Of a stretch of DNA of 64,000 nt, positions 1-64,000 are shown one piece after another; the stretch's first letter is position 1, and each line of letters starts with the position of its first letter. Location of the stretch: assembly GCF_900313035.1 (NCBI RefSeq), contig NZ_OMPS01000009.1, positions 62,103-126,102 on the forward strand. The letters run 5' to 3'. The notes beneath the pieces are model-generated. The model worked only from the letters and a program-made list of their open reading frames with translations, was not told the DNA's origin and did no database searches. The translations under genes and the position numbers were made by a program. The stretch comes from Ruegeria sp. EL01. GTDB taxonomy: Bacteria > Pseudomonadota > Alphaproteobacteria > Rhodobacterales > Rhodobacteraceae.

Positions 1-94
1 TGGCGATGATCATGCCGAATGGGATGGATCCCATCAGGTAGCCAAGAACGGCCCACAGGATCAGTTGGGTTGTTGTACTGTCGATCAAGGGCAT
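1..94 (-). CDS. plsY: Glycerol-3-phosphate acyltransferase PlsY (N-terminal fragment, cut by window edge)
   Basis: The first 31 residues read MPLIDSTTTQ followed by a hydrophobic helix containing GYLMGSIPFG, which matches the first transmembrane segment of the PlsY family. PlsY is an integral membrane enzyme that transfers the acyl group from acyl-phosphate to glycerol-3-phosphate, the first step of phospholipid synthesis. Its ATG shares one base with the TGA of the dihydroorotase-like gene (TGATG), so it is the last visible gene of the pyrB operon. The rest lies outside the window. Family assignment is confident because pyrC-plsY adjacency is also common in Rhodobacterales. Confidence 0.85.
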   Translation of the reverse strand, partial: MPLIDSTTTQLILWAVLGYLMGSIPFGMIIA

Positions 95-1374
95 CAAGCT
101 CTCCGGTAGACTTCTTTGCCGGCAACATAGGTCGCAACGACTTTACCTTGCATCCGCTGGCCGTCAAACGGCGTGTTCTGGGATTTCGATTTTAGCGTGA
201 ACCGGTCCAGGACAAAGGGGACATCCGGGTCAAACACCACCAGATCTGCCGGAGCTTCTTCTGAGAGACGACCGCTTGCCAACCCCAACCGTTTGGCAGG
301 GTTCAGCGCCATGGCACGAAACAGTGTAGGCAGGTCCAACTGATCCGAGTGATACAGACGCAACGCTGCTGGCAGGAGCGTTTCCAGCGCGACAGCGCCC
401 GAGGCAGCCTCTTCAAACGGCAGGCGTTTGCTTTCTTCGTCTTGTGGTGTGTGCATCGAGCTGATTGTGTCGATCAAACCGGTTCGGACCGCCTCGATCA
501 CAGCCTGCCGGTCCTCCTCGGATCGCAGGGGCGGTTTGACCTTGAAGAAAGTGCGGTAGTCGGCCACGTCCAACTCGTTCAGGGTCAAATGGTGGATCGA
601 GGTTCCGGCGGTGATATCCAACCCGTTGCGTTTGGCACGTTCAAGTGCTGGCAGGGCACGAGCTGTGGTGATCTGGTCTGCGTGATAGGCGGCCCCGGTC
701 ATTTCCAGCAGGGCAATGTCGCGGTCCAGCCCCATACGCTCCGCCCGAGCGGAAACGGCGGGCAGCCCGCGCAAGGCCGCAAACTTGCCGCTGGTTGCAG
801 CCGCTCCGGCGCTGAGGCCCGGTTCCTGTGGATGGGCGATGACCAAAGCACCGCAGGATCGTGCGTAGGTCAGCGCGCGCGAGAAGACCTTGGTGTTGGC
901 AACGACGTGATCACAGTCGGTAAACGCAACTGCGCCCGCATCCAGCAGAAAACCGATCTCGGTCATCTCGCGCCCTTCGCGACCCTTTGTCAGCGCGGCC
1001 ATTGGCAAGACGTTGACGGGCGTGTCGGCCTGCGCGCGTCGCGTGGCGAATTCCAGTGTTTCGGGTGTATCAATAGGCGGGCTGGTGTCGGGGCGAGTGA
1101 TCATGGTGGTCACCCCGCCTGCCGCCGCGGCAAGGCCTGCCGACTTGTAGCTTTCCTTGTGCCGTTCACCGGGTTCGCACACCTTCACGCCGATATCGAC
1201 GATACCGGGTGCCAGACACTTTCCGTTGCAGTCAATAAGGTCCGCGTCCAACTCCGGTGCTTCACCTTCGCCATGCGCTTTGATGCGACCGTCAACAACG
1301 TGCAGCCAGCCGACAGTGTCAGAATCAGCCTCGGGGTTGATCAGGCGGGCATTGGAAAAAGCGATGGCGGTCAT
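94..1374 (-). CDS. pyrC: Dihydroorotase-like protein lacking metal ligands (PyrC'/pseudo-dihydroorotase type)
   Basis: The 426-residue protein has the length and layout of class I dihydroorotases (CLAPGIVDIG, GGVTTMITRPDTSPP, HHLTLNE, KVKPPLRSEEDRQAV, the terminal GKVVATYVAGKEVYR). The zinc-binding D-x-H-x-H-x-R-E-P-G signature reads D60-I-G-V-K-V-C-E-P-G, so both histidines and the substrate arginine are replaced. The catalytic Asp of the usual TDHAPH motif is missing (SSMHTPQ, M307-H308). H181, H231 and H261-H262 remain. This pattern resembles the inactive PyrC' of Pseudomonas, which supports assembly of aspartate carbamoyltransferase, and pyrB is in the same operon. It overlaps its upstream neighbour by ATGA. 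Automatic annotation would call it pyrC; catalysis is doubtful. Confidence 0.85.
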   Translation of the reverse strand: MTAIAFSNARLINPEADSDTVGWLHVVDGRIKAHGEGEAPELDADLIDCNGKCLAPGIVDIGVKVCEPGERHKESYKSAGLAAAAGGVTTMITRPDTSPPIDTPETLEFATRRAQADTPVNVLPMAALTKGREGREMTEIGFLLDAGAVAFTDCDHVVANTKVFSRALTYARSCGALVIAHPQEPGLSAGAAATSGKFAALRGLPAVSARAERMGLDRDIALLEMTGAAYHADQITTARALPALERAKRNGLDITAGTSIHHLTLNELDVADYRTFFKVKPPLRSEEDRQAVIEAVRTGLIDTISSMHTPQDEESKRLPFEEAASGAVALETLLPAALRLYHSDQLDLPTLFRAMALNPAKRLGLASGRLSEEAPADLVVFDPDVPFVLDRFTLKSKSQNTPFDGQRMQGKVVATYVAGKEVYRRA

Positions 1375-1829
1375 GTCGAGGCCTCTCGGGCTTGGCTCAA
1401 CGCCTTTAGTGCGGCATCGGGATCGGACAGTTGATCAAATGAAAAAAACGGGTGGCGCCCAAAAGCCAGTCTCCTGCGTGAGTGGGAGAACGTCAGGAAC
1501 CGGTCGATTTTCAGCTGCTTTGATTTAAGGGTTTTGTTCAACTCCAAGGCGTTGAGCGAAGTTACAACATAAACGCGTTGTGATCGAACGAAGCGGTCTG
1601 CGTAGAGAACAAACATAAACCCAATGGTACAAGCAGAAATCTTCCAAAAGCCTCTCACGGTATCAATGAGCCAGGGACTAGACAGCCAGACGAACGCTAT
1701 CAGGGCAATTGCGACCTTGCACACCCATGCAATGCGTGGCGGGAATAAACCCTGATCCGGGTGCCCGACCCATAGAACCTCCTCGCCGTCAGGGATTTGA
1801 TCACGCCACCACTCTTTCTGGCCGCTCAT
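1371..1829 (-). CDS. Small membrane protein with a bacterial PH-like fold, in the pyr operon
   Basis: This 152-residue protein starts MSGQKEWWRDQIPDGEEVLWVGHPDQG. The GEEVLWxGxP pattern is typical of the N-terminus of bacterial PH-domain (YdbS/bPH2-like) membrane proteins. Two adjacent hydrophobic helices follow (about residues 32-75), then a soluble C-terminal part with YVVTSLNALEL. Start and stop overlap both neighbours by ATGA, so it is translationally coupled between the 128-residue gene and the dihydroorotase-like gene. The PH-like assignment rests on pattern and topology only. No function is known to me. Confidence 0.75.
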   Translation of the reverse strand: MSGQKEWWRDQIPDGEEVLWVGHPDQGLFPPRIAWVCKVAIALIAFVWLSSPWLIDTVRGFWKISACTIGFMFVLYADRFVRSQRVYVVTSLNALELNKTLKSKQLKIDRFLTFSHSRRRLAFGRHPFFSFDQLSDPDAALKALSQAREAST

Positions 1830-2212
1830 CCCATCACCCTTTCGATAGTGGCTTTAGTAGCGGCGGGGTCAGCCTGATACTTGATCAGGTGTTTGTCGCC
1901 GCCCTTGGTGACGACCTGAACAAAGCTGCCCATAACGTTGACCGCTTCAATTTGATCCAGCGCAACTGAACGCGGACCAGGGCCGGCCAGGGTTGTTTCG
2001 GTCATTTCCCACTTGGCCAGCAATTCTTCCGAGGCCAAGTACCATGCGCGAAATCCGATGGCGGCAAGCCCGGCAGGTGCGCCGGTCCAGGCATATGGGT
2101 TTCCGATCAGCCAAAGCACGATCATGGCCGCCGCCATGGCGCCAGCAGCAAGCCACGTGTTGGTGCGGATATAGGCGCCTTTGTCAGCTTGGAAGATTAC
2201 AGGATCAGCCAT
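1826..2212 (-). CDS. Small membrane protein, PH-like C-terminal domain, in the pyr operon
   Basis: This 128-residue protein has two transmembrane helices (about residues 18-55: WLAAGAMAAAMIVLWLIG and WTGAPAGLAAIGFRAW). A compact soluble domain of about 65 residues follows, with a beta-rich pattern (SVALDQIEAVNVMGSFVQVV, then KGGDKHLIKYQ) like one bacterial PH domain, ending in an amphipathic helix. It overlaps the upstream 173-residue gene by 16 bases and the downstream 152-residue gene by ATGA. The two PH-like neighbours probably arose from a related fold and may form one membrane complex; that is inference. Confidence 0.75.
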   Translation of the reverse strand: MADPVIFQADKGAYIRTNTWLAAGAMAAAMIVLWLIGNPYAWTGAPAGLAAIGFRAWYLASEELLAKWEMTETTLAGPGPRSVALDQIEAVNVMGSFVQVVTKGGDKHLIKYQADPAATKATIERVMG

Positions 2213-2718
2213 AGGGCACCCCCAACAATCACCAATATGGCGAGCGCCAGAACCGCAGATCCGACGCGGTGGCTTGTCTCGCCATCATTTGTTTCGGCAC
2301 GCGGGGCTGAATATGGTTTTGCGCTTTCCGTTTCAATCACGCCGCCGGTCCAGTTCGTGGTTTCTTCGGTAAAGACGCCAATCAGATGTACGCGCGGGTC
2401 TGGTTGCAAGGTGGCGGCTCGGTTTTTGAATGCGGCGCTGCGCACCACCATCACCCATCCTTCTACGGTATCCAGAGAGTCGCAATTGAGCTGATCGTCC
2501 GACACCCCACAGCCATCGTTCAGGTAGCCGAAGAGCCCCAGATCCTCGAGATCCGAGATGGGGAAGATGTCGATCTGGCCGGGGTCCAGATCGTCGACCC
2601 CCAGCACCTGATCAACTGCGCTGGGTTCACGCAGGAACTTTGCTTCCGCCGGACGCATATCCAGTGAAAACAGACGCAGCACACCGTGTTCCTGAGGAGA
2701 GACTGTCAGATCGCTCAT
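2197..2718 (-). CDS. Tail-anchored hypothetical protein in the pyr operon
   Basis: The 173-residue product has an acidic soluble N-terminal part of about 150 residues and one C-terminal hydrophobic helix ([19 protein letters not shown]) that runs to the end, so it looks tail-anchored with the soluble part in the cytoplasm. I recognise no enzymatic motif. A single CG(V) pair ([12 protein letters not shown]) gives two cysteines. Its ATG overlaps the pyrB stop (ATGA), and its end overlaps the next gene by 16 bases, tying its expression to aspartate carbamoyltransferase. Confidence 0.7.
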
Positions 2719-3650
2719 GCGGCCTCACCCAGATTTCGGGCCAGCAGCTCCATCGCGGCCATGCGCACGGCGACGCCCATTTCAACCTGTTCCTGAATGA
2801 CGGATCGGTTGATGTCATCGGCCAAAGTGCCGTCGATTTCGACCCCGCGGTTCATCGGACCCGGATGCATGACGATGGCGTCAGGTTTGGCCAATGCCAG
2901 CTTGGCGACGTCGAGCCCGTAACGGTGATAATATTCGCGTTCGGACGGGATGAAGCCTCCGTCCATCCGCTCTTTCTGAAGACGCAGCATCATCACCACG
3001 TCGACATCTTTTAGGCCCTCGTTCATGTCGTCGTAAATCTCGGCACCGAATTCCGAGAACTGCGATGGCACCAGCGTTGGAGGGCCGATCAGGCGGATGC
3101 GGTTTTCCATTTTACCCAGCAGGATCAGGTTTGACCGCGCGACGCGGGAATGGGCGACGTCGCCGCAAATGGCGATGTTCAGACGGTGCAAGCGGCCTTT
3201 TGCACGGCGGATCGTCAATGCATCCAGCAGGGCCTGCGTTGGATGTTCGTGCCGCCCGTCGCCCGCGTTCAACACGGCGCAGTTCACCTTTTGCGCCAAC
3301 AGATCCACCGCGCCGGAATGCGGATGCCGCACGACCAGCAGATCGGGATGCATCGCGTTCAGGGTCATCGCGGTGTCGATCAGCGTTTCACCTTTTTTGA
3401 TCGAGCTGGCCTGCATCGCCATGTTCATCACATCCGCGCCCAGCCGCTTGCCAGCAATCTCAAAGCTGGCCTGTGTCCGGGTCGAGTTTTCAAAGAACAT
3501 GTTGATCTGCGTCAGCCCGGCCAACACGTCCGAGTGCTTGGCCGACTGGCGGTTCAGATCGACATATTTTTCGGCCAGATCCAGAATGGCGGTGATATCG
3601 GATTGGGACAGATGCTCGATGCCAAGAAGGTGACGATGGGCAAAACGCAT
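2715..3650 (-). CDS. pyrB: Aspartate carbamoyltransferase, catalytic chain
   Basis: PyrB condenses carbamoyl phosphate with aspartate to N-carbamoylaspartate, the committed step of pyrimidine synthesis in the cytoplasm. The 311-residue length is normal. The carbamoyl-phosphate loop reads [20 protein letters not shown] (about residues 53-72). [12 protein letters not shown] and the active-site [13 protein letters not shown] follow. No regulatory pyrI chain is present nearby; instead the operon carries a dihydroorotase-like gene without metal ligands, as in the Pseudomonas-type ATCase. It is the first gene of the operon, 24 bases downstream of a likely start site. Confidence 0.97.
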
Positions 3651-3680
3651 GGGGCGGGCTCCTGTCCGACAATCGGGCCG

Positions 3681-3709
3681 CTTATAGGAAGTCAGGCGTC
3701 CCGAGGCAA
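3681..3709 (-). promoter_or_regulatory. Sigma70-type promoter for the pyrB operon
   Basis: On the minus strand a TTGCCT -35 box (3704-3709) and a TATAAG -10 box (3681-3686) are separated by exactly 17 bases. They lie in the 60-base gap before the pyrB ATG at 3650. The -35 matches consensus at 4 of 6 positions and the -10 at 5 of 6. The predicted start is near 3674, giving a leader of about 24 bases, too short for a pyrBI-type attenuator. Confidence 0.6.
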
Positions 3710-3710
3710 C

Positions 3711-4328
3711 CTAAGGTTCTGTCTGTTCTGGCAGCGTCTCGCACCCACCTTCGGGCCGACATTGCTCGCCGGGTTTGCACCATTTTCCGTATCCGCAGTC
3801 TATGGCCCTGATCGGCACGCATCCCTGATGCTGCGAACATTTGAATCCGGGGCGACATTGCGATCCGGTTTCTTCACATAAAAACCAGCCCGGCCGGGAA
3901 CATCCGCCACCGGGCAGGCATGACGATCCACCTCTGCAAGTTAGCCCATCTGAACATTTTGTAGCAGGGCGTGGGTCAAACTCGGGTGCGACACGTTCGC
4001 ATTCGCCGCGCCCGTTGCAGAAACTGCCACCGGGGCAATCAAGGCGAGAGGTGCATTTGTTCGCGCCGATTGGTGCACAGCGGGTGCCACCCGCAACGCA
4101 GCGTTCAAAGGGGCCACAAGAGCGCCCTCCGCCGCAATAAGTGCCACCCGCTCGGATGCAATGCCCGTCGAAACTGCACCTTTGCCCCACCGAACAGCAC
4201 CTGCTACCGCATTGAAACTGGCCGGCCCTGCATTGGCCGTGTGTATCGTGAAACGTAGCCAAAGCAAGCCCGCCGCCTGAGACGGTGAGTAGAAGTGTTA
4301 TCAGAAGGATTCGCAAAATTGGTGGCAT
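3711..4328 (-). CDS. Secreted cysteine-rich protein with six four-cysteine repeats
   Basis: Starting at the ATG at 4328 the 205-residue product begins with a signal peptide ([20 protein letters not shown], cleavage after ALA). The mature part holds 26 cysteines. They fall into six units of the form C-x5-C-x5-C-x5-C (first unit C-x3-CC-x5-C-x5-C, two units with one x6). Units are joined by 7-residue linkers, except one 14-residue linker between units 3 and 4. The pattern resembles small disulfide-knot or EB/keratin-like repeats seen mainly in eukaryotic secreted proteins. It was probably exported and disulfide-bonded in the periplasm or outside. No catalytic motif is visible and I do not recognise a characterised family. 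It is divergent from the glycosylase gene. Confidence 0.8.
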
Positions 4329-4413
4329 GACTGTCTTGAGGGTCGGTGCGACCGAGTGCCAAGGCAAGGCCAATTCGCTTTCCCTCAGTCAAAAGGTGGT
4401 TAGATTGATCGGC

Positions 4414-5181
4414 ATGGAATCGGCTATGGATTATCATACCGCGCGGGCGTTGCTGGAATGGCAGATCGAACTGGGTGCAACCGACGCGATCGGGGATGCC
4501 CCGGTGGATCGATACACGCTGTCTGAATCCACACCAAAGGCCAAAAAGCCCGAACAACCGCAAGCCACGCCCGACAAACCGGCGCAGGTGGACCCTGTTG
4601 CTATGGCACAGTCGGTCGCCAAGGGCGCCGGTTCGCTGGATCAACTGCGCGCGGTTATGGATGCGTTCGATTATTGTGAATTGAAACGCGGCGCGCGGCA
4701 GTTGGTATTCGCCGATGGCAGGCCGGGTGCGCGCGTGATGATTATTGGCGAAGCGCCGGGGCGGGATGAAGACCGCGAGGGCAAGCCCTTTGTCGGGCGC
4801 GCCGGCCAGTTGCTGGATCGGATGCTGGCAGCGATTGACCTTAGCCGGACCGAGAATGTCTATATCACCAATGTTCTGCCATGGCGGCCGCCACAGAACC
4901 GAGACCCCAAACCTGAAGAGATCGGCATGATGAAGCCGTTTCTGGAGCGGCACGTGGCGTTGGCAAAGCCCGATGTGTTGGTGGTGATGGGCAATATCAG
5001 TTGTCAGGCCGTGTTGGGCAAACGCGGCATCACGCGGTTGCGTGGGCAGTGGGACCAAGCGATGGACCTGCCGGTTATCCCGATGTTCCACCCCGCATAT
5101 CTGCTGCGTCAACCTCAGATGAAGCGGCAAGCTTGGGCGGATCTGCTGGACCTCAAGGCGCATTTGAAAGGGAACGGATGA
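4414..5181 (+). CDS. Uracil-DNA glycosylase, family 4-like
   Basis: This base-excision repair enzyme should remove uracil from DNA. The start at 4414 ([17 protein letters not shown]) gives 255 residues and removes an unsupported 43-residue extension. Motif 1 is [20 protein letters not shown] (about residues 111-130), then [15 protein letters not shown] and the C-terminal [10 protein letters not shown]. Family 4 enzymes bind a 4Fe-4S cluster through four cysteines. Here only one (DYCELK) can be aligned: the usual KCRPP is PWRPP, and the later ligand position is methionine. A proline/lysine-rich linker precedes the catalytic domain. Its stop overlaps the following gene (ATGA). Confidence 0.88.
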
Positions 5182-5777
5182 AGGTTCTGGCTTTTTCCGA
5201 TCTGCACATGGCGCGAAGCCGGGCTGCCGACATTGTTGTGGCAAGTGGGGCTGCGGATCTGGTCATTGGGGCTGGGGATTTTTGCAATATGCGGCAGGGT
5301 CTGGATGAGGCGATGCAGATGCTGTCCGGTATCTCTGTTCCGTTGGTGCTGGTTCCCGGCAATGCCGAAAGTGCAGAAGAACTGAGCGACGCCGTGCCTG
5401 AGGGCGTGCATGTGTTGCACGGGGCGGGGATGAGTTTGGATGGCGTGCGCCTGTTTGGGCTTGGATACGGAATACCCGTTACGCCCTTTGGTGACTGGTC
5501 CTGTGATCTGACCGAAGGGGACGCTGCCGAGATGCTGGATCGGTGCGATGACGCTGATATCCTGATCGCCCACTCACCGCCCAAAGGTCACGGGGACTCT
5601 ACTTCGCAGGGCTTGTCTGTTGGATCTGTCGCTGTGCGGGATGCAATCGAGCGGATACAACCGAGCTTTGCCTTCTGCGGCCATATTCACGACAGCTGGG
5701 GCTATCGCGGCTTGATCGGCCGAACGCATATCGCCAACCTTGGTCCGAAAGTGAATTGGTTCGAGGTTACCTCATGA
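5178..5777 (+). CDS. Calcineurin-like metallophosphoesterase
   Basis: The 199-residue protein opens with [14 protein letters not shown] (D-x-H motif). It continues with [11 protein letters not shown] (GD), VPGNAES (GNxE in place of GNHD), [11 protein letters not shown] and CGHIHDSWG (GHxH), the ordered metal-binding motifs of the calcineurin-like phosphoesterase fold. The substrate is unknown; small single-domain members often hydrolyse cyclic nucleotides or phosphoesters. The ATG overlaps the glycosylase stop and its own stop overlaps the LysE gene, so three genes are coupled. Confidence 0.85.
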
Positions 5778-6394
5778 TTGAGACGGTCACCTTTCTGGCT
5801 TTCATACCTGCGGCTTTGGCGCTGAATTTCACGCCTGGGGCAGATATGATGTTCTGTTTTGGTCAGGGGCTTCGGTCAGGTGGAAAATCTGCCATTGCCG
5901 CCAGCGCCGGTATCTCGACGGGATCCTTGGTTCAGGTGCTGCTCGCAGGGCTTGGGCTGGGCGCAGCCGTTGCTGCAATGCCCTGGCTGTTTGATGTGAT
6001 CCGTTGGATGGGCGTCGCGTATTTGCTGTATCTCGCTTGGGGTGTCATCCGACACGGGGCTGTAACCGCAAACGGGCCGGCCAAAGCAACCCGGTTTGCG
6101 TATAGGGATGGGCTGGTCGTGAACCTGACCAACCCCAAGGTCATCCTTTTTGTTCTGGCCTTCATTCCCCAATTTGTTGATCCCGCTGCCGGATCGATTC
6201 TGCTGCAATTTCTGACCTTCGGGATCATTATCGCGCTGGGCGGGTTTGTGGTGAACGGTCTGGTTGGCATCTTTGCCGGTGGCGCAGGAAAGGTCTTGAT
6301 CTCGAACCCGCGCGCCTCACGTATCTTGGGCTGGATCACCGGCGGCATTTTCACCGCTCTGGCGATCCGGCTGGCCATTATGGAAAGGGTCTGA
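5774..6394 (+). CDS. LysE/RhtB family amino acid exporter
   Basis: The 206-residue protein has about six hydrophobic segments and the family opening LNFTPGADMMFCFGQGLRSG, a variant of the P-G-P/N-x-L motif. ASAGISTGSLVQVLLAGLGLG and NLTNPKVILFVLAFIPQF are hallmark blocks of LysE-type exporters of amino acids or homoserine lactones. The start at 5774 overlaps the phosphoesterase stop (ATGA). The exported compound cannot be read from sequence. Confidence 0.9.
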   Translation: MIETVTFLAFIPAALALNFTPGADMMFCFGQGLRSGGKSAIAASAGISTGSLVQVLLAGLGLGAAVAAMPWLFDVIRWMGVAYLLYLAWGVIRHGAVTANGPAKATRFAYRDGLVVNLTNPKVILFVLAFIPQFVDPAAGSILLQFLTFGIIIALGGFVVNGLVGIFAGGAGKVLISNPRASRILGWITGGIFTALAIRLAIMERV

Positions 6395-6400
6395 CACCAC

Positions 6401-6943
6401 ATGTCGCGCATTGACGAGTCCCTGCAGTTCATCCCCGTCCGTATCGCCGTTTTGACAGTATCTGACACGCGTAATTTGGACGAAGATCGCTCGGGCCAGA
6501 CATTGGTGAACCGCATTCAGGCTGCAGGTCACCAGATCGCAGATCGCAAAATCATTCAGGATGAGCGTGGGCAGATCGCTGATCAACTGCGCATCTGGAT
6601 TGCCGACCCGGAAATTGACGTCGTGATCTCGACCGGCGGAACAGGACTGACCGGCCGCGATGTGACGGTAGAGGCCCATCGAGATGTCTACGAGAAAGAA
6701 ATCGAAGCGTTCGGCACCGTCTTCACCATCCTGTCGATGGAGAAGATTGGCACCTCGGCGGTACAATCCCGCGCAACAGGTGGCGTGGCTGGCGGAACCT
6801 ATCTGTTTGCGCTGCCCGGCAGCCCCGGCGCCTGCAAAGATGCCTGGGATGGCATTTTGGAAAAACAGTTCGACTATCGGCACCGCCCCTGCAATTTTGT
6901 AGAGATAATGCCCAGATTGGACGAACATCTGCGACGGAAGTAG
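6401..6943 (+). CDS. moaB: Molybdenum cofactor biosynthesis protein MoaB
   Basis: MoaB/MogA-type proteins bind molybdopterin and adenylylate it before metal insertion. The 180-residue product shows VLTVSDTRNLDEDRSGQ, ISTGGTGLTGRDVTVEA and the ALPGSPGACKDAW block of the MogA/MoaB fold. It starts six bases after the LysE gene and may share its transcript. The remaining cofactor genes of the window (mobA, mobB, the moeA fusion) are about 18 kb downstream. Confidence 0.93.
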   Translation: MSRIDESLQFIPVRIAVLTVSDTRNLDEDRSGQTLVNRIQAAGHQIADRKIIQDERGQIADQLRIWIADPEIDVVISTGGTGLTGRDVTVEAHRDVYEKEIEAFGTVFTILSMEKIGTSAVQSRATGGVAGGTYLFALPGSPGACKDAWDGILEKQFDYRHRPCNFVEIMPRLDEHLRRK

Positions 6944-7049
6944 ACTGGTCGTACGTTCAATACCTTGTAACCGCATTGTGGCTTGGCATTTTTCCGGCTT
7001 CAGCTACATCTTGCGGAAGGCAGCCTGACGCAACCGGGGTGAATAATTA

Positions 7050-8498
7050 ATGCGATTTCTACGGCAGAGTATTGTCGGTGTCTTTCTGGCGTCCCTGACG
7101 CTGGCCCTGCTGTTTGTTGCCGTTCAGATGATCGTTGGCGCGATGCAGGATGTGCTGACACGTGACAAAACACAGCCGCAAGCACGTGAACGTGTGTTCG
7201 CCGTCACACTCAGAACCGCTGAACTGGAAACCGTTACCCCCTATCTGGAGGCCTTTGGCGAGGTGCAGAGTCGCCGCCGCCTGGAACTGCGCGCGGCCCT
7301 TGGCGGACGTGTGGTTTCCCTTGCCGAAGATTTTGAAGATGGCGGGTCGGTGACTGCAGGCGAAGTTCTTGTCGAACTTGATCCGGCGGATACGCAATCT
7401 GCGCTGGATCGCGCCAAGTCCGATCTGCTGGATGCGCAATTCGAAGAAAGAGATGCTGAACGCTCCCTGCTGCTGGCGCAGGACGAACTGAAGTCCGCCG
7501 AAGCGCAGGCGGACCTTCGTGAGCGGGCCCTGCAGCGACAACGAGATCTGGAATCCCGGGGCGTCGGGGCGACCGCAAGCGTCGAAGAGGCCGAGCTGAC
7601 GGCTGCATCGGCCCAGCAATCCGTGCTGGCACGCCGTATCGCTCTGGCACAGGCGGAATCCCGGGTGGATCAGGCGACGACTTTGCTGGCACGCGCGCGG
7701 ATCGCATTGGAGGCCGCCGAGCGCGATCTGGACGACATGACAATTCGCGCCGGTTTTGGTGGAACGCTGACGGATGTGACCCTTGTCGAAGGACGGCTGG
7801 TGGCGGCCAATGAAAAACTGGCCGAACTGGTAGACCCCAATGCGCTGGAAGTGGCCTTTCGGGTGTCGACCGCACAGTATGTCCGGCTTTTGGACGACAA
7901 CGGAGCGTTGATGAACGCCCTTGTTGCGGTGTCATTAGAAGTCACTGGCACTGATCTGGCGGCAACGGGACGTATCAGCCGCGACAGCGGCTCGGCAGGT
8001 GAAGGGCAGACCGGACGGTTGATCTATGCCCGTCTGGACAGCGCTTCTGGATTCAAGCCGGGTGATTTCGTGACGGTGACCGTGCAGGAACAACCACTGG
8101 AATCGGTTGTGCGTCTGCCCTCTTCCGTTCTCGACGCTTCAGGATCGGTCCTGGTGCTTGGTGCAGATGACCGGCTTGAGGCTTTGCCCGTGCTGTTGAT
8201 CCGCAGACAAGGCGACGAAGTGCTGCTGCGCGGTGAAGGGTTGGACGGGCGCGAGGTTGTCATTGGCAGAACGCCCCTATTGGGTGCGGGCGTGCGCGTG
8301 CGCCCCCTGCGGATTGAGGCCAGCGCCGACGCTGAAATGGTGGAGCTGACGGATGCCAAACGCGCGGAACTGGTCGCGCAGGTTGAAGCCAGCGAAGGCA
8401 TGCCCCGGGACGTCAAAACGCAGGTGTTGGGTCAACTGGGCGAGGCGAAAGTCCCCGTCTCTTTAGTGCGGCGTATTGAAAACCGGGCAGGGGGCTAG
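7050..8498 (+). CDS. RND efflux periplasmic adaptor (HlyD/AcrA family)
   Basis: The 482-residue membrane fusion protein has an N-terminal hydrophobic anchor (SIVGVFLASLTLALLFVAVQMIVG) and the barrel-sandwich motif RLELRAALGGRVVSLAEDFEDGGSV around residue 80-105. A long alpha-helical hairpin of about 130 residues rich in Ala, Glu and Arg (about 115-225) and the second lipoyl half (IRAGFGGTLTDVTLVEGRLV) follow. It links the inner-membrane RND pump to an outer-membrane channel. The permease gene starts five bases later. No outer-membrane factor gene is adjacent, so the pump probably uses a shared TolC-like channel. Confidence 0.92.
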   Translation: MRFLRQSIVGVFLASLTLALLFVAVQMIVGAMQDVLTRDKTQPQARERVFAVTLRTAELETVTPYLEAFGEVQSRRRLELRAALGGRVVSLAEDFEDGGSVTAGEVLVELDPADTQSALDRAKSDLLDAQFEERDAERSLLLAQDELKSAEAQADLRERALQRQRDLESRGVGATASVEEAELTAASAQQSVLARRIALAQAESRVDQATTLLARARIALEAAERDLDDMTIRAGFGGTLTDVTLVEGRLVAANEKLAELVDPNALEVAFRVSTAQYVRLLDDNGALMNALVAVSLEVTGTDLAATGRISRDSGSAGEGQTGRLIYARLDSASGFKPGDFVTVTVQEQPLESVVRLPSSVLDASGSVLVLGADDRLEALPVLLIRRQGDEVLLRGEGLDGREVVIGRTPLLGAGVRVRPLRIEASADAEMVELTDAKRAELVAQVEASEGMPRDVKTQVLGQLGEAKVPVSLVRRIENRAGG

Positions 8499-8503
8499 GC
8501 GCC

Positions 8504-11500
8504 ATGATGCGCGAGATACCCGGCGCGGCGGGTGGCCTTCTAAGCTACTTTACCCGACACCGCACCGTCGCGAACCTGCTGCTGCTGGTAATGCTGGTTC
8601 TGGGTGCTGCCGCGATCCCCAATATGCGGGCGCAGTTCTTTCCGGACGTCATTCTTGAACGGGTTGATGTCAGCGTCGAATGGGACGGCGCAGGTCCCGA
8701 GGATGTAGACAATGGCATCGTCCAGGTTCTGGAGCCCGCGTTGTTGGCGGTCGAAGGGGTGGCCAGCACCGATACAACATCCCGAGAAGGGTCTGCCCGC
8801 ATCAGGCTGGAGTTCGAGCCCAACTGGGACATGTCCCGCGCTGTGGAAGAGGTCAGAACGGCTGTCGACGGGGTAACCAACCTGCCTGAAGATGCCGAAG
8901 AGCCCTCGATCCGGCGCGGTGCCTGGCGCGATCGGGTGACCGATGTGGTCGTGACTGGCCCAGTCGCGCCTGATCAGTTGGCGAACTTCACGGATGAATT
9001 GATAAACCGATTGTTCGCAGTAGGGGTCACGCGCACGACGATCCGGGGGATTGCAGCCCCTCGTGTTGTGGTCGAGGTGCCAACAGCACAATTGATTGCC
9101 AATGATATAGCGATGTCCGACATCGCAACTGCCATATCCGCCGAGGTGAATGCCAGCCCGGCTGGGGATGTGACCGGTGCCAATGCTCGTATTCGGACGG
9201 GTGCAGAAAAACGGACACCTGAAGAAATAGAAGGAATTGCCCTGCGCAGTTTTGCTGATGGATCAAAGCTGTTTGTTGGTGACGTGGCGCAGATCCGTGT
9301 TGAAGGGGTCAACCGCAACCGAAGCTATTTTGTTGGCGACAACCCGGCCATGTCCATTCGGGTTGACCGATCGAACCAAGGCGATGCAATTGACATCCAG
9401 CACACGGTCGAGGACGTCGTGGCCGAGATGCAGGCCAGCCTGCCCGAAGGGGTCACGGTTGAGCTGATCCGAACCCGAGCACAGGCTATTACGGACCGGT
9501 TGGATATCCTGATCGACAACGGTCTTGTGGGGCTGGGGCTGGTTGTCTGCCTGCTCTTTCTGTTCCTGAACGCCCGGATCGCATTTTGGGTTGCGGCAGG
9601 AATTCCCGTGGCGATGTCGGCAGCCATTGCACTGATGTATCTCGGTGGTCTGTCGATCAACATGGTGTCCCTGTTCGGCCTGATCATCACACTGGGCATC
9701 GTTGTTGATGATGCCATCGTTGTCGGGGAACACGCCGATTTTCGCGCGCGCCGTCTGGGCGAACCCCCGGTGGTCGCCGCCGAACGCGCCGCCCGTCGCA
9801 TGGCGATGCCGGTCTTTGCGGCCACCGTCACAACGGTAATTGCCTTTTTCGGTCTCACCCTTGTTGGCGGCCGGTTCGGCGAATTGATCCGCGACATTCC
9901 CTTCACAGTGATCGCGGTCCTGATCGCTTCACTGATCGAGTGTTTTCTGATCCTGCCAAACCACATGGCACATGCCATTGCGCATTCTGCCAAGGAACAT
10001 TGGTACGACCTACCCAACCGCGTGGTCAACCGGGGTTTCCGATGGGTGCGTGACCACCTGTTCCGACCACTCATCGCATGGGTTATCTGGGCGCGATACG
10101 TGGTCGTGGCACTGATGGTTGTGATTCTTGCCAGCCAGATTGCCCTGTTCATTCGCGGCGACGTGAACTGGCGCTTCTTCAATGCGCCTGAACGAGGCTC
10201 GGTCACCGGCAATTTCATCATGGCCGAAGGAGCGACCCGGTCCGATACGCTTGAGATGATGCAACAATTGCAGCGCGCAACGGATGAACTGGGCCAGATC
10301 TACGAAGAACGCCATGGTCGCAACCCAATTGACTATGTTCTGGCCGAGGTCGGCGGCAGCGCCGGGTTTGGATTGTCCGCAGCCGAAGGCAAAGACGAAG
10401 ACCTGTTGGGTGGTATTTCCATCGAACTGATCGATGCCGACCTGCGCCCCTATTCCAGTTTCGAGTTTGTAGGAGAGTTGCAGGATTTCGTACCGCGCCA
10501 TCCCAAGGTCGAATTGCTGACCTTCCGTGGCTGGCGTTCGGGTCCTGGCGGGGATGCGATTGACGTGCAGTTTTATGGCGCTGACGTAAACACGCTCAAG
10601 GCCGCGTCCGAGGACCTGCAAACCGAACTGTCGAAATACACCGAGGTTTCGGCACTGGAAGACAATCTGGCTTATGACAAAGAAGAGTACATTCTGGACC
10701 TGACCGCGCAGGGTCAGGCGCTGGGCTTTCGGATTGAAACACTGGGCCGTGTGCTGCGCAACCGCTTGAACGGGATCGAGGCCGCGACCTTCCCGGATGG
10801 ACCACGCAGCGCAGAGATACGCGTAGAGCTGCCTGAAGGTGAACTGACCGCAGACTTCCTGGAGCGAACGTTGATGCGGACGCCGGACGGGGTCTATGTG
10901 CCGCTGGCCGACATCGTTTCAGTCGAGCGTAAATCTGGGTTCTCGACGGTTCGGCGCGAAAATGGTCTGCGGGTTATTTCGGTGAACGGGGACATTTCCG
11001 AAGATGATCCCGCACGCGCGGCCGAGATCGAGCGCGCCCTGAATGAAGAAATCCTGCCGAAGATTGCCTCGGAACGGCAGGTGGAATGGCGTGTGGCGGG
11101 TCTGAGCGAACAAGAGGATGAGTTCCTGTCCGAGGCGGCCACAGGTCTGATCCTCTGTCTGACTGGAATCTATCTGGTACTGGCCTGGGTCTTCGCCAGT
11201 TGGAGCAGGCCATTGGTGGTGATGGCCATCATTCCATTCGGATTGGTCGGCGCAATCTGGGGGCATTACATCTGGGGCGTGCCGCTGAGTATGTTTACGG
11301 TTGTCGGCCTGCTGGGCATGACAGGGATTATCATCAACGATTCAATCGTTCTTGTGACCACCATTGACGGCTACCAACAGGAACGTGGTCTGGTGCCGTC
11401 CATTGTCGAAGGTACGGCAGACCGGTTGCGGCCTGTGATGCTAACGACACTGACAACAGTTCTGGGTTTGACGCCGCTGCTGTATGAAAGTTCGCAACAG

Positions 11501-11905
11501 GCGCAATTCCTGAAACCAACCGTCATTACGCTGGTTTATGGGCTTGGGTTCGGGATGTTGTTGGTTCTGGTTCTTGTGCCTGCCTTGCTTGCCATTCTGA
11601 ACGACGTTTCACGTCCGATGACAGCGATGCGCCGTGCGATGCGCGCCCCGGATCGGGTGGTTCAGGGGGCGCTTGCCGGAACCGGTCTGGTGTTGATGGT
11701 CTGGTTCGGTTTGACGATGGTCTGGCCCATGATGTCAGACGCGCCGGTCGGGCTGTTGTCGGGCCTATATTCCGGTGAAGACGGCGCAGCCGTTTTGCAA
11801 ATGGGCCTTGGCGCGTTTCTTGCCGGAGCGATCCCAATCGTGATTTTGAGCGTGGTGATGTCAGGTCTGATTTATGTGCGCTTGAGGGCTCGGGTAGGCG
11901 CTTAA
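8504..11905 (+). CDS. RND efflux transporter permease (HAE1-like) with C-terminal extension
   Basis: This 1133-residue inner-membrane proton-driven pump contains the TM1 segment [18 protein letters not shown], two large periplasmic loops, the TM4 proton-relay pair in [13 protein letters not shown] (near residue 402) and the matching [12 protein letters not shown] in the second half. Typical RND pumps end shortly after TM12 (here [21 protein letters not shown], near residue 1030). This one continues about 100 residues with two extra predicted helices ([18 protein letters not shown] and [22 protein letters not shown]). Substrate is unknown. Its end overlaps the convergent Nudix gene by four bases. 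Confidence 0.93.
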
Positions 11906-12321
11906 CTTGCGCGCAAAGCCTGTTCTAACAGATCGACAACCCGATCGCTCATCGGCAGGTCTTCGCCTCGTATCTGGTCGATGGAAAACCAACGTGCATC
12001 CAGCGCGTCATCACCGGCGATTGGTTCGCCCGACTGATACGTGCATGCGACTCCGACCAGCAGATAATGCGAAATGACCTGACCCTCATCGTTCCATCGG
12101 AGCAGGTCCAGATTGTCCAGATAGTAAGATGGGTGCGCGGTGACCGAGGTTTCTTCCAGCAGCTCGCGCTGGGCAGCCTGCAGCACGGTTTCACCCCATT
12201 CGACATGGCCGCCAGGAAACCCCCACAGGCCCGCATCCGGCTGTTTGCTGCGTTGCACCAACAGGACTTGGCCCTGATGCAAAACAACGGCCAGCGCTCC
12301 GATCCTGGGGATGTTTGTCAT
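11902..12321 (-). CDS. Nudix hydrolase
   Basis: The 139-residue protein carries the Nudix box GxxExGE-type signature as [22 protein letters not shown] (about residues 35-56), with REL-LEE-type catalytic glutamates. Nudix enzymes cleave nucleoside diphosphates linked to another moiety; the exact substrate is open (NADH pyrophosphatase or 8-oxo-dGTP-like are both possible). The ATG at 12321 was chosen because it directly precedes the conserved [16 protein letters not shown] strand and lies four bases after the stop of the upstream DsbD-like gene, suggesting co-transcription. Confidence 0.88.
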
Positions 12322-12325
12322 ACGA

Positions 12326-13141
12326 TCAACCGGCGCTGCAACCTTTGATGTCCACCGCGTGTTTCGCGCCCAAAACCGTGATCCTGATTTCGGACCGGTC
12401 AAGTGCGAAAGGCGCGCCAGAGGCATTGATGATCTCGGACCGGGCGATCAGGGTATCACCCTGACGGATCGTGTCGGGTTGCGATGTCCAAAGCGCCGGG
12501 TTTCCGGGTTCGATTACTGCGACCTCGCGCCCACCGGCCGAAGGCATGGTCAAGCGCGCTTCGATCTGCATTCCATCAGTCGTTGGTGTCAGACGGCAGC
12601 TGGCCTTGGACACGCGCCCTTCACGGGCGGAATACGGGCGCTGTGCAAGGGCCGCGGCAATGGCCGGATTGCGCCCGGCATCGGCATCCAGAGTATGATC
12701 GAAATCCAACCGCTCGGGGATGCAGACATCTTTGCACACGCCCAGGTCCATCTCGCCACGCAGGCGCACGGTCTTGGCGGGGTTCCTGGGCGTAATCTCG
12801 ATCGGCAGGACCAGTTGATCTTTGTATCCAATGGACTGCAAGCCGTTTTGATCGAAGATTTCGGGCGCGGGCCAGGTGATGGAGACATTGCCGACATTGC
12901 GCGATCCGCTCCAATCGAACTGTGGCGGGATTCCCGCGTCGCCAGGCGCGCGCCAGTAGGTTTTCCACCCGTCCTTCAATGTCAGGCGCAGCGCACCCAG
13001 ATAGGTGCCGTTGGCGGTACGACCGCCATCAAGAATGTCCAGTTTAACAACGCCATCCAAGCTTTGCGCCAAAACAGGGGTGGCAAGCCAAAGGCAGGCC
13101 GTTAAAGCAGCGGCAATGGTGGATCTCATCAACGTTTTCAT
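12326..13141 (-). CDS. Periplasmic DsbD-alpha-like protein
   Basis: This 271-residue exported protein (signal peptide [26 protein letters not shown]) matches the N-terminal periplasmic domain of DsbD/ScsB-type thiol-disulfide proteins. It contains the ordered blocks [21 protein letters not shown] and [14 protein letters not shown], where a C-x3-C pair precedes IPE as in those domains. It lacks the transmembrane and thioredoxin domains of full DsbD, so it is a stand-alone partner that may pass electrons in periplasmic disulfide exchange. The downstream Nudix gene follows after four bases. Confidence 0.82.
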
Positions 13142-13286
13142 AGCCTATAAATGCCCGGTACGACGCCGGATTCCAAGTCACGTTCCGGTCACTTGAATGA
13201 AATCTGGAGAAATACCGGTTGCTCCCTTGCCAATCTACATGCCGCAGGGTCATTGTTGAAGGGAACACATCAAGAGATACCCGACC

Positions 13287-13841
13287 ATGGACCTGACCGG
13301 AAAACTGTTGATTGCGATGCCTGGCATGGGTGATCCGCGTTTCGATCATTCGGTGGTGTATATGTGCAGCCATGGCGACGACGGAGCGATGGGGCTGATC
13401 ATCAATAAACCCTCGGATTTGCGGTTAAAAACCCTGCTGGGGCAACTGGATATTCCGTGCCGAATTCCGATCGTCGGGGAACGACTTGTCCATTTCGGCG
13501 GCCCGGTCGAGATGTCCCGGGGATTTGTCCTGCACAGTGCAGATTATGAGGCCAACCTGCATTCCATGCAGATTACGGACGATTTCAGCATGACGGCGAC
13601 GCTGGATGTGCTTGAAGATCTGTCTTCGGGGCGCGGGCCGCTGAATTCAATGCTGACATTGGGGTACTCAGGGTGGGGACCCGATCAGTTGGAAGACGAA
13701 ATCGGAATGAATGGCTGGCTGACGACCGATGCGACGTCGAATCTTGTTTTTGATGTGCCGGATGACGAAAAATGGGCGGCGGCTTTGGCAACGCTAGGTG
13801 TTGACCCGCTGACACTGTCGGCCAGCGCCGGTCGCGCCTGA
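13287..13841 (+). CDS. YqgE/AlgH family protein (UPF0301)
   Basis: The 184-residue protein begins MDLTGKLLIAMPGMGDPRFDHSVVYMCSHGDDGAMGLIINKP, which is the family signature. It then shows VHFGGPVEMSRGFVLH and LTLGYSGWGPDQLEDEI. The family is widespread and its biochemical role is not settled; AlgH was linked to alginate regulation in Pseudomonas. It is divergent from the DsbD-like gene, and its stop abuts the stop of the convergent threonylcarbamoyl-AMP synthase with no base between. Confidence 0.93.
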   Translation: MDLTGKLLIAMPGMGDPRFDHSVVYMCSHGDDGAMGLIINKPSDLRLKTLLGQLDIPCRIPIVGERLVHFGGPVEMSRGFVLHSADYEANLHSMQITDDFSMTATLDVLEDLSSGRGPLNSMLTLGYSGWGPDQLEDEIGMNGWLTTDATSNLVFDVPDDEKWAAALATLGVDPLTLSASAGRA

Positions 13842-14789
13842 TCAACTGTCGCGCGGCGCTGCAGCGCGGCACAGACGGTCGTTAATTGCAGCGCCTAGGT
13901 TAGTGTTCGGGATCGGGGATACGGCAATCGGGCGGCCAGATTCGTTCAACTTGTGTAAGGCCGCAAACAGATTTGACGCTGCCTCGGTCACGTCACCTTT
14001 GGCGGATAGGTTCAAGTCGCACTCAACAGGACCAAATCCAAGCAAGACTTCGTCGCCCTGCCGTGTCCGTGCGTTCAACCGAACCGGCGCGTCTGGGGCG
14101 TAGTGAGATTGCAATTGGCCCGGGGCGGTCAGCAAGTCGCCAGATTGGTGCAGGTGAAGGCGGGCATTCAGAACCGCCTCAATCTGTTCCAAAGCCACGC
14201 CGCCCGGGCGCAACAAGGTCGGTTCTTCTGCAAGGCCCACGATTGTGGATTCGAGTCCGACGCCGCAAGGGCCGTCGTCCAGAATGGCGGCAATGCGTCC
14301 GCCTAGACCCGCACGCACATGTTCAGCATTCGTGGGGCTGATCTGACCCGATGGATTGGCCGAGGGCGCGGCCACCGGACCGTCGAATTCTGCCAACAAA
14401 GCTCTGGCCGTGTGATGGGCAGGCACCCGGACGGCCAGCGTATCCAACCCTGCGGTGACCAGCGTGGAAATCCCGTTTCCTTCGCGCAACGGCAGGACCA
14501 GCGTCAAAGGACCAGGCCAAAACGCATCCGCCAGCATCTGAGCCTGATCGGACCATTGCACAAACCGTTGCGCCGCCTGAACCGAGGCGACATGGGCGAT
14601 CAGCGGGTTAAAGCTGGGCCGTCCTTTTGCCTCATAGATCGCGGCCACGGCAGACCCGCTCCGGGCATCTCCTCCCAAGCCGTAGACGGTTTCGGTTGCA
14701 AAGGCGACAAGCAAGCCCTGGCGCAGCAGATCTGCGGCACGCGCTATGCCTTGCGGGTCGGCTGTCAGGTCAAGTGTGGTCGGGATCAT
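13842..14789 (-). CDS. Threonylcarbamoyl-AMP synthase (Sua5/YrdC/TsaC family)
   Basis: The enzyme makes threonylcarbamoyl-AMP for the t6A37 modification of ANN-decoding tRNAs. From the ATG at 14789 it is 315 residues: a YrdC domain (LLVAFATETVYGLGGDARS, KGRPSFNPLIAHV, FWPGPLTLVLP, VAAPSANPSGQISPT) plus a C-terminal Sua5 domain of about 100 residues (QSHYAPDAPVRLN, LGFGPV, LNESGRPIAVSPIP). The 47-residue upstream extension has no conserved features, so the shorter start was taken. It is therefore the long Sua5-type enzyme, not the short TsaC. Confidence 0.92.
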   Translation of the reverse strand: MIPTTLDLTADPQGIARAADLLRQGLLVAFATETVYGLGGDARSGSAVAAIYEAKGRPSFNPLIAHVASVQAAQRFVQWSDQAQMLADAFWPGPLTLVLPLREGNGISTLVTAGLDTLAVRVPAHHTARALLAEFDGPVAAPSANPSGQISPTNAEHVRAGLGGRIAAILDDGPCGVGLESTIVGLAEEPTLLRPGGVALEQIEAVLNARLHLHQSGDLLTAPGQLQSHYAPDAPVRLNARTRQGDEVLLGFGPVECDLNLSAKGDVTEAASNLFAALHKLNESGRPIAVSPIPNTNLGAAINDRLCRAAAPRDS

Positions 14790-14928
14790 GTCTGGTGACG
14801 CCGCGTTTTGGTTGCTTGCAACATAGGGAAGGGTAGGTAATTCATCAAAGCCCAGATGAATACCGGCGTAGGACACGGAATCCAAGCCCACCTGCGCAAT
14901 CCTTTTTAGACATACCCAGAGGCAAACC

Positions 14929-16632
14929 ATGCCATATCGCGCCCCGATTTCAGACTACGAATTCCTGCTTAGCAAAGTGGTGGGGTTCGATCAGATTGCC
15001 TCCACCGAAAAATTCGCCGATGCCAGCCCGGATGTTGTTAGCGCGATCCTGTCTGAGGCGGGCAAAATGTGCGAAGAGATTCTGGCCCCGTTGCAGCGCC
15101 CCGGCGATCTGGAACCCGCACGGCTAGAGAACGGCGTTCTGCGCACGTCACCAGGATATGGCGACGGTTGGAAGGCGATTGCCGAAGGCGGTTGGATCGG
15201 GATGAGCAGTGACCCGGAGCATGGCGGCATGGGATTGCCCATGACCGTAACAACTGCGGTGAACGAAATGATGAGCGCTGCTTGCCTGTCACTGCAATTG
15301 GCACCCTTGATGACACAGGGTCAGATTGAGGCGCTAGAACATCACGCGGATGACGCGCTTAAGGCGTTGTACCTGCCGAAACTGATTTCAGGAGACTGGT
15401 CGGGGACGATGAACCTGACAGAGCCGCAGGCCGGATCGGATGTGGGTGCGTTGTCCTCAAAGGCTCAGCCGAACGGGGATGGTACGTATGCAGTGACCGG
15501 GCAGAAGATCTATATTTCCTGGGGCGATAACGATTTCTGCGAGAACATCTGCCACCTCGTTCTGGCCCGTTTGCCGGATGCCGTGCCGGGCACCAAGGGC
15601 ATTTCGCTGTTTCTGGTGCCAAAGTACCTGCCAGACGAAAATGGTAATCCGGGCGTGGCCAATGATCTGAAAGTGGTGTCGCTGGAACATAAAATGGGTC
15701 TGCACGGCTCTCCGACTTGTGTGATGCAATATGACGGCGCAACCGGATGGCTGGTTGGCAAGGAAAACGGCGGTATGGCTGCGATGTTCACCATGATGAA
15801 CAACGCACGCCTTGGCGTCGGCGGGCAGGGGGTTGGCGCCGCGGAAGGTGCGTATCAACATGCTATGACCTACGCTTTAGAGCGCAAGCAGGGCAGAACA
15901 CCCTCGGGCACAATCATCGATCATGCGGATGTGCGGCGGATGCTGACCGAAATGCGTGCCGATGTCTTCGCCGCGCGCGCGATCATGCTGGCCAACGCAG
16001 CCGCCATCGATATGGCACATGCCACCGGTGATGCGGATTGGGCGGCCCGTGCGGCCCTGTTGACGCCCATCGGCAAGGCCTTCGGCACTCAGACCGGCAT
16101 GCGTGTGGCCGAAACCGGGGTGCAGGTGCACGGCGGTATGGGCTTCATCGAAGAAACTGGCGCCGCGCAATACTACCGGGATGTGCGCGTCACGGCGATC
16201 TACGAAGGCACCAATGGCATTCAGGCCATGGACCTTGTCGCGCGCAAAATGATGGACGGCGGAGAGGCAGCCTCGCGCTTGTTGGATGAAATCGAAGATC
16301 AGGCGGAACAGGCCCGTGCGACACTGCCCGAGCTTGCAGGACCGGTCTGGGAAGCCAGTGAAACGCTGCGTGAGGCGACGGAATGGTTGGTTTCGCAGGA
16401 TGACATGAACAACCGTTTTGCTGGGGCTGTGGCCTATCTGAACGCCTTTGCGCGTGTGCTGGGTGGGCATTACCATCTGTCTGCCGCACTTGCCGACCCT
16501 GATGGGCCAAGGGCCAAGCTGGCGCGCTATTACATCAATGCATTGCTTCCCGAACATGCGGGCCTGCTGGTCCAGGCACAAAGCGGAGCAGAGGATCTGT
16601 TTGCGCTCAGCGCAGATGATCTGGTCGCATGA
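14929..16632 (+). CDS. Acyl-CoA dehydrogenase with C-terminal extension, DmdC-like
   Basis: This 567-residue FAD enzyme has the acyl-CoA dehydrogenase core (MNLTEPQAGSDVGALSSKA, KIYISWGDNDF, MGLHGSPTCVMQYDGA, TGVQVHGGMGFIEETGAAQYYRD) and IYEGTNGIQAMDLVARK, which carries the catalytic Glu. A C-terminal domain of about 130 residues, absent from short-chain mitochondrial-type enzymes, is typical of 3-methylmercaptopropionyl-CoA dehydrogenase (DmdC), the third step of DMSP demethylation in marine roseobacters. Several paralogues usually exist per genome, so substrate is uncertain. Its TGA overlaps the following hydrolase start (ATGA). Confidence 0.85.
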   Translation: MPYRAPISDYEFLLSKVVGFDQIASTEKFADASPDVVSAILSEAGKMCEEILAPLQRPGDLEPARLENGVLRTSPGYGDGWKAIAEGGWIGMSSDPEHGGMGLPMTVTTAVNEMMSAACLSLQLAPLMTQGQIEALEHHADDALKALYLPKLISGDWSGTMNLTEPQAGSDVGALSSKAQPNGDGTYAVTGQKIYISWGDNDFCENICHLVLARLPDAVPGTKGISLFLVPKYLPDENGNPGVANDLKVVSLEHKMGLHGSPTCVMQYDGATGWLVGKENGGMAAMFTMMNNARLGVGGQGVGAAEGAYQHAMTYALERKQGRTPSGTIIDHADVRRMLTEMRADVFAARAIMLANAAAIDMAHATGDADWAARAALLTPIGKAFGTQTGMRVAETGVQVHGGMGFIEETGAAQYYRDVRVTAIYEGTNGIQAMDLVARKMMDGGEAASRLLDEIEDQAEQARATLPELAGPVWEASETLREATEWLVSQDDMNNRFAGAVAYLNAFARVLGGHYHLSAALADPDGPRAKLARYYINALLPEHAGLLVQAQSGAEDLFALSADDLVA

Positions 16633-17678
16633 TGGACGGCGAACGCCCCCCTGCGATCCGATACCCATGGCCTGAACCGCCTGCATCCGGCGAGGCCGTC
16701 GAAATCGCCGAGGGTGTATTGTGGATGCGGCTGCCGCTGCCCATGGCCTTGGATCACGTCAATGTCTATGCGCTGGACGATGGTGACGGCTGGACGGTGA
16801 TCGACACGGGGCTGTCATCGAAAAAGACCCGCGACATCTGGGAAACGCTAATGGCTGGACCACTGGCGGGAAAGCCAGTGAACCGGGTCGTGGTCACCCA
16901 CCATCACCCGGATCATGTCGGCAATGCCGGTTGGTTTCAGTCTGATCACGGCGCTGAACTGGTCGCAAGTCGTACCGCCTGGCTGTTTGCGCGGATGCTG
17001 ATGCTGGATGTGCAGGAAAGCTGGCCGACGGAAACGCTGGATTTCTACCGCAGTTCGGGCATGGCGGCCGAAGTCCTTGCCAAACGGATGGCGGATCGCC
17101 CGTTCAATTTCGCGGATGTTGTTTTCCCCATGCCCTTGGGGTTCACCCGGATCAAACAAGGTGATGTTATCCGCATGGGCGGTCGCGATTGGGACGTGCA
17201 TATGGGTAACGGCCATGCACCTGAACACGCGACGTTCTGGAGTCGGGATGACAATCTTGTCCTGACCGGAGATCAGGTTCTGAGTTCGATCAGCCCAAAT
17301 CTGGGTGTCTACGCCACTGAACCCATGGCGGACCCGGTTGCGGATTGGCTTGAGGCATGCGAACGATTGCAGCCGTTGGCGCGCCCCGATCATCTGGTCT
17401 TGGGCGGGCATAAATTACCCTTTACCGGACTGCCCACACGCATGCGGCAGCTGATCGAAAACCATCACGGCGCGCTGGAGCGTCTTTTGAACGATCTGGA
17501 AACGCCCAAATCCGCCTCGGAGTGTTTCGCACCTTTGTTCAAGCGCACGATCCGCGACGGGGAATATGGTCTTGCTTTGGTCGAAGCGGTTGCACACGTG
17601 AACCATCTTCACCACATTGGAGCTGTAACCCGGACGCGCCGCGCGGACGGGGCGTGGGTATACCAACGCAAGGGATGA
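16629..17678 (+). CDS. Metallo-beta-lactamase fold hydrolase
   Basis: The 349-residue protein has the metal-binding THHHPDHVGNAGWF motif (HxHxDH-type variant HHHPDH near residue 92), a distal His-rich MGNGHAPEHATFW and LTGDQVLSSISPNLGVY (metal-bridging Asp). A C-terminal winged-helix-like segment (EYGLALVEAVAHVNHLHHIGAV) makes it similar to LACTB2/glyoxalase II relatives. Coupling by ATGA to the acyl-CoA dehydrogenase suggests a thioesterase- or lactonase-like step in the same catabolic route; that link is inference from position. Confidence 0.87.
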   Translation: MMDGERPPAIRYPWPEPPASGEAVEIAEGVLWMRLPLPMALDHVNVYALDDGDGWTVIDTGLSSKKTRDIWETLMAGPLAGKPVNRVVVTHHHPDHVGNAGWFQSDHGAELVASRTAWLFARMLMLDVQESWPTETLDFYRSSGMAAEVLAKRMADRPFNFADVVFPMPLGFTRIKQGDVIRMGGRDWDVHMGNGHAPEHATFWSRDDNLVLTGDQVLSSISPNLGVYATEPMADPVADWLEACERLQPLARPDHLVLGGHKLPFTGLPTRMRQLIENHHGALERLLNDLETPKSASECFAPLFKRTIRDGEYGLALVEAVAHVNHLHHIGAVTRTRRADGAWVYQRKG

Positions 17679-17681
17679 GGA

Positions 17682-18134
17682 ATGCAGGACAAGATCGAAA
17701 CGTCAGCCGAGGCTGCCGAAGCAGCGGCGATGCCGCGCTGTTATGAGGTCCATTCGAACCCCGAGGCTGAATCCGGTTCGAAGGATCTGCCGGAAACGCT
17801 GCAAACTCCGGTAGCAGATAAAAGCCCGGCGCAATGGGCCTATGAGCGCCTGATCCTTTACATTCAGAACTTTGAAAAGACACTGGATGGTGATCATGAG
17901 GTCGCCATGGGCTTTACCGGCGGCGATGCAGGTGTGATGCGGATCGAAGGGATGGGGTACTTCGACCCGGATATCATCACCTTTTATGGTTCGGATGGTA
18001 CAGGCGCGCGGACCCAACTGGTGCAGCATGTCAGCCAATTGAACGTCATGCTGCGGGCCCTGCCCAAATCGGTCGAGGACAAACCGGCCAACCGCATTGG
18101 GTTCCGACTGGCCGCTGATCTGGAAGAAAGCTAA
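17682..18134 (+). CDS. Conserved hypothetical protein (possibly DUF6173-like)
   Basis: This 150-residue cytoplasmic-looking protein starts four bases after the hydrolase stop, with a GAGGA ribosome binding site. The N-terminal 45 residues are acidic and probably disordered. The compact remainder has QWAYERLILYIQNFEKTLD, GFTGGDAGVMRIEGMGYFDPDIITFYG and VQHVSQLNVMLRALPK. I recall this pattern from uncharacterised roseobacter proteins but cannot confirm the family number. It closes the dehydrogenase-hydrolase operon. Confidence 0.7.
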   Translation: MQDKIETSAEAAEAAAMPRCYEVHSNPEAESGSKDLPETLQTPVADKSPAQWAYERLILYIQNFEKTLDGDHEVAMGFTGGDAGVMRIEGMGYFDPDIITFYGSDGTGARTQLVQHVSQLNVMLRALPKSVEDKPANRIGFRLAADLEES

Positions 18135-18198
18135 CCACCTGACTTGCAATTCACGTGTGCGCAGCCTTGAATGAGTTCACCATTCAGGAGGCCACCGC

Positions 18199-20037
18199 GT
18201 GACCTATTTCTCAGCCGTTACAAACGCCTATGCCGGGGCCTGGGCACGGCGGCGGGTGTTCTTGCCTATCTATATTGCGGTAAGGCTGTTGCTGGTTGCA
18301 TTGATCGCGCCGGGCGTCGCCACTGCGGTCAATCTGGCGGTGTCGCTGTCAAATCAGTCGGCCCTGACAGATCAGGACATCGCAATGTTCCTGCTCTCAC
18401 CTGCTGGGTTTATCGCGGCCATTGTCGTGCTCAGCCTGTTTTTGCTGGCGGAAGTTTTTGTCTTTTCGGTCATGGCCGGATCGCTGCGCATGGGGGAAAG
18501 CGACCCGTGGCGTGCAGGCAGTGCGGCCATCGGCCTGATCTTGCCCCGTCTGCCTGCTCTGTTCGGGTTCGCAATACGGTTCATTTTCCGCGTTTTGATT
18601 CTGGCACTGCCGTTTGTGGCCGTTGCGGGTTTGATCGCGTGGTGGACGCTGACCGAATATGACATCAACTACTACCTGACGTTTCATCCGCCAGCATTTT
18701 GGGTTGCGGTCATTCTGATCGGTGTCGTGATCCTTTCCTTGGCCTGGGTGCTGATCCGTCGACTGTCTGCTTGGGCGCTGGCCTTGCATCTGGTCATTTT
18801 CGAAGACTCCTCTCCCAAGGCGGCGTTTGACGAAAGCACGCGGCGGATGGAAGGAAAACGCGGTCGTCTCAAGATCGAACTGGCCCTGTGGCTGGGCTTA
18901 CGCCTGGTGATTGCGGCGCTGATTGCCGCGGTGGCTGGTGTGTTGTTCGGACTTGTGCCGCTGCAGGATGGCGTGAACCTGAGATTGGCGCTGACACTCA
19001 GCTTGGTAGTCGCGGGTTTGTGGTCTTTGACGGGGTTGCTTCTGGCGGCCACTGCACTGGGGGCACTGGCTGTTCTGCTGGACGGGTTCTTTGACACCCA
19101 AACAAAGGACTTTCCGCATCCCGAACCGCGGCGGATCAAAGCACCGGTTTTCGTCACCGTCGGCGCGGCAGCCGCCGCCGTGGTGATCGGCCTGTGGCTA
19201 GGGCAGGGATTGTTGGCGCGTGTTCAGGCCCCCGATCATGCAGAGGTTATCGGCCATCGTGGCGCGGCGGCATTGCGACCCGAAAACACCATGGCCTCGG
19301 TTTTGAAGGCGATCGAAGATGGCGCAGATTGGGTCGAGATCGACGTACAGGAAACGGCGGATGACGTTGTCATCGTCGCCCATGACAGCGATTTCATGAA
19401 GCTTGCGGACGTGAACCTCAAGGTTTGGGATGCCACGATGGAGGATGTGGCCCAGATCGATATCGGCAGCTGGTATGGCCCGGAATATGCCGGGGAACGC
19501 TCGCCAACTCTGCGCGACGTGCTGCTTGCGGCAAAGGGCCGGGCCAAGGTCATCATCGAATTGAAGTACTATGGCCATGACATCGATCTCGAAAATCGGG
19601 TGGCCGGTTTGGTCGAGGAATTGGGCATGCAGGGCGACATCGCCACCATGTCGCTGAAATATCCGGCTGTGCAAAAGATGAAGGCCCTGCGCCCGGATTG
19701 GCGGGCGGGCGTCTTGGCCGCGACCGCTGTCGGAGATCTGGCGGGGCTGGAAGGTGACTTTGTTGCCGTAAACGCCGCGCTGGTATCGCCGGGCCTCATC
19801 CGGTCGATCCATGAGGCGGGTAAGGATATCTATGTCTGGACGGTAAACGATCCGTTGCAGATGTCCGCCATGGCATCGATGGGCGTGGACGGCCTGATCA
19901 CGGATCGTCCGGCCATGGCGCAAGAGGTTCTGCGAGTTCGCGCCGAAATGGGACCCGGTGAAAGACTGATGCTGTGGCTTGCCACCACGTTCGGAATGCA
20001 GGTCGATACAGAGGCGATGCGTGATGAAAGCCCCTAG
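18199..20037 (+). CDS. Membrane-anchored glycerophosphodiester phosphodiesterase
   Basis: The 612-residue protein has a large membrane domain (about residues 1-345, six or more helices) fused to a glycerophosphodiesterase domain. The domain is marked by IGHRGAAALRPENT, WVEIDVQETADDVVIVAHDSDF, IIELKYYGHD and IYVWTVNDP, which hold the HR, E-x-D and HD metal/catalytic residues. It should hydrolyse deacylated phospholipid headgroup diesters to glycerol-3-phosphate plus alcohol. The start is GTG at 18199 behind a strong AGGAGG (18187-18192). Its end overlaps the next gene by 14 bases. Confidence 0.92.
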   Translation: MTYFSAVTNAYAGAWARRRVFLPIYIAVRLLLVALIAPGVATAVNLAVSLSNQSALTDQDIAMFLLSPAGFIAAIVVLSLFLLAEVFVFSVMAGSLRMGESDPWRAGSAAIGLILPRLPALFGFAIRFIFRVLILALPFVAVAGLIAWWTLTEYDINYYLTFHPPAFWVAVILIGVVILSLAWVLIRRLSAWALALHLVIFEDSSPKAAFDESTRRMEGKRGRLKIELALWLGLRLVIAALIAAVAGVLFGLVPLQDGVNLRLALTLSLVVAGLWSLTGLLLAATALGALAVLLDGFFDTQTKDFPHPEPRRIKAPVFVTVGAAAAAVVIGLWLGQGLLARVQAPDHAEVIGHRGAAALRPENTMASVLKAIEDGADWVEIDVQETADDVVIVAHDSDFMKLADVNLKVWDATMEDVAQIDIGSWYGPEYAGERSPTLRDVLLAAKGRAKVIIELKYYGHDIDLENRVAGLVEELGMQGDIATMSLKYPAVQKMKALRPDWRAGVLAATAVGDLAGLEGDFVAVNAALVSPGLIRSIHEAGKDIYVWTVNDPLQMSAMASMGVDGLITDRPAMAQEVLRVRAEMGPGERLMLWLATTFGMQVDTEAMRDESP

Positions 20038-20584
20038 TCTGGCGTTGCTTTTTGCAGTTCTGCCAACCTGCGCGTTTGCCCAGGACTTGATGCGCAGCTT
20101 TGAAATGCCGACCCATCATGCTTTGATCGCGCAGCGAGACGTGGTTGAACTGACACCGTTTGAGACCGACGGATGCTCGGGCGGGTTGTCGACCAGTTGG
20201 CGGTGGGTCGCCAAAACGTTTCCGCAAGTTGGCGAGCTGTACGAAAAGCAACCACCCTGGGAAGAGTGCTGCGTGACCCATGATCGGGCCTATCACAATG
20301 CGGGCGGTGCGCTGCGGGCGGAAGACAGCTATGACGCCCGCTTGTCCGCTGATGAGGTCTTGCGGTCCTGCGTCAAGGATCACGGCGACAACCACGCCGA
20401 CGAATACGCCCAACGGTATGACTTGACGCCCGATCAGATCAGATCCGTGCATTCAATCACCGCCGATGCCATGTTCCGAGCTGTCCGTTTCGGTGGAGGG
20501 CCGTGTAGCGGTCTTCCGTGGCGGTGGGGCTTTGGCTACGCTGGATGTTCGGTTTTCACAGAGCGCGCGCCTGCGCGCGAATGA
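20024..20584 (+). CDS. Secreted six-cysteine protein with phospholipase A2-like CCxxHD motif
   Basis: The 186-residue precursor starts with a signal peptide (MKAPSLALLFAVLPTCAFAQ). The mature protein has FETDGCSGGLS (C51) and WEECCVTHDRAYH (C82, C83, H86, D87), the latter like the catalytic CCxxHDxxY helix of secreted phospholipases A2. C116, C161 and C175 bring the total to six cysteines, enough for three disulfides. The spacing from DGCSGG to the His-Asp pair is longer than in animal sPLA2, so it would be a divergent bacterial type. It overlaps the glycerophosphodiesterase gene, a sensible partner for deacylated lipid. Activity is inferred, not shown. Confidence 0.72.
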   Translation: MKAPSLALLFAVLPTCAFAQDLMRSFEMPTHHALIAQRDVVELTPFETDGCSGGLSTSWRWVAKTFPQVGELYEKQPPWEECCVTHDRAYHNAGGALRAEDSYDARLSADEVLRSCVKDHGDNHADEYAQRYDLTPDQIRSVHSITADAMFRAVRFGGGPCSGLPWRWGFGYAGCSVFTERAPARE

Positions 20585-20652
20585 CGTCGTGACAGACCCT
20601 TCGTTTTCTATTATCCAACATATCAAACATGCGAATTAGGAATCTTGGACAC

Positions 20653-20787
20653 ATGGCTGAACACAATCACGGCGACATGGATATCACCGTTCAAACCAAA
20701 ACCTTTGACGGGTTCATTAAAGCCACCACATGGTGCGTGGTCGCCATCGCAATCCTTTGCCTGTTTCTGGCAGTCTTCGCGTCGTAA
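20653..20787 (+). CDS. aa3-type cytochrome c oxidase subunit IV
   Basis: A 44-residue protein: MAEHNHGDMDITVQTKTFDG, then a single transmembrane helix (CVVAIAILCLFLAVFA). This is the pattern of the small bacterial aa3 oxidase subunit IV (COX4_pro_2 type) found in Rhodobacter and Paracoccus. It sits in the inner membrane beside the catalytic subunits and is not essential for catalysis in Paracoccus. It lies alone between the PLA2-like and lipoprotein genes, away from other oxidase genes, which is usual for this subunit. Confidence 0.9.
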   Translation: MAEHNHGDMDITVQTKTFDGFIKATTWCVVAIAILCLFLAVFAS

Positions 20788-20805
20788 GCAATACCGGGGG
20801 CGGCT

Positions 20806-21438
20806 GTGTTCAGGATTTTGATTGTCTGCCTGCTGGCAGCTACAGTGGCAGGTTGCGCCAGCTCCAACCGGCCACAAGCGGATCAGGCCGAGGTTGTGGC
20901 CCGGTCGTACCGCGACCCCGGCCCATCGACACTGACGCTTTATACGATGATCAACACGCGCACCGGGTCCGGGGCGCACACGTCTTTGATGATCGGCGGC
21001 AGTGAGCGGGTTATCTTTGACCCTGCAGGGTCGTTCCGGGCCGATGTCGTGCCGGTTGTCGATGATGTGCTCTATGGAATTACTCCGGCCGTGGAACGGG
21101 CCTATCGCAGCTCGCATGCCCGTGAAACGCACTATGCCCGTATCCAGACGATCCAAGTTACGCCTCAGCAGGCTGAGATTGCACTTCAATTGGCCAAACA
21201 GAGTGGTCCGGTCGCAGGCGCGTATTGTGCAAACTCGACCGCCAGCATCCTGAAGCAGGTGCCTGGGTTCGAACAGATTGACGTCACCTTTTTTCCGGTC
21301 AAGCTCTCGGAACAATTCGGCCAGATACCGGGCGTTGTCACGGAAGAGTACCGCGAGAACGATGATGCGGATCTGCAGGCAGGTCTTGCTGCTAACAATG
21401 CACGCCTCAATCAACTAAACGCGACTTCAACCCAATAA
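20806..21438 (+). CDS. Lipoprotein with possible permuted papain-like (NlpC/P60 relative) fold
   Basis: The GTG at 20806 opens a 210-residue protein with a lipoprotein signal (LLAATVAGC lipobox, C17). The mature part contains GSGAHTSLMIGGSERVIFDPAGSF and, about 95 residues later, SGPVAGAYCANSTASILKQV. A histidine strand followed by a Cys-led helix is the order found in circularly permuted papain-like hydrolases such as YiiX/YaeF. The assignment is tentative because only these two blocks fit. It probably faces the periplasm. Its stop overlaps the convergent azlD end by 12 bases. Confidence 0.7.
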   Translation: MFRILIVCLLAATVAGCASSNRPQADQAEVVARSYRDPGPSTLTLYTMINTRTGSGAHTSLMIGGSERVIFDPAGSFRADVVPVVDDVLYGITPAVERAYRSSHARETHYARIQTIQVTPQQAEIALQLAKQSGPVAGAYCANSTASILKQVPGFEQIDVTFFPVKLSEQFGQIPGVVTEEYRENDDADLQAGLAANNARLNQLNATSTQ

Positions 21439-21759
21439 ATACAGCAACCCATAGAGCGTGCCGGCGCCAGTGAAGATCGCGGCCAGCACATTTTTGGTGA
21501 TTAGCCCTATCGCCAGTGTCACGGCGGCAGCAGCCATTCGCGCCACGTCGGGCTGACCTTCAGTGGCTGATGGCCAAACGACCAACGGGGCGATCAGGGC
21601 AGGCAGAATTGCCACCGCTGTGTACCGCAGATGGCGCAACAGCCAGGGCGGCATGGGGCGATCACCGACAAAACCGATAAAGGCAAAACGCAAGGCGAAA
21701 CTGCCAATTGCCAGCCCGATGATGATGAACCAAATGGTTGGCGCGTCGATTTGTGTCAT
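21427..21759 (-). CDS. azlD: AzlD family branched-chain amino acid transport subunit
   Basis: The 110-residue protein has four short hydrophobic helices and the AzlD-type pattern FIGFVGDRPMPPWLLRHLRYTAVAILPALIAPLV. AzlD pairs with AzlC to form an exporter of branched-chain amino acids or their analogues in the inner membrane. Its ATG overlaps the azlC stop (ATGA). Confidence 0.9.
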   Translation of the reverse strand: MTQIDAPTIWFIIIGLAIGSFALRFAFIGFVGDRPMPPWLLRHLRYTAVAILPALIAPLVVWPSATEGQPDVARMAAAAVTLAIGLITKNVLAAIFTGAGTLYGLLYLLG

Positions 21760-22466
21760 GCTTTCCGACGCTCCATCATGACCTCAGCCTGTGCACCTGC
21801 CATCATACCTGCGGCACCCGCAATCAGCAGGCCGAGGTTGAACGGGACCCCGACCGTCAATATCGCTACCGCAATGGCGACAATCGCAGCAATCACATGC
21901 GCCAAGGTGCGCATCATCGGCCCGACCATGGCCAGAAACGTAATTGGCAAGGCAAAATCCAGCGCCCAGCTGTCCGGGATCTGAGTTCCGAGTACAGCCC
22001 CGAGATATGTCGCAAAAATCCATAAGGGTGTGATCGGAGTGACCGAGCCAAAAAAGTAGGCCATGCGCTGGGATAGCGCCATCTCAGGCTCTTTTTCGAA
22101 CTGGACAATCGAGCAGGCATAGGATTGGTCCACCGTCAGATAGGCCGCACATGCCCTCTGCCACAACGGGGCGCGCCCAAGGTAGGGGGTCAGAGATGCG
22201 GAATACATCGCCACACGCAGGTTCACCGCCAGTGCCGAGGCCAACACAATCGCGGTCGGTGTTTGTTCCTGCAGCAGTTGCAACGCAGTGAATTGCGCGG
22301 CACCCGCAAAAACCGTGGCGGAAAAGGCAAGGACCTGGACGATGTTCAACCCGGCTTCGGTCGCAAACACGCCAAACAGGGTGCCGAAGGGAACTGCGAC
22401 GAATACAAAGGGTGCCCCATCGCGAAAACCCTTCCAGAAGTATGACTTGGGTGTGGTGATTGCCAT
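21756..22466 (-). CDS. azlC: AzlC family branched-chain amino acid exporter
   Basis: The 236-residue membrane protein has the family N-terminus FRDGAPFVFVAVPFGTLFGVFATEAGL and FAGAAQFTALQLL, LRVAMYSASLTPYL, TVDQSYACSI. AzlC is the large subunit of the AzlCD exporter. It has an AGGA ribosome binding site eight bases before its ATG. That ATG lies inside the same CCATGG as the first possible fdhD start on the other strand, leaving no intergenic space. Confidence 0.92.
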   Translation of the reverse strand: MAITTPKSYFWKGFRDGAPFVFVAVPFGTLFGVFATEAGLNIVQVLAFSATVFAGAAQFTALQLLQEQTPTAIVLASALAVNLRVAMYSASLTPYLGRAPLWQRACAAYLTVDQSYACSIVQFEKEPEMALSQRMAYFFGSVTPITPLWIFATYLGAVLGTQIPDSWALDFALPITFLAMVGPMMRTLAHVIAAIVAIAVAILTVGVPFNLGLLIAGAAGMMAGAQAEVMMERRKA

Positions 22467-23412
22467 GGCTAAATCCTATGGTGATGCCAGCAGCAGTAGC
22501 CGTCTTGGGAAAGGGTTGCAATTGGCCACGGAACTGGATGTCACGGATTACATAATCGCCCCGGACCCAGGTGCACCGCGCCTGACCCGAGCGGTCGAAG
22601 GGGTGGATCAGAACGGGGATCTCAGTCAGATCTCGGTGGTCGAAGAACGGCCGCTGACGATTTACCTCAATTCGCAGGAAATTGTCACGGCGATGACCAT
22701 TGGCGACTATCCCGAATACCTTGCGCTGGGGTTTCTGCGCAATCAGGGGATGCTGCTATCAGATGATGAGATCACGCGTGTCGACTATGACGACGATCTG
22801 GAAACCGTGGTGGTGCGCACTGCGCGCGAAACTTCATATGAAGACAAGCTGAAGAAAAAAACACGCACCAGCGGCTGCGCTGTAGGGACGGTGTTCGGTG
22901 ATATGATGGAGGGGTTGGAGGACGTGCGCCTGCCACAGGTCACGGTCCGGACCTCGTGGCTTTATGAGCTGGCGTCCAAGATCAACCGCACCCCGTCGCT
23001 ATATCTTGAGGCGGGGGCGATCCATGGCACGATCTTGTGCCGGGAAAATCGGCCGCTCGTTTACATGGAAGATGTCGGGCGCCACAACGCGGTGGACAAG
23101 ATAGCGGGTTGGATGCGGTCTGTGGACGAGGCGCCAGAGGATAAGATTCTCTACACCACCGGTCGTTTGACATCCGAGATGGTGATCAAAACCGCGATGA
23201 TGGGCATCCCGGTTCTGGCGTCGCGATCCGGATTCACGGCATGGGGCGTTGAAATCGCACGCGAGGTCGGTCTGACCCTGATCGGCCGAATGCGAGGACA
23301 GAGGTTTGTGTGTCTTGCGGGTGAGGATCGTCTGGTCCGCGACGTAGACCCGGCGAGCGTAGCGGTAGAGGACAAAAAACACCGCAGGAAAAGCGCCTCG
23401 GGAACAGCATAG
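22465..23412 (+). CDS. fdhD: FdhD, formate dehydrogenase accessory sulfurtransferase
   Basis: FdhD transfers sulfur from IscS to the molybdenum cofactor so that formate dehydrogenase becomes active. The protein (315 residues from the ATG at 22465) shows EERPLTIYLNSQEIVTAMT, EYLALGFLRNQGML, the cysteine loop RTSGCAVGTVFGDMMEG, EDVGRHNAVDKIAGW and TGRLTSEMVIKTAMMGIPVLASRS. E. coli FdhD has CxxC in the loop; here it is C-A-V-G, with a single cysteine. The true start may be an internal TTG or GTG, since the first about 45 residues are not conserved and the upstream ribosome binding site is weak. Confidence 0.93.
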   Translation: MAKSYGDASSSSRLGKGLQLATELDVTDYIIAPDPGAPRLTRAVEGVDQNGDLSQISVVEERPLTIYLNSQEIVTAMTIGDYPEYLALGFLRNQGMLLSDDEITRVDYDDDLETVVVRTARETSYEDKLKKKTRTSGCAVGTVFGDMMEGLEDVRLPQVTVRTSWLYELASKINRTPSLYLEAGAIHGTILCRENRPLVYMEDVGRHNAVDKIAGWMRSVDEAPEDKILYTTGRLTSEMVIKTAMMGIPVLASRSGFTAWGVEIAREVGLTLIGRMRGQRFVCLAGEDRLVRDVDPASVAVEDKKHRRKSASGTA

Positions 23413-24429
<1,017 letters not shown>

Positions 24430-24487
24430 ATACACGTTATCGTGCCGGACGGGATTAAGGATGTGAACAATTGATCAGGGTCATCAC

Positions 24488-25132
24488 ATGAAACAGCCAT
24501 TGGGCGTGATCCTCGCGGGCGGTCTGGCAACCCGGATGGGCGGTGGGGACAAGGGCCTGCTGCAGCTTGGCGGTAAAAGCCTCCTGGCCCATGTCGTCGA
24601 TCGGCTTGGGTCACAAGTGGACGGTTTGGCGTTGAATGCCAATGGCGATCCTGCGCGTTTCGCAGGTTTGGATTTGCCAGTTCTTCCAGACACGATCGAC
24701 GGGTTTGCCGGTCCCTTGGCTGGCGTTTTAGCAGGTTTGGACTGGGCTGCCGAGGAAGGGGCCGACTGCATTGTCACCGCGGCTGCAGATACTCCGTTTT
24801 TCCCTCGTGATCTGGTGGCGCGCCTGCTGCAAGCAGCCGAGGGTCAGTCGCAGCCCCTTGTTCTCGCAACAACCCCCCGGACCGGGGACAATACGTTGAA
24901 GTCCGGCGGTGGAAAGCGGATCAACCGGCACCCTACTTTTGGTTTGTGGCCCGTTGCCTTGCGCGATGATTTAAGGATCGGGCTTAAAGATGGCCTGCGC
25001 AAAGTGGTATTGTGGACCGACAAACATAACGGGCGCGAGGCGCTTTTTTCTGCCGAGCCTTTTGATCCCTTCTTCAACGTTAACACGCCAGACGATCTGA
25101 ACCGGGCCAAAGACCTGCTGGAGCGGGCATGA
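24488..25132 (+). CDS. mobA: Molybdenum cofactor guanylyltransferase MobA
   Basis: MobA attaches GMP to molybdenum-molybdopterin to form the MGD cofactor of DMSO-reductase-family enzymes such as formate dehydrogenase. The 214-residue protein has the nucleotide-binding signature LAGGLATRMGGGDKGLLQLGG (residues 10-30), VLPDTIDGFAGPLAGVLAGLD and FFNVNTPDDLNRA. Its TGA overlaps the mobB ATG (ATGA). Confidence 0.95.
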   Translation: MKQPLGVILAGGLATRMGGGDKGLLQLGGKSLLAHVVDRLGSQVDGLALNANGDPARFAGLDLPVLPDTIDGFAGPLAGVLAGLDWAAEEGADCIVTAAADTPFFPRDLVARLLQAAEGQSQPLVLATTPRTGDNTLKSGGGKRINRHPTFGLWPVALRDDLRIGLKDGLRKVVLWTDKHNGREALFSAEPFDPFFNVNTPDDLNRAKDLLERA

Positions 25133-25620
25133 AGCTTTATGGTGTCACCGGTTGGAAAAACGCCGGCAAAACCGGATTGATGGAGCGTCTGGTGGCCGAG
25201 ATCACCGGGCGCGGCTTTACCGTTTCAACCGTCAAACACGCCCACCATTCTTTTGACGTAGACCAGCCCGGTCGCGACAGCCAACGCCACCGCGTGGCTG
25301 GTGCGCATGAGGTGCTATTGGCCTCAGGCCAGCGTGTCGCGCTGATGCAAGAGCTGCGGGGTGCACCCGAACCAACACTGGGTTCGCTACTGGCCCGGCT
25401 CTCTCCGGTCGATCTGGTTTTGATCGAGGGCTATAAGCGCGAGCCTCACCCCAAGATCGAGGCATTCCGGGCCGAACCGGGCAACGCTCTGATCGCCACC
25501 GATGACGACACGATCCGTGCTGTTGCCAGCGACACGCCGTTGGACCTGGACAGGCCGGTTTTTGACCTGAATGACACATGTCGGATTGCGGATTTCATTT
25601 TAAGTGAGGTAGGTTTGTGA
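25129..25620 (+). CDS. mobB: Molybdopterin-guanine dinucleotide biosynthesis protein MobB
   Basis: The 163-residue GTP-binding protein has a P-loop variant GWKNAGKTGLMERLV at residues 6-20, STVKHAHHSFDVDQPGRDSQRHRVAGAHEVLLAS and LVLIEGYKREPHPKIEAFR, all characteristic of MobB. It assists MobA by supplying or positioning GTP. It overlaps mobA (ATGA) and the DUF429-MoeA gene (GTGA). Confidence 0.95.
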   Translation: MKLYGVTGWKNAGKTGLMERLVAEITGRGFTVSTVKHAHHSFDVDQPGRDSQRHRVAGAHEVLLASGQRVALMQELRGAPEPTLGSLLARLSPVDLVLIEGYKREPHPKIEAFRAEPGNALIATDDDTIRAVASDTPLDLDRPVFDLNDTCRIADFILSEVGL

Positions 25621-27686
25621 CTCTGTTCCAGAGCTTTGTGATGGTGGATTGGTCCGGTGGAAACGATACCGGACCACGCCCTCGCAAGGATGCGATCTGG
25701 GTTTGCGTAGCGCGTAACGGTCAATCAGAGGACCCTGTGTATTTGCGCAACCGGAAGGTCGCGGAGGACTGGCTGAGCCGTTTTATCCGAACCGAGCGTG
25801 CTGCTGATCGGCGTGTATTCATAGGGTTCGACTTTCCATTCAGTTACCCCTCGGGCTTTGCAAAAGCGATCACTGGGACAGATGATCCCCTTGCCCTGTG
25901 GGAGTGGCTGGAAGCACATATCGAAGATACCCCAACGACCAACAATCGCTTTGATTTGGCCGGCCAGATCAACACGCAGTTCGGCGGCAAAGGCCCGTTC
26001 TGGATGAATGGCCTGCGTCGGGACATTGACGGGCTGCCGCGCACCAAAGCAGGTTATCAGAACCCCTTTCCGGACCGCCGAAAGGTCGAAGATCTAGCCA
26101 GAGGCAGCTTTACATGCTGGCAACTGGCCGGTGCAGGCGCTGTTGGGGGCCAGGTGATGATGGGTCTGCCGGTATTGCATCGATTGCGGAACCTGTTCGA
26201 CGGGCAGGTCTCAGTCTGGCCATTCGAGCAGCTTGATAAACCGGTCGCGTTTGTCGAAATCTGGCCGTCGCTGACCCTTGGTGGAGCACCAGAGGGGCGG
26301 ATCAAGGATGCGTGGCAGGTCGAGCAGGTCGCGCTGAGCCTGTCACAATTGACAGATCAGGAATTGATGGGCCAATTGGATGTCTCTGCCGCAGAGGAAG
26401 GTTGGATTTTGGGCGTACCTCAGGACAAGTCGAAGATCGTGCCACCGCCATTGCGAAACGACTGTTTCGCATTGCCTGCCGGTGTCGCCTGGACGCCGGT
26501 TGATGAGGCACTGGCCTTGTTGCAGGACCGGTTGCGCCCGGTCACGTCCTCTCAGCCTGTGTCGCTGCCTCAGGCGATGGGACGGATTCTGGCTGCAGAT
26601 GTGATTGCGCACAGGTCAAACCCGCCACAACCCAACACAGCCGTGGATGGCTATGGCTTCGCTGGGCCTATCCCCGAGGGCACGTGCGTCATGCCGTTGG
26701 CCCCCGGGCGCTCGGCAGCCGGCATTCCGTTTGCTGGAGAAGTCCCGGCAGGGAGCGCCTTGCGTGTGCTGACAGGGGCCGCACTGCCAAAGGGTGTGGA
26801 CACGGTTATTCTGGAAGAGGATGTAACGGTTCAGGTTGGTCAGATTGCGTTTCACGGCCCGATGAAACATGGCGCCAATACAAGGCGCGCAGGCGAGGAT
26901 GTGGTGGAAGGCGACGTGGCCCTGCGTGCAGGGCGCAAAGTCACACCTGCTGATTTGGCGCTGATGTCAGCGGTTGGAGTGTCCGATGTCTTGGTGCGCC
27001 ACCCATTGCGCGTGGCAGTTCTGTCCACCGGAGATGAACTGGTTGAGCCGGGTGCCAGCGCTGGGCCGGGACAGATTTTCGACGCCAACCGCCCGATGTT
27101 GTTGTCGCTGATTGATCGGATGGGATTTATCCCAGTTGATATGGGGCGTGTTTCGGATGATCGCGACCAACTGCGGGCCCGTTTGGATCAGGCAGCGGGC
27201 CAGGCGGATGTCGTTCTGACCAGCGGCGGGGCGTCCGCAGGCGATGAAGACCATGTGTCGGCCCTGTTGCGGCAGGCCGGGGCAATGCAGGAATGGCGGA
27301 TCGCGCTTAAGCCGGGACGCCCACTTGCGCTGGGCATGTGGTCGGGAAAGCCGGTTTTCGGCTTGCCCGGCAATCCGGTCGCAGCACTGGTTTGCACGTT
27401 GATCTTTGCCCGCCCAGCGCTGTGCCTAATGTCTGGGCAGGGCTGGGCGAAACCACAAGGTTTCGACGTTCCCGCAGCTTTTGAAAAACGTAAAAAGCCG
27501 GGGCGACGGGAATACCTGCGCGCGCGCATTCGCGCGGGTCAGGTTGAGGTTTTTCATTCAGAAGGGTCAGGCCGTATCAGTGGGCTCAGCTGGGCCGAAG
27601 GCCTGGTTGAAATCGAAGATGGCGAACGTCATATCAAACCCGGCGACTTGGTGCGCTTCATCCCATATGGGAGCTTTGGGCTGTGA
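25617..27686 (+). CDS. moeA: DUF429-like domain fused to molybdopterin molybdenumtransferase MoeA
   Basis: The 689-residue protein starts at a GTG that overlaps the mobB stop. Residues about 1-285 (FVMVDWSGGNDTGPRP, RRVFIGFDFPFSYPSGFA, VAFVEIWPSLTLG) resemble the RNase H-like DUF429 fold with conserved acidic residues. From about residue 287 it is a complete MoeA: PNTAVDGYGFAGP, TGAALPKGVDTVILEEDV, LSTGDELVEPG, TSGGASAGDEDHV and GLPGNPVAALVC. MoeA inserts molybdate into adenylated molybdopterin. The role of the fused N-terminal domain is unknown. Its stop overlaps the acetyltransferase GTG. Confidence 0.9.
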   Translation: MTLFQSFVMVDWSGGNDTGPRPRKDAIWVCVARNGQSEDPVYLRNRKVAEDWLSRFIRTERAADRRVFIGFDFPFSYPSGFAKAITGTDDPLALWEWLEAHIEDTPTTNNRFDLAGQINTQFGGKGPFWMNGLRRDIDGLPRTKAGYQNPFPDRRKVEDLARGSFTCWQLAGAGAVGGQVMMGLPVLHRLRNLFDGQVSVWPFEQLDKPVAFVEIWPSLTLGGAPEGRIKDAWQVEQVALSLSQLTDQELMGQLDVSAAEEGWILGVPQDKSKIVPPPLRNDCFALPAGVAWTPVDEALALLQDRLRPVTSSQPVSLPQAMGRILAADVIAHRSNPPQPNTAVDGYGFAGPIPEGTCVMPLAPGRSAAGIPFAGEVPAGSALRVLTGAALPKGVDTVILEEDVTVQVGQIAFHGPMKHGANTRRAGEDVVEGDVALRAGRKVTPADLALMSAVGVSDVLVRHPLRVAVLSTGDELVEPGASAGPGQIFDANRPMLLSLIDRMGFIPVDMGRVSDDRDQLRARLDQAAGQADVVLTSGGASAGDEDHVSALLRQAGAMQEWRIALKPGRPLALGMWSGKPVFGLPGNPVAALVCTLIFARPALCLMSGQGWAKPQGFDVPAAFEKRKKPGRREYLRARIRAGQVEVFHSEGSGRISGLSWAEGLVEIEDGERHIKPGDLVRFIPYGSFGL

Positions 27687-28276
27687 CAATTGCAATTTCA
27701 CGTGGATTCAGCGCGGTTGAAAGACCTCAGGCCGCGGCCCTGTTCTGGCAGGCCTTTGCGGCGAAGTTGAACCGGGTCATGGGGCCAGACGACAAAGGGC
27801 TGGCATTTTTCGAAACCGTATTGAACCCCGACTTCGCGCTTGTGGCCCGTGACCCGGATGGGCAGATGCTGGGCCTTGCCGGGTTTAAAACAAAAGAGGG
27901 TGGTCTTGCTGGGGGCAGCATGACCGATCTTGCCCGCGTTTACGGGTGGTTTGGTGCGATCTGGCGCGGCTTGGTCCTGAGCGTTCTGGAGCGGGACCTG
28001 CAACCCGGCGTATTTCAGATGGACGGTATCTTCGTGGCGGCAGAGGCGCGCGGGCAGGGTGTTGGAACAGCACTGTTGGCTGCCATCAAGGCCGAGGCGC
28101 ATCAGTCAGGAATGACCGAAGTACAGCTGGACGTGATCGATACCAACCCGCGCGCCAAGGCCCTATACGAAAGAGAAGGGTTCCAGGCCGTGGGTCAGGA
28201 AGAGACTGGGCCGTTCAAGCACATATTCGGGTTCAACAGCGCCACCAAGATGTGCTGGGTGGTTGCCCCCGACTAG
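27683..28276 (+). CDS. GNAT family N-acetyltransferase
   Basis: The 197-residue protein (GTG start overlapping the MoeA stop, GTGA) carries the acetyl-CoA-binding motif GIFVAAEARGQGVGTALLAAIKAEA (about residues 115-139) and the C-terminal VIDTNPRAKALYEREGFQ of the GNAT fold. The acceptor substrate is unknown. Position at the end of the molybdenum cofactor operon suggests co-expression only. Its end overlaps the convergent next gene by four bases. Confidence 0.88.
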   Translation: MTIAISRGFSAVERPQAAALFWQAFAAKLNRVMGPDDKGLAFFETVLNPDFALVARDPDGQMLGLAGFKTKEGGLAGGSMTDLARVYGWFGAIWRGLVLSVLERDLQPGVFQMDGIFVAAEARGQGVGTALLAAIKAEAHQSGMTEVQLDVIDTNPRAKALYEREGFQAVGQEETGPFKHIFGFNSATKMCWVVAPD

Positions 28277-29268
28277 TCAAACGTGCCCGCCACGCGTCCA
28301 AGCAACATGAATGCACGCGCAGTTCTGGTTTCACCCAATGCCGTCAGTTCGGCATCAGTGGCGATAGATTCGAACTCAACAATCATATTGTCGAAACGGC
28401 GCAGAAAGTGATGTGCGGCATCTCGGAAAATCGGATCCTGTTTCATCCGAGCGGCCGTCAGAGCCAAAGAAGAACGATCCCGAATACCGCCCAACGCGGC
28501 GACCGAACGACCGCGTGAGCCTTGCGCAAACTGGCGCCAGACCTCTGGTCGCGCCATATCGGGGCGCAGGTCGTCCATATAAATGCCTTCCTGACTAAGC
28601 AGTGTCAGCACATCCTGCGAGGCTTGCACCAATTGCGCGGTCTTACGATCCTTCAGCGCAACCCTAAGGGCGTCGAACCCTTCGGTATCGTCCTGCGTTT
28701 CTGGAAAGTTCAGGGCTCTGACGAAAACATCGGTGGTCAGTGGCGGCGCGATTTCTTCTGCCGAGATGCCAAGTTCCAGCGAGGTCTGATCGCCGGTACT
28801 GGCATGTTTCATTGCAACTTTCGCTGGCGCACTGCGCTTGGATGAGAATGTCGCCAATGCATCTTCGGTCTTCTTTGCGGTTTCGGCAATTTCGTCCAGC
28901 TTTTTGCTGACCGTCGGTTCATATGTGCTGGCGGCACGCTGTTGTTGGATGACATAGGCATTGCGGATCGCGTCGATCGCTGTTTGCAACCTGGCGCTCT
29001 CCTCGCGCATGATCCGACTGGCGCGCATGGCCATGGCGGCAACCCAGATCATCGCCACAGGCATGAACACTGCCAGAAAGGTCACGATCAGGCTGCTGCC
29101 CTGTTCCTGATCTGGCATAACCAGAAAAACAACGGACACCACCAGCCAGATCAGGCTAAGCACAAATGCTGCTATTTCGATTCCGGTCACGGACGGCACG
29201 CGTGGGCGGTCGTAGATGCCCAGCGAGGTTGGTCGTTCGGATTCCGGATCAGGTTTTGACCCTGACAT
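28273..29268 (-). CDS. Hypothetical membrane protein with coiled-coil region
   Basis: The 331-residue protein has a proline-rich cytoplasmic start and two transmembrane helices (about residues 28-75: IEIAAFVLSLIWLVVSVVFLV and IVTFLAVFMPVAMIWVAAMAM). A helical region with coiled-coil character follows (RIMREESARLQTAIDAIRNA), then a mostly alpha-helical C-terminal domain. I recognise no catalytic motif. It reads as a conserved roseobacter hypothetical. It lies 14 bases downstream of the greA stop on the same strand and may be co-transcribed. Confidence 0.75.
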   Translation of the reverse strand: MSGSKPDPESERPTSLGIYDRPRVPSVTGIEIAAFVLSLIWLVVSVVFLVMPDQEQGSSLIVTFLAVFMPVAMIWVAAMAMRASRIMREESARLQTAIDAIRNAYVIQQQRAASTYEPTVSKKLDEIAETAKKTEDALATFSSKRSAPAKVAMKHASTGDQTSLELGISAEEIAPPLTTDVFVRALNFPETQDDTEGFDALRVALKDRKTAQLVQASQDVLTLLSQEGIYMDDLRPDMARPEVWRQFAQGSRGRSVAALGGIRDRSSLALTAARMKQDPIFRDAAHHFLRRFDNMIVEFESIATDAELTALGETRTARAFMLLGRVAGTFD

Positions 29269-29282
29269 GACGTGCGCTCCGG

Positions 29283-29753
29283 TCAGGCGTATGAAATGCT
29301 CAGGACTTCATAAGACCGTACGCCGCCCGGGGTACGGACCTCGACGCTGTCGCCTTCGTCCTTGCCAATCAGGGCGCGGGCGATCGGCGATTTGATGTTC
29401 AGCAGACCGGCTTCGATATTGGCCTCGTATTCACCAACGATCTGCCAGGTCTTTTCCTCATCCGTATCTTCATCGACCAATGTAACCTTGGCACCGAACT
29501 TGATCGCGCCGGACAGCTTGGCGGGATCGATCACATCGGCCAGCGACAGAATGCCTTCAAGCTCTTTGATGCGACCCTCGATAAATCCCTGCTTTTCGCG
29601 GGCCGAGTGGTATTCGGCGTTTTCCTTGAGGTCCCCAAGTTCCCGTGCCGTCGCAATCGCTTCGATAATCGCAGGGCGCTCGACGGATTTGAGGTTTTTA
29701 AGCTCGGCCCCGAGCGCGGCATTGCCCGAAGGCGTCATTGGGATCTTTTCCAT
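29283..29753 (-). CDS. greA: Transcription elongation factor GreA
   Basis: GreA enters the RNA polymerase secondary channel and promotes cleavage of backtracked RNA. The 156-residue protein has the N-terminal coiled coil with [21 protein letters not shown] (acidic tip residues D-L-K-E-N-A-E-Y) and the C-terminal FKBP-like domain ([18 protein letters not shown]). A terminator-like hairpin lies 28 bases upstream of its ATG on the same strand. Confidence 0.97.
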
Positions 29754-29780
29754 ACTCTACTTGTCCACGCAAAAATTGAG

Positions 29781-29810
29781 TCGCCCCGCCGCACAAAAGC
29801 GTCGGGGCGA
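29781..29810 (-). terminator. Terminator-like hairpin in the greA leader
   Basis: Arms TCGCCCCG (29803-29810 read on the minus strand) and its perfect complement (29781-29788) form an 8-bp GC-rich stem with a 14-base loop. On the minus strand it is followed by ACTCAATTTTTG, a run of five T. It either ends transcripts from the upstream glyoxalase-like gene or acts as an attenuator in the greA leader, as for the E. coli GraL RNA. Confidence 0.55.
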
Positions 29811-29987
29811 AGGATAGGTTGGCGAATACCTGACCCAAATGGCGCGTGAATTGCAAGAGGGCAAAGGCCGCGAGGCGCTGGATTCGCGACTTAGCGCCGT
29901 CTCGGGGGTGATGGAGACCGCCTGTGGCGTTGCCCCAGAAGCTCACCCCGTCGCCACCGATGCGCGTCGGCTCCAAGCCACAACATC
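29811..29987. other. Intergenic region between greA leader hairpin and the VOC gene
   Basis: These 177 bases are GC-rich and hold no ORF with coding character, no tRNA and no riboswitch I recognise. They could contain the greA promoter or a small RNA ending at the hairpin at 29781-29810. A weak TTGGGT-16-TATCCT pair exists on the minus strand, but a start there would cut into the hairpin. Confidence 0.4.
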
Positions 29988-30368
29988 TCAATCATATTGG
30001 ACAACTTCGAACTCTATGCCGTTGTCGTCATCGAAGTAGAACCGCTTGCCCGGCTCGTAGTCGGCATGATTGTGAGGGTCGAACCCGGCGTCCCGAACTT
30101 TGGCTTCGGTGGCGTCGATGTCTTCCACCAAAACGCCCACATGATTCAGCCCGCCGACGATGTCATAGCTGCTTTCCCCGGCAGGCTTTGGATCGGATGG
30201 GGCATAGAGTGCCAGATAGGTGTGGGCACTGCCGACATGCACGGTGTATCCGCCCGCGATGGCAGCGCCTTCCCAGCGGGTCTTCCAGCCAAAGACCTTT
30301 TCCATCCAAGCTGCAGATGCTTTTGGATCGCGTACGGTGAAGTTGGTGTGTTCAAGTGTCGCCATCAT
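29988..30368 (-). CDS. VOC (glyoxalase/bleomycin resistance) family protein
   Basis: The 126-residue protein has the two beta-alpha-beta-beta-beta halves of the vicinal oxygen chelate fold: LEHTNFTVRDPKASAAWMEKV, YLALYAP, GGLNHVGVLVEDIDATEAKV and FYFDDDNGIEFEVVQYD, with metal-ligand candidates H7, H75-region and E121-region. Function may be glyoxalase-like or resistance to a redox-active compound. It is divergently transcribed from soxR, and its promoter has the SoxR-type 19-base spacer with a central dyad, so it is very likely a SoxR target. Confidence 0.88.
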   Translation of the reverse strand: MMATLEHTNFTVRDPKASAAWMEKVFGWKTRWEGAAIAGGYTVHVGSAHTYLALYAPSDPKPAGESSYDIVGGLNHVGVLVEDIDATEAKVRDAGFDPHNHADYEPGKRFYFDDDNGIEFEVVQYD

Positions 30369-30405
30369 GGTGTCTCCTTTTCAACTTTTTGCCTTGCTTC
30401 GACTC

Positions 30406-30436
30406 ATCGTAATTTCTAAACCTAACTTTAGGTCAA
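30406..30436 (-). promoter_or_regulatory. SoxR-type promoter of the VOC gene
   Basis: On the minus strand TTGACC (30431-30436) and TACGAT (30406-30411) are separated by 19 bases. That overlong spacer is diagnostic of MerR/SoxR-activated promoters. The spacer holds the dyad ACCTAA-N2-TTAGGT (30420-30433). The predicted start is about 30 bases before the VOC ATG. The same dyad lies 24 bases before the soxR ATG and could also control soxR. Confidence 0.75.
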
Positions 30437-30456
30437 GATATTTTTTTGAGGATGTG

Positions 30457-30912
30457 ATGGCTGTTTCTGAGGGTCTGGCAATTGGTGCATTGGCGCAGCG
30501 TACGGGGTTGGCGGTTTCCGCCATCAGGTATTACGAGGCGCAGGGGTTGGTCTCGCCCTGGCGCAACGCCGGTGGACAGCGCCGGTATCAGCGGGCCGAT
30601 ATTCGGCGCCTGAGTTTTGTCATGATCGCCCAGCAATTCGGATTAACGCTGCCCGAAATACGAGAGGTTCTTTCCGGCCTGCCCGGGAAACGAACTCCAA
30701 CGCCGAAAGACTGGAAAGACATCAGTGTCAGCTTACGTTCCCATCTGGATCAGCGAATCGACACCTTGCTGCGATTGCGCGACAATTTGGATGGCTGCAT
30801 TGGCTGTGGATGCTTGAGCCTGCCAAAATGCGCTCTCTACAACCCCGATGATCGGGCTAAGTCCAATGGAAGTGGCCCCAGATATCTGTTGGGAGACGCG
30901 CCAGAGGCATAA
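30457..30912 (+). CDS. soxR: Redox-sensitive transcriptional activator SoxR
   Basis: The 151-residue MerR-family regulator has the N-terminal winged helix (IGALAQRTGLAVSAIRYYEAQGLV, NAGGQRRYQRADIRRL), a dimerisation helix and the [2Fe-2S] ligand cluster C-x2-C-x-C-x5-C (CIGCGCLSLPKC, about residues 118-129) that senses redox-active compounds. The ATG at 30457 was chosen because the domain begins there and the operator lies just upstream. It controls at least the divergent VOC gene. Confidence 0.96.
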   Translation: MAVSEGLAIGALAQRTGLAVSAIRYYEAQGLVSPWRNAGGQRRYQRADIRRLSFVMIAQQFGLTLPEIREVLSGLPGKRTPTPKDWKDISVSLRSHLDQRIDTLLRLRDNLDGCIGCGCLSLPKCALYNPDDRAKSNGSGPRYLLGDAPEA

Positions 30913-31049
30913 ACTGCCGTAATGCGACTTTGTTACGCCGTGTTTTGATTGACCAATGTCTTTTACAACGGGTAATCAGCCGTGAAACAAAATTGCGCAG
31001 ACCATGCGGTGAGAGCGCCAATTCGGAAAAGTTAGCTAGGGAGCCCGCG

Positions 31050-32696
31050 ATGGCCGAGATTGAACGCGAAGCGATGGAATATGATGTGGTGGTCGTGGGC
31101 GCAGGTCCAGCAGGTCTGTCCGCCGCCATCCGTCTGAAACAGCTGGACGCTGATCTGAATGTCGTGGTGCTGGAAAAAGGCTCTGAGGTCGGTGCACATA
31201 TCCTCTCTGGCGCAGTGCTGGATCCCTGTGGTCTGGATGCGTTGATCCCGGACTGGAAGGAAAAGGGCGCGCCGCTGAATGTGCCGGTGCACGAGGACAA
31301 CTTCTATCTGCTGGGTGAGGCAGGCAAGATCCGTATCCCGAACTTCCCGATGCCGCCTCTGATGAACAACCACGGCAATTACATCGTCTCGATGGGCAAT
31401 GTATGCCGCTGGATGGCTGAACAGGCCGAGGAACTGGGCGTTGAGATTTTCCCGGGCATGGCGTGCTCCGAACTGGTTTACGGCGACAACGGCGAGGTCA
31501 AAGGCGTTGTTGCCGGTGTCTTTGGTCTGGAAGCCGACGGCTCTTACGGTCCCAACACCGAACCCGGTATGGAGTTGCACGGTAAATACGTCTTCCTATC
31601 CGAAGGTGTGCGCGGATCGCTGTCCAAGGAAGTCATCGCCAAATACGACCTGTCTGCCGGCAAAGAAGTGCAGAAATACGGCGTCGGCATGAAAGAGATC
31701 TGGGAGATTGACCCGGCAAAGCACAAGGAAGGCTCGGTCACGCACACCATGGGCTGGCCCTTGGGCGGCAACGCAGGCGGTGGATCGTTCATTTACCATC
31801 TTGAAAACAATCAGGTCTATGTCGGGTTTGTGGTGCACCTGAACTACAAGAACCCGCACCTGTACCCCTACATGGAATTCCAGCGCTTCAAGCACCACCC
31901 GATGGTGGCCGAGCTGCTGAAAGGTGGTAAACGCGTGGCTTATGGGGCCCGTGCGATCACCGAAGGCGGCTATCAGTCGATGCCTAAGCTGGTCGCGCCG
32001 GGCGTGGCCCTGCTGGGCTGTTCGGCAGGCATGGTCAATGTGCCGCGCATCAAGGGCAACCACAACGCGATGCTGTCAGGCAAAGCGGCGGCTGAGGCCG
32101 CTTTCGACGCGATCAAGGCCGAGCGTTCGGGTGATGAGCTGACAGTCTATGAAACCGATGTGCGCGACGGCGCCATCGGCAAGGACCTGAAAAAGGTGCG
32201 GAACGTCAAGCCGATGTGGTCGAAATGGGGCCTGTTCCCGTCGCTGGCACTGGGCGGTCTGGACATGTGGACCAACACTCTGGGCTTTTCGTTGTTTGGC
32301 ACCATGGGTCACGGTAAGAACGATGCCGAGGCGACAGAAGAGGCTAGCAAGCATCAGCCGATCGACTACCCAAAACCCGATGGCACACTGTCCTTTGATC
32401 GTCTGACCAACGTGTCCTTTGCGATGACGAACCATGAGGAAAGCCAGCCCTGCCACCTGCACCTGTCCGATCCTGAACTCCCGGTCAAGGTCAACATGCC
32501 CAAATTTGACGAACCGGCGCAGCGATATTGTCCGGCGGGGGTCTATGAAATGGTCGAGGATGAAGATGGTCCACGATTCGTGATCAACTTCCAGAATTGC
32601 GTGCATTGCAAAACCTGCGACATCAAGGATCCCAGCCAGAACATCACATGGACCACGCCGCAAGGTGGCGATGGGCCAAACTACCCGAATATGTAA
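31050..32696 (+). CDS. Electron transfer flavoprotein-ubiquinone oxidoreductase
   Basis: ETF-QO passes electrons from acyl-CoA and dimethylglycine-type dehydrogenases, via ETF, to ubiquinone at the membrane. The 548-residue protein has the FAD Rossmann motif VVVGAGPAGLSAAIRL, the ubiquinone/membrane region (GWPLGGNAGGGSFIYH, VAPGVALLGCSAGMVNVPRIKGNH) and the C-terminal 4Fe-4S ligands (YCPAGVYE, NCVHCKTCDIKDPSQNI). It is the natural acceptor for the acyl-CoA dehydrogenase encoded at 14.9 kb. The ATG at 31050 fits the family start. Confidence 0.97.
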   Translation: MAEIEREAMEYDVVVVGAGPAGLSAAIRLKQLDADLNVVVLEKGSEVGAHILSGAVLDPCGLDALIPDWKEKGAPLNVPVHEDNFYLLGEAGKIRIPNFPMPPLMNNHGNYIVSMGNVCRWMAEQAEELGVEIFPGMACSELVYGDNGEVKGVVAGVFGLEADGSYGPNTEPGMELHGKYVFLSEGVRGSLSKEVIAKYDLSAGKEVQKYGVGMKEIWEIDPAKHKEGSVTHTMGWPLGGNAGGGSFIYHLENNQVYVGFVVHLNYKNPHLYPYMEFQRFKHHPMVAELLKGGKRVAYGARAITEGGYQSMPKLVAPGVALLGCSAGMVNVPRIKGNHNAMLSGKAAAEAAFDAIKAERSGDELTVYETDVRDGAIGKDLKKVRNVKPMWSKWGLFPSLALGGLDMWTNTLGFSLFGTMGHGKNDAEATEEASKHQPIDYPKPDGTLSFDRLTNVSFAMTNHEESQPCHLHLSDPELPVKVNMPKFDEPAQRYCPAGVYEMVEDEDGPRFVINFQNCVHCKTCDIKDPSQNITWTTPQGGDGPNYPNM

Positions 32697-32764
32697 GCGA
32701 AAATACGGGCACTGGCAGGGTCGTGAAGGCTCTGCCATTGCCTCTTCCTGACCAAAGCCCTAGC

Positions 32765-32779
32765 TTGACTGTCAGTCAA
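32765..32779. promoter_or_regulatory. Perfect 15-base dyad upstream of the TPR gene
   Basis: TTGACTG-T-CAGTCAA forms two perfect 7-base arms and ends 19 bases before the TPR gene start. TTGACT could also serve as a -35 box. Size and symmetry are typical of a TetR/GntR-class operator. The regulator is unknown. Confidence 0.5.
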
Positions 32780-32798
32780 ATGACAACAAGGCAGCATT

Positions 32799-34514
32799 TT
32801 GGTGGTTTCCCTGGTTCGTCGCACGGTGTTGGCCGTGCTGCTCTCTTCGACAGTCGCAATGCCGGTTATTGCAGATACGGGTTCCGGATCCTATCTGGCT
32901 GGCCGTCAAGCGATTTACGAGAATGATTACTCGGCTGCCGAACAATACTATGCTCAGGCGCTGAAATTCGATCCGCAAAATGAACTTTTGCTGGAAAGCG
33001 TTGTCGTTGCCCGCCTTGCGCTGGGCGAGATCGAGCGTGCATTGCCGATTGCCGAGACGATCGAGGGTGCGAAGCTGCCAAGCCAGGCTGCGCGAATGGT
33101 GATCTCGGCCAATCTGGTTGCAGATGGGCAATTGGATGACCTGCTGGCCCGTGACCCAGAAACACAAGGGGCTGGCCCTCTGGTTGATGGGTTGATGACT
33201 GCATGGGCCTATTTGGGTCAGGGTGAGATGACCAAGGCGATGGAACAGTTTGACACTGTTTCGACGCAAGAAGGTCTGAAGGAATTTGCCCTCTATCACA
33301 AAGCGATGGCGCTGGCCTCAATTGGTGATTTTGAAGGATCCGAGGCGGTGTTCGGAGCCAATGATGGCGTCGTCGCGCAGTTTTCGCGCCGCGCTGCTTT
33401 GGCTCGTGCCGAAGTGCTGTCTCAGTTGGACCGCGATGAGGATGCGATCGAGTTCCTGAACAACGTATTTGCAGCAGGCAGTGACCCGTCGATCGAGAAT
33501 TATCTGGCGCGGTTGGGCGCCGGAGAGACTTTGCCGTTCACCCATGTCCGATCCGCGCAGGATGGCCTGGCCGAGATTTTCTTCTCTGTTGGCGCCGCAC
33601 TGAATTCAGAGGCGTCACCTGACTATGTATTGTTGTATGCGCGTACGGCAAACTTCCTGCGCCCTGGTCATGTCGACTCAATTTTGCTGAGCGCTGAGCT
33701 GCTGGATGAGTTGAACCAATACGACCTTGCGGTCGAAGCCTATCGCAGTGTGCCGACAGAAAGTAACGACTACCACGCTGCAGAACTGGGCAGGGCTGAA
33801 GTTTTGGGCCGTTCTGGAAAGATGGATGCAGCCGTTGAAGTTCTCCAAAATCTGGCCGCACGACAACCAGACCTGCCGAGTGTTCACGTTGCACTGGCGG
33901 ATTTGGAACGGCGGCAGGAAAACTATGCGGCGGCAGTCAACTCCTACGACAGTGCTATTGCGCTGACCGACAGCGCATCTGCTGGCAACTGGTTTCTGCA
34001 CTATGCCAGGGGCATATCGCACGAGCGCCTTAAGAATTGGGATCAGGCTGAGACCGATTTCCGCCGCGCGCTGGAGCTGAACCCGGATCAACCGCAAGTG
34101 CTGAATTATCTGGGCTATTCATTGGTTGAACGGCAAGAAAAGTTGGACGAGGCGCTGGGCATGATCGAACGCGCTGTCGCGGCCCGACCCGACAGCGGGT
34201 ACATAGTCGACAGCCTCGGATGGGTTCTGTTCCGCCTTGGGCGCTATGACGAAGCCGTTGAGCACATGGAGCGTGCAGTTGAGCTGATGCCAGTTGATCC
34301 CGTGGTCAATGACCATCTGGGTGATGTGTATTGGGCCGTCGGTCGAGGGCGCGAGGCCGAGTTTCAGTGGAAACGCGCGTTGTCTTTCGTCGACCCCGAG
34401 GACACCGATGGTGAGGCTGACCCGGACCGTATTCGCCGCAAGCTGGAGGTTGGTCTGGACGTGGTGCTGGCTGAAGAAGGCGCGGAACCTCTGAAGGTCG
34501 CAAATGGCAATTAA
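32799..34514 (+). CDS. Exported tetratricopeptide-repeat protein
   Basis: The 571-residue protein begins with a signal peptide (VRRTVLAVLLSSTVAMPVIA; start TTG at 32799 or GTG at 32802). It then consists largely of TPR units, clearest at YLAGRQAIYENDYSAAEQYYAQALKFDPQN near the N-terminus and at AETDFRRALELNPDQPQVLNYLGYSLVE and YDEAVEHMERAVELMPVDPVVNDHLG near the C-terminus. Such proteins act as periplasmic or outer-membrane-associated scaffolds. The 3' end overlaps ispE by 11 bases. Confidence 0.88.
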   Translation: MVVSLVRRTVLAVLLSSTVAMPVIADTGSGSYLAGRQAIYENDYSAAEQYYAQALKFDPQNELLLESVVVARLALGEIERALPIAETIEGAKLPSQAARMVISANLVADGQLDDLLARDPETQGAGPLVDGLMTAWAYLGQGEMTKAMEQFDTVSTQEGLKEFALYHKAMALASIGDFEGSEAVFGANDGVVAQFSRRAALARAEVLSQLDRDEDAIEFLNNVFAAGSDPSIENYLARLGAGETLPFTHVRSAQDGLAEIFFSVGAALNSEASPDYVLLYARTANFLRPGHVDSILLSAELLDELNQYDLAVEAYRSVPTESNDYHAAELGRAEVLGRSGKMDAAVEVLQNLAARQPDLPSVHVALADLERRQENYAAAVNSYDSAIALTDSASAGNWFLHYARGISHERLKNWDQAETDFRRALELNPDQPQVLNYLGYSLVERQEKLDEALGMIERAVAARPDSGYIVDSLGWVLFRLGRYDEAVEHMERAVELMPVDPVVNDHLGDVYWAVGRGREAEFQWKRALSFVDPEDTDGEADPDRIRRKLEVGLDVVLAEEGAEPLKVANGN

Positions 34515-35325
34515 GGCCTTCGCGCCTGCCAAAATCAACCTGACCCTGCATGTGACCGGCCAGCGAGACGATGGCTATCATCTTCTGGATTCGCTGGTGG
34601 TTTTTGCGGATGTCGGCGATCAACTGGAATTCACACCGGGACCAAATCTCTCACTGGATGTAACTGGCGAACATGCCGAAGGCGTGCCCGCCGACAATCG
34701 CAATCTGGTTTGGCGGGCGGCTGAGGCCGTCGGTTGGACGGGGCGTATCCATCTGAACAAGGTGCTACCGCATGGCGGTGGTATCGGCGGTGGGTCCTCA
34801 GATGCGGCGGCCGTTTTGCGGATGGTTGCTAAGCAAGGGGGCGAAGTACCGAAAAACGTACCCTTATCCATTGGGGCCGATGTTCCTGTCTGCATGATGG
34901 CTATGGCCGCTCGGATGGAAGGGATTGGCGATCGGGTCACACCCGTAGCCATGCCTCAGTTCTATGCAGTGTTGGTTAATCCCGGCGTCGAAGTGCCGAC
35001 GGGCGCTGTCTTCGATGCGATGAAGAAGCGCCGGAACCCCCCCATGCCTGTCGACATTCCGGATTTTGAGGCACCTGATGTTTGTGCCGAATGGCTGCGC
35101 GCGCAGCGGAACGATCTGCAAGATCCTGCGGTGGAACTGGCCCCCAAGATAGGGCGCGTTTTGGAGGAATTGAGCGCAACCCGAGACGCGTTGCTGGCGC
35201 GCATGTCGGGTTCAGGGTCGACGTGTTTCGCCCTTTACCCGTCGATGAACGCCGCGCATTTTGCCGCTTACGAGATCGGCGCGGCACATCCTGAATGGTG
35301 GTGCCGCGCGACGCAGCTCAATTGA
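34504..35325 (+). CDS. ispE: 4-diphosphocytidyl-2-C-methyl-D-erythritol kinase IspE
   Basis: IspE phosphorylates CDP-methylerythritol in the non-mevalonate isoprenoid pathway. The 273-residue GHMP kinase shows FAPAKINLTLHVTGQRDDGYH (N-terminal signature), the ATP loop LPHGGGIGGGSSDAAAVL (about residues 88-105) and MSGSGSTCFALY. It supplies precursors used by the polyprenyl synthase encoded on the opposite strand, whose 3' end overlaps by 8 bases. Confidence 0.96.
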   Translation: MAIKAFAPAKINLTLHVTGQRDDGYHLLDSLVVFADVGDQLEFTPGPNLSLDVTGEHAEGVPADNRNLVWRAAEAVGWTGRIHLNKVLPHGGGIGGGSSDAAAVLRMVAKQGGEVPKNVPLSIGADVPVCMMAMAARMEGIGDRVTPVAMPQFYAVLVNPGVEVPTGAVFDAMKKRRNPPMPVDIPDFEAPDVCAEWLRAQRNDLQDPAVELAPKIGRVLEELSATRDALLARMSGSGSTCFALYPSMNAAHFAAYEIGAAHPEWWCRATQLN

Positions 35326-36319
35326 GGCGCGAGACGACGTAGTCCGCCAGATCGCGCAGAAGGGTGCGAATCTCGTGATCAGGTAAAACATCCAATGCAG
35401 ATTTGGCCTTGGCCGCCCAACCGAGAGCATCCGAACGGGTTGCTTCCAGGGTGTGGTAGTGGTTCATCAACGCCAGTGCGTGGTCCAGATCACCGTCCTG
35501 CTGGCGACCTTTCGCGATTGTGCGATCCCAAAAGGCGCGCTCGTCAGACGTGGCCTGTGCAATGGCCTTGATCACCGGCAGGGTCAGCTTGCGTTCGTGG
35601 AAATCATCGCCGACGTTTTTTCCGGTCGCCTTGCTGTCGCCCTGATAGTCCAGCAAATCATCGGCAATCTGAAAAGCAATCCCCAACGCATCGCCATAGT
35701 CGAAAAGCGCTTGGACCTGCTGTTCCGAAGCGCCGGCAATCACGCCACCCACTTCGGTCGCGGCTGAAAACAACGCGGCGGTCTTGCCGCGCACAACCTG
35801 CAGATACACGCTCTCATCCGTGCCTAGGTCGGCGGCTGCAGTCATTTGCAGCACCTCGCCCTCGGCAATCGTGGCGGAGGCATTGGCGAGGATGTCCAGA
35901 ACACGCAGGGAGCCGGTCTCAACCATCAATTGGAAGCTGCGGGAAAACAGGTAGTCGCCCACCAATACGCTTGATTTATTGTCCCACAGCAAATTCGCCG
36001 TGGGCCGCCCGCGCCGTTGGGCGCTTTCGTCCACCACATCATCGTGCAGCAGGGTGGCGGTATGGATGAATTCGACCGTGGCGGCCAGACGCACGTGATG
36101 CTCGCCCGAATAGTCAAACATCCGGGCCGCAGCGAGGGTTAGCATCGGGCGCAGGCGCTTGCCTCCGGCCTCGACCAGATGCGCTGTCACCTCGGGAATC
36201 CGTGGGGCATGTTCCGACGCCATGCGGGTGCGGATCAGCGTGTTGACCGCCTCCATATCACCGCTCAGAATTTCGGCGAGCCGCTCATGCGGTTTCGAGA
36301 TCGTGCTGACGTTCATCAC
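35318..36319 (-). CDS. Long-chain polyprenyl diphosphate synthase (ubiquinone side chain)
   Basis: The 333-residue protein has both aspartate-rich motifs, LLHDDVVDES (FARM) and FQIADDLLDYQGD (SARM), with GGKRLRPMLTLAAA and GDYLFSRSFQLM. The residues before FARM are small/aromatic (FIHTATLLHDD) as in octa/decaprenyl synthases. In roseobacters the expected product is decaprenyl diphosphate for ubiquinone-10, but chain length cannot be read with certainty. It converges on ispE. Confidence 0.93.
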   Translation of the reverse strand: MMNVSTISKPHERLAEILSGDMEAVNTLIRTRMASEHAPRIPEVTAHLVEAGGKRLRPMLTLAAARMFDYSGEHHVRLAATVEFIHTATLLHDDVVDESAQRRGRPTANLLWDNKSSVLVGDYLFSRSFQLMVETGSLRVLDILANASATIAEGEVLQMTAAADLGTDESVYLQVVRGKTAALFSAATEVGGVIAGASEQQVQALFDYGDALGIAFQIADDLLDYQGDSKATGKNVGDDFHERKLTLPVIKAIAQATSDERAFWDRTIAKGRQQDGDLDHALALMNHYHTLEATRSDALGWAAKAKSALDVLPDHEIRTLLRDLADYVVSRLN

Positions 36320-36372
36320 ACTCCTGATACAAGGCTCGACTTCTGCCTCGCCTTGCCCTTACATCCATCCCC

Positions 36373-36588
36373 ATGAAAGAACTATTGCGCAGCACCGATC
36401 CGACAATCCTGGCTTTTGCATCCGCTCTTCTTGAAGGCGAGGATATAGACTGCTTTCAGATGGACGTAAATATGAGCATCCTCGAAGGAGGCATCGGAAT
36501 CTTCCCGCGTCGCCTTATGGTCCGTACGGATGATTTAACGCGGGCCGAACGTGTCATGCGCGACAATGAGATACCGTTAGGGCGATGA
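36373..36588 (+). CDS. DUF2007 domain protein
   Basis: The 71-residue protein (MKELLRSTDPTILAFASALL, EGEDIDCFQMD, RLMVRTDDLTRAERVM) matches the short DUF2007 family, a ferredoxin-like fold sometimes labelled putative signal transducing protein. Function is unknown. Its stop overlaps the methyltransferase ATG (ATGA). Confidence 0.88.
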   Translation: MKELLRSTDPTILAFASALLEGEDIDCFQMDVNMSILEGGIGIFPRRLMVRTDDLTRAERVMRDNEIPLGR

Positions 36589-37349
36589 CCCGGTTCAAAG
36601 ACAGTGATCTGACGTGCAACGCCTTTCTGGGCGGGCAGGTACAGCTGTTGCAGCCTTTGTCAGGCTACCGCGCCGGTGTTGATCCTGTTCTGCTGGCAGC
36701 ATCTGTACCCGCCCAACCCGGACAGTCTGTTCTCGAGTTGGGTTGCGGGGCCGGGGCCGCCATTCTGTGCCTTGCAGCGCGAATCCCGGGATTGCGATTG
36801 ACCGGAGTTGAGTTGCAGCCACCCTATGCCGATCTGGCCCGTCGAAATGCCGATCAGAACCGGATTCAACTGGACGTCGTCGAGGCTGATTTGAACGCCT
36901 TACCGGAAGATCTCCGGAACCGGATGTTCGACCACGTGATCGCAAATCCGCCCTACTATCGCCCGGGGGCACATAGCCCTGCGTCAGACTCAGGACGAAG
37001 TATTGCATTGGGTGAGAAGACACCGCTGATGGATTGGATAGCGGTTGCGGCCAAAAGGCTCGCCCCGCGAGGTTACCTGCATATGATCCAAAAAGCGGAA
37101 CGCCTGCCCGATGTTCTGTCAGCCTGTGCAAGCAGGTTGGGCTCCGTCGAAGTTTTGCCGCTGTGCGCGCGCACCGGTCGCGAGGCTGAACTGGTCGTCA
37201 TGCGCGCGCGCAAAGGGGGTGGCGCGGCGTTTCGGTTGCATGCCCCGTTGATTCTGCACGAGGGCGACCGGCACATGAAAGATGGCGACAGCTATACGCC
37301 CGAAGTTTCGGCTGTATTGCGCGCGGGTGCGGCGCTTCCCCGGTTTTAG
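36585..37349 (+). CDS. TrmN6-like SAM-dependent methyltransferase
   Basis: The 254-residue class I methyltransferase carries VLELGCGAGAAILCLAARIPG (SAM-binding motif I), a GVELQPPYADLARRNA strand, and VIANPPYYRPG, the NPPY motif of N6-adenine methyltransferases. Together with its length this fits tRNA1(Val) A37 N6-methyltransferase (TrmN6/YfiC). It is coupled to the DUF2007 gene. Confidence 0.85.
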   Translation: MTRFKDSDLTCNAFLGGQVQLLQPLSGYRAGVDPVLLAASVPAQPGQSVLELGCGAGAAILCLAARIPGLRLTGVELQPPYADLARRNADQNRIQLDVVEADLNALPEDLRNRMFDHVIANPPYYRPGAHSPASDSGRSIALGEKTPLMDWIAVAAKRLAPRGYLHMIQKAERLPDVLSACASRLGSVEVLPLCARTGREAELVVMRARKGGGAAFRLHAPLILHEGDRHMKDGDSYTPEVSAVLRAGAALPRF

Positions 37350-37442
37350 CAGCAATAAGCAATGACCAGCCGATTTTGTCGGATTTATTACAGATTCTGT
37401 GCGTCTGCGGCGTGACAGGCTGGATATGATGTGATCAACTTC

Positions 37443-37465
37443 TTACGTATCACTCAGACACGTAA
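37443..37465 (+). promoter_or_regulatory. Small inverted repeat next to the DUF465 ribosome binding site
   Basis: TTACGT (37443-37448) and ACGTAA (37460-37465) form a 6-bp stem with an 11-base loop, ending directly before AAGAAGGAGG, the ribosome binding site of the small DUF465 gene. It could be a small operator or leader hairpin. Confidence 0.3.
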
Positions 37466-37480
37466 AGAAGGAGGATCGCC

Positions 37481-37645
37481 ATGAGCGTGAGCGCACATCT
37501 GACGGAACTGAAGAAGAAGCACGAAACTCTCGGTCACGAAGTGGAACAGGCCCAACGCTCGCCAGGTATCGATGATCTCCATGTCGCCCAGCTCAAGAAA
37601 CAAAAGCTAAAGTTGAAAGAAGAGATCGAACGCCTGTCTGCTTAA
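37481..37645 (+). CDS. DUF465 (YdcH-like) small coiled-coil protein
   Basis: A 54-residue highly charged helical protein: MSVSAHLTELKKKHETLGHE, a short turn (SPGIDDL), then AQLKKQKLKLKEEIERL. This two-helix layout and length are diagnostic of the DUF465/YdcH family, of unknown function. A strong AAGGAGG lies 8 bases before the ATG. The stop overlaps the end of the convergent DMT transporter gene by four bases. Confidence 0.88.
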   Translation: MSVSAHLTELKKKHETLGHEVEQAQRSPGIDDLHVAQLKKQKLKLKEEIERLSA

Positions 37646-38508
37646 GGGCGCAGGCTGGCGCGTGCCGCAATCACGGCACCACCAGTGATCAACAGAGCTG
37701 CGATCGCCAGCCCCCAGGTCGGGGCGGCGATCCCTGCCACCACCAAGACCAGCGTAGACAAAAGTGGAGCCGCATATGATGCGGTTCCTAGAATTTGAAT
37801 ATCGCCACGCTTGACCCCGATATCCCAGACATAAAACGCCAGCCCGACCGGCCCCAGACCCAGCGCAAGCACTGAAATCCAACTGATTGTGGTCGTGGGC
37901 CAAACGGTTTCTTCTATTGCCAGATGCAGCACTGCAGATGCAATTGCCGCTGCGATACAAAACACGGCAACAGAACTGGTGGGTGTATCACCCAGACGAC
38001 GGGACAGAACCGAATAGCCAGACCAGGTCAGCGCGCACAGTAGTGCCAAAGCATATCCAGGAACGTGTTGGGTCTGAAAACCAGCGCTGCCGCCACCGCT
38101 AATGATGACAGCGGCCCCGATAAAGCCAAGGCTTGCACCAATCAAATGGCCGAGGCGAAGGTGTTCGCCGGGCAACAGGCCGGAAAACAAAACGATCAAC
38201 AATGGCCAGAGATACGCGATTAGCCCGGCTTCGGCTGCGGGCGCCATGCGCAGCGCCGAAAAATACAGGGCGTGATAGCCAAGCAATCCCAAGGCGCCGA
38301 ATAGGTAAGTTGTCCAGCGCACTTGCCTCAACTGGCTGAAGCCGCCCGAGAGCCAGGTCCAGATCAGGCCAAGCGTTCCGCCTATGGAAAAGCAGATTGT
38401 GTTCAGCAGCAGCGGCGGTGTGGGCGCAGAGCCAACTGTGAACAATGCCAGTAGGGCCCATAGCAAAACAGCGCCAAAACCAATTGATGTTGCGCGCATT
38501 CTGGTCAC
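37642..38508 (-). CDS. DMT (EamA) family transporter
   Basis: The 288-residue protein has about ten helices arranged as two EamA repeats, with GLIAYLWPLLIVLFSGLLPGE and the second-repeat LSWVSVLALGLGPVGLAFYVWDIGVKRGDIQILGTASYAAPLLSTL-type block (here interrupted only by local differences). The pattern is close to aromatic amino acid exporters of the YddG type. Start is GTG, overlapping the LysR stop (GTGA), so regulator and transporter are one unit. Confidence 0.88.
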   Translation of the reverse strand: MTRMRATSIGFGAVLLWALLALFTVGSAPTPPLLLNTICFSIGGTLGLIWTWLSGGFSQLRQVRWTTYLFGALGLLGYHALYFSALRMAPAAEAGLIAYLWPLLIVLFSGLLPGEHLRLGHLIGASLGFIGAAVIISGGGSAGFQTQHVPGYALALLCALTWSGYSVLSRRLGDTPTSSVAVFCIAAAIASAVLHLAIEETVWPTTTISWISVLALGLGPVGLAFYVWDIGVKRGDIQILGTASYAAPLLSTLVLVVAGIAAPTWGLAIAALLITGGAVIAARASLRP

Positions 38509-39452
38509 TGCCCGGGCACCTCTTCTATCGGGATGATTTTGAATGCATCCGATATATGCGCGGTCTTTTCAATCTCGGTTATGAACCAGTCCCGGAATGC
38601 CGCGATCTGAGGTCGCTGCTCTGCGCCGGGCAGGCACAAAAAGCGGAAACGCCCCTTTGTTTCAATTGCAAGTTTAAACGGTGCGACCAGCCGTCCTTCG
38701 GAAAGGTCTTTCAATATCATGGCGCGGCGACCCAAAGCGACACCGACCCCAGCAACAGCCGCATCGATCGCATGATCCGCATTCGAGAAATATGCGCCAT
38801 GGGTTGGGACAAAATCCACCCCGGCTGCCCGGAACCACGCAGGCCAATCACAGGGCGGCTTAAGGAAGCTGATCGACTCATCGTGAATCAGAGGTGCGTC
38901 CTTTAAGCTCTCTGGTGTTGTGAATTGTTCGGCCAGTTCCGGCGTCATAACCGGTGTCAGCCATTCCTTTCGAACTGGCACCGAGTAAAGGTCGTTATCC
39001 TGCCCATAGCCAAATCGAATGGCCACATCCACATCGTCCCGTTCCAGATCCATAATGCGCAATGTTGCCGAGAATTTCAGGTCGATTTCCGGATGCGCGC
39101 GCGCGAATTCATACAGGCGCGGAGCGAGCCATTTGGCTGTCAACGCAGGGCCGGCTGTCACTGTCAGGCTGTTGTCATCCTCTTGTCGCCGTGCCGTACG
39201 CCAAGCCGCTTGCAGGGCCGCAAACCCTTCGGCGGCACCAGGGGCCAACGCCTGACCTGCCTCGGTCAGTTCAACGGCGCGATTGAGGCGGCGGAACAGG
39301 GGGCGGCCCAGATGCTCCTCTAGCGATTTTATTTGAAACGATAGGGCTGCCGGCGTGACGTGTAGCTCGGCTGCCGCTTTTGCAAACGACATATGGCGTG
39401 CTGCCGCGTCAAAGGCGCGTAAAGCGGTTAGAGGGGGCAGATAGTCACTCAT
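38505..39452 (-). CDS. LysR family transcriptional regulator, GcvA-like
   Basis: The 315-residue protein starts LPPLTALRAFDAAARHMSFAKAAAELHVTPAALSFQIKSLE, a LysR winged helix of the GcvA type (LTPAALSFQIK). A periplasmic-binding-like effector domain follows (LTVTAGPALTAKWLAPRL, DVAIRFGYG, GVALGRRAMILKDLSEGRLVAPF). The downstream transporter overlaps it, so it probably regulates that gene and the divergent small gene at 39.57 kb. The inducer is unknown. Confidence 0.93.
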   Translation of the reverse strand: MSDYLPPLTALRAFDAAARHMSFAKAAAELHVTPAALSFQIKSLEEHLGRPLFRRLNRAVELTEAGQALAPGAAEGFAALQAAWRTARRQEDDNSLTVTAGPALTAKWLAPRLYEFARAHPEIDLKFSATLRIMDLERDDVDVAIRFGYGQDNDLYSVPVRKEWLTPVMTPELAEQFTTPESLKDAPLIHDESISFLKPPCDWPAWFRAAGVDFVPTHGAYFSNADHAIDAAVAGVGVALGRRAMILKDLSEGRLVAPFKLAIETKGRFRFLCLPGAEQRPQIAAFRDWFITEIEKTAHISDAFKIIPIEEVPGQ

Positions 39453-39566
39453 TTTATGGTCAAGAATTTCTTACCTGAATGATCGAATAAGCTCGTTTGT
39501 TTGCCTTGAATTAAAGGCGCATACTCAGGGCAGGTCAAACGAAACTGATCTGAAGGGAACTTTGCC

Positions 39567-39677
39567 ATGATCGAGGTCATAACCAACCCCGCAGCGGCCC
39601 GCGCCTATCAGCGGGCCCATCTTGAGCGTTCCAAGGCTGTTACCAATGCGTTGAGCTGGTTGTTCGGTTCCCGCTGA
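39567..39677 (+). CDS. Small 36-residue hypothetical protein, divergent from lysR-type gene
   Basis: A 36-residue ORF, MIEVITNPAAARAYQRAHLE then RSKAVTNALSWLFGSR, begins with ATG behind GAAGGGAAC and is divergent from the LysR gene. The RAYxRAHxER segment followed by a hydrophobic/amphipathic helix with a terminal WLF resembles short roseobacter peptides of unknown function (DUF1127-like in style). A stem-loop at 39711-39734 follows. Its reality rests on the good ribosome binding site and composition. Confidence 0.6.
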   Translation: MIEVITNPAAARAYQRAHLERSKAVTNALSWLFGSR

Positions 39678-39710
39678 ACGCAGCGCGCGCGTTCTTACGG
39701 GATACAAGAA

Positions 39711-39734
39711 GGGCCGGTCCAGAAGGACCGGCCC
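39711..39734 (-). terminator. Rho-independent-type terminator of phbB (possibly bidirectional)
   Basis: GGGCCGGTCC-AGAA-GGACCGGCCC is a perfect 10-bp stem with a four-base loop. On the minus strand it lies 22 bases past the phbB stop and is followed by TTCTTG. On the plus strand it lies 33 bases past the small 36-codon gene, so it may end both transcripts. Confidence 0.75.
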
Positions 39735-39755
39735 AGTTCGTTAATAGTTTGCTTT

Positions 39756-40478
39756 CTAGGCGAAGAATTGTGCGCCGTTGGCGGAAATCGTGGAGCCATT
39801 GATGAACTGAGAATCGTCCGAGGCTAAGAACGCCACACAACGTGCGATTTCCTCAGGTTCACCCAAGCGGCCCGCGGGGATTTGGCCGATGATAGATTCG
39901 CGCACTTTCTCGGGCACGGCCATGACCATTTCAGTCGCGATATAGCCCGGACAGATCGCGTTCGCAGTGATACCGGCGCGCGCGCCTTCCTGCGCCAGCG
40001 ACTTGACGATACCCAGATCGCCCGCTTTGGTGGCCGCATAGTTCGTCTGAGCAAACTGGCCTTTCTGTCCGTTGATCGAACTGATGACGATTACACGACC
40101 AAACTTCCGCTCACGCATGCCGGGCCAGATCGGGTGCACAGTGTTGAAGACGCCGGTCAGGTTGGTGTCAATCACCTGATGCCATTGTTCCGGGGTCATC
40201 TTGTGGAACGGCGCGTCACGGGTGATGCCAGCGTTGGCCACAACGATATCGATCGGGCCAACTTCAGCCTCGACTTTCTCGATGCCTGCCTTCGATTCAT
40301 CATAGTCGGCGACGTTCCATTTGTAAGTGGCGATGCCGGTTTCTTCTGTAAACTTCGCCGCGGCTTCGTCATTCCCCGCATAGGTGGCTGCAACATTGCA
40401 TCCTTCGGCCTTGAGCGCCTTGGAAATTGCTGCGCCGATGCCGCGAGAGCCGCCGGTGACGAGTGCTGTACGTGCCAT
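39756..40478 (-). CDS. phbB: Acetoacetyl-CoA reductase
   Basis: PhbB reduces acetoacetyl-CoA with NADPH to (R)-3-hydroxybutyryl-CoA for polyhydroxybutyrate. The 240-residue short-chain dehydrogenase has ALVTGGSRGIGAAISKAL, VVANAGIT, VISSINGQKGQFAQTNYAATKAG (catalytic Ser, Tyr, Lys) and the reductase-specific INGQKGQFGQxNY-type block. A GGAGG ribosome binding site precedes the ATG. Although phbA lies upstream on the same strand, a strong terminator separates them. Confidence 0.96.
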   Translation of the reverse strand: MARTALVTGGSRGIGAAISKALKAEGCNVAATYAGNDEAAAKFTEETGIATYKWNVADYDESKAGIEKVEAEVGPIDIVVANAGITRDAPFHKMTPEQWHQVIDTNLTGVFNTVHPIWPGMRERKFGRVIVISSINGQKGQFAQTNYAATKAGDLGIVKSLAQEGARAGITANAICPGYIATEMVMAVPEKVRESIIGQIPAGRLGEPEEIARCVAFLASDDSQFINGSTISANGAQFFA

Positions 40479-40616
40479 TTAGGAATCCTCCAAATTTAAT
40501 CGCCTTGGTAATGCTGTTACTCTGCGAGAGAGCTGTGCGCAATATTGTTTCGTCCAGATTGCTTTCTTTCTGTTCGTCAATATTGTCGCATGCAAGTGAT
40601 AGAATTGAATTGTAAC

Positions 40617-40643
40617 AAAAAGGGGCGCCGACAGGGCGCCCCT
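40617..40643 (-). terminator. Rho-independent terminator of phbA
   Basis: AGGGGCGCC and its complement GGCGCCCCT enclose a five-base loop (stem 40621-40643). Read on the minus strand the stem is followed by TTTTTGTTACA. It lies 22 bases beyond the phbA stop, so phbA and phbB are not a simple operon. Confidence 0.85.
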
Positions 40644-40664
40644 TGTACGTTTTTGTCAGCGCAA

Positions 40665-41840
40665 TTAGTCGCGCTCCACGCACAGGGCGACGCCCATGCC
40701 GCCACCGATACACAGGGTCGCGAGACCCTTTTTCGCATCGCGGCGTTTCATTTCGAACAACAGCGTGTTCAGGACACGGCAACCGGATGCGCCGATCGGG
40801 TGCCCAATTGCGATGGCGCCACCGTTGACGTTCACGATTGATGGATCCCAGCCCATATCCTTGTTCACGGCACAGGCCTGCGCTGCGAAGGCTTCATTGG
40901 CTTCGACCAAATCCAGATCGTCAACCGACCAGCCTGCCTTTTCCAGCGCCTTGCGCGACGCGTAGATCGGGCCAACGCCCATGATCGATGGGTCCAAACC
41001 AGCGGTGGCGTAAGACGCGATACGTGCCAAAGGCTCAATCCCGCGCTTTTCGGCGTTTTCGGCCGACATTAGCAGGGTGGCCGCGGCGCCATCATTCAGA
41101 CCGGATGCGTTAGCGGCTGTGACCGAACCGTCCTTGGCGAAAGCGGGACGCAGCTTGGCCATGGCCTCCATGGTTGCGCCGTGACGGATGTATTCATCCT
41201 TATCCATCACAATATCGCCCTTACGGGTCTTGATGATGAACGGAATGATTTCGTCGGCGAATTTGCCAGCCTTCTGCGCGGCCTCGGCTTTGTTTTGCGA
41301 CGCAACAGCGAATTCGTCCTGTGTATCGCGGTTGATCTGCCATTTCTCGGCAACATTTTCGGCGGTCTGACCCATGTGATAGCCGTTGAAGGCATCCCAC
41401 AGACCGTCACGGATCATCGTATCAATGTACTTCATGTCACCCATCTTGTGACCGGCGCGCATCGCTGCGGCATGGGGTGACAATGACATGTTCTCTTGTC
41501 CACCGGCGGCCACGATATCGGCGTCACCCAGTTGGATGTGCTGAGCGCCCAATGCGACAGCGCGCAGACCCGAGCCGCAGACCTGGTTGATACCCCAAGC
41601 GGCGCTTTCCTGCGGCAAGCCGGCGTTGATATGCGCCTGACGCGCGGGGTTCTGGCCCTGAGCGGCGGTCAGCACCTGGCCCATGATGGTTTCGCTTACT
41701 TCACCTTTGTCGATCCCGGCGCGTTCGACGACTGCTTCCAGGACGGCAGCGCCCAGATCGTGTGCAGGGGTGGTCGCAAACGAACCGCTAAAGCTGCCGA
41801 CACCTGTGCGTGCGGCGGATGCGATTACTACGTTGGTCAT
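40665..41840 (-). CDS. phbA: Acetyl-CoA C-acetyltransferase (beta-ketothiolase)
   Basis: PhbA condenses two acetyl-CoA to acetoacetyl-CoA. The 391-residue thiolase has the nucleophilic cysteine in [51 protein letters not shown] (His) and the C-terminal [17 protein letters not shown] (Cys). Length and motifs are those of biosynthetic thiolases. A PhaR-like dyad lies about 125 bases upstream, consistent with control by cellular polyhydroxybutyrate. Confidence 0.97.
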
Positions 41841-41891
41841 AAAATCAGTCCTTTACCGTCATGGTCCTGTGGGAAATCTGACGGCGCAGGT

Positions 41892-41954
41892 GGCAGAGAG
41901 GCTCTCTCCCGGTATCAGAGCGCCTCATGATCCCCCGCTCCAGCACTCTCTGCC
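41892..41954 (-). promoter_or_regulatory. Long inverted repeat in the phbA leader
   Basis: GGCAGAGAG (41892-41900) and CTCTCTGCC (41946-41954) are perfect 9-base complements, 45 bases apart. In a phbA transcript starting near the dyad at 41964-41979 they would close a leader hairpin about 50 bases upstream of the start codon. Function unknown. Confidence 0.35.
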
Positions 41955-41963
41955 ATAGCGTAA

Positions 41964-41979
41964 TGCTGCACGCGCAGCA
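41964..41979. promoter_or_regulatory. PhaR-like operator upstream of phbA
   Basis: TGCTGC-ACGC-GCAGCA is a perfect 6-base dyad with a four-base centre. It contains CTGC-N4-GCAG, the type of TGC-rich site reported for the polyhydroxybutyrate-sensing repressor PhaR in Paracoccus and Rhodobacter. It lies 124 bases upstream of the phbA ATG in the only non-coding stretch in front of the gene. Confidence 0.55.
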
Positions 41980-42035
41980 ACGGACAGCTTGTCTCAGCAG
42001 TGTTGGGGGCGATCTGTCGCAACAGCGTTGTTCGG

Positions 42036-42869
42036 CTAAGTTCCTGTTTTTGACATTGTTTCCTGTTTCCAGGGCGGCGTGACCGATGGTGCACCAAACA
42101 GGAAGCCCTGCAGACAATCAACGCCGCTGGCGATCAGGAACTCTGCATCTTGTTGAGTTTCGACCGATTCGGCCGTTACCAGAATTTCGAACTCCCGAGC
42201 CACCGCGATCAAAGCGCGAACCAGCGCCTGATTGTCCGGGTTCTCGCTGATCCCCCGAATGAACTGCCCGTCGATCTTGGCGGCATCAAACAGGAATTCG
42301 CGAAAATGGCGAAAACTGAAATTACTGGCGCCGAAGTCGTCCAGTGCAAAAGCAATGCCGCGTTCCTGTAGGCGATCCATAAAGTCCACAACAAGTTCGG
42401 GGACTTGCATCGCTGAGCTTTCCGAGATCTCGAGGATCAAACGTTCGCCCACGCTTGCGTCCTTTTTCAGAAACCTGTCCAACACTCGGGACCAGCGGGC
42501 GTAACCGATTGATCGGGCCGACATGTTTATGGACAATCGGATGGCAGGATTTCGACCAAGTGTGCGCAAACCCATTTCCAGCGCGACGCAATCCAGTTCC
42601 CGCCCAATCGGTGTGTTTTCGACCTGAGGCATGAAGTCCCGCGCGGGAATGGCGCGACCGGTTTCGTCAAGGACGCGAATAAAGCCTTCATAAAAGGCAA
42701 CTCCACGTGGAGGATGTGCTTGCATGACGGGTTGAAACGCCAGCTTGCATTGCTTGTGTTTCACCGCATCCGTTGCCATCTGAACCACCGAGCGGTCCCT
42801 GGTCGAGACTGCAGCGTTCAACGGGCTTTCGGAGCCTTCGGGAAGATCTGCAAGCTTCTTGTCCCGCAT
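42036..42869 (-). CDS. EAL domain protein (cyclic-di-GMP phosphodiesterase-like)
   Basis: From the ATG at 42869, which has AGGGAA upstream, the protein is 277 residues; a GTG at 42911 without a ribosome binding site would add 14. It is a stand-alone EAL domain. The EAL signature reads YEGFIRV (E-G-F). NMSARS, LILEISES, FALDDFGASN, DAAKIDGQFI and TAESVETQQDAEFL retain the metal ligands and catalytic Glu/Lys, ending QGFLFGAP. It lacks GGDEF or sensor domains. It could hydrolyse c-di-GMP; the altered loop makes activity uncertain. Confidence 0.85.
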   Translation of the reverse strand: MRDKKLADLPEGSESPLNAAVSTRDRSVVQMATDAVKHKQCKLAFQPVMQAHPPRGVAFYEGFIRVLDETGRAIPARDFMPQVENTPIGRELDCVALEMGLRTLGRNPAIRLSINMSARSIGYARWSRVLDRFLKKDASVGERLILEISESSAMQVPELVVDFMDRLQERGIAFALDDFGASNFSFRHFREFLFDAAKIDGQFIRGISENPDNQALVRALIAVAREFEILVTAESVETQQDAEFLIASGVDCLQGFLFGAPSVTPPWKQETMSKTGT

Positions 42870-42967
42870 GAGCAAGGGTTCCCTGTGTGACGCCGAACGT
42901 GGGTTCGTCACAGTTTCAGGGCAAACAGGTGAATCTGCAGTTAAGATTTTTCAGAAAATATGAGCGG

Positions 42968-43147
42968 TCAGCGTGCGGACTGCGCCAGCGTGGCTGCGGC
43001 CCCAACAACGGCCCCCATCGCGCCTAGAACCATCATTACAAAACCCAAGGCGATCAAAGCAGTCACAGCGGTGCCGATTGCAGCAATCATCGCCAGTACC
43101 AGACCCAAGAGCCCGATAACAGTTGATACGGTTGTTACGCGGTTCAT
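42968..43147 (-). CDS. Small two-helix membrane protein
   Basis: The 59-residue product starts at the ATG at 43147, which has GGAGG five bases upstream. It is almost entirely hydrophobic, with two predicted helices (VSTVIGLLGLVLAMIAAIGTA and TALIALGFVMMVLGAMGAVVGAA). No family is recognised. It stands alone between the EAL gene and the sterol desaturase gene, all on the minus strand. Confidence 0.65.
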   Translation of the reverse strand: MNRVTTVSTVIGLLGLVLAMIAAIGTAVTALIALGFVMMVLGAMGAVVGAAATLAQSAR

Positions 43148-43240
43148 TCTGGCCTCCGGAAACTCATACTCCACACATGACGCCCGATATGGGGCGTGAG
43201 GGCCGGATTACAAGGCTAATAGGCTTTGCTCGCGAAGTCG

Positions 43241-44212
43241 TCAGGCCTGTTTCGTCCGAGTACTAGGCGGATTTTCGTCAAATTGCTCGAAACCGGGCGT
43301 TCCGCGATCATTCGGGTGCCTGTCCAGATGCTTTTTCTTGATCTGCTCCGAGCTGTCGCGACTGCCATCGTGACTGTAACCGGGCGGGGCAAAGCAATAG
43401 GCAAGTCGTTGGCGTATGGTCAGACCCGGCTGAGTCGCGTCGCGCCAAATGCCGACCCACTCGTGAAACGCCACGCGCAACGGGTTGAACGTGCCGATAT
43501 TGTGGACCAGCCCATAGTCGACGCGGTCATCTTCCTGCTCAGGCACGAAGGTTCCAAACATCTTGTCCCAGATGATGAAGACACCCGCGTAGTTGCAATC
43601 CAGATAGCGCGCATTGCGTCCGTGATGGGCACGGTGATGACTGGGGGTGTTCATCACGGCCTCGAACCAGCGGGGCATTTTACCGATGGCTTCGGTGTGA
43701 ATCCAGAACTGGTAGATCAGGTTCAGACCCCCGCAGAACAAAACCAAGGCCGGGTGGAACCCCAGCAAGATCAGCGGCGCGCGTACGACCATCATGAACG
43801 TAAAGGTATAGGTCCAGGTCTGCCGCAGCGCCGTAGTCAGGTTGTAGTGCTGCGAGCTGTGGTGGTTCACATGGCTGGCCCAGACCCAGCGGATACGATG
43901 ACCGAACCGGTGAACCCAGTAATAGCGCAAATCGTCCAGGACAAAGCATAGAAGGATGATTGGGATCGACGTGCCCAGATTCAGGGGCGTGATCTGCCAG
44001 AGCCACATGAAAAACGCATAAGCGATGAAGCCTAACAGGAAGCCCGAGGCGATGTTTCCGGCCCCCATGATCAGCGAGGTCACCGCGTCGCGCGTTTCAT
44101 AGCGTCCGCCTTTACCTTTGATTGCGATCCACACGAACTCGGCCAGAATGGCAGCGATGAAAAACGGGACGGCCCATTGGACGGCGTCGGGAAAACTCAC
44201 TTGGTCGGTCAT
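43241..44212 (-). CDS. Sterol desaturase/fatty acid hydroxylase family protein
   Basis: The 323-residue membrane protein has the ordered histidine clusters of the di-iron hydroxylase superfamily: HRFGH, HVNHHSSQHYN and HRAHHGRNARYLDCNYAG. Several helices flank them, and a charged C-terminal tail of about 50 residues follows. Substrate could be a fatty acid, ornithine lipid or carotenoid. The start at 44212 overlaps the stop of the preceding gene (ATGA). Confidence 0.88.
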   Translation of the reverse strand: MTDQVSFPDAVQWAVPFFIAAILAEFVWIAIKGKGGRYETRDAVTSLIMGAGNIASGFLLGFIAYAFFMWLWQITPLNLGTSIPIILLCFVLDDLRYYWVHRFGHRIRWVWASHVNHHSSQHYNLTTALRQTWTYTFTFMMVVRAPLILLGFHPALVLFCGGLNLIYQFWIHTEAIGKMPRWFEAVMNTPSHHRAHHGRNARYLDCNYAGVFIIWDKMFGTFVPEQEDDRVDYGLVHNIGTFNPLRVAFHEWVGIWRDATQPGLTIRQRLAYCFAPPGYSHDGSRDSSEQIKKKHLDRHPNDRGTPGFEQFDENPPSTRTKQA

Positions 44213-44595
44213 GCAGGCTCCATCAGATGTCGCCAGTGGGCGCATTCTGTTTCGTCAAGGCGGATGATCGTGCCGGGGGTTGCAAAATCGTGGAACTGAA
44301 CCTCAAACCCATCCGGGTGTTCGATCCAGTCAAAATCCACCAGATGCCGCGCCACGGTGTCAGCACCAAAGGACCACAGCAGCCCCGGGCCCGTTTCCGT
44401 GCGTATCAGAGCCGAATGGCGATCATGGGACACCGTGACATCAATGATCGCGTCATCCGGCGCGTGACGCAGCCACTGATCCCGTGCGATATCAGCCGTC
44501 AACTCGCGCTGCGCGGACTTGCCGGTCAGATGCAGAAGCAGCGTGATCCCGGTGATTCCAACAACCACCAGAACCAGTAGAATTTCGAGCGGCAT
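44209..44595 (-). CDS. Hypothetical membrane-anchored protein coupled to the desaturase gene
   Basis: Starting at the ATG at 44595 (AGGAGG five bases upstream) the protein is 128 residues. One N-terminal helix (LEILLVLVVVGITGITLLLHL) is followed by a soluble domain with alternating beta pattern (AIIDVTVSHDRHSALIRTET, GFEVQFHDFATPGTIIRLDE). No motif is recognised. Tight coupling by ATGA to the hydroxylase suggests a partner role. Confidence 0.7.
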   Translation of the reverse strand: MPLEILLVLVVVGITGITLLLHLTGKSAQRELTADIARDQWLRHAPDDAIIDVTVSHDRHSALIRTETGPGLLWSFGADTVARHLVDFDWIEHPDGFEVQFHDFATPGTIIRLDETECAHWRHLMEPA

Positions 44596-44727
44596 ACCAT
44601 CCTCCTGACGCAAAACTGCAAAGTCAGGACAGGTCTGTCAAAGGTGGCGTCGCGTCATGGCAGCTTGCAACTTCGTGCGGCCTAGCCACACAGCGATCCC
44701 GAAAGCGGGAATAGAGCCCACAAAACC

Positions 44728-45093
44728 TCAGTTCGTGATTGTGTAGGTTCCTCCTGATTTACCTTTACCTTTGTTGCGCGTGAACGTGACCTGATTGCCG
44801 TCAATTGTAACTTTTTGGCAGTCTTGGGGAATTTGCTTGCCACCAACAACCAGAGTTCGGCACCAGAAGCGTTTGTTCCAAGCCCAGGCGCCTTTGAATT
44901 TAACCTTGTCGCCGGTTTCACCGGTCAATTTGCCATCGGCAGAAATAATCACCCATGTGCCGCCATCCACCAGTTTTTTTCCTGCGACAGCTGCCAGAAA
45001 TTGATCCTCTTTCTTCAGATCCTTGGCGTCTAAGGTCTCTGCGGAAAGCAGAACGACACTGGCCACAACTGCCAACAAAGCAACAACTTTCAT
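44728..45093 (-). CDS. Small exported protein with Shine-Dalgarno in a hairpin
   Basis: From the ATG at 45093 the product is 121 residues: a signal peptide (MKVVALLAVVASVVLLSAETLDA) and a small basic beta-rich domain of about 95 residues with two cysteines (RFWCRTL, PQDCQKV) and a lysine/glycine-rich end (NKGKGKSGGTYTITN). I recognise no family with certainty; it has DUF995-like character. Its ribosome binding site GGGAG lies within the 3' arm of a perfect 11-bp hairpin. The tlpA gene ends 64 bases upstream on the same strand. Confidence 0.75.
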   Translation of the reverse strand: MKVVALLAVVASVVLLSAETLDAKDLKKEDQFLAAVAGKKLVDGGTWVIISADGKLTGETGDKVKFKGAWAWNKRFWCRTLVVGGKQIPQDCQKVTIDGNQVTFTRNKGKGKSGGTYTITN

Positions 45094-45095
45094 CA

Positions 45096-45128
45096 ATACT
45101 CTCCCGTTTAATGTGGCCGGGAGAGTAT
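45096..45128 (-). promoter_or_regulatory. Perfect 11-bp hairpin that sequesters the Shine-Dalgarno
   Basis: On the minus strand ATACTCTCCCG (45118-45128) and CGGGAGAGTAT (45096-45106) are perfect complements around an 11-base loop. GGGAG in the second arm is the ribosome binding site, seven bases before the ATG at 45093. No T-run follows, so it looks like translational control rather than a terminator, though it also lies between tlpA and this gene. Confidence 0.7.
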
Positions 45129-45157
45129 CATAATTCCGTTGGTTTGGTGAAAGGTTC

Positions 45158-45724
45158 TTAGCTTTCACCGCCAACGAGTGTCGAGATGATGGATTTCGCG
45201 CTATCCGAGTTCCATTCCGCGTCACCGATCAGCCGGGCGATTTCGTTGCCATCGGGGTCGATGATGACAGTGATTGGCAAACCAATCACACCCATCTCAC
45301 GCGCAACCGCTTGATTAGGGTCTTGGTGTCGGGGCAGATTATCGATGCCGTTTTCATCGAAGAATTTCTTGATGCCTGCCGGCGAGTTGCGACCAGTCGC
45401 CAGGGTCAAAACCTCGAATTTGTCGCCCCCGAATTCTTCCTGTAATTCAGCGATCTGGGGCATCTCTTTGCGGCAGGGGGCGCACCAGGTGGCCCAGAAG
45501 TTCAACAGCACATACTTGCCTTTGTAGTCCGCCAGTGTCGCGGTGCCGCCATCGTCTTCCAGTTCAAATTCAACCGCTTCGACTGGCTTCGGCTCTTTGT
45601 GGAGGATCAGACGCTTCAGGCTGCCATCGCGTAACGGCGCCAATGTCTCGGCATCGGTTGCCAAAGCCGCGTTTGCACCTAGCGCAAGGGCCATATAAAG
45701 GGGGATCAGACGAAATAGGCGCAT
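45158..45724 (-). CDS. TlpA-like thioredoxin-fold periplasmic protein
   Basis: The 188-residue protein starts [22 protein letters not shown] (signal peptide) and has the TlpA/ResA redox site [15 protein letters not shown] (C-x2-C), then [20 protein letters not shown] with the cis-proline. It acts as a thiol-disulfide reductase outside the cytoplasm, often for cytochrome maturation. Only 21 bases separate it from the divergent argH start, so the two promoters must overlap coding sequence. Confidence 0.93.
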
Positions 45725-45745
45725 ATCAACTCCGGGTTTTCTTAC

Positions 45746-47134
45746 ATGACCGATCAATCTTCGAACCAGATGTGGGGCGGCCGCTTTGCCGCCGGTCCAG
45801 ACGCGATCATGGAGGCAATCAATGCCTCGATCGGGTTCGATCAGCGGATGGCAGCCCAGGACATCGCAGGCTCGCGCGCCCATGCCGCCATGTTGGCTGC
45901 CACAGGCGTTATAAGTGATAGTGATGCGCAGGCTATTCGGGAAGGGCTGCTCACCGTTTTGTCAGAAATCCAGAGCGGCACATTTCAGTTCTCGACCGCG
46001 CTGGAAGACATTCACATGAACGTCGAGGCGCGACTGAAAGAGATCATCGGAGAACCCGCAGGCCGTTTGCACACAGGGCGTTCGCGCAACGATCAGGTCG
46101 CGACCGACTTCAAACTCTGGGTGCGGGATCAGTTGGACGCGGCTGAAAATGGGCTTCTGGCCCTGATCCGCGCGCTTTTGGCGCAGGCGGAGGCTGGGGC
46201 TGAGTGGGTCATGCCGGGCTTTACCCACTTGCAAGCCGCGCAGCCAGTGACATGGGGCCATCATATGATGGCCTACGTCGAGATGTTTGGTCGTGACTTG
46301 AGCCGTGTCCGTGATGCCCGCACCCGGATGAACGAATCGCCATTGGGTGCAGCTGCTTTGGCCGGAACATCCTTCCCCATCGACCGCCAGATGACGGCCG
46401 AGGCGCTGGGCTTTGATCGCCCTGCAGCAAATTCCTTGGATGCCGTCAGCGACCGCGATTTCGCGCTTGAGTTCCTGTCGACCGCATCGATCTGCGCCGT
46501 CCACCTGTCACGCTTTGCCGAAGAACTGGTGATCTGGTCCTCGGCCCAGTTCCGCTTTGTCACGTTGTCCGACCGGTTCTCGACCGGTTCATCGATCATG
46601 CCGCAGAAGAAAAACCCCGATGCGGCCGAGTTGATCCGCGCCAAGGTAGGCCGAATCTATGGCGCCAACACGGCGCTCATGATGGTGATGAAAGGCTTGC
46701 CACTGGCCTATTCCAAAGACATGCAGGAAGACAAGGAACAGGTCTTCGATGCCGCGGACAACTGGATGCTGGCGCTTGCTGCGATGGAAGGCATGGTCAA
46801 GGACATGACCGCCAATCGCGAAAGCCTGGCCGCCGCGGCCGGATCTGGGTTTTCGACCGCGACTGATCTGGCCGATTGGCTGGTGCGGGTGCTGGGGCTG
46901 CCGTTCCGCGATGCACATCACGTCACTGGTTCGCTGGTGGCGCTGGCAGAAGGCAAGGGTTGCGACCTGCCTGATCTGACGCTGGTAGACATGCAATCGG
47001 TCCATGCGGACATCACCGAAAACGTCTTTTCTGTCCTTACGGTCGACAATTCGGTAAACTCCCGCCAATCTTATGGTGGCACGGCACCCGATCAGGTCCG
47101 CGCTCAGATTGAACGATGGAAGGCGATGGTTTGA
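45746..47134 (+). CDS. argH: Argininosuccinate lyase
   Basis: ArgH cleaves argininosuccinate to arginine and fumarate. The 462-residue protein has [58 protein letters not shown] and the signature [18 protein letters not shown] with the catalytic serine loop. It is the first gene of an argH-lipoprotein-lipoprotein-lysA run. The next ATG overlaps its stop (TGATG). Confidence 0.97.
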
Positions 47135-47316
47135 TGCAGATACTACACGTAATCCTTCTGATTGCGGCTGGATTTGTATTGTCCGCCTGTGGCGCGGACG
47201 GCGAACCGGTTCAACCCACTGTCAATGCAAATATCGGTGTCGGCTCTAGCGGTACACATGTCGGCGGCGGCGTTGGCCTGCGTCGTGGCGGGCTTGGCGT
47301 GTATTTGGGTGTCTAA
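47134..47316 (+). CDS. Small lipoprotein between argH and lysA (LptM-like position)
   Basis: The 60-residue protein (ATG sharing a base with the argH TGA) has a lipoprotein signal with LSAC lipobox, then CGADGEPVQPT and a glycine-rich tail. The site between argH/lysA-type genes and the CGxxGxPxxP start resemble LptM, the small lipoprotein that helps mature the LPS translocon. The core motif is only partly conserved, so this is tentative. Confidence 0.7.
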   Translation: MQILHVILLIAAGFVLSACGADGEPVQPTVNANIGVGSSGTHVGGGVGLRRGGLGVYLGV

Positions 47317-47406
47317 CCCGAAGTGCGTTGTGTTCGGCGGCAAACACCCCATCTATGAAAAGCGTTGCCCGTGCGCCTCGGACACATGCCAAACTTAAGG
47401 ATTACC

Positions 47407-47556
47407 ATGAAGATTGTTGCCCTGTTTCTGACATTGGCCGTTCTGATCGCTTGCGAACCGTCATCCTCTCCGCGACCTGAACCTGCGGCAGAACCTCGGA
47501 AGTCGGGTATTTCGGTTTCCGGATATGGTCGTATTGGGGTCTCGACCGAGCTTTAG
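47407..47556 (+). CDS. Second small lipoprotein between argH and lysA
   Basis: The 49-residue protein has a lipoprotein signal (MKIVALFLTLAVLIAC, lipobox LIAC), a proline-rich spacer (EPSSSPRPEPAAEPRK) and the end SGISVSGYGRIGVSTEL. That end loosely echoes the IGV-containing tail of the previous lipoprotein. It is followed after 71 bases by lysA. Function is unknown. Confidence 0.68.
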   Translation: MKIVALFLTLAVLIACEPSSSPRPEPAAEPRKSGISVSGYGRIGVSTEL

Positions 47557-47627
47557 TGGCGCATCACTGGCGAGCAGCAGACGGAATCGATTGATCCACG
47601 CGGCAGTTTTGGTCTAAGCGCGCTGTT

Positions 47628-48893
47628 ATGGATCACTTTCTCTACCGCGACGGCGCGCTTTTCGCCGAGGATGTCCCGATCTCCGAAATCGCAGCCGCGG
47701 TTGGAACGCCGTTCTATGTGTATTCCTCTGCAACCTTGCTGCGGCATTTCAAACTATTCGATGACGCGTTGGACGGCACCGATCACCTTGTCTGCTATGC
47801 GATGAAAGCGGCCAGCAATCAGGCAATCCTGAAAACGTTGGCACAAGCAGGCGCAGGGATGGATGTGGTTTCGGGCGGGGAGTACATGCGTGCCAAGGCC
47901 GCAGGCGTGCCGGGCGACAAAATCGTTTTCTCGGGCGTCGGCAAAACAGCGGATGAGATTCGCACTGCGCTCACTGGCGGCATCCGTCAGTTCAACGTAG
48001 AATCCGAGCCCGAGATGGATGTGATTAACGCCGTCGCGCTGGAGTTGGGCGTGATCGCGCCGATCACCGTGCGGGTGAACCCGGACGTGGACGCCAAAAC
48101 CCATGCCAAGATTGCCACCGGGAAATCCGAGAACAAGTTTGGCATCCCGATTTCGCGCGCGTCTGAAGTTTATGCACTCGCCGCCAGCCTGCCGGGATTG
48201 AAGGTTATCGGGATCGACGTCCATATCGGCTCGCAACTGACCGAGCTGGAGCCATTTGAGCTTGCCTATAACAAAGTCGCAGAACTGACCGAACGTCTGC
48301 GGTCCGAAGGGCACGATATTCGTCGTCTCGATTTGGGCGGCGGGCTGGGCATTCCTTATACGCGTTCGAATGATGCCCCTCCCTTGCCGGTTGAATACGG
48401 CGCTATGATCAAGAAAACGCTGGGTCATCTGGGTTGCGAGATTGAGATCGAGCCCGGTCGCCTGATCGCAGGCAACGCGGGTCTGATGGTTTCGAAGGTC
48501 ATTTATGTGAAGTCCGGCGAAGACCGCGAATTTCTGATCCTCGACGGAGCAATGAATGACCTGATCCGCCCAGCAATGTATGAGGCGCATCATGATATTG
48601 TTGCGGTGCAGGAACCCGCACCGGGTGTCGAGCAGAAGCCCTACGATATCGTCGGGCCGGTCTGCGAATCCGGCGATACTTTTGCCAAAGAGCGCAGCAT
48701 GCCGCCGCTGTCCGCCGGTGATCTGATCGCGTTCCGCAGTGCCGGGGCGTATGGTGCCGTGATGTCCAGCGAGTACAACACGCGCCCGCTGATCCCAGAA
48801 GTGCTGGTGCATGGGGATCAATTTGCAGTTATTCGTGAACGCCCAAGCTTTGACGAAATGATAAACCGCGATACCATACCCTCGTGGCTCTGA
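47628..48893 (+). CDS. lysA: Diaminopimelate decarboxylase
   Basis: LysA makes lysine from meso-diaminopimelate. The 421-residue PLP enzyme has CYAMKAASNQAILK (PLP lysine), SGGEYMRAKAAG, HIGSQLTELEPFE, DLGGGLGIPY, EPGRLIAGNAG and VCESGDTFAKER. All are expected for the fold type III decarboxylase. Confidence 0.97.
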   Translation: MDHFLYRDGALFAEDVPISEIAAAVGTPFYVYSSATLLRHFKLFDDALDGTDHLVCYAMKAASNQAILKTLAQAGAGMDVVSGGEYMRAKAAGVPGDKIVFSGVGKTADEIRTALTGGIRQFNVESEPEMDVINAVALELGVIAPITVRVNPDVDAKTHAKIATGKSENKFGIPISRASEVYALAASLPGLKVIGIDVHIGSQLTELEPFELAYNKVAELTERLRSEGHDIRRLDLGGGLGIPYTRSNDAPPLPVEYGAMIKKTLGHLGCEIEIEPGRLIAGNAGLMVSKVIYVKSGEDREFLILDGAMNDLIRPAMYEAHHDIVAVQEPAPGVEQKPYDIVGPVCESGDTFAKERSMPPLSAGDLIAFRSAGAYGAVMSSEYNTRPLIPEVLVHGDQFAVIRERPSFDEMINRDTIPSWL

Positions 48894-48929
48894 TGCGATA
48901 ATCGCAGGGGCCCGATCAGGAGGCCCGCC

Positions 48930-51473
48930 TTGAGCGAAAGAACAAACCCGCCAATTCCACGCCTGTCACTTTGGCTGACCCATGCCGGGATGCTGGCTGA
49001 GCAGGTTTTGCGTGCATTTTGGCCTGTTTTTTCGATTTTGATGCTTGTTCTGGCGGCACTGATGCTGGGTTTGCAGGACTTCGTGCCGGTTGAATTCGTA
49101 TGGGGCACTGGTGCGGTGTCTGCGGTCGTTGTGATCGTCGCGATCCTTTGGGGGATAAGGCGATTCCACGTCCCGTCGCGTGCCGAAGCACTTTCGCGAC
49201 TTGATGAAACCTTGCCGGGCCGACCAATTCAGGCCCTGTTGGATGATCAGGCCATTGGTGCGCAGGACGCGGATTCGGTGGCTCTGTGGCAGGCCCACAA
49301 ACGCCGTATGGCGCAGCGTGTTGCGCAGGCCGAGGCAGTGAAACCGGATCTGCGGCTGGCGTCACGCGACCCCTACGCCCTGCGATATGCCGCTTTGCTT
49401 GCTTTGGTTGTCGCGGTTTTATTCGGATCATTCTGGCGCATTGGATCGGTCGCCGAAATGGCACCGGGGGCTGCCGTCGCCGGGCAAGGGGCGACATGGG
49501 AAGGCTGGGTTGAACCGCCGCGTTACACCGGGTTGCCGACGCTCTATCTGGCGGATCAATCCGGAACAGAACTCTCCATACCGCAGGGCAGCCGCGTCAC
49601 ATTGCGGTTTTACGGAGAGGTTGGTGCGCACAGCCTGTCAGAGACTACTTCGGCGGCCGGAACAGAGGCTACAACTGAACCTGAACAGGAATTCGTGGTC
49701 GAGCAATCCGGGCGGATTCGCATTGACGGCCCGACGGGTCGGGAATGGGAGCTAGACATCATTGGTGATGCGCCGCCACAAATTGCGGTGGCGGCTGCCG
49801 CTGAATCTGAGGCTGGCGGTCAGATGAAACTTCCCTACGCGGCCCTTGATGACTACGGCATCGTATCTGGGTTGGCCCGGATCGAGCTGGATCTGGCTGC
49901 GGTTGATCGGCGTTTTGGCCTGATCGCGGATCCCGAACCGCGTCAAGCGATTGAAGTTGAATTACTCATGCCGATCACCGGGGACCGGACGGATTTCACC
50001 GAAGACCTGATCGAAGATTTCTCGCAACATCCTTGGGCGCATCTGCCGGTGACAATCACATTGATGGCGCAGGATGCAGCAGACCAACAATCCGAATCGG
50101 AACCCTATGCGACTGCGTTGCCCGCGCGTCGGTTCTTTGACCCGCTCGCAGCGGCTGTGATCGAACAACGGCGAGATTTGCTGTGGGCGCGCGCCAATGC
50201 CACACGGGTCGCGCAGGTACTGCGCGCGGTGTCCAATCATCCCGAGGACCTGTTCCGCTCGGACATCGCATATCTGCGTCTGCGCGTGATCCTGCGGCGG
50301 TTGGAGACCTTTGACGAATACGGGCTGAAATCTGAGCAGCAGGAGGAAATCGCGCAGGCCCTGTGGGACCTTGCGGCCTTGATCGAAGACGGAACACTGG
50401 CCGATGCGCTCGAACGGATGCGTCAGGCCCAGGAACGGTTGTCCGAGGCGATGAAGAATGGCGCTTCCGATGAGGAAATCGCCGAACTGATGCAGGAACT
50501 GCGCGAGGCAACACAGGACTATTTGCAGCAATTGCAGCGCCTGGCTCAGCAAGACGGCGAGAATGGTGAGCAACAACAGGGCCAGAACGGCGAATCCATG
50601 CAGATGTCGCAGGAAGATCTGCAGCGCATGATGGACCGTATTCAGGAGCTCATGGAACAGGGCCGCATGGCCGAGGCGCAGCAAGCGTTGGATGAGTTCC
50701 AGCAGATGATGGAAAACATGCGCGTCACTCAGGGGCAGGGGCAAGGTGGCCAGTCCGAGGGTCAGCAAGCCATGGAAGGGCTTGCTGAGACATTGCGCGA
50801 ACAGCAGGGCCTAAGCGATCAGGCCTTCCGCGATCTGCAGGAACAGTTCAATCCCGGCGCGCAGGCTGGCGAAAATCAGGGCAACGAAGGCAGCTCAGGC
50901 GGTCAAGGTCGCGGTCAAAGCCACGAGGGTCAAGGCGGCCAGGGGCAAGGGTCTGATCAATCGGGTGAAGGCCAACAGGGCCAAGGAACGCTGGCGAACC
51001 GGCAACAGGCCCTGCGGGATGAGTTGGGTCGGCAGGAACAAGGGTTACCCGGTGCAGGCACACCGGACGGTGAAGCCGCGCGCGAGGCTTTGGGTCGTGC
51101 GGGCCGTGCGATGGATGACGCAGAAGAGGCCCTGCGCGGCGATGATCTTGCCGAAGCCATAGACCGTCAGTCCGAGGCGATGGAAGCCCTGCGGGAAGGT
51201 ATGCGTTCACTGGGTGAGGCGATGGCCCAGAACCAGCAGAACCAGCCGGGGCAGGGCACGGAAGAAGGCGATATGCAGGCCGACAACCGCGACCCGTTGG
51301 GTCGTAACCCGGGTGCTGCGGGATCCATTTCAACCGAGGAAGACATGCTGCAGGGCGAGGATGTCTATCGCCGCGCGAGGGAACTGCTGGACGAAATTCG
51401 TCGGCGTACCGGCGACACCGATCGCCCCAAAATCGAACTGGAATACCTTAAACGGTTGCTTGAGCGGTTTTAG
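48930..51473 (+). CDS. TIGR02302-like (DUF4175) large membrane protein
   Basis: The 847-residue protein starts at TTG (48930) behind AGGAGG. It has two or three N-terminal helices (about residues 25-70 and 145-165), a beta-rich middle (WVEPPRYTGLPTLYL) and helical segments. A low-complexity C-terminal third rich in Gln, Gly and Glu (about residues 530-800) ends in a helical EDVYRRARELLDEIRRR tail. This layout fits the alphaproteobacterial TIGR02302/DUF4175 family of unknown function. Confidence 0.85.
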   Translation: MSERTNPPIPRLSLWLTHAGMLAEQVLRAFWPVFSILMLVLAALMLGLQDFVPVEFVWGTGAVSAVVVIVAILWGIRRFHVPSRAEALSRLDETLPGRPIQALLDDQAIGAQDADSVALWQAHKRRMAQRVAQAEAVKPDLRLASRDPYALRYAALLALVVAVLFGSFWRIGSVAEMAPGAAVAGQGATWEGWVEPPRYTGLPTLYLADQSGTELSIPQGSRVTLRFYGEVGAHSLSETTSAAGTEATTEPEQEFVVEQSGRIRIDGPTGREWELDIIGDAPPQIAVAAAAESEAGGQMKLPYAALDDYGIVSGLARIELDLAAVDRRFGLIADPEPRQAIEVELLMPITGDRTDFTEDLIEDFSQHPWAHLPVTITLMAQDAADQQSESEPYATALPARRFFDPLAAAVIEQRRDLLWARANATRVAQVLRAVSNHPEDLFRSDIAYLRLRVILRRLETFDEYGLKSEQQEEIAQALWDLAALIEDGTLADALERMRQAQERLSEAMKNGASDEEIAELMQELREATQDYLQQLQRLAQQDGENGEQQQGQNGESMQMSQEDLQRMMDRIQELMEQGRMAEAQQALDEFQQMMENMRVTQGQGQGGQSEGQQAMEGLAETLREQQGLSDQAFRDLQEQFNPGAQAGENQGNEGSSGGQGRGQSHEGQGGQGQGSDQSGEGQQGQGTLANRQQALRDELGRQEQGLPGAGTPDGEAAREALGRAGRAMDDAEEALRGDDLAEAIDRQSEAMEALREGMRSLGEAMAQNQQNQPGQGTEEGDMQADNRDPLGRNPGAAGSISTEEDMLQGEDVYRRARELLDEIRRRTGDTDRPKIELEYLKRLLERF

Positions 51474-51482
51474 GAAGGGGTT

Positions 51483-51506
51483 GGCGCGTCAGTTTTGGGA
51501 CGCGCC
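51483..51506. terminator. Hairpin between convergent genes
   Basis: GGCGCGTC and GACGCGCC form a perfect 8-bp stem with an 8-base loop, 10 bases past the large membrane protein stop and overlapping the last codons of the zinc-ribbon gene. There is no T-run on the plus side. It may act as a weak terminator. Confidence 0.4.
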
Positions 51507-52241
51507 TGAACCGGCCTGGGTTTCAAGCCAGATTCTTGCCTGATCCACCAGCGAGACATAGGAGTTCAGGACAGGATCCGCCTGCGGCACTGCTTCGCTG
51601 ATTTGTTGGGCGTTGCCGTAAATCAAGTACAGAATCACACCAATGATCAACATCAGGGCGAAACCACGGACAAACCCACCGGACTTGCGGACCGGTGCTT
51701 CAATCTCGGTCATCTCGGCGCGCATGGTGGAGTTGATTGCGTCAACATCCGGCAGCGCTTCTTTCTGCCCCGCGTCTTCAGCTGTCACTGAGGCGGAAGG
51801 TCGTTTGGGCTCGATTTTTGGTTCAGGTGGGGTGTCCAATGCCAGATCGGGCTGGGTTTCCAGTCCTCCGCCTTCCTGAGCACGCAATTCCGCCTCGCGG
51901 GCGGCCTCTTCCTGTAAAATACTGGCAACTGAGGGGTCCACATTTCCTGTGGGTTCTTCAGACGCTTTCTCAGGCTCAGGCTCAGGCTCAGGCTTTGTCG
52001 ACGTTTCTTCGGTCGTTGAGTCCGCTATCTCGTCTTCCGAGGTCTCCGCCTCAACAGCAGGTGCATCCGCGTCGGCGGCGTCATCTTCTACCTGTGCAGG
52101 TTCAGATATCTCGTCGGTCGGATGTTTGGCCTGAAACCAGGTTTGATCGCAATTTGAACATTGCACATCGCGGCCTTCCTCGGGGATGACCTCGTCCGGG
52201 ACCTCGTATTGGGCGCTGCAATTTGGACATGTAAGACGCAT
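51489..52241 (-). CDS. Zinc-ribbon and single-helix protein (MJ0042-type)
   Basis: The 250-residue protein begins MRLTCPNCSAQYEVPDEVIP and continues to QCSNCDQTWF, so it has a C-x2-C...C-x2-C zinc ribbon of the MJ0042 type (residues 5-33). An acidic, proline-rich linker includes a PEPEPEPE run encoded by four CAGGCT hexamers (51971-51994). One transmembrane helix (GFALMLIIGVILYLIYG) and a short periplasmic tail follow. Similar proteins occur beside ftsE in roseobacters. Role unknown. Confidence 0.85.
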   Translation of the reverse strand: MRLTCPNCSAQYEVPDEVIPEEGRDVQCSNCDQTWFQAKHPTDEISEPAQVEDDAADADAPAVEAETSEDEIADSTTEETSTKPEPEPEPEKASEEPTGNVDPSVASILQEEAAREAELRAQEGGGLETQPDLALDTPPEPKIEPKRPSASVTAEDAGQKEALPDVDAINSTMRAEMTEIEAPVRKSGGFVRGFALMLIIGVILYLIYGNAQQISEAVPQADPVLNSYVSLVDQARIWLETQAGSGASQN

Positions 52242-52412
52242 ACTGCCTCCCCGACCGTAAAACGGACCGTTATTGGTTTTTTCAGGAATGATATTCCGTT
52301 AAGACCTAACAGCAAAGGGCGTTTTCGGTTTCACGGACTAAGTGTCACCAATTGGACCCGGTGACGGCATTGAAACCACAACCGCGCTCGGGCAAGAAGA
52401 GCGGCAAAGTAA

Positions 52413-53102
52413 ATGGGGGCAAGTGTGATCGAGCTGGAAAATGTCAGCTACACCTATGGCGGCGGCGAATTGCTGAGCGATGTATCGGTGCAGCTGCAGC
52501 CGGGGTCCTTTCATTTTCTGACCGGCCCTTCGGGAGCAGGGAAAACAACGCTGCTCAAGCTTTGTTATGGGGCGCTGCTGCCAACATCGGGACGGCTGAG
52601 CGCTTTTGATCAGGATATCTCTCTGCTGGATCGGGATCAGATGGCCCTGTTGCGCCGTCGAATTGGCGTCGTGCATCAGGACTGCCAGTTTCTGGATCAC
52701 ATGACCCTGGGTGAGAATGTCGCTTTGCCACTGATGGTTTCAGGGCGTGCAGAATCGGCTGAGCAGGACAACCTGACCGAGCTGCTGAGTTGGGTGGGTC
52801 TTGGCCCCCGGCTAGAAGCCAGACCGCCGGAATTGTCCGGGGGGGAGCGTCAGCGCGCGGCTTTGGCACGCGCTCTCATCCTGTCACCCGACGTTGTGCT
52901 TGCGGATGAACCAACAGGAAATGTGGACTGGGAGATGTCGCAACGCTTGCTGCGTCTGCTGATCGAACTGAACCGGATGGGCAAAACCGTTCTGATTGCG
53001 ACACATGATCTGAGCTTGATCCGCGCGGCCAAAAGTCAGGTGCAGGCCCGAGTCTTGCGGATCTCGCAGCGGCGGTTGCAACTGGCAGGAGCGGATCTAT
53101 GA
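52413..53102 (+). CDS. ftsE: Cell division ATP-binding protein FtsE
   Basis: FtsE is the ATPase of the FtsEX complex, which signals to septal peptidoglycan hydrolases. The 229-residue protein has Walker A GPSGAGKTTLLKLC, signature LSGGERQRAALARAL, Walker B VVLADEPTGNVD and the H-loop ATHD. An alternative GTG start at 52425 (IELENVSYTYGGG) is equally good by family comparison. Its stop overlaps ftsX (ATGA). Confidence 0.93.
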   Translation: MGASVIELENVSYTYGGGELLSDVSVQLQPGSFHFLTGPSGAGKTTLLKLCYGALLPTSGRLSAFDQDISLLDRDQMALLRRRIGVVHQDCQFLDHMTLGENVALPLMVSGRAESAEQDNLTELLSWVGLGPRLEARPPELSGGERQRAALARALILSPDVVLADEPTGNVDWEMSQRLLRLLIELNRMGKTVLIATHDLSLIRAAKSQVQARVLRISQRRLQLAGADL

Positions 53103-53998
53103 GCACTGGTGATATTCGCAACCTGCTGCGCCGCGATGCACGCGCCGACCGGGTTGTGCCGCCAACTGGGTACACTGCACATCTGACCCTGTTCGTGTCC
53201 GGAGCAATGGCCTTTCTCGCCGTGTTCGCTCTGGCTTTGTCGCTGGCCTCGGGCAGGATTGCTGACCGTTGGGCGTCGGAACTGGCGGGCGCTGCAACCC
53301 TGCGTATTAACGCCCCGGCGGAACAGCTTGCGGCCCAAACCAACGCCGCGTTGACCGTTCTGGGCCAGACCCCGGGCGTTGCGTCGGCGCGCGCGCTGAC
53401 CGCAGAAGAACAGGCGGCTCTGCTGGCTCCGTGGTTTGGGCCTGACCTGCCGCTGGACACTCTGCCCATCCCGCAACTGATTGAAATCGTCGAAGGTGAC
53501 CCGGGACTGGATGCCGCCGGGTTGCGCCTGCGGCTGGGGGCCGAAGTTCCTGGGGCTGTTCTGGACGATCACACAAGATGGCGCGAACCTTTGGTTGATG
53601 CAGCAATGTCTCTGCGACGCCTGGGATGGGTGTCGATCTTGCTGATCGGCAGCGCCACGGCGGCCATGATCACATTGGCTGCCAACGCGTCGCTTGCCGC
53701 CAATGCGCAAATCATCGAGGTTCTGCGCCAGGTGGGTGCACGTGATCGGTTCATTGCCGGGGCCTTCGTCCGCCGCTTCACCTATCGCGCCTTTTTTGGT
53801 GCGGCCGTGGGAACCCTGCTGGGATTGACCGGCGTGTTACTGCTACCTGAGGCTTCGGATACCGGCGGCTTTCTGACCGGAGTAGGCTTTCAGGGCGGCG
53901 ACTGGGCCCTACCCATTTTCATTCCCGTTCTGGGCGCCATGGTTGCCTTTTTCGCCACCTGGACAGCAGCCCGTCGTAAATTGAAGGAGCTTTCATGA
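53099..53998 (+). CDS. ftsX: Cell division protein FtsX
   Basis: The 299-residue membrane partner of FtsE has one N-terminal helix (about residues 30-55), a periplasmic loop of about 110 residues and three C-terminal helices (ILLIGSATAAMITLAANAS, FFGAAVGTLLGLTGVLLLP, FIPVLGAMVAFFATWTAARR). NAQIIEVLRQVGARDRFIAGAFVRRF is the conserved FtsX coupling block. It is coupled to ftsE and plsC by ATGA overlaps. Confidence 0.92.
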   Translation: MSTGDIRNLLRRDARADRVVPPTGYTAHLTLFVSGAMAFLAVFALALSLASGRIADRWASELAGAATLRINAPAEQLAAQTNAALTVLGQTPGVASARALTAEEQAALLAPWFGPDLPLDTLPIPQLIEIVEGDPGLDAAGLRLRLGAEVPGAVLDDHTRWREPLVDAAMSLRRLGWVSILLIGSATAAMITLAANASLAANAQIIEVLRQVGARDRFIAGAFVRRFTYRAFFGAAVGTLLGLTGVLLLPEASDTGGFLTGVGFQGGDWALPIFIPVLGAMVAFFATWTAARRKLKELS

Positions 53999-54738
53999 TA
54001 CCCATGGCCATTCAATGGGTCCGCTCGTTGATCTTCATGATCGTGATCTACGCCTGGATGCTGATTCTCGGCATCGTATTTGCGCCCTATGCACTGTTTG
54101 CCAAACAAGGGGCGTCGCAGGCCTGCAGAACCTACGCGCGCAGCACGATGTGGTTGGCCCGCTGGATTGTTGGAATTCGTTGCGAAGTGCGTGGGACTGC
54201 GCCTACGGCCGAAGTTGTCGTGGGCGCCAAGCATCAGTCCTTTCTGGACATTATCATGATCTTTAGCGCGATCCCGCATGGCAAGTTTATCATGAAGCGC
54301 GAATTGCTGTGGACCCCGATCATCGGCCTGTATGCGCGCCGATTGGGATGCATCGCGGTTAACCGTGGCAAGAAGGGCGCAGCAGTGGCCAAGATGGTCA
54401 AGGACGTTGCCAAAGAGTTCACCGAACCAGGGCAGTTGGTGATCTATCCGCAAGGGACGCGGGTCGCGCCGGGTGCGCATAAACCCTATAAAGTCGGAAC
54501 GGCCGTATTGTATGAAGGGCTTGGATTCCCTTGCGTTCCGGTTGCAACAAATGCGGGCGTCTTCTGGCCACGGACAGGAATCATGCGCAAACCGGGGTTG
54601 GCGATTGTCGATTTTCTGGACCCGATCGAACCCGGTGTGCAGCGCGATGAATTTCTGCGGCGACTGGAAGATGCGATCGAAACGCGCTCGGATGCGCTGA
54701 TGCGGGAAGTGGGGTTTGATCCCGATGAAGTTCATTGA
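53995..54738 (+). CDS. plsC: 1-acyl-sn-glycerol-3-phosphate acyltransferase
   Basis: PlsC acylates lysophosphatidic acid to phosphatidic acid. The 247-residue protein has an N-terminal membrane helix, the H-x4-D motif in AKHQSFLDIIM, GCIAVNRGKKG (motif II) and VIYPQGTRVAPGA (motif III with E replaced by Q). It is translated from an ATG within the ftsX stop. Another phospholipid enzyme, plsY, is encoded at the other end of the window. Confidence 0.92.
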   Translation: MIPMAIQWVRSLIFMIVIYAWMLILGIVFAPYALFAKQGASQACRTYARSTMWLARWIVGIRCEVRGTAPTAEVVVGAKHQSFLDIIMIFSAIPHGKFIMKRELLWTPIIGLYARRLGCIAVNRGKKGAAVAKMVKDVAKEFTEPGQLVIYPQGTRVAPGAHKPYKVGTAVLYEGLGFPCVPVATNAGVFWPRTGIMRKPGLAIVDFLDPIEPGVQRDEFLRRLEDAIETRSDALMREVGFDPDEVH

Positions 54739-55330
54739 TGGCATCGAAACGCTGGAGGCGTTGTATAGCGCGCCCGGAGCGCCCGCATTGCGGAAAGTGG
54801 CGCGTCGATTAACGCCACTTTATCGCAAATGGATAATGTCCTCGCGCCTGTGCATTCTTAGCACCGTGGGGCCAGAGGGGGTCGATGGCAGCCCGCGTGG
54901 CGATGACGATCCGGTTGTTTTTGAACTGGACCCAGGCACTCTGGCCATGCCGGATTGGCGGGGTAATAACCGGTTGGATTCGCTGCGCAACATCGTGCGT
55001 GATCCGCGTGTTTCGCTTTTGTTTATTGTTCCGGGGTCAAACAACGTGGTTCGGCTGATTGGAACCGCGCGGCTGACTGCAGATGAAGCCCTGCGTGCCC
55101 GTTTCGAGAAACATGGGAAGTGGCCTGCGACGGTGATCGTTGTGGAGATCGGTGAAATCTATACGCAATGCGCGCGCGCGTTGATGCGGGCCGGGACATG
55201 GACCTCTGGCGATGAAACTGCCGCGTTGCCGACTGTGGGTGAAATTCTGGCTGAGATGACAGCGGGAGAAGAGGGCGGCGCGCAGTATGACCAGGAATGG
55301 GGAGTACGCGCCGCCAAAACGATGTGGTAG
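54725..55330 (+). CDS. FMN-dependent pyridoxamine 5'-phosphate oxidase family protein
   Basis: From the ATG at 54725 (overlapping plsC by 14 bases) the 201-residue protein has SSRLCILSTVGPEGVDGSPRGD, MPDWRGNNRLDSLRNIVRDPRVSLLFIVPG and VRLIGTARLTADEALRARFE. This pattern is that of the MSMEG_1061-type PNPOx-like flavin-binding split barrel. The enzymatic substrate is unknown; it is not the classical PdxH. It closes the ftsEX-plsC operon. Confidence 0.87.
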   Translation: MKFIDGIETLEALYSAPGAPALRKVARRLTPLYRKWIMSSRLCILSTVGPEGVDGSPRGDDDPVVFELDPGTLAMPDWRGNNRLDSLRNIVRDPRVSLLFIVPGSNNVVRLIGTARLTADEALRARFEKHGKWPATVIVVEIGEIYTQCARALMRAGTWTSGDETAALPTVGEILAEMTAGEEGGAQYDQEWGVRAAKTMW

Positions 55331-55349
55331 GTTTCCCTTGATCTAAGGG

Positions 55350-55943
55350 TCAAACCGCCGCAGCTCCGATCCTGGATACTTTTTCGATCCATCGCTCTAC
55401 GCTGCCTGGTTTGGGGTAACTGGCGCCAGAAAAATAGGTAAAGCGTGTTGGTTTGAAACCGACAAAACCCAGAATTTGATCGCGTACCTGGCGTATCAAG
55501 GCTTGCCGATAGATCAGGCGCATGAACCAGCCAGGTGTGTCTGACGTCAAAATAACCCGCGCCGTACGACCGGTCAGCATTGGGGCCGGGAGCCCGATCT
55601 TGGTAGTATTCCGTGTGTCGAATGTCCGTCCGGGGATGAACATCCGATCAATCAATCCTTTTAGCTTTGCCGGCAGACCACCCCACCACATTGGCGTGGT
55701 CAGGACCAGATGGTCGCTCCATTCAATGTCCTGCAGGACCTGATCCAACACCGGCTCAAGCGGTTTGAAGTTTTTATAGTTGCCTTGTCCAAAATCAAAA
55801 TCGAACTGCAAATCACTTAGATGTACCAACCGAACCTCGTGCCCTTTGCCACGGGCGGCGGCTTCGTAGGTCTGCGCAAAGGTACGGGACAGGCTGCTTT
55901 CAGCGGGGTGCCCATCGAGGATGAATATCTTTTTGGGGTGCAT
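55350..55943 (-). CDS. NAD(P)H-dependent flavodoxin-like oxidoreductase
   Basis: The 197-residue protein, started at the ATG at 55943 (AGGAG seven bases upstream), has the flavodoxin fold of NAD(P)H:quinone reductases: KKIFILDGHPAESSLSRTFAQ, SDHLVLTTPMWWGGLPAKLKGLIDRMF and ASYPKPGSVERWI. It is KefF/MdaB-like. It is divergent from a TetR gene, and three matching palindromes fill the 101-base gap, so it is the probable regulated target. Confidence 0.9.
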   Translation of the reverse strand: MHPKKIFILDGHPAESSLSRTFAQTYEAAARGKGHEVRLVHLSDLQFDFDFGQGNYKNFKPLEPVLDQVLQDIEWSDHLVLTTPMWWGGLPAKLKGLIDRMFIPGRTFDTRNTTKIGLPAPMLTGRTARVILTSDTPGWFMRLIYRQALIRQVRDQILGFVGFKPTRFTYFSGASYPKPGSVERWIEKVSRIGAAAV

Positions 55944-55959
55944 GAGGGTTCTCCTAAAA

Positions 55960-55989
55960 TTGACCATGGTCAGTTTCTTAGTTTATAAA
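55960..55989 (+). promoter_or_regulatory. Promoter of the TetR family gene
   Basis: TTGACC (55960-55965) and TATAAA (55984-55989) with an 18-base spacer form a good sigma70-type promoter. Its -35 is part of the first operator and the start site would lie in the second, so it should be autorepressed. Confidence 0.6.
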
Positions 55990-56023
55990 ATGACCGCGGT
56001 CAATAAAAATTTGACCATGGTCA
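55961..56023. promoter_or_regulatory. Triple TetR operator in the divergent intergenic region
   Basis: Three perfect 12-base palindromes TGACC-N2-GGTCA occur at 55961-55972 (AT centre), 55991-56002 (GC centre) and 56012-56023 (AT centre). Start-to-start spacings are 30 and 21 bases, close to three and two helical turns. The first overlaps a -35 box and the second lies immediately beyond the -10 of the tetR-like promoter. Confidence 0.85.
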
Positions 56024-56044
56024 AAAAACATGTGAAAAAGCCAT

Positions 56045-56623
56045 ATGCAAAAGACAGTTCAAAAACGCACCCTCAAGACACGCGCCCGATTGCTTGCAGC
56101 GTCGGAAGAGGTGATTCACGGCGAAGGCTACGAGGCCCTGCGCGTTGAAGAAGTTGTAAAAGCGGCAGGTGTCGCCAAGGGTACATTCTTTGCGCATTTT
56201 CGCGACAAAGATGCCCTGATGGAAATTCTGATCGGTGAGAGATTGAGTGCAATCTTCAATCAGATTGAAGCCAATATACCGCCAAAAACCGTGCCCGAGC
56301 TTGTCCGCATCCTGAAACCCATTCACAGTTTCATGACGTCCGAGCGGTATGTGTTTGATCTGTTGATACGCTATTCCGGTGCAGCCGCTGTTGCCGAAAT
56401 CGGCCCCATTGCGCATTGTTTTGAACGGTACTTTCGCGTGGTTGAGAGTTGGCTTGAAGATGCGGATGTGCGTAAAGATGTCTCTGCGGATTTGCTCGCC
56501 GAAGGCGTTCAGGCCTTTGCGATTCAAGCCATGTCCCTGAAATTCTGCGCGTTACACGAAGTGCAGAGTTTCGAAGACAGGTTGGAAATCTATCTTAAAG
56601 CGTGGTTGACCCCGGAGACATAG
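56045..56623 (+). CDS. TetR family transcriptional regulator
   Basis: The 192-residue protein has the N-terminal helix-turn-helix KTRARLLAASEEVIHGEGYEALRVEEVVKAAGVAKGTFFAHFRDKDAL (split here for reading: recognition helix AGVAKGTFFAHF near residues 41-52) and an all-helical ligand domain. It most likely represses itself and the oxidoreductase through the three palindromes. The inducer, perhaps a quinone or electrophile, is inferred from the target only. Confidence 0.92.
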   Translation: MQKTVQKRTLKTRARLLAASEEVIHGEGYEALRVEEVVKAAGVAKGTFFAHFRDKDALMEILIGERLSAIFNQIEANIPPKTVPELVRILKPIHSFMTSERYVFDLLIRYSGAAAVAEIGPIAHCFERYFRVVESWLEDADVRKDVSADLLAEGVQAFAIQAMSLKFCALHEVQSFEDRLEIYLKAWLTPET

Positions 56624-56634
56624 CCACCGGGGTC
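56608..56634. terminator. Hairpin between convergent tetR-like and lpd genes
   Basis: GACCCCGG (56608-56615) and CCGGGGTC (56627-56634) form a perfect 8-bp stem that spans the TetR gene stop codon. It is followed by TTGGTGT on the plus strand. Probably a bidirectional terminator of moderate strength. Confidence 0.5.
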
Positions 56635-56640
56635 TTGGTG

Positions 56641-58029
56641 TCAGCTGTGGATTGGCCCGTCGCCGCAGGCGAGTGCGGCTTCGCGCACGGCCTCGGAGTA
56701 AGTCGGGTGCGCGTGACAGGTCAGCGCCAGATCTTCGGCAGATGCGCCGAATTCCATGGCCACGCAGACCTCGTGGATCAGATCACCGGCCGCCGGGCCG
56801 ATAATATGTGCGCCCAGAATGCGGTCAGTTTCCTTGTCCGCCAGGATCTTTACAAAGCCATCGGCGGCAAAGTTGGCCTTGGCACGCCCATTGCCCATGA
56901 ACATGAACTTGCCGACCTTATAGGCGCGACCCTGTTCCTTGAGCGTCTCCTCGGTCTCGCCGACATTGGCAACCTCGGGCCATGTGTAGATCACGCCCGG
57001 AATGACGCCGTAGTTCACATGTCCATGCTTGCCTGCCACCTGCTCGGCGGCGGCCATGCCCTCATCTTCGGCTTTATGCGCCAGCATAGGACCTTCGGTC
57101 ACATCGCCGATGGCATAGATACCCGGAACGTTGGTCTGCCAGTCAGCGCCAACTTTGATCTGTCCGCGCGGCGTCATCTCAACCCCCAGTGCGTCCAACC
57201 CCAGACCGTCTGAGAATGGCTTGCGGCCAGTTGCAACCAGAACCGTATCGGCATCGATCACATGTTCGCTGTCATCCTTGCGCTTCTTGTAAGTGACCTT
57301 GGCCTTGGTCTTGGTGGCCTCTGTCTTTTGAACCGCGGCGCCCATGACAAACTTAAGCCCCTGCTTTTTGAGAATACGCGCGAAGGTCTTTTGCACCTCG
57401 GGGTCCATGCCCGGTGTGATCACGTCGAGGAATTCGATCACGGTGACCTCGGCCCCAAGCCGCTGATAGACCGAGCCCAGTTCCAACCCGATCACACCTG
57501 CGCCGATCACGACCATTTTCTTTGGGATCTTAGTTAACGCCAGCGCGCCGGTTGAGGTGACAACAACCTTCTCGTCGACGGTTACGCCCGGCAGCGAAGA
57601 TGGCTCGGACCCCGACGCGATGATGATGTTCTTGGCCTCGTGAATGTCATCGCCGACCTTGACCTGACCGGCCTTGGGGATTGATCCCCAACCTTTGAGC
57701 CAGTCGATCTTGTTCTTCTTGAACAGAAACTCGATGCCCTTGGTGTTGCCGTCGATGACCTCGTCCTTGTAGGCCTGCATCTGCTTCCAATCGACCGAAG
57801 GGCTTTTGCCCTTCAGGCCCATCTTGGCAAAGTTATGTTCGGCCTCGTGCAACTGATGGCTGGCATGTAGCAACGCCTTGGACGGGATACAGCCGACGTT
57901 AAGGCAGGTGCCGCCCAGTGTCTCGCGCCCTTCGACGACGGCGGTTTTCAGCCCCAGCTGGGCACAGCGGATGGCGCAGACATAGCCGCCGGGCCCTGCT
58001 CCGATTACGATGACGTCATAGTTTGCCAT
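56641..58029 (-). CDS. lpd: Dihydrolipoyl dehydrogenase (E3)
   Basis: E3 reoxidises dihydrolipoyl groups of the 2-oxoglutarate dehydrogenase complex and passes electrons to NAD. The 462-residue flavoprotein has [19 protein letters not shown], the redox disulfide [19 protein letters not shown] (C-x4-C), [19 protein letters not shown] (NAD site), [13 protein letters not shown] and the C-terminal [15 protein letters not shown] with the catalytic His-Glu pair. Confidence 0.97.
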
Positions 58030-58115
58030 TTGTCAGGTCCTTGTACTAAGCGGGGTTGGATGCGCATGCGTCGCGCGGTCCGCCCCCTTTTGAATAATAT
58101 ATGCTGGCCGAGGAA

Positions 58116-58505
58116 TCAAAACAGAGCAGCCAACAGCAATGCGGTCGTCGCGACCAGCCCTATCATCCAGATGACAGTGCGCCACGGGGTCCAGCCAAAG
58201 GCATAGGCGGGAACATAGAGAACGCGCGCGACAAGGTAGATCCAGCTGCACATCCCGGTGAACCCATTAGACTGCCCCGAAATTGCGATGACCAAAGCGG
58301 CAATAGCAAAAACCACCAGCCCTTCGGTGTGATTGCTCAGCGCCCGGTGCAAACGCCCCATAACCGCCGGCTTTTCAAAGGGTGTGTCACGTGGTCCAAT
58401 CGCATGCCACACATCGACCCTGCCGTGTCCGGCAATCAGGTAGGCAACGAATTGAGCGACCCAAAGCAGGGCGGCCAGGGACAGGACGGTCAGTTCCGTG
58501 GTCAT
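58116..58505 (-). CDS. MAPEG family membrane protein
   Basis: The 129-residue protein has four predicted helices (TVLSLAALLWVAQFVAYLIAG, GLVVFAIAALVIAISGQSNG, IYLVARVLYVPAYAFG, TVIWMIGLVATTALLLAAL). LHRALSNHTEGLVVF is the ERxxxNxxE-like block of the MAPEG (glutathione/eicosanoid) family. The ATG at 58505 is preceded by AAGGAA. A terminator separates it from the odh operon genes upstream. Confidence 0.87.
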   Translation of the reverse strand: MTTELTVLSLAALLWVAQFVAYLIAGHGRVDVWHAIGPRDTPFEKPAVMGRLHRALSNHTEGLVVFAIAALVIAISGQSNGFTGMCSWIYLVARVLYVPAYAFGWTPWRTVIWMIGLVATTALLLAALF

Positions 58506-58556
58506 CCGGTCGAGTTCCTTGGTTGTTAGGCGTCTGTTGAACGTTTCCAAAACGAA

Positions 58557-58585
58557 CTTTCGCCCACCTGGTTCGGGGGCGAAAG
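58557..58585 (-). terminator. Terminator after the 89-residue gene in the odh operon
   Basis: CTTTCGCCC and GGGCGAAAG are perfect 9-base complements with an 11-base loop. On the minus strand the stem is followed by TTCGTTTTGG. It lies 8 bases beyond the stop of the 89-residue gene and would separate sucA-sucB-orf from the MAPEG and lpd genes. Confidence 0.7.
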
Positions 58586-58593
58586 ATCAGGGT

Positions 58594-58863
58594 TTAGGCG
58601 GGTGTCAGCACTTTGATCTGAATATGTGCCACACCGCCGCGTTCGTGGTGCATCGCAAGTTCCTCGGATTCGAAGAAGTTGCGGGCCTTTTCCAGATCCG
58701 CGATCTCGAACAGCGCTACCGCGTGGTCGCGCTGTTCGGGGTCTTGCCAGATGTGAAGATCATGGATACCCGCAGCTTCGCGCATCGGCTTATCCTCGCG
58801 GAACACTTTTAGCCAAACGTTGAAATCTGCGACGTCGGCCTGCCAGAGCACATGGGTCGCCAT
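58594..58863 (-). CDS. Small ferredoxin-fold-like protein in the 2-oxoglutarate dehydrogenase operon
   Basis: The 89-residue protein (MATHVLWQADVADFNVWLKV, DLHIWQDPEQRDHAVALFEIADLEKARNFF) has the beta-alpha-beta pattern and length of dimeric alpha/beta-barrel (ABM/cyclase-like) proteins. It starts two bases after the sucB stop, so it is in the operon. No characterised role is known to me. It may be a stress-related monooxygenase-fold protein rather than an E2 partner. Confidence 0.78.
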   Translation of the reverse strand: MATHVLWQADVADFNVWLKVFREDKPMREAAGIHDLHIWQDPEQRDHAVALFEIADLEKARNFFESEELAMHHERGGVAHIQIKVLTPA

Positions 58864-58865
58864 AC

Positions 58866-60383
58866 TTACAGATCCATCAACAGACGGCGCGGGTCTTCCA
58901 GCGCTTCTTTCACGCGGACAAGGAATGTCACCGCACCTTTGCCGTCCACGATCCGGTGGTCATAAGACAAGGCCAGATACATCATCGGACGAATCTTGAT
59001 CTCGCCATTGATGGCCATGGGTCGGTCCTGGATCTTGTGCATGCCCAGAATGCCCGACTGCGGCGGGTTCAGGATCGGTGAGGACATGAGTGACCCGTAG
59101 ACACCGCCGTTCGAGATGGTGAACGTGCCGCCTTGCATCTCAGCCATGGACAGCTTGCCATCACGGGCGCGCTTGCCTTTTTCGGCAATGGCTTTTTCGA
59201 TGGCTGCGAATGACATGCTGTCTGCATCGCGGATGACTGGCACCACCAAACCCTGCGGGGTTCCGGCGGCCACGCCCATATGCACAAAATTCTTGTAGAC
59301 AATGTCGGTGCCGTCAATCTCGGCGTTGACCTCGGGCACTTCTTTCAACGCGTGACAGCAGGCTTTTGTGAAGAAGGACATGAAGCCCAGTTTTACGCCG
59401 TGTTTCTTTAGAAACAGCTCTTTGTATTCGTTGCGCAGAGCCATCACCTCGGTCATGTCCACCTCGTTGAAGGTGGTCAGGATCGCGGCGGTGTTCTGTG
59501 CGTCTTTCAGGCGTCTGGCGATGGTCTGACGCAGACGGGTCATGCGTACGCGTTCCTCACGCGAGGCGTCCTCGGCGGCGACGGGCGCACGCGGAGCTTG
59601 TGCCGCAGGTGCGGGTGTAGCCGAGGCAGGTGCCGGCGCCGAAGCCGTTGCAACCGCTTTGGCGACATCCTCTTTCATGATCCGACCGTCGCGGCCGCTT
59701 CCGGTGACTTGATCAGCGGACAGACCAGCCTCGGCCATGGCTTTTTCGGCCGATGGCGCGTTGGCCACGTCCTTGCCGACCGAGGCGCCTCCGACGGCGG
59801 GTGCCGTAACAGCCGCCGGGGCTGCAGCAGTTCCGGCCGCAGCGCCCGAAATCACTGCCAGTTTGGCCGTTGCGTCCACTGTCGCGCCTTCTGCGGCGAC
59901 GATTTCTGCCAGAACGCCCGCAGCCGGGGCCGGAACTTCGACCGAGACCTTGTCGGTTTCCAATTCACACAGCATTTCATCCTGCGCGACGGCATCACCC
60001 ACCTGTTTGAACCAGGTCGAAACGGTGGCTTCGGTGACAGATTCACCTAAAGTCGGCACCATTACGTCAACACTGGCTGCTGCCGGAGCGGCAGGTGCAG
60101 CCGCTGGGGCAGGTGCTGCAGCGGCTGGCGCGGCCGCGGCACCATCACCGGCCGCAATCGTTGCCAACAGCGCATCAACACCAACTGTTTGACCTTCGGC
60201 AGCTACAATCTCGCCCATCACGCCCGCACTGGGGGATGGCACTTCGACTGTGACCTTGTCGGTCTCCAATTCACATAGCATTTCGTCCACGGCAACAGCA
60301 TCGCCGGGTTTCTTGAACCATGTCGCAACCGTGGCTTCGGTTACCGACTCGCCAAGCGTGGGAACACGAACTTCAATCGACAT
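58866..60383 (-). CDS. sucB: Dihydrolipoyllysine succinyltransferase (E2) with two lipoyl domains
   Basis: E2 of the 2-oxoglutarate dehydrogenase complex transfers succinyl groups to CoA. The 505-residue protein has two lipoyl domains (lipoylated lysines K43 and K145, each in ETDKV), alanine/proline-rich linkers and an E3-binding domain ([32 protein letters not shown]). The catalytic domain follows, ending [21 protein letters not shown] with the HxxxDG active site. E. coli SucB has one lipoyl domain. It starts three bases after the sucA stop. Confidence 0.96.
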
Positions 60384-60386
60384 CGC

Positions 60387-63344
60387 TTATTTTCCTTCAA
60401 TGCTTAGCGCTTCGTTCACCAGCGCTTCTTGTTGGGCTTTGTGTTGGCTGGCCAGACCCGTCGCGGGCGAGGCCGATGTTGCACGACCGACATAGCGCGG
60501 CCGTTTGTTCTCGGCGCCGATACGCGTCAGCACCCATTCGATATTGGGTTCAATAAAGGTCCAGGCCCCTTGATTCTTGGGTTCTTCCTGACACCAGATG
60601 ATTTCGGCACCCTTGAACCGTTCAAGCTCGTTAATCAGGGAATGCGCGGGGAACGGATAGTATTGCTCGATCCGCATCAGGTAGACATCTTCGATGCCAC
60701 GGGCGTCGCGCTCTTCCAGCAGGTCATAGTAAACCTTGCCGGAACACATCACGACCCGCTTGATCTTATCGTCCTTCGCCAGCTTCGTATCGGAATTCCC
60801 ATGCTGCGCGTCGTCCCACAGAACTCGGTGGAAACTCGATCCGGTGGTGAATTCCTCGGCCGTGCTCACCGCCAGCTTGTGGCGCAGCAGCGACTTTGGT
60901 GTCACAAGGATCAGTGGCTTGCGGAATGTTCTGTGCAGCTGGCGACGCAGGATGTGGAAGTAGTTCGCAGGCGTCGTACAATTCGCCACGATCCAGTTGT
61001 CCTGTCCGCACATCTGCAGGAACCGCTCAAGACGGGCAGAACTGTGTTCTGGACCCTGACCTTCGAACCCGTGCGGCAGAAGGCAGACCAAACCAGACAT
61101 GCGCAGCCATTTGCTTTCGCCAGAACTGATGAACTGGTCGAACATGATCTGCGCACCGTTGGCAAAGTCACCAAATTGCGCTTCCCAAAGGACCAATGAG
61201 TTCGGTTCGGCCAGCGAAAAGCCGTACTCAAAACCCAGCACCGCATATTCGCTGAGCATCGAGTCGATCACTTCGTATTGCGACTGGCCGGCGCGGATGT
61301 TGTTCAGCGGATAATACCGCTCCTCGGTTTCCTGATGGATGAACCCGGAATGGCGTTGGCTGAAGGTGCCGCGTGTCGCGTCTTGCCCTGACAGACGCAC
61401 TGGATAGCCCTCGGTCAAAAGTGACCCAAACGCCAGTGCTTCGCCGGTCGCCCAGTCGAACCCTTTGCCAGCTTCAAACATCTGCTTCTTGTGATCCAGC
61501 AGGCGACCGACCGTTTTGTGCAGCGCGACATCTTTTGGCGAATGTGTCAGCGCATTTCCGATCTCGGCCAGGGTGTCCGGTGAAATCGCTGTATCACCGC
61601 GCACATATTCATCTTTATTCTTATCCAGATGAGACCAGCGACCGTCCAGCCAGTCGGCTTTGTTGGGCTTGTAATCCTTGCCGGCTTCAAACTCATCGTT
61701 CAGATGCGCCTGGAAGGCGGCTTTCATATCCTCAATCTCACCCTCGGGGATCAGCCCATCCTTGACCAGCCGTTCGGTGTACAGGGACAGCGTCGTCTTA
61801 TGGGTTTTGATCTTCTTGTACATGATTGGGTTGGTGAACATGGGCTCATCACCCTCGTTGTGTCCGAACCGGCGATAGCAGAAGATGTCCAGAACCACGT
61901 CCTTGTGGAACTTTTGCCGGAATTCCGTTGCCACCTTGGCCGCATGTACCACCGCCTCGGGGTCGTCGCCGTTGACGTGGAAGATCGGCGCTTCGACCAT
62001 CAGGGCGATGTCGGTTGGGTAAGGGCTGGATCGGCTGAAATGCGGAGCGGTGGTAAACCCGATCTGGTTGTTCACCACGATATGCATTGTGCCACCGGTC
62101 CTATGGCCTTTCAGACCGGACAGGCCAAACCCTTCGGCTACAACACCCTGACCCGCAAAAGCCGCGTCGCCATGAAGCAGGATGCCCATGACCTTGGTGC
62201 GATCTGTATCGCCCATCTGATCCTGCTTGGCGCGAACTTTGCCAATGACAACTGGATTCACGGCCTCAAGGTGGCTGGGGTTTGCTGTTAACGACAAGTG
62301 AACCGAATTTCCATCGAACTCGCGGTCGCTGGACGCTCCGAGATGGTATTTCACATCACCCGAGCCGTCCACGTCCTCGGGCTTGAAGCTACCACCTTGG
62401 AATTCGTTGAAGATCGCGCGGTATGGCTTGCGCATCACGTTGGCCAGAATGTTCAGACGGCCCCGATGTGGCATGCCGATGACGATATCGTTGACCCCCA
62501 GCGCGCCACCGCGCTTGATGATCTGCTCCATTGCCGGGATCAGCGCTTCGCCGCCGTCCAGACCAAAGCGTTTGGTGCCCATGTATTTCACGTGCAGGAA
62601 CTTTTCGAACCCTTCGGATTCAACCATCTTGTTCAGGATGGCCTTGCGGCCTTCCTTGGTGAACGCAATTTCTTTGCCATAACCCTCGATCCGCTCCTTC
62701 AGCCAGGCGGCCTCTTCGGGATTCGAGATATGCATGTATTGCAGCGCAAAGGTGCCACAATAGGTCCGCTTCACGATCTCAACGATTTGCCGCATCGAGG
62801 CCATCTGCAGGCCCAAGACATTATCGATGAAAATTGGCCGGTCCATGTCGGATTCGGCAAACCCATAGGTCTTTGGGTCAAGCTCGGGATGTGTGCTGGC
62901 GGTGCGCATACCCAGCGGGTCCAGGTTGGCAGCCAGATGGCCCCGGATCCGATAGGCCCGGATCAGCATCAGGGCGCGCAGGCTGTCCAGCACCGCGCGT
63001 TTGATCTGATCTTCGCTGACCTCAACGCCCTTTGACACCGCCTTGTCTTTGATCTTGTCCCCAGCGGCTTTCGCGTCGATCTCGGCCCATTCGCCAGTCA
63101 ACGCGCTGGTCAGATCATCCGTAGGCATCGGCGGCCAGTCGGTCCGCGCCCAGGATGGCCCTTCGGCTTCTCTTTCGACATCTGGTTTGGCATCACCCAT
63201 CTGGCGAAAGAAATCGGCCCATGCGGCATCCACCGCGCCCGGGTCTTTCGCATATTGGGCATAAAGCTGCTCCAGATATTCGGCATTGTGCCCCTGCATA
63301 AAGCTTGAGGCATGAAAGGCAGAGTTGGGCAGGTGTTCGGTCAT
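60387..63344 (-). CDS. sucA: 2-oxoglutarate dehydrogenase E1
   Basis: E1 decarboxylates 2-oxoglutarate with thiamine diphosphate. The 985-residue protein has the N-terminal YLEQLYAQYAKDPGAVDAAW, GDKIKDKAVSKG, RGHLAANLDPLG, GMPHRGRLNILANVM, the ThDP block HGDAAFAGQGVVAEGFGLS and GHNEGDEPMFTNPIMY. Its C-terminal transketolase-like part includes LPHGFEGQGPEHSSARLERFLQ. Its TTG/ATG region overlaps the DUF805 stop by four bases (ATGA). Confidence 0.97.
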   Translation of the reverse strand: MTEHLPNSAFHASSFMQGHNAEYLEQLYAQYAKDPGAVDAAWADFFRQMGDAKPDVEREAEGPSWARTDWPPMPTDDLTSALTGEWAEIDAKAAGDKIKDKAVSKGVEVSEDQIKRAVLDSLRALMLIRAYRIRGHLAANLDPLGMRTASTHPELDPKTYGFAESDMDRPIFIDNVLGLQMASMRQIVEIVKRTYCGTFALQYMHISNPEEAAWLKERIEGYGKEIAFTKEGRKAILNKMVESEGFEKFLHVKYMGTKRFGLDGGEALIPAMEQIIKRGGALGVNDIVIGMPHRGRLNILANVMRKPYRAIFNEFQGGSFKPEDVDGSGDVKYHLGASSDREFDGNSVHLSLTANPSHLEAVNPVVIGKVRAKQDQMGDTDRTKVMGILLHGDAAFAGQGVVAEGFGLSGLKGHRTGGTMHIVVNNQIGFTTAPHFSRSSPYPTDIALMVEAPIFHVNGDDPEAVVHAAKVATEFRQKFHKDVVLDIFCYRRFGHNEGDEPMFTNPIMYKKIKTHKTTLSLYTERLVKDGLIPEGEIEDMKAAFQAHLNDEFEAGKDYKPNKADWLDGRWSHLDKNKDEYVRGDTAISPDTLAEIGNALTHSPKDVALHKTVGRLLDHKKQMFEAGKGFDWATGEALAFGSLLTEGYPVRLSGQDATRGTFSQRHSGFIHQETEERYYPLNNIRAGQSQYEVIDSMLSEYAVLGFEYGFSLAEPNSLVLWEAQFGDFANGAQIMFDQFISSGESKWLRMSGLVCLLPHGFEGQGPEHSSARLERFLQMCGQDNWIVANCTTPANYFHILRRQLHRTFRKPLILVTPKSLLRHKLAVSTAEEFTTGSSFHRVLWDDAQHGNSDTKLAKDDKIKRVVMCSGKVYYDLLEERDARGIEDVYLMRIEQYYPFPAHSLINELERFKGAEIIWCQEEPKNQGAWTFIEPNIEWVLTRIGAENKRPRYVGRATSASPATGLASQHKAQQEALVNEALSIEGK

Positions 63345-63883
63345 TGGGCTACCTCATATGGGTTGGGACCGTATTGGTTGGTGCCTGGCTGGCTGGGGCG
63401 AGACAACCACCACAGAACCAGGAGGGGCGACACAAACAAGATGATCAGTGTCGGAATGACAATCAGCAGCGTGGCGCGGGTGAACAGGATGTCCAGATTG
63501 CCACCATGCTGGAAATGCGAAGCGAGGCCGATGCCAAAGACCAGCACGACCCCGGCGCCAAGGATCAGCAGGATCGGCAGCAAGGCATAAAGCCCACTGC
63601 GCCCGGTATCATGCATCCGCCGCCACGCGACGGCCAGATGCGGGAAGAACACGATCAGGCCAACGATGCTCTGCACCGGCTGCGCGGAGGTGGCAGAGAC
63701 GGATTTTGAAGTCTCAGTTTCAGTCACTGCGACTTGTGTAAAAAACTGCGCGTCGATGATCCCAGCGATGATGTTCCAGATCACGATGAACAGGAAAAAG
63801 AACCAGTATTCGGGCCGAGAAGCACGGCCCGAGAAGGTAAAGAACTTGGAGAAACAGGTGCGGATGGCGTTAGAGAAGGTCAA
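63341..63883 (-). CDS. DUF805 family membrane protein (second of a tandem pair)
   Basis: The 180-residue protein starts at TTG (63883), overlapping the stop of an upstream paralogue. It has the DUF805 opening FSGRASRPEYWFFFLFIVIWNI, RRMHDTGRSGLYALLPILLI and ends SQPGTNQYGPNPYEVAQ. About four helices; function unknown. Its end overlaps the sucA start, so it leads the visible odh operon. Confidence 0.9.
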   Translation of the reverse strand: MTFSNAIRTCFSKFFTFSGRASRPEYWFFFLFIVIWNIIAGIIDAQFFTQVAVTETETSKSVSATSAQPVQSIVGLIVFFPHLAVAWRRMHDTGRSGLYALLPILLILGAGVVLVFGIGLASHFQHGGNLDILFTRATLLIVIPTLIILFVSPLLVLWWLSRPSQPGTNQYGPNPYEVAQ

Positions 63884-64000
63884 ATTGAAACCTCGCCGTT
63901 GGGAGGTCCAAACTGATTAACTCCTGGTTCTGAAGCGATCAGCATCATCCCGACTATGTTAGAAGTAACTATCGCACCCGCAGTTATTGCGATCACGAGC
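63880..64000 (-). CDS. DUF805-like membrane protein (C-terminal fragment, cut by window edge)
   Basis: The last 39 residues of an ORF entering from the right read VIAITAGAIVTSNIVGMMLI, then ASEPGVNQFGPPNGEVSI, then TGA at 63880-63882. The PGVNQFGPP ending parallels PGTNQYGPNP of the next gene, which makes it a paralogue of the DUF805 protein. Its stop overlaps the downstream TTG start (TTGA). Confidence 0.75.
   Translation of the reverse strand, partial: LVIAITAGAIVTSNIVGMMLIASEPGVNQFGPPNGEVSI

Follow-up and report, generated by a model that had tools for sequence, protein, structure and literature searches.

How is a gene translated when its ribosome-binding site is locked in a perfect hairpin? 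The question arises on the minus strand of the window (the whole 64,000-nucleotide stretch of Ruegeria sp. EL01 DNA that was analyzed), where a tlpA-like gene for a protein with a thioredoxin fold (45158-45724) is followed downstream by a small gene for a protein of 121 amino acids (44728-45093, start codon 45093-45091). The tlpA-like product matches AhpC-TSA in a profile search (E 1.2e-22) and scores 145.9 bits against the NCBIfam TlpA model, which does not reach that model's cut-off of 230. The small protein is probably exported, as its N-terminus by eye resembles a signal peptide. Its nearest named match is in Ruegeria faecimaris (78% identity), no Pfam family scored over its cut-off, no NCBIfam model matched, and no literature on the protein was found. 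A predicted model (mean pLDDT 76.7) resembles lipocalin-like barrels (VIA-align Z up to 10.3, rmsd 3.1 with 90 residues aligned), and Foldseek returned no match to it with E under 0.001. Two cysteines, C78 and C92, are invariant in 10 aligned orthologues and may be of interest beside a TlpA-like thiol-disulfide protein.

The hairpin between tlpA and the small gene

The initial annotation had placed a perfect 11-bp hairpin with an 11-base loop in the leader of the small gene, and the coordinates, the exact complementarity and the minus-strand fold all agree with that description. In the inverted repeat at 45096-45128, the 5' arm ATACTCTCCCG (45118-45128) is exactly complementary to the 3' arm CGGGAGAGTAT (45096-45106) across the 11-base loop (45107-45117), and the minus strand reads TG, 5' arm, loop, 3' arm, TG, ATG. 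The ribosome site GGGAG is present at 45105-45101 as annotated, inside the 3' arm and 7 nt from the ATG. Minus-strand RNA adopts the stem with a z-score of -5.03 (141 nt). No other perfect inverted repeat with arms of at least 11 and a loop of 3-15 bases occurs in the 64-kb window, where 0.1 would be expected as the mean over 20 dinucleotide shuffles of the window, and the dyad, even with up to three mismatches allowed, occurs nowhere else in the 5.3-Mb assembly. A looser dyad pattern brought up one other place in this genome, which lies within a coding frame and forms no stem. Just upstream of the hairpin, a second stem-loop in the minus-strand reading (CGTTGG/CCAACG and GGTGAAAG/CTTTCACC, 45137-45176) spans the tlpA stop codon (45160-45158) and by eye is not common to relatives.

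The stretch 3' of tlpA was compared in the 54 genomes of a genus search, the window's genome included. A small gene adjacent to tlpA and preceded by the ribosome-site hairpin is found in 26 of them, again counting the window's own; 22 copies were scored intact because their matches were nearly full-length and free of stops, and four are decayed (G022, G040, G045 and G050). One further genome (G016) has a diverged small gene behind tlpA with neither stem nor motif, and the other 27 have a different sequence after tlpA, frequently another gene preceded by a stem resembling a terminator. In genomes lacking the small gene (G001, G008, G012 and others; L087, L088, L074), the next gene often encodes a protein beginning MKPVVLLIG, with TGTGCTAnACT directly 5' of a terminator-like stem, for example AAACCGGCCC/GGGCCGGTTT. 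At those loci, a predicted promoter motif is packed together with a terminator-like stem. Two loci were found later and enter no count: G037, in which a 3' fragment of tlpA, the motif TGGTAGTCT, the stem and the small gene stand apart from the intact tlpA, and G058. The latter is one of four loci found in other genera with the small gene adjoining tlpA, and the sole one of them with motif and hairpin; the other three (G091, with a broken reading frame, G429 and G114) have neither.

Covariation and the strand of the hairpin

The initial annotation had looked to the complementary arms of relatives for confirmation, and there the hairpin is kept with covariation above that of shuffles. Pairing of each 5' arm with its own 3' arm gave a mean score of 17.1, compared with 10.7 for pairing with the 3' arms of other species, and none of 10,000 permutations of the 25 sequences used (G030 was left out) scored as high. 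In alignment A2, 27 double-change cells were counted versus 9.8 in shuffles, a number that none of the 500 shuffles reached; with the partner shifted by one, two or three columns, the count did not rise above 12. In some rows of A2 a gap is misplaced in the 3' arm, a bias that works against the stem. Two of the five covariation measures were not clearly above the shuffles; 97 of 500 shuffles had as many pairs with a double change, and 72 of 500 as many further pair types. On a tree of tlpA DNA, parsimony counted 26 double changes and 23 single changes that preserve a pair, and 21 changes that break one, over the 11 positions. The pair counts omit G030, since its stem and the -10 hexamer described below are offset from each other, although its fold still encloses the hexamer.

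A perfect dyad over a promoter motif, as seen in the window, would suit an operator bound by a dimeric regulator. The arms differ between species with compensation, however, and G-U cells outnumber A-C cells by 18 to 4 (positions 1-10 minus position 6; p = 0.004, uncorrected for kinship) in a test that was designed after the data were seen. The excess of G-U cells points to an RNA strand read in the tlpA direction and counts against a DNA operator, which we consider scarcely credible. Judged from sequence comparison, the inverted repeat forms a genuine hairpin in RNA transcribed in the tlpA direction.

When run over the 54 genomes, a covariance model of the hairpin returned the 25 sites it had been built from, as it must by construction, plus one of these again on the opposite strand; G030 and G037 were missed. 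An additional 26 weaker rows lie elsewhere (E 0.005 to 0.3). Ten of these were inspected, and three belong to a gene with weak TPR similarity; a fourth such row is from G017. The stem CTCCCTGTTGTTGCAGCAGGAG, present in the same setting at four loci (L140-L143, from G035, G019, G026 and G051), is a weak match to the model.

A promoter-like motif within the 5' arm

The 5' arm coincides with a predicted promoter. The extended -10 motif TGATACTCT (TG-A-TACTCT, 45122-45130) is conserved in relatives and begins 27 nt after the tlpA stop codon, and its -10 hexamer (45127-45122) lies entirely within the 5' arm. Across the 26 genomes, the T, G, T, A and last T of TGnTAnnnT are kept in 25, 25, 25, 24 and 26, and none of the columns from -28 to -7 of the motif-based alignment exceeds 21. 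The last T, invariant here, is absent from more than 60% of primary-sigma promoters in four alphaproteobacteria (PMC8407463). The TGNTANNNT element by itself is not rare, with 29 occurrences in the window versus 37 expected.

Conservation alone does not prove a promoter, since columns -6 to -2 (GAATC) are conserved like the motif (23, 26, 24, 21 and 19 of 26). Just upstream of the TG, 15 of the 26 genomes have GANTC, the site of CcrM methylation; the window has GAATT at this place (45132-45136) and not GANTC, and its genome carries a GcrA gene. A class of GAATC-marked promoters was also considered and rejected, as such promoters are not enriched (one in this genome versus none in the control, and between none and two in each of 21 genomes).

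In 24 of 25 sequences the hexamer retains its first T, although in eight of the 25 the partner base is also a T, which is unable to pair with it, and all six pair breaks placed at this position on the tree fall on the 3' side. Covariation at the hexamer's two free positions is among the strongest seen. Moreover, of the 28 genomes that lack the hairpin, 17 have TGnTAnnnT about as far behind tlpA. The motif is damaged in all four decayed copies versus one of the 22 others (G003), a difference with a Fisher p of 0.0003 in a comparison conceived after the data were seen. No -35 consensus emerged across the 26 aligned genomes, and a sigma-70 scan found no -35 element. The start site is predicted from spacing at the C-A step at about 45115-45114, 7-8 nt past the hexamer. 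A pyrimidine-purine step stands at 7/8 nt in 14 of 26 genomes and at 3/4 nt in 19 of 26, and since it is commoner at 3/4 it lends the predicted start little support. Taken together, sequence comparison supports the stem, its covariation, its strand and a promoter-like constraint on the 5' arm.

It was also proposed in the initial annotation that the leader is processed between tlpA and the small gene. A conserved intergenic stem would fit an RNase site, but such a site leaves the promoter-like constraint in the 5' arm unexplained, and we regard processing as highly improbable.

Transcript start and opening of the ribosome site

The mechanism by which the small gene might be translated would follow from where its RNA begins. 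Because the predicted promoter lies inside the 5' arm, RNA started from it would lack that arm, and the location of the motif suggests a switch that works through where transcription begins. We infer promoter activity, the start position, the occurrence of read-through and a difference in translation between the two RNAs. Read-through RNA from tlpA would carry both arms and fold, hiding the ribosome site of the small gene, which would stay untranslated. RNA from the gene's own predicted extended -10 promoter, which is written in the 5' arm, would begin in the loop without that arm, and its more open ribosome site could be translated. We think it fairly likely, on the sequence evidence, that a promoter-embedded hairpin sorts transcripts in this way by their start point. 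The exceptions (G016, and G091, G429 and G114 in other genera), the lack of a -35 consensus, the 21 pair-breaking changes and the paired ribosome sites in 14 of 39 homologues elsewhere count against it.

Calculated folds are consistent with this proposal. In the read-through RNA, the ribosome site lies in the 3' arm of a stable stem, and its unpaired fraction stays at or below 0.19 from 10 to 65 C in all 26 genomes, with a calculated median of 0.00 at 37 C. The own-start RNA, taken to begin seven bases past the hexamer, has a calculated median of 0.305 unpaired at 37 C and is thus still partly folded; by the same calculation it is more open than the read-through RNA at 37 C in 25 of the 26 genomes, the exception being G035. 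When the small gene's homologues at 39 other loci are considered, the ribosome site is paired upstream (at least 0.5) in 14, with a mean of 0.37, versus 26 of 26 and a mean of 0.84 behind tlpA, and the motif stands in range at a single one of these loci, although the mixed genera and mixed base composition of the 39 make the comparison only suggestive. The 39 include L114 (G429) and L046 (G114), both adjacent to tlpA, and L020, a second small gene behind tlpA in G016; L003, which has no start, was skipped, and L017 (G058) was kept out. Loci with about 300 bases upstream could conceal a more distant tlpA.

An alternative is that the hairpin is a cis-acting switch on one full-length mRNA, whether it works as a thermometer, as a riboswitch or by binding a protein or small RNA. 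A ribosome site in a conserved stem and a recurring T-rich stretch in the loop (TTTAA-like) would suit such a switch, and the initial annotation had named a thermometer and a riboswitch among its candidates. The thermometer does not survive the calculated temperature series, as the stem is far too stable to open over the range given above. Nor is a riboswitch favored, because a bare stem with a short loop would leave no room for a described ligand-binding domain, and no Rfam family reached its gathering score within the window; the arm sequences, moreover, vary with compensation. Since the small protein is probably exported, it is unlikely to bind its own mRNA. We find a cis-acting switch of any of these kinds very improbable.

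A more serious alternative is that the hairpin serves mainly as the 3' end of tlpA, as a terminator or stabilizing stem, and that the next promoter and ribosome site overlap it through compact packing, with no regulatory purpose. The stem is kept in all four decayed copies of the small gene, which suggests some service to tlpA, and many genomes without the small gene carry a terminator-like stem at the same place. Like an intrinsic terminator, the hairpin has a G+C-rich stem, and a T-run of at least four follows within the 12 nt before the start codon in 9 of the 26 genomes, where tlpA transcription might also end at the stem. In the other 17, however, there is no such T-run. The window is among these, with a longest run of two T's and no U-tract of the intrinsic-terminator kind after the stem; by the T-run rule its run is too short, so the stem would not terminate tlpA there. 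Unlike in an intrinsic terminator, the 3' arm is the ribosome site, and a terminator alone leaves the frequent pairing over the whole ribosome site unexplained. We consider a mere 3' end for tlpA unlikely, yet a good deal less so than a cis-acting switch.

The proposed sorting of transcripts by start point has an experimentally tested precedent in gene e and I-TevI of phage T4. Reviews of the phage describe ribosome-site stems for e, soc, 49 and I-TevI (PMC3014915, PMC2988022). For e and I-TevI, the long early RNA conceals the ribosome site, and transcripts from a late promoter situated at the structure's 5' strand lack that strand and are translated well; synthesis from gene e is reduced 100-fold by its structure (PMC3014915, PMC2988022). 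I-TevII, I-TevIII, segB and Aeh1 mobE likewise have a late promoter within a ribosome-site hairpin. The anatomy of the locus behind tlpA is that of T4 e and I-TevI, in that upstream RNA would hide the ribosome site and own-promoter RNA would lack the 5' part of the stem, here as a prediction from sequence. The locus differs from T4 in lying on a bacterial chromosome, in having an extended -10 instead of a late promoter, in the absence of phage timing and in perhaps doing double duty as the end of tlpA, and its purpose is probably different. By analogy, the hairpin may be classed as a variant of the T4-type promoter-embedded ribosome-site hairpin. A related principle protects IS10- and IS200-type elements from stray expression of their transposase, since read-through RNA from outside folds and is poorly translated. 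In contrast to these elements, no mobile element was seen at the window locus. The part of the IS10 paper PMC5006887 that was covered holds no passage on read-through. Among titles and the beginnings of abstracts, with subscription journals mostly outside the scope, no report of a promoter-embedded ribosome-site hairpin in a bacterial chromosome was recognized.

A similar arrangement was seen before the gene with weak TPR similarity (L164-L172), whose product has TPR matches below Pfam cut-offs. All nine close orthologues (84-100% identity) have TGnTAnnnT 35-36 bases 5' of the ATG, and at least four of the nine (L164-L167) have a ribosome-site stem that includes the motif; at that spacing the motif is absent from all 11 more distant loci that were listed. 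A bolder and more tentative idea, which we hold to be possible but would not bet on, is that the hairpin is a triple-coded insulator that combines the 3' end of the upstream gene with the -10 element and the ribosome site of the next gene, that only internally started RNA is translated, and that the device arose again before the weak-TPR gene, which would hint at recurrent gene separation.

If transcripts are indeed sorted by their start point, a device of phage T4 would be at work in ordinary bacterial genes. The coverage of such a gene in RNA-seq may then reflect untranslated read-through, and about 27 natural covarying variants would be at hand for measuring the constraints that promoter, stem and ribosome site place on one another. 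Neighboring chromosomal genes would be insulated from each other without a separate terminator, and the start site of the RNA would decide whether it is translated.
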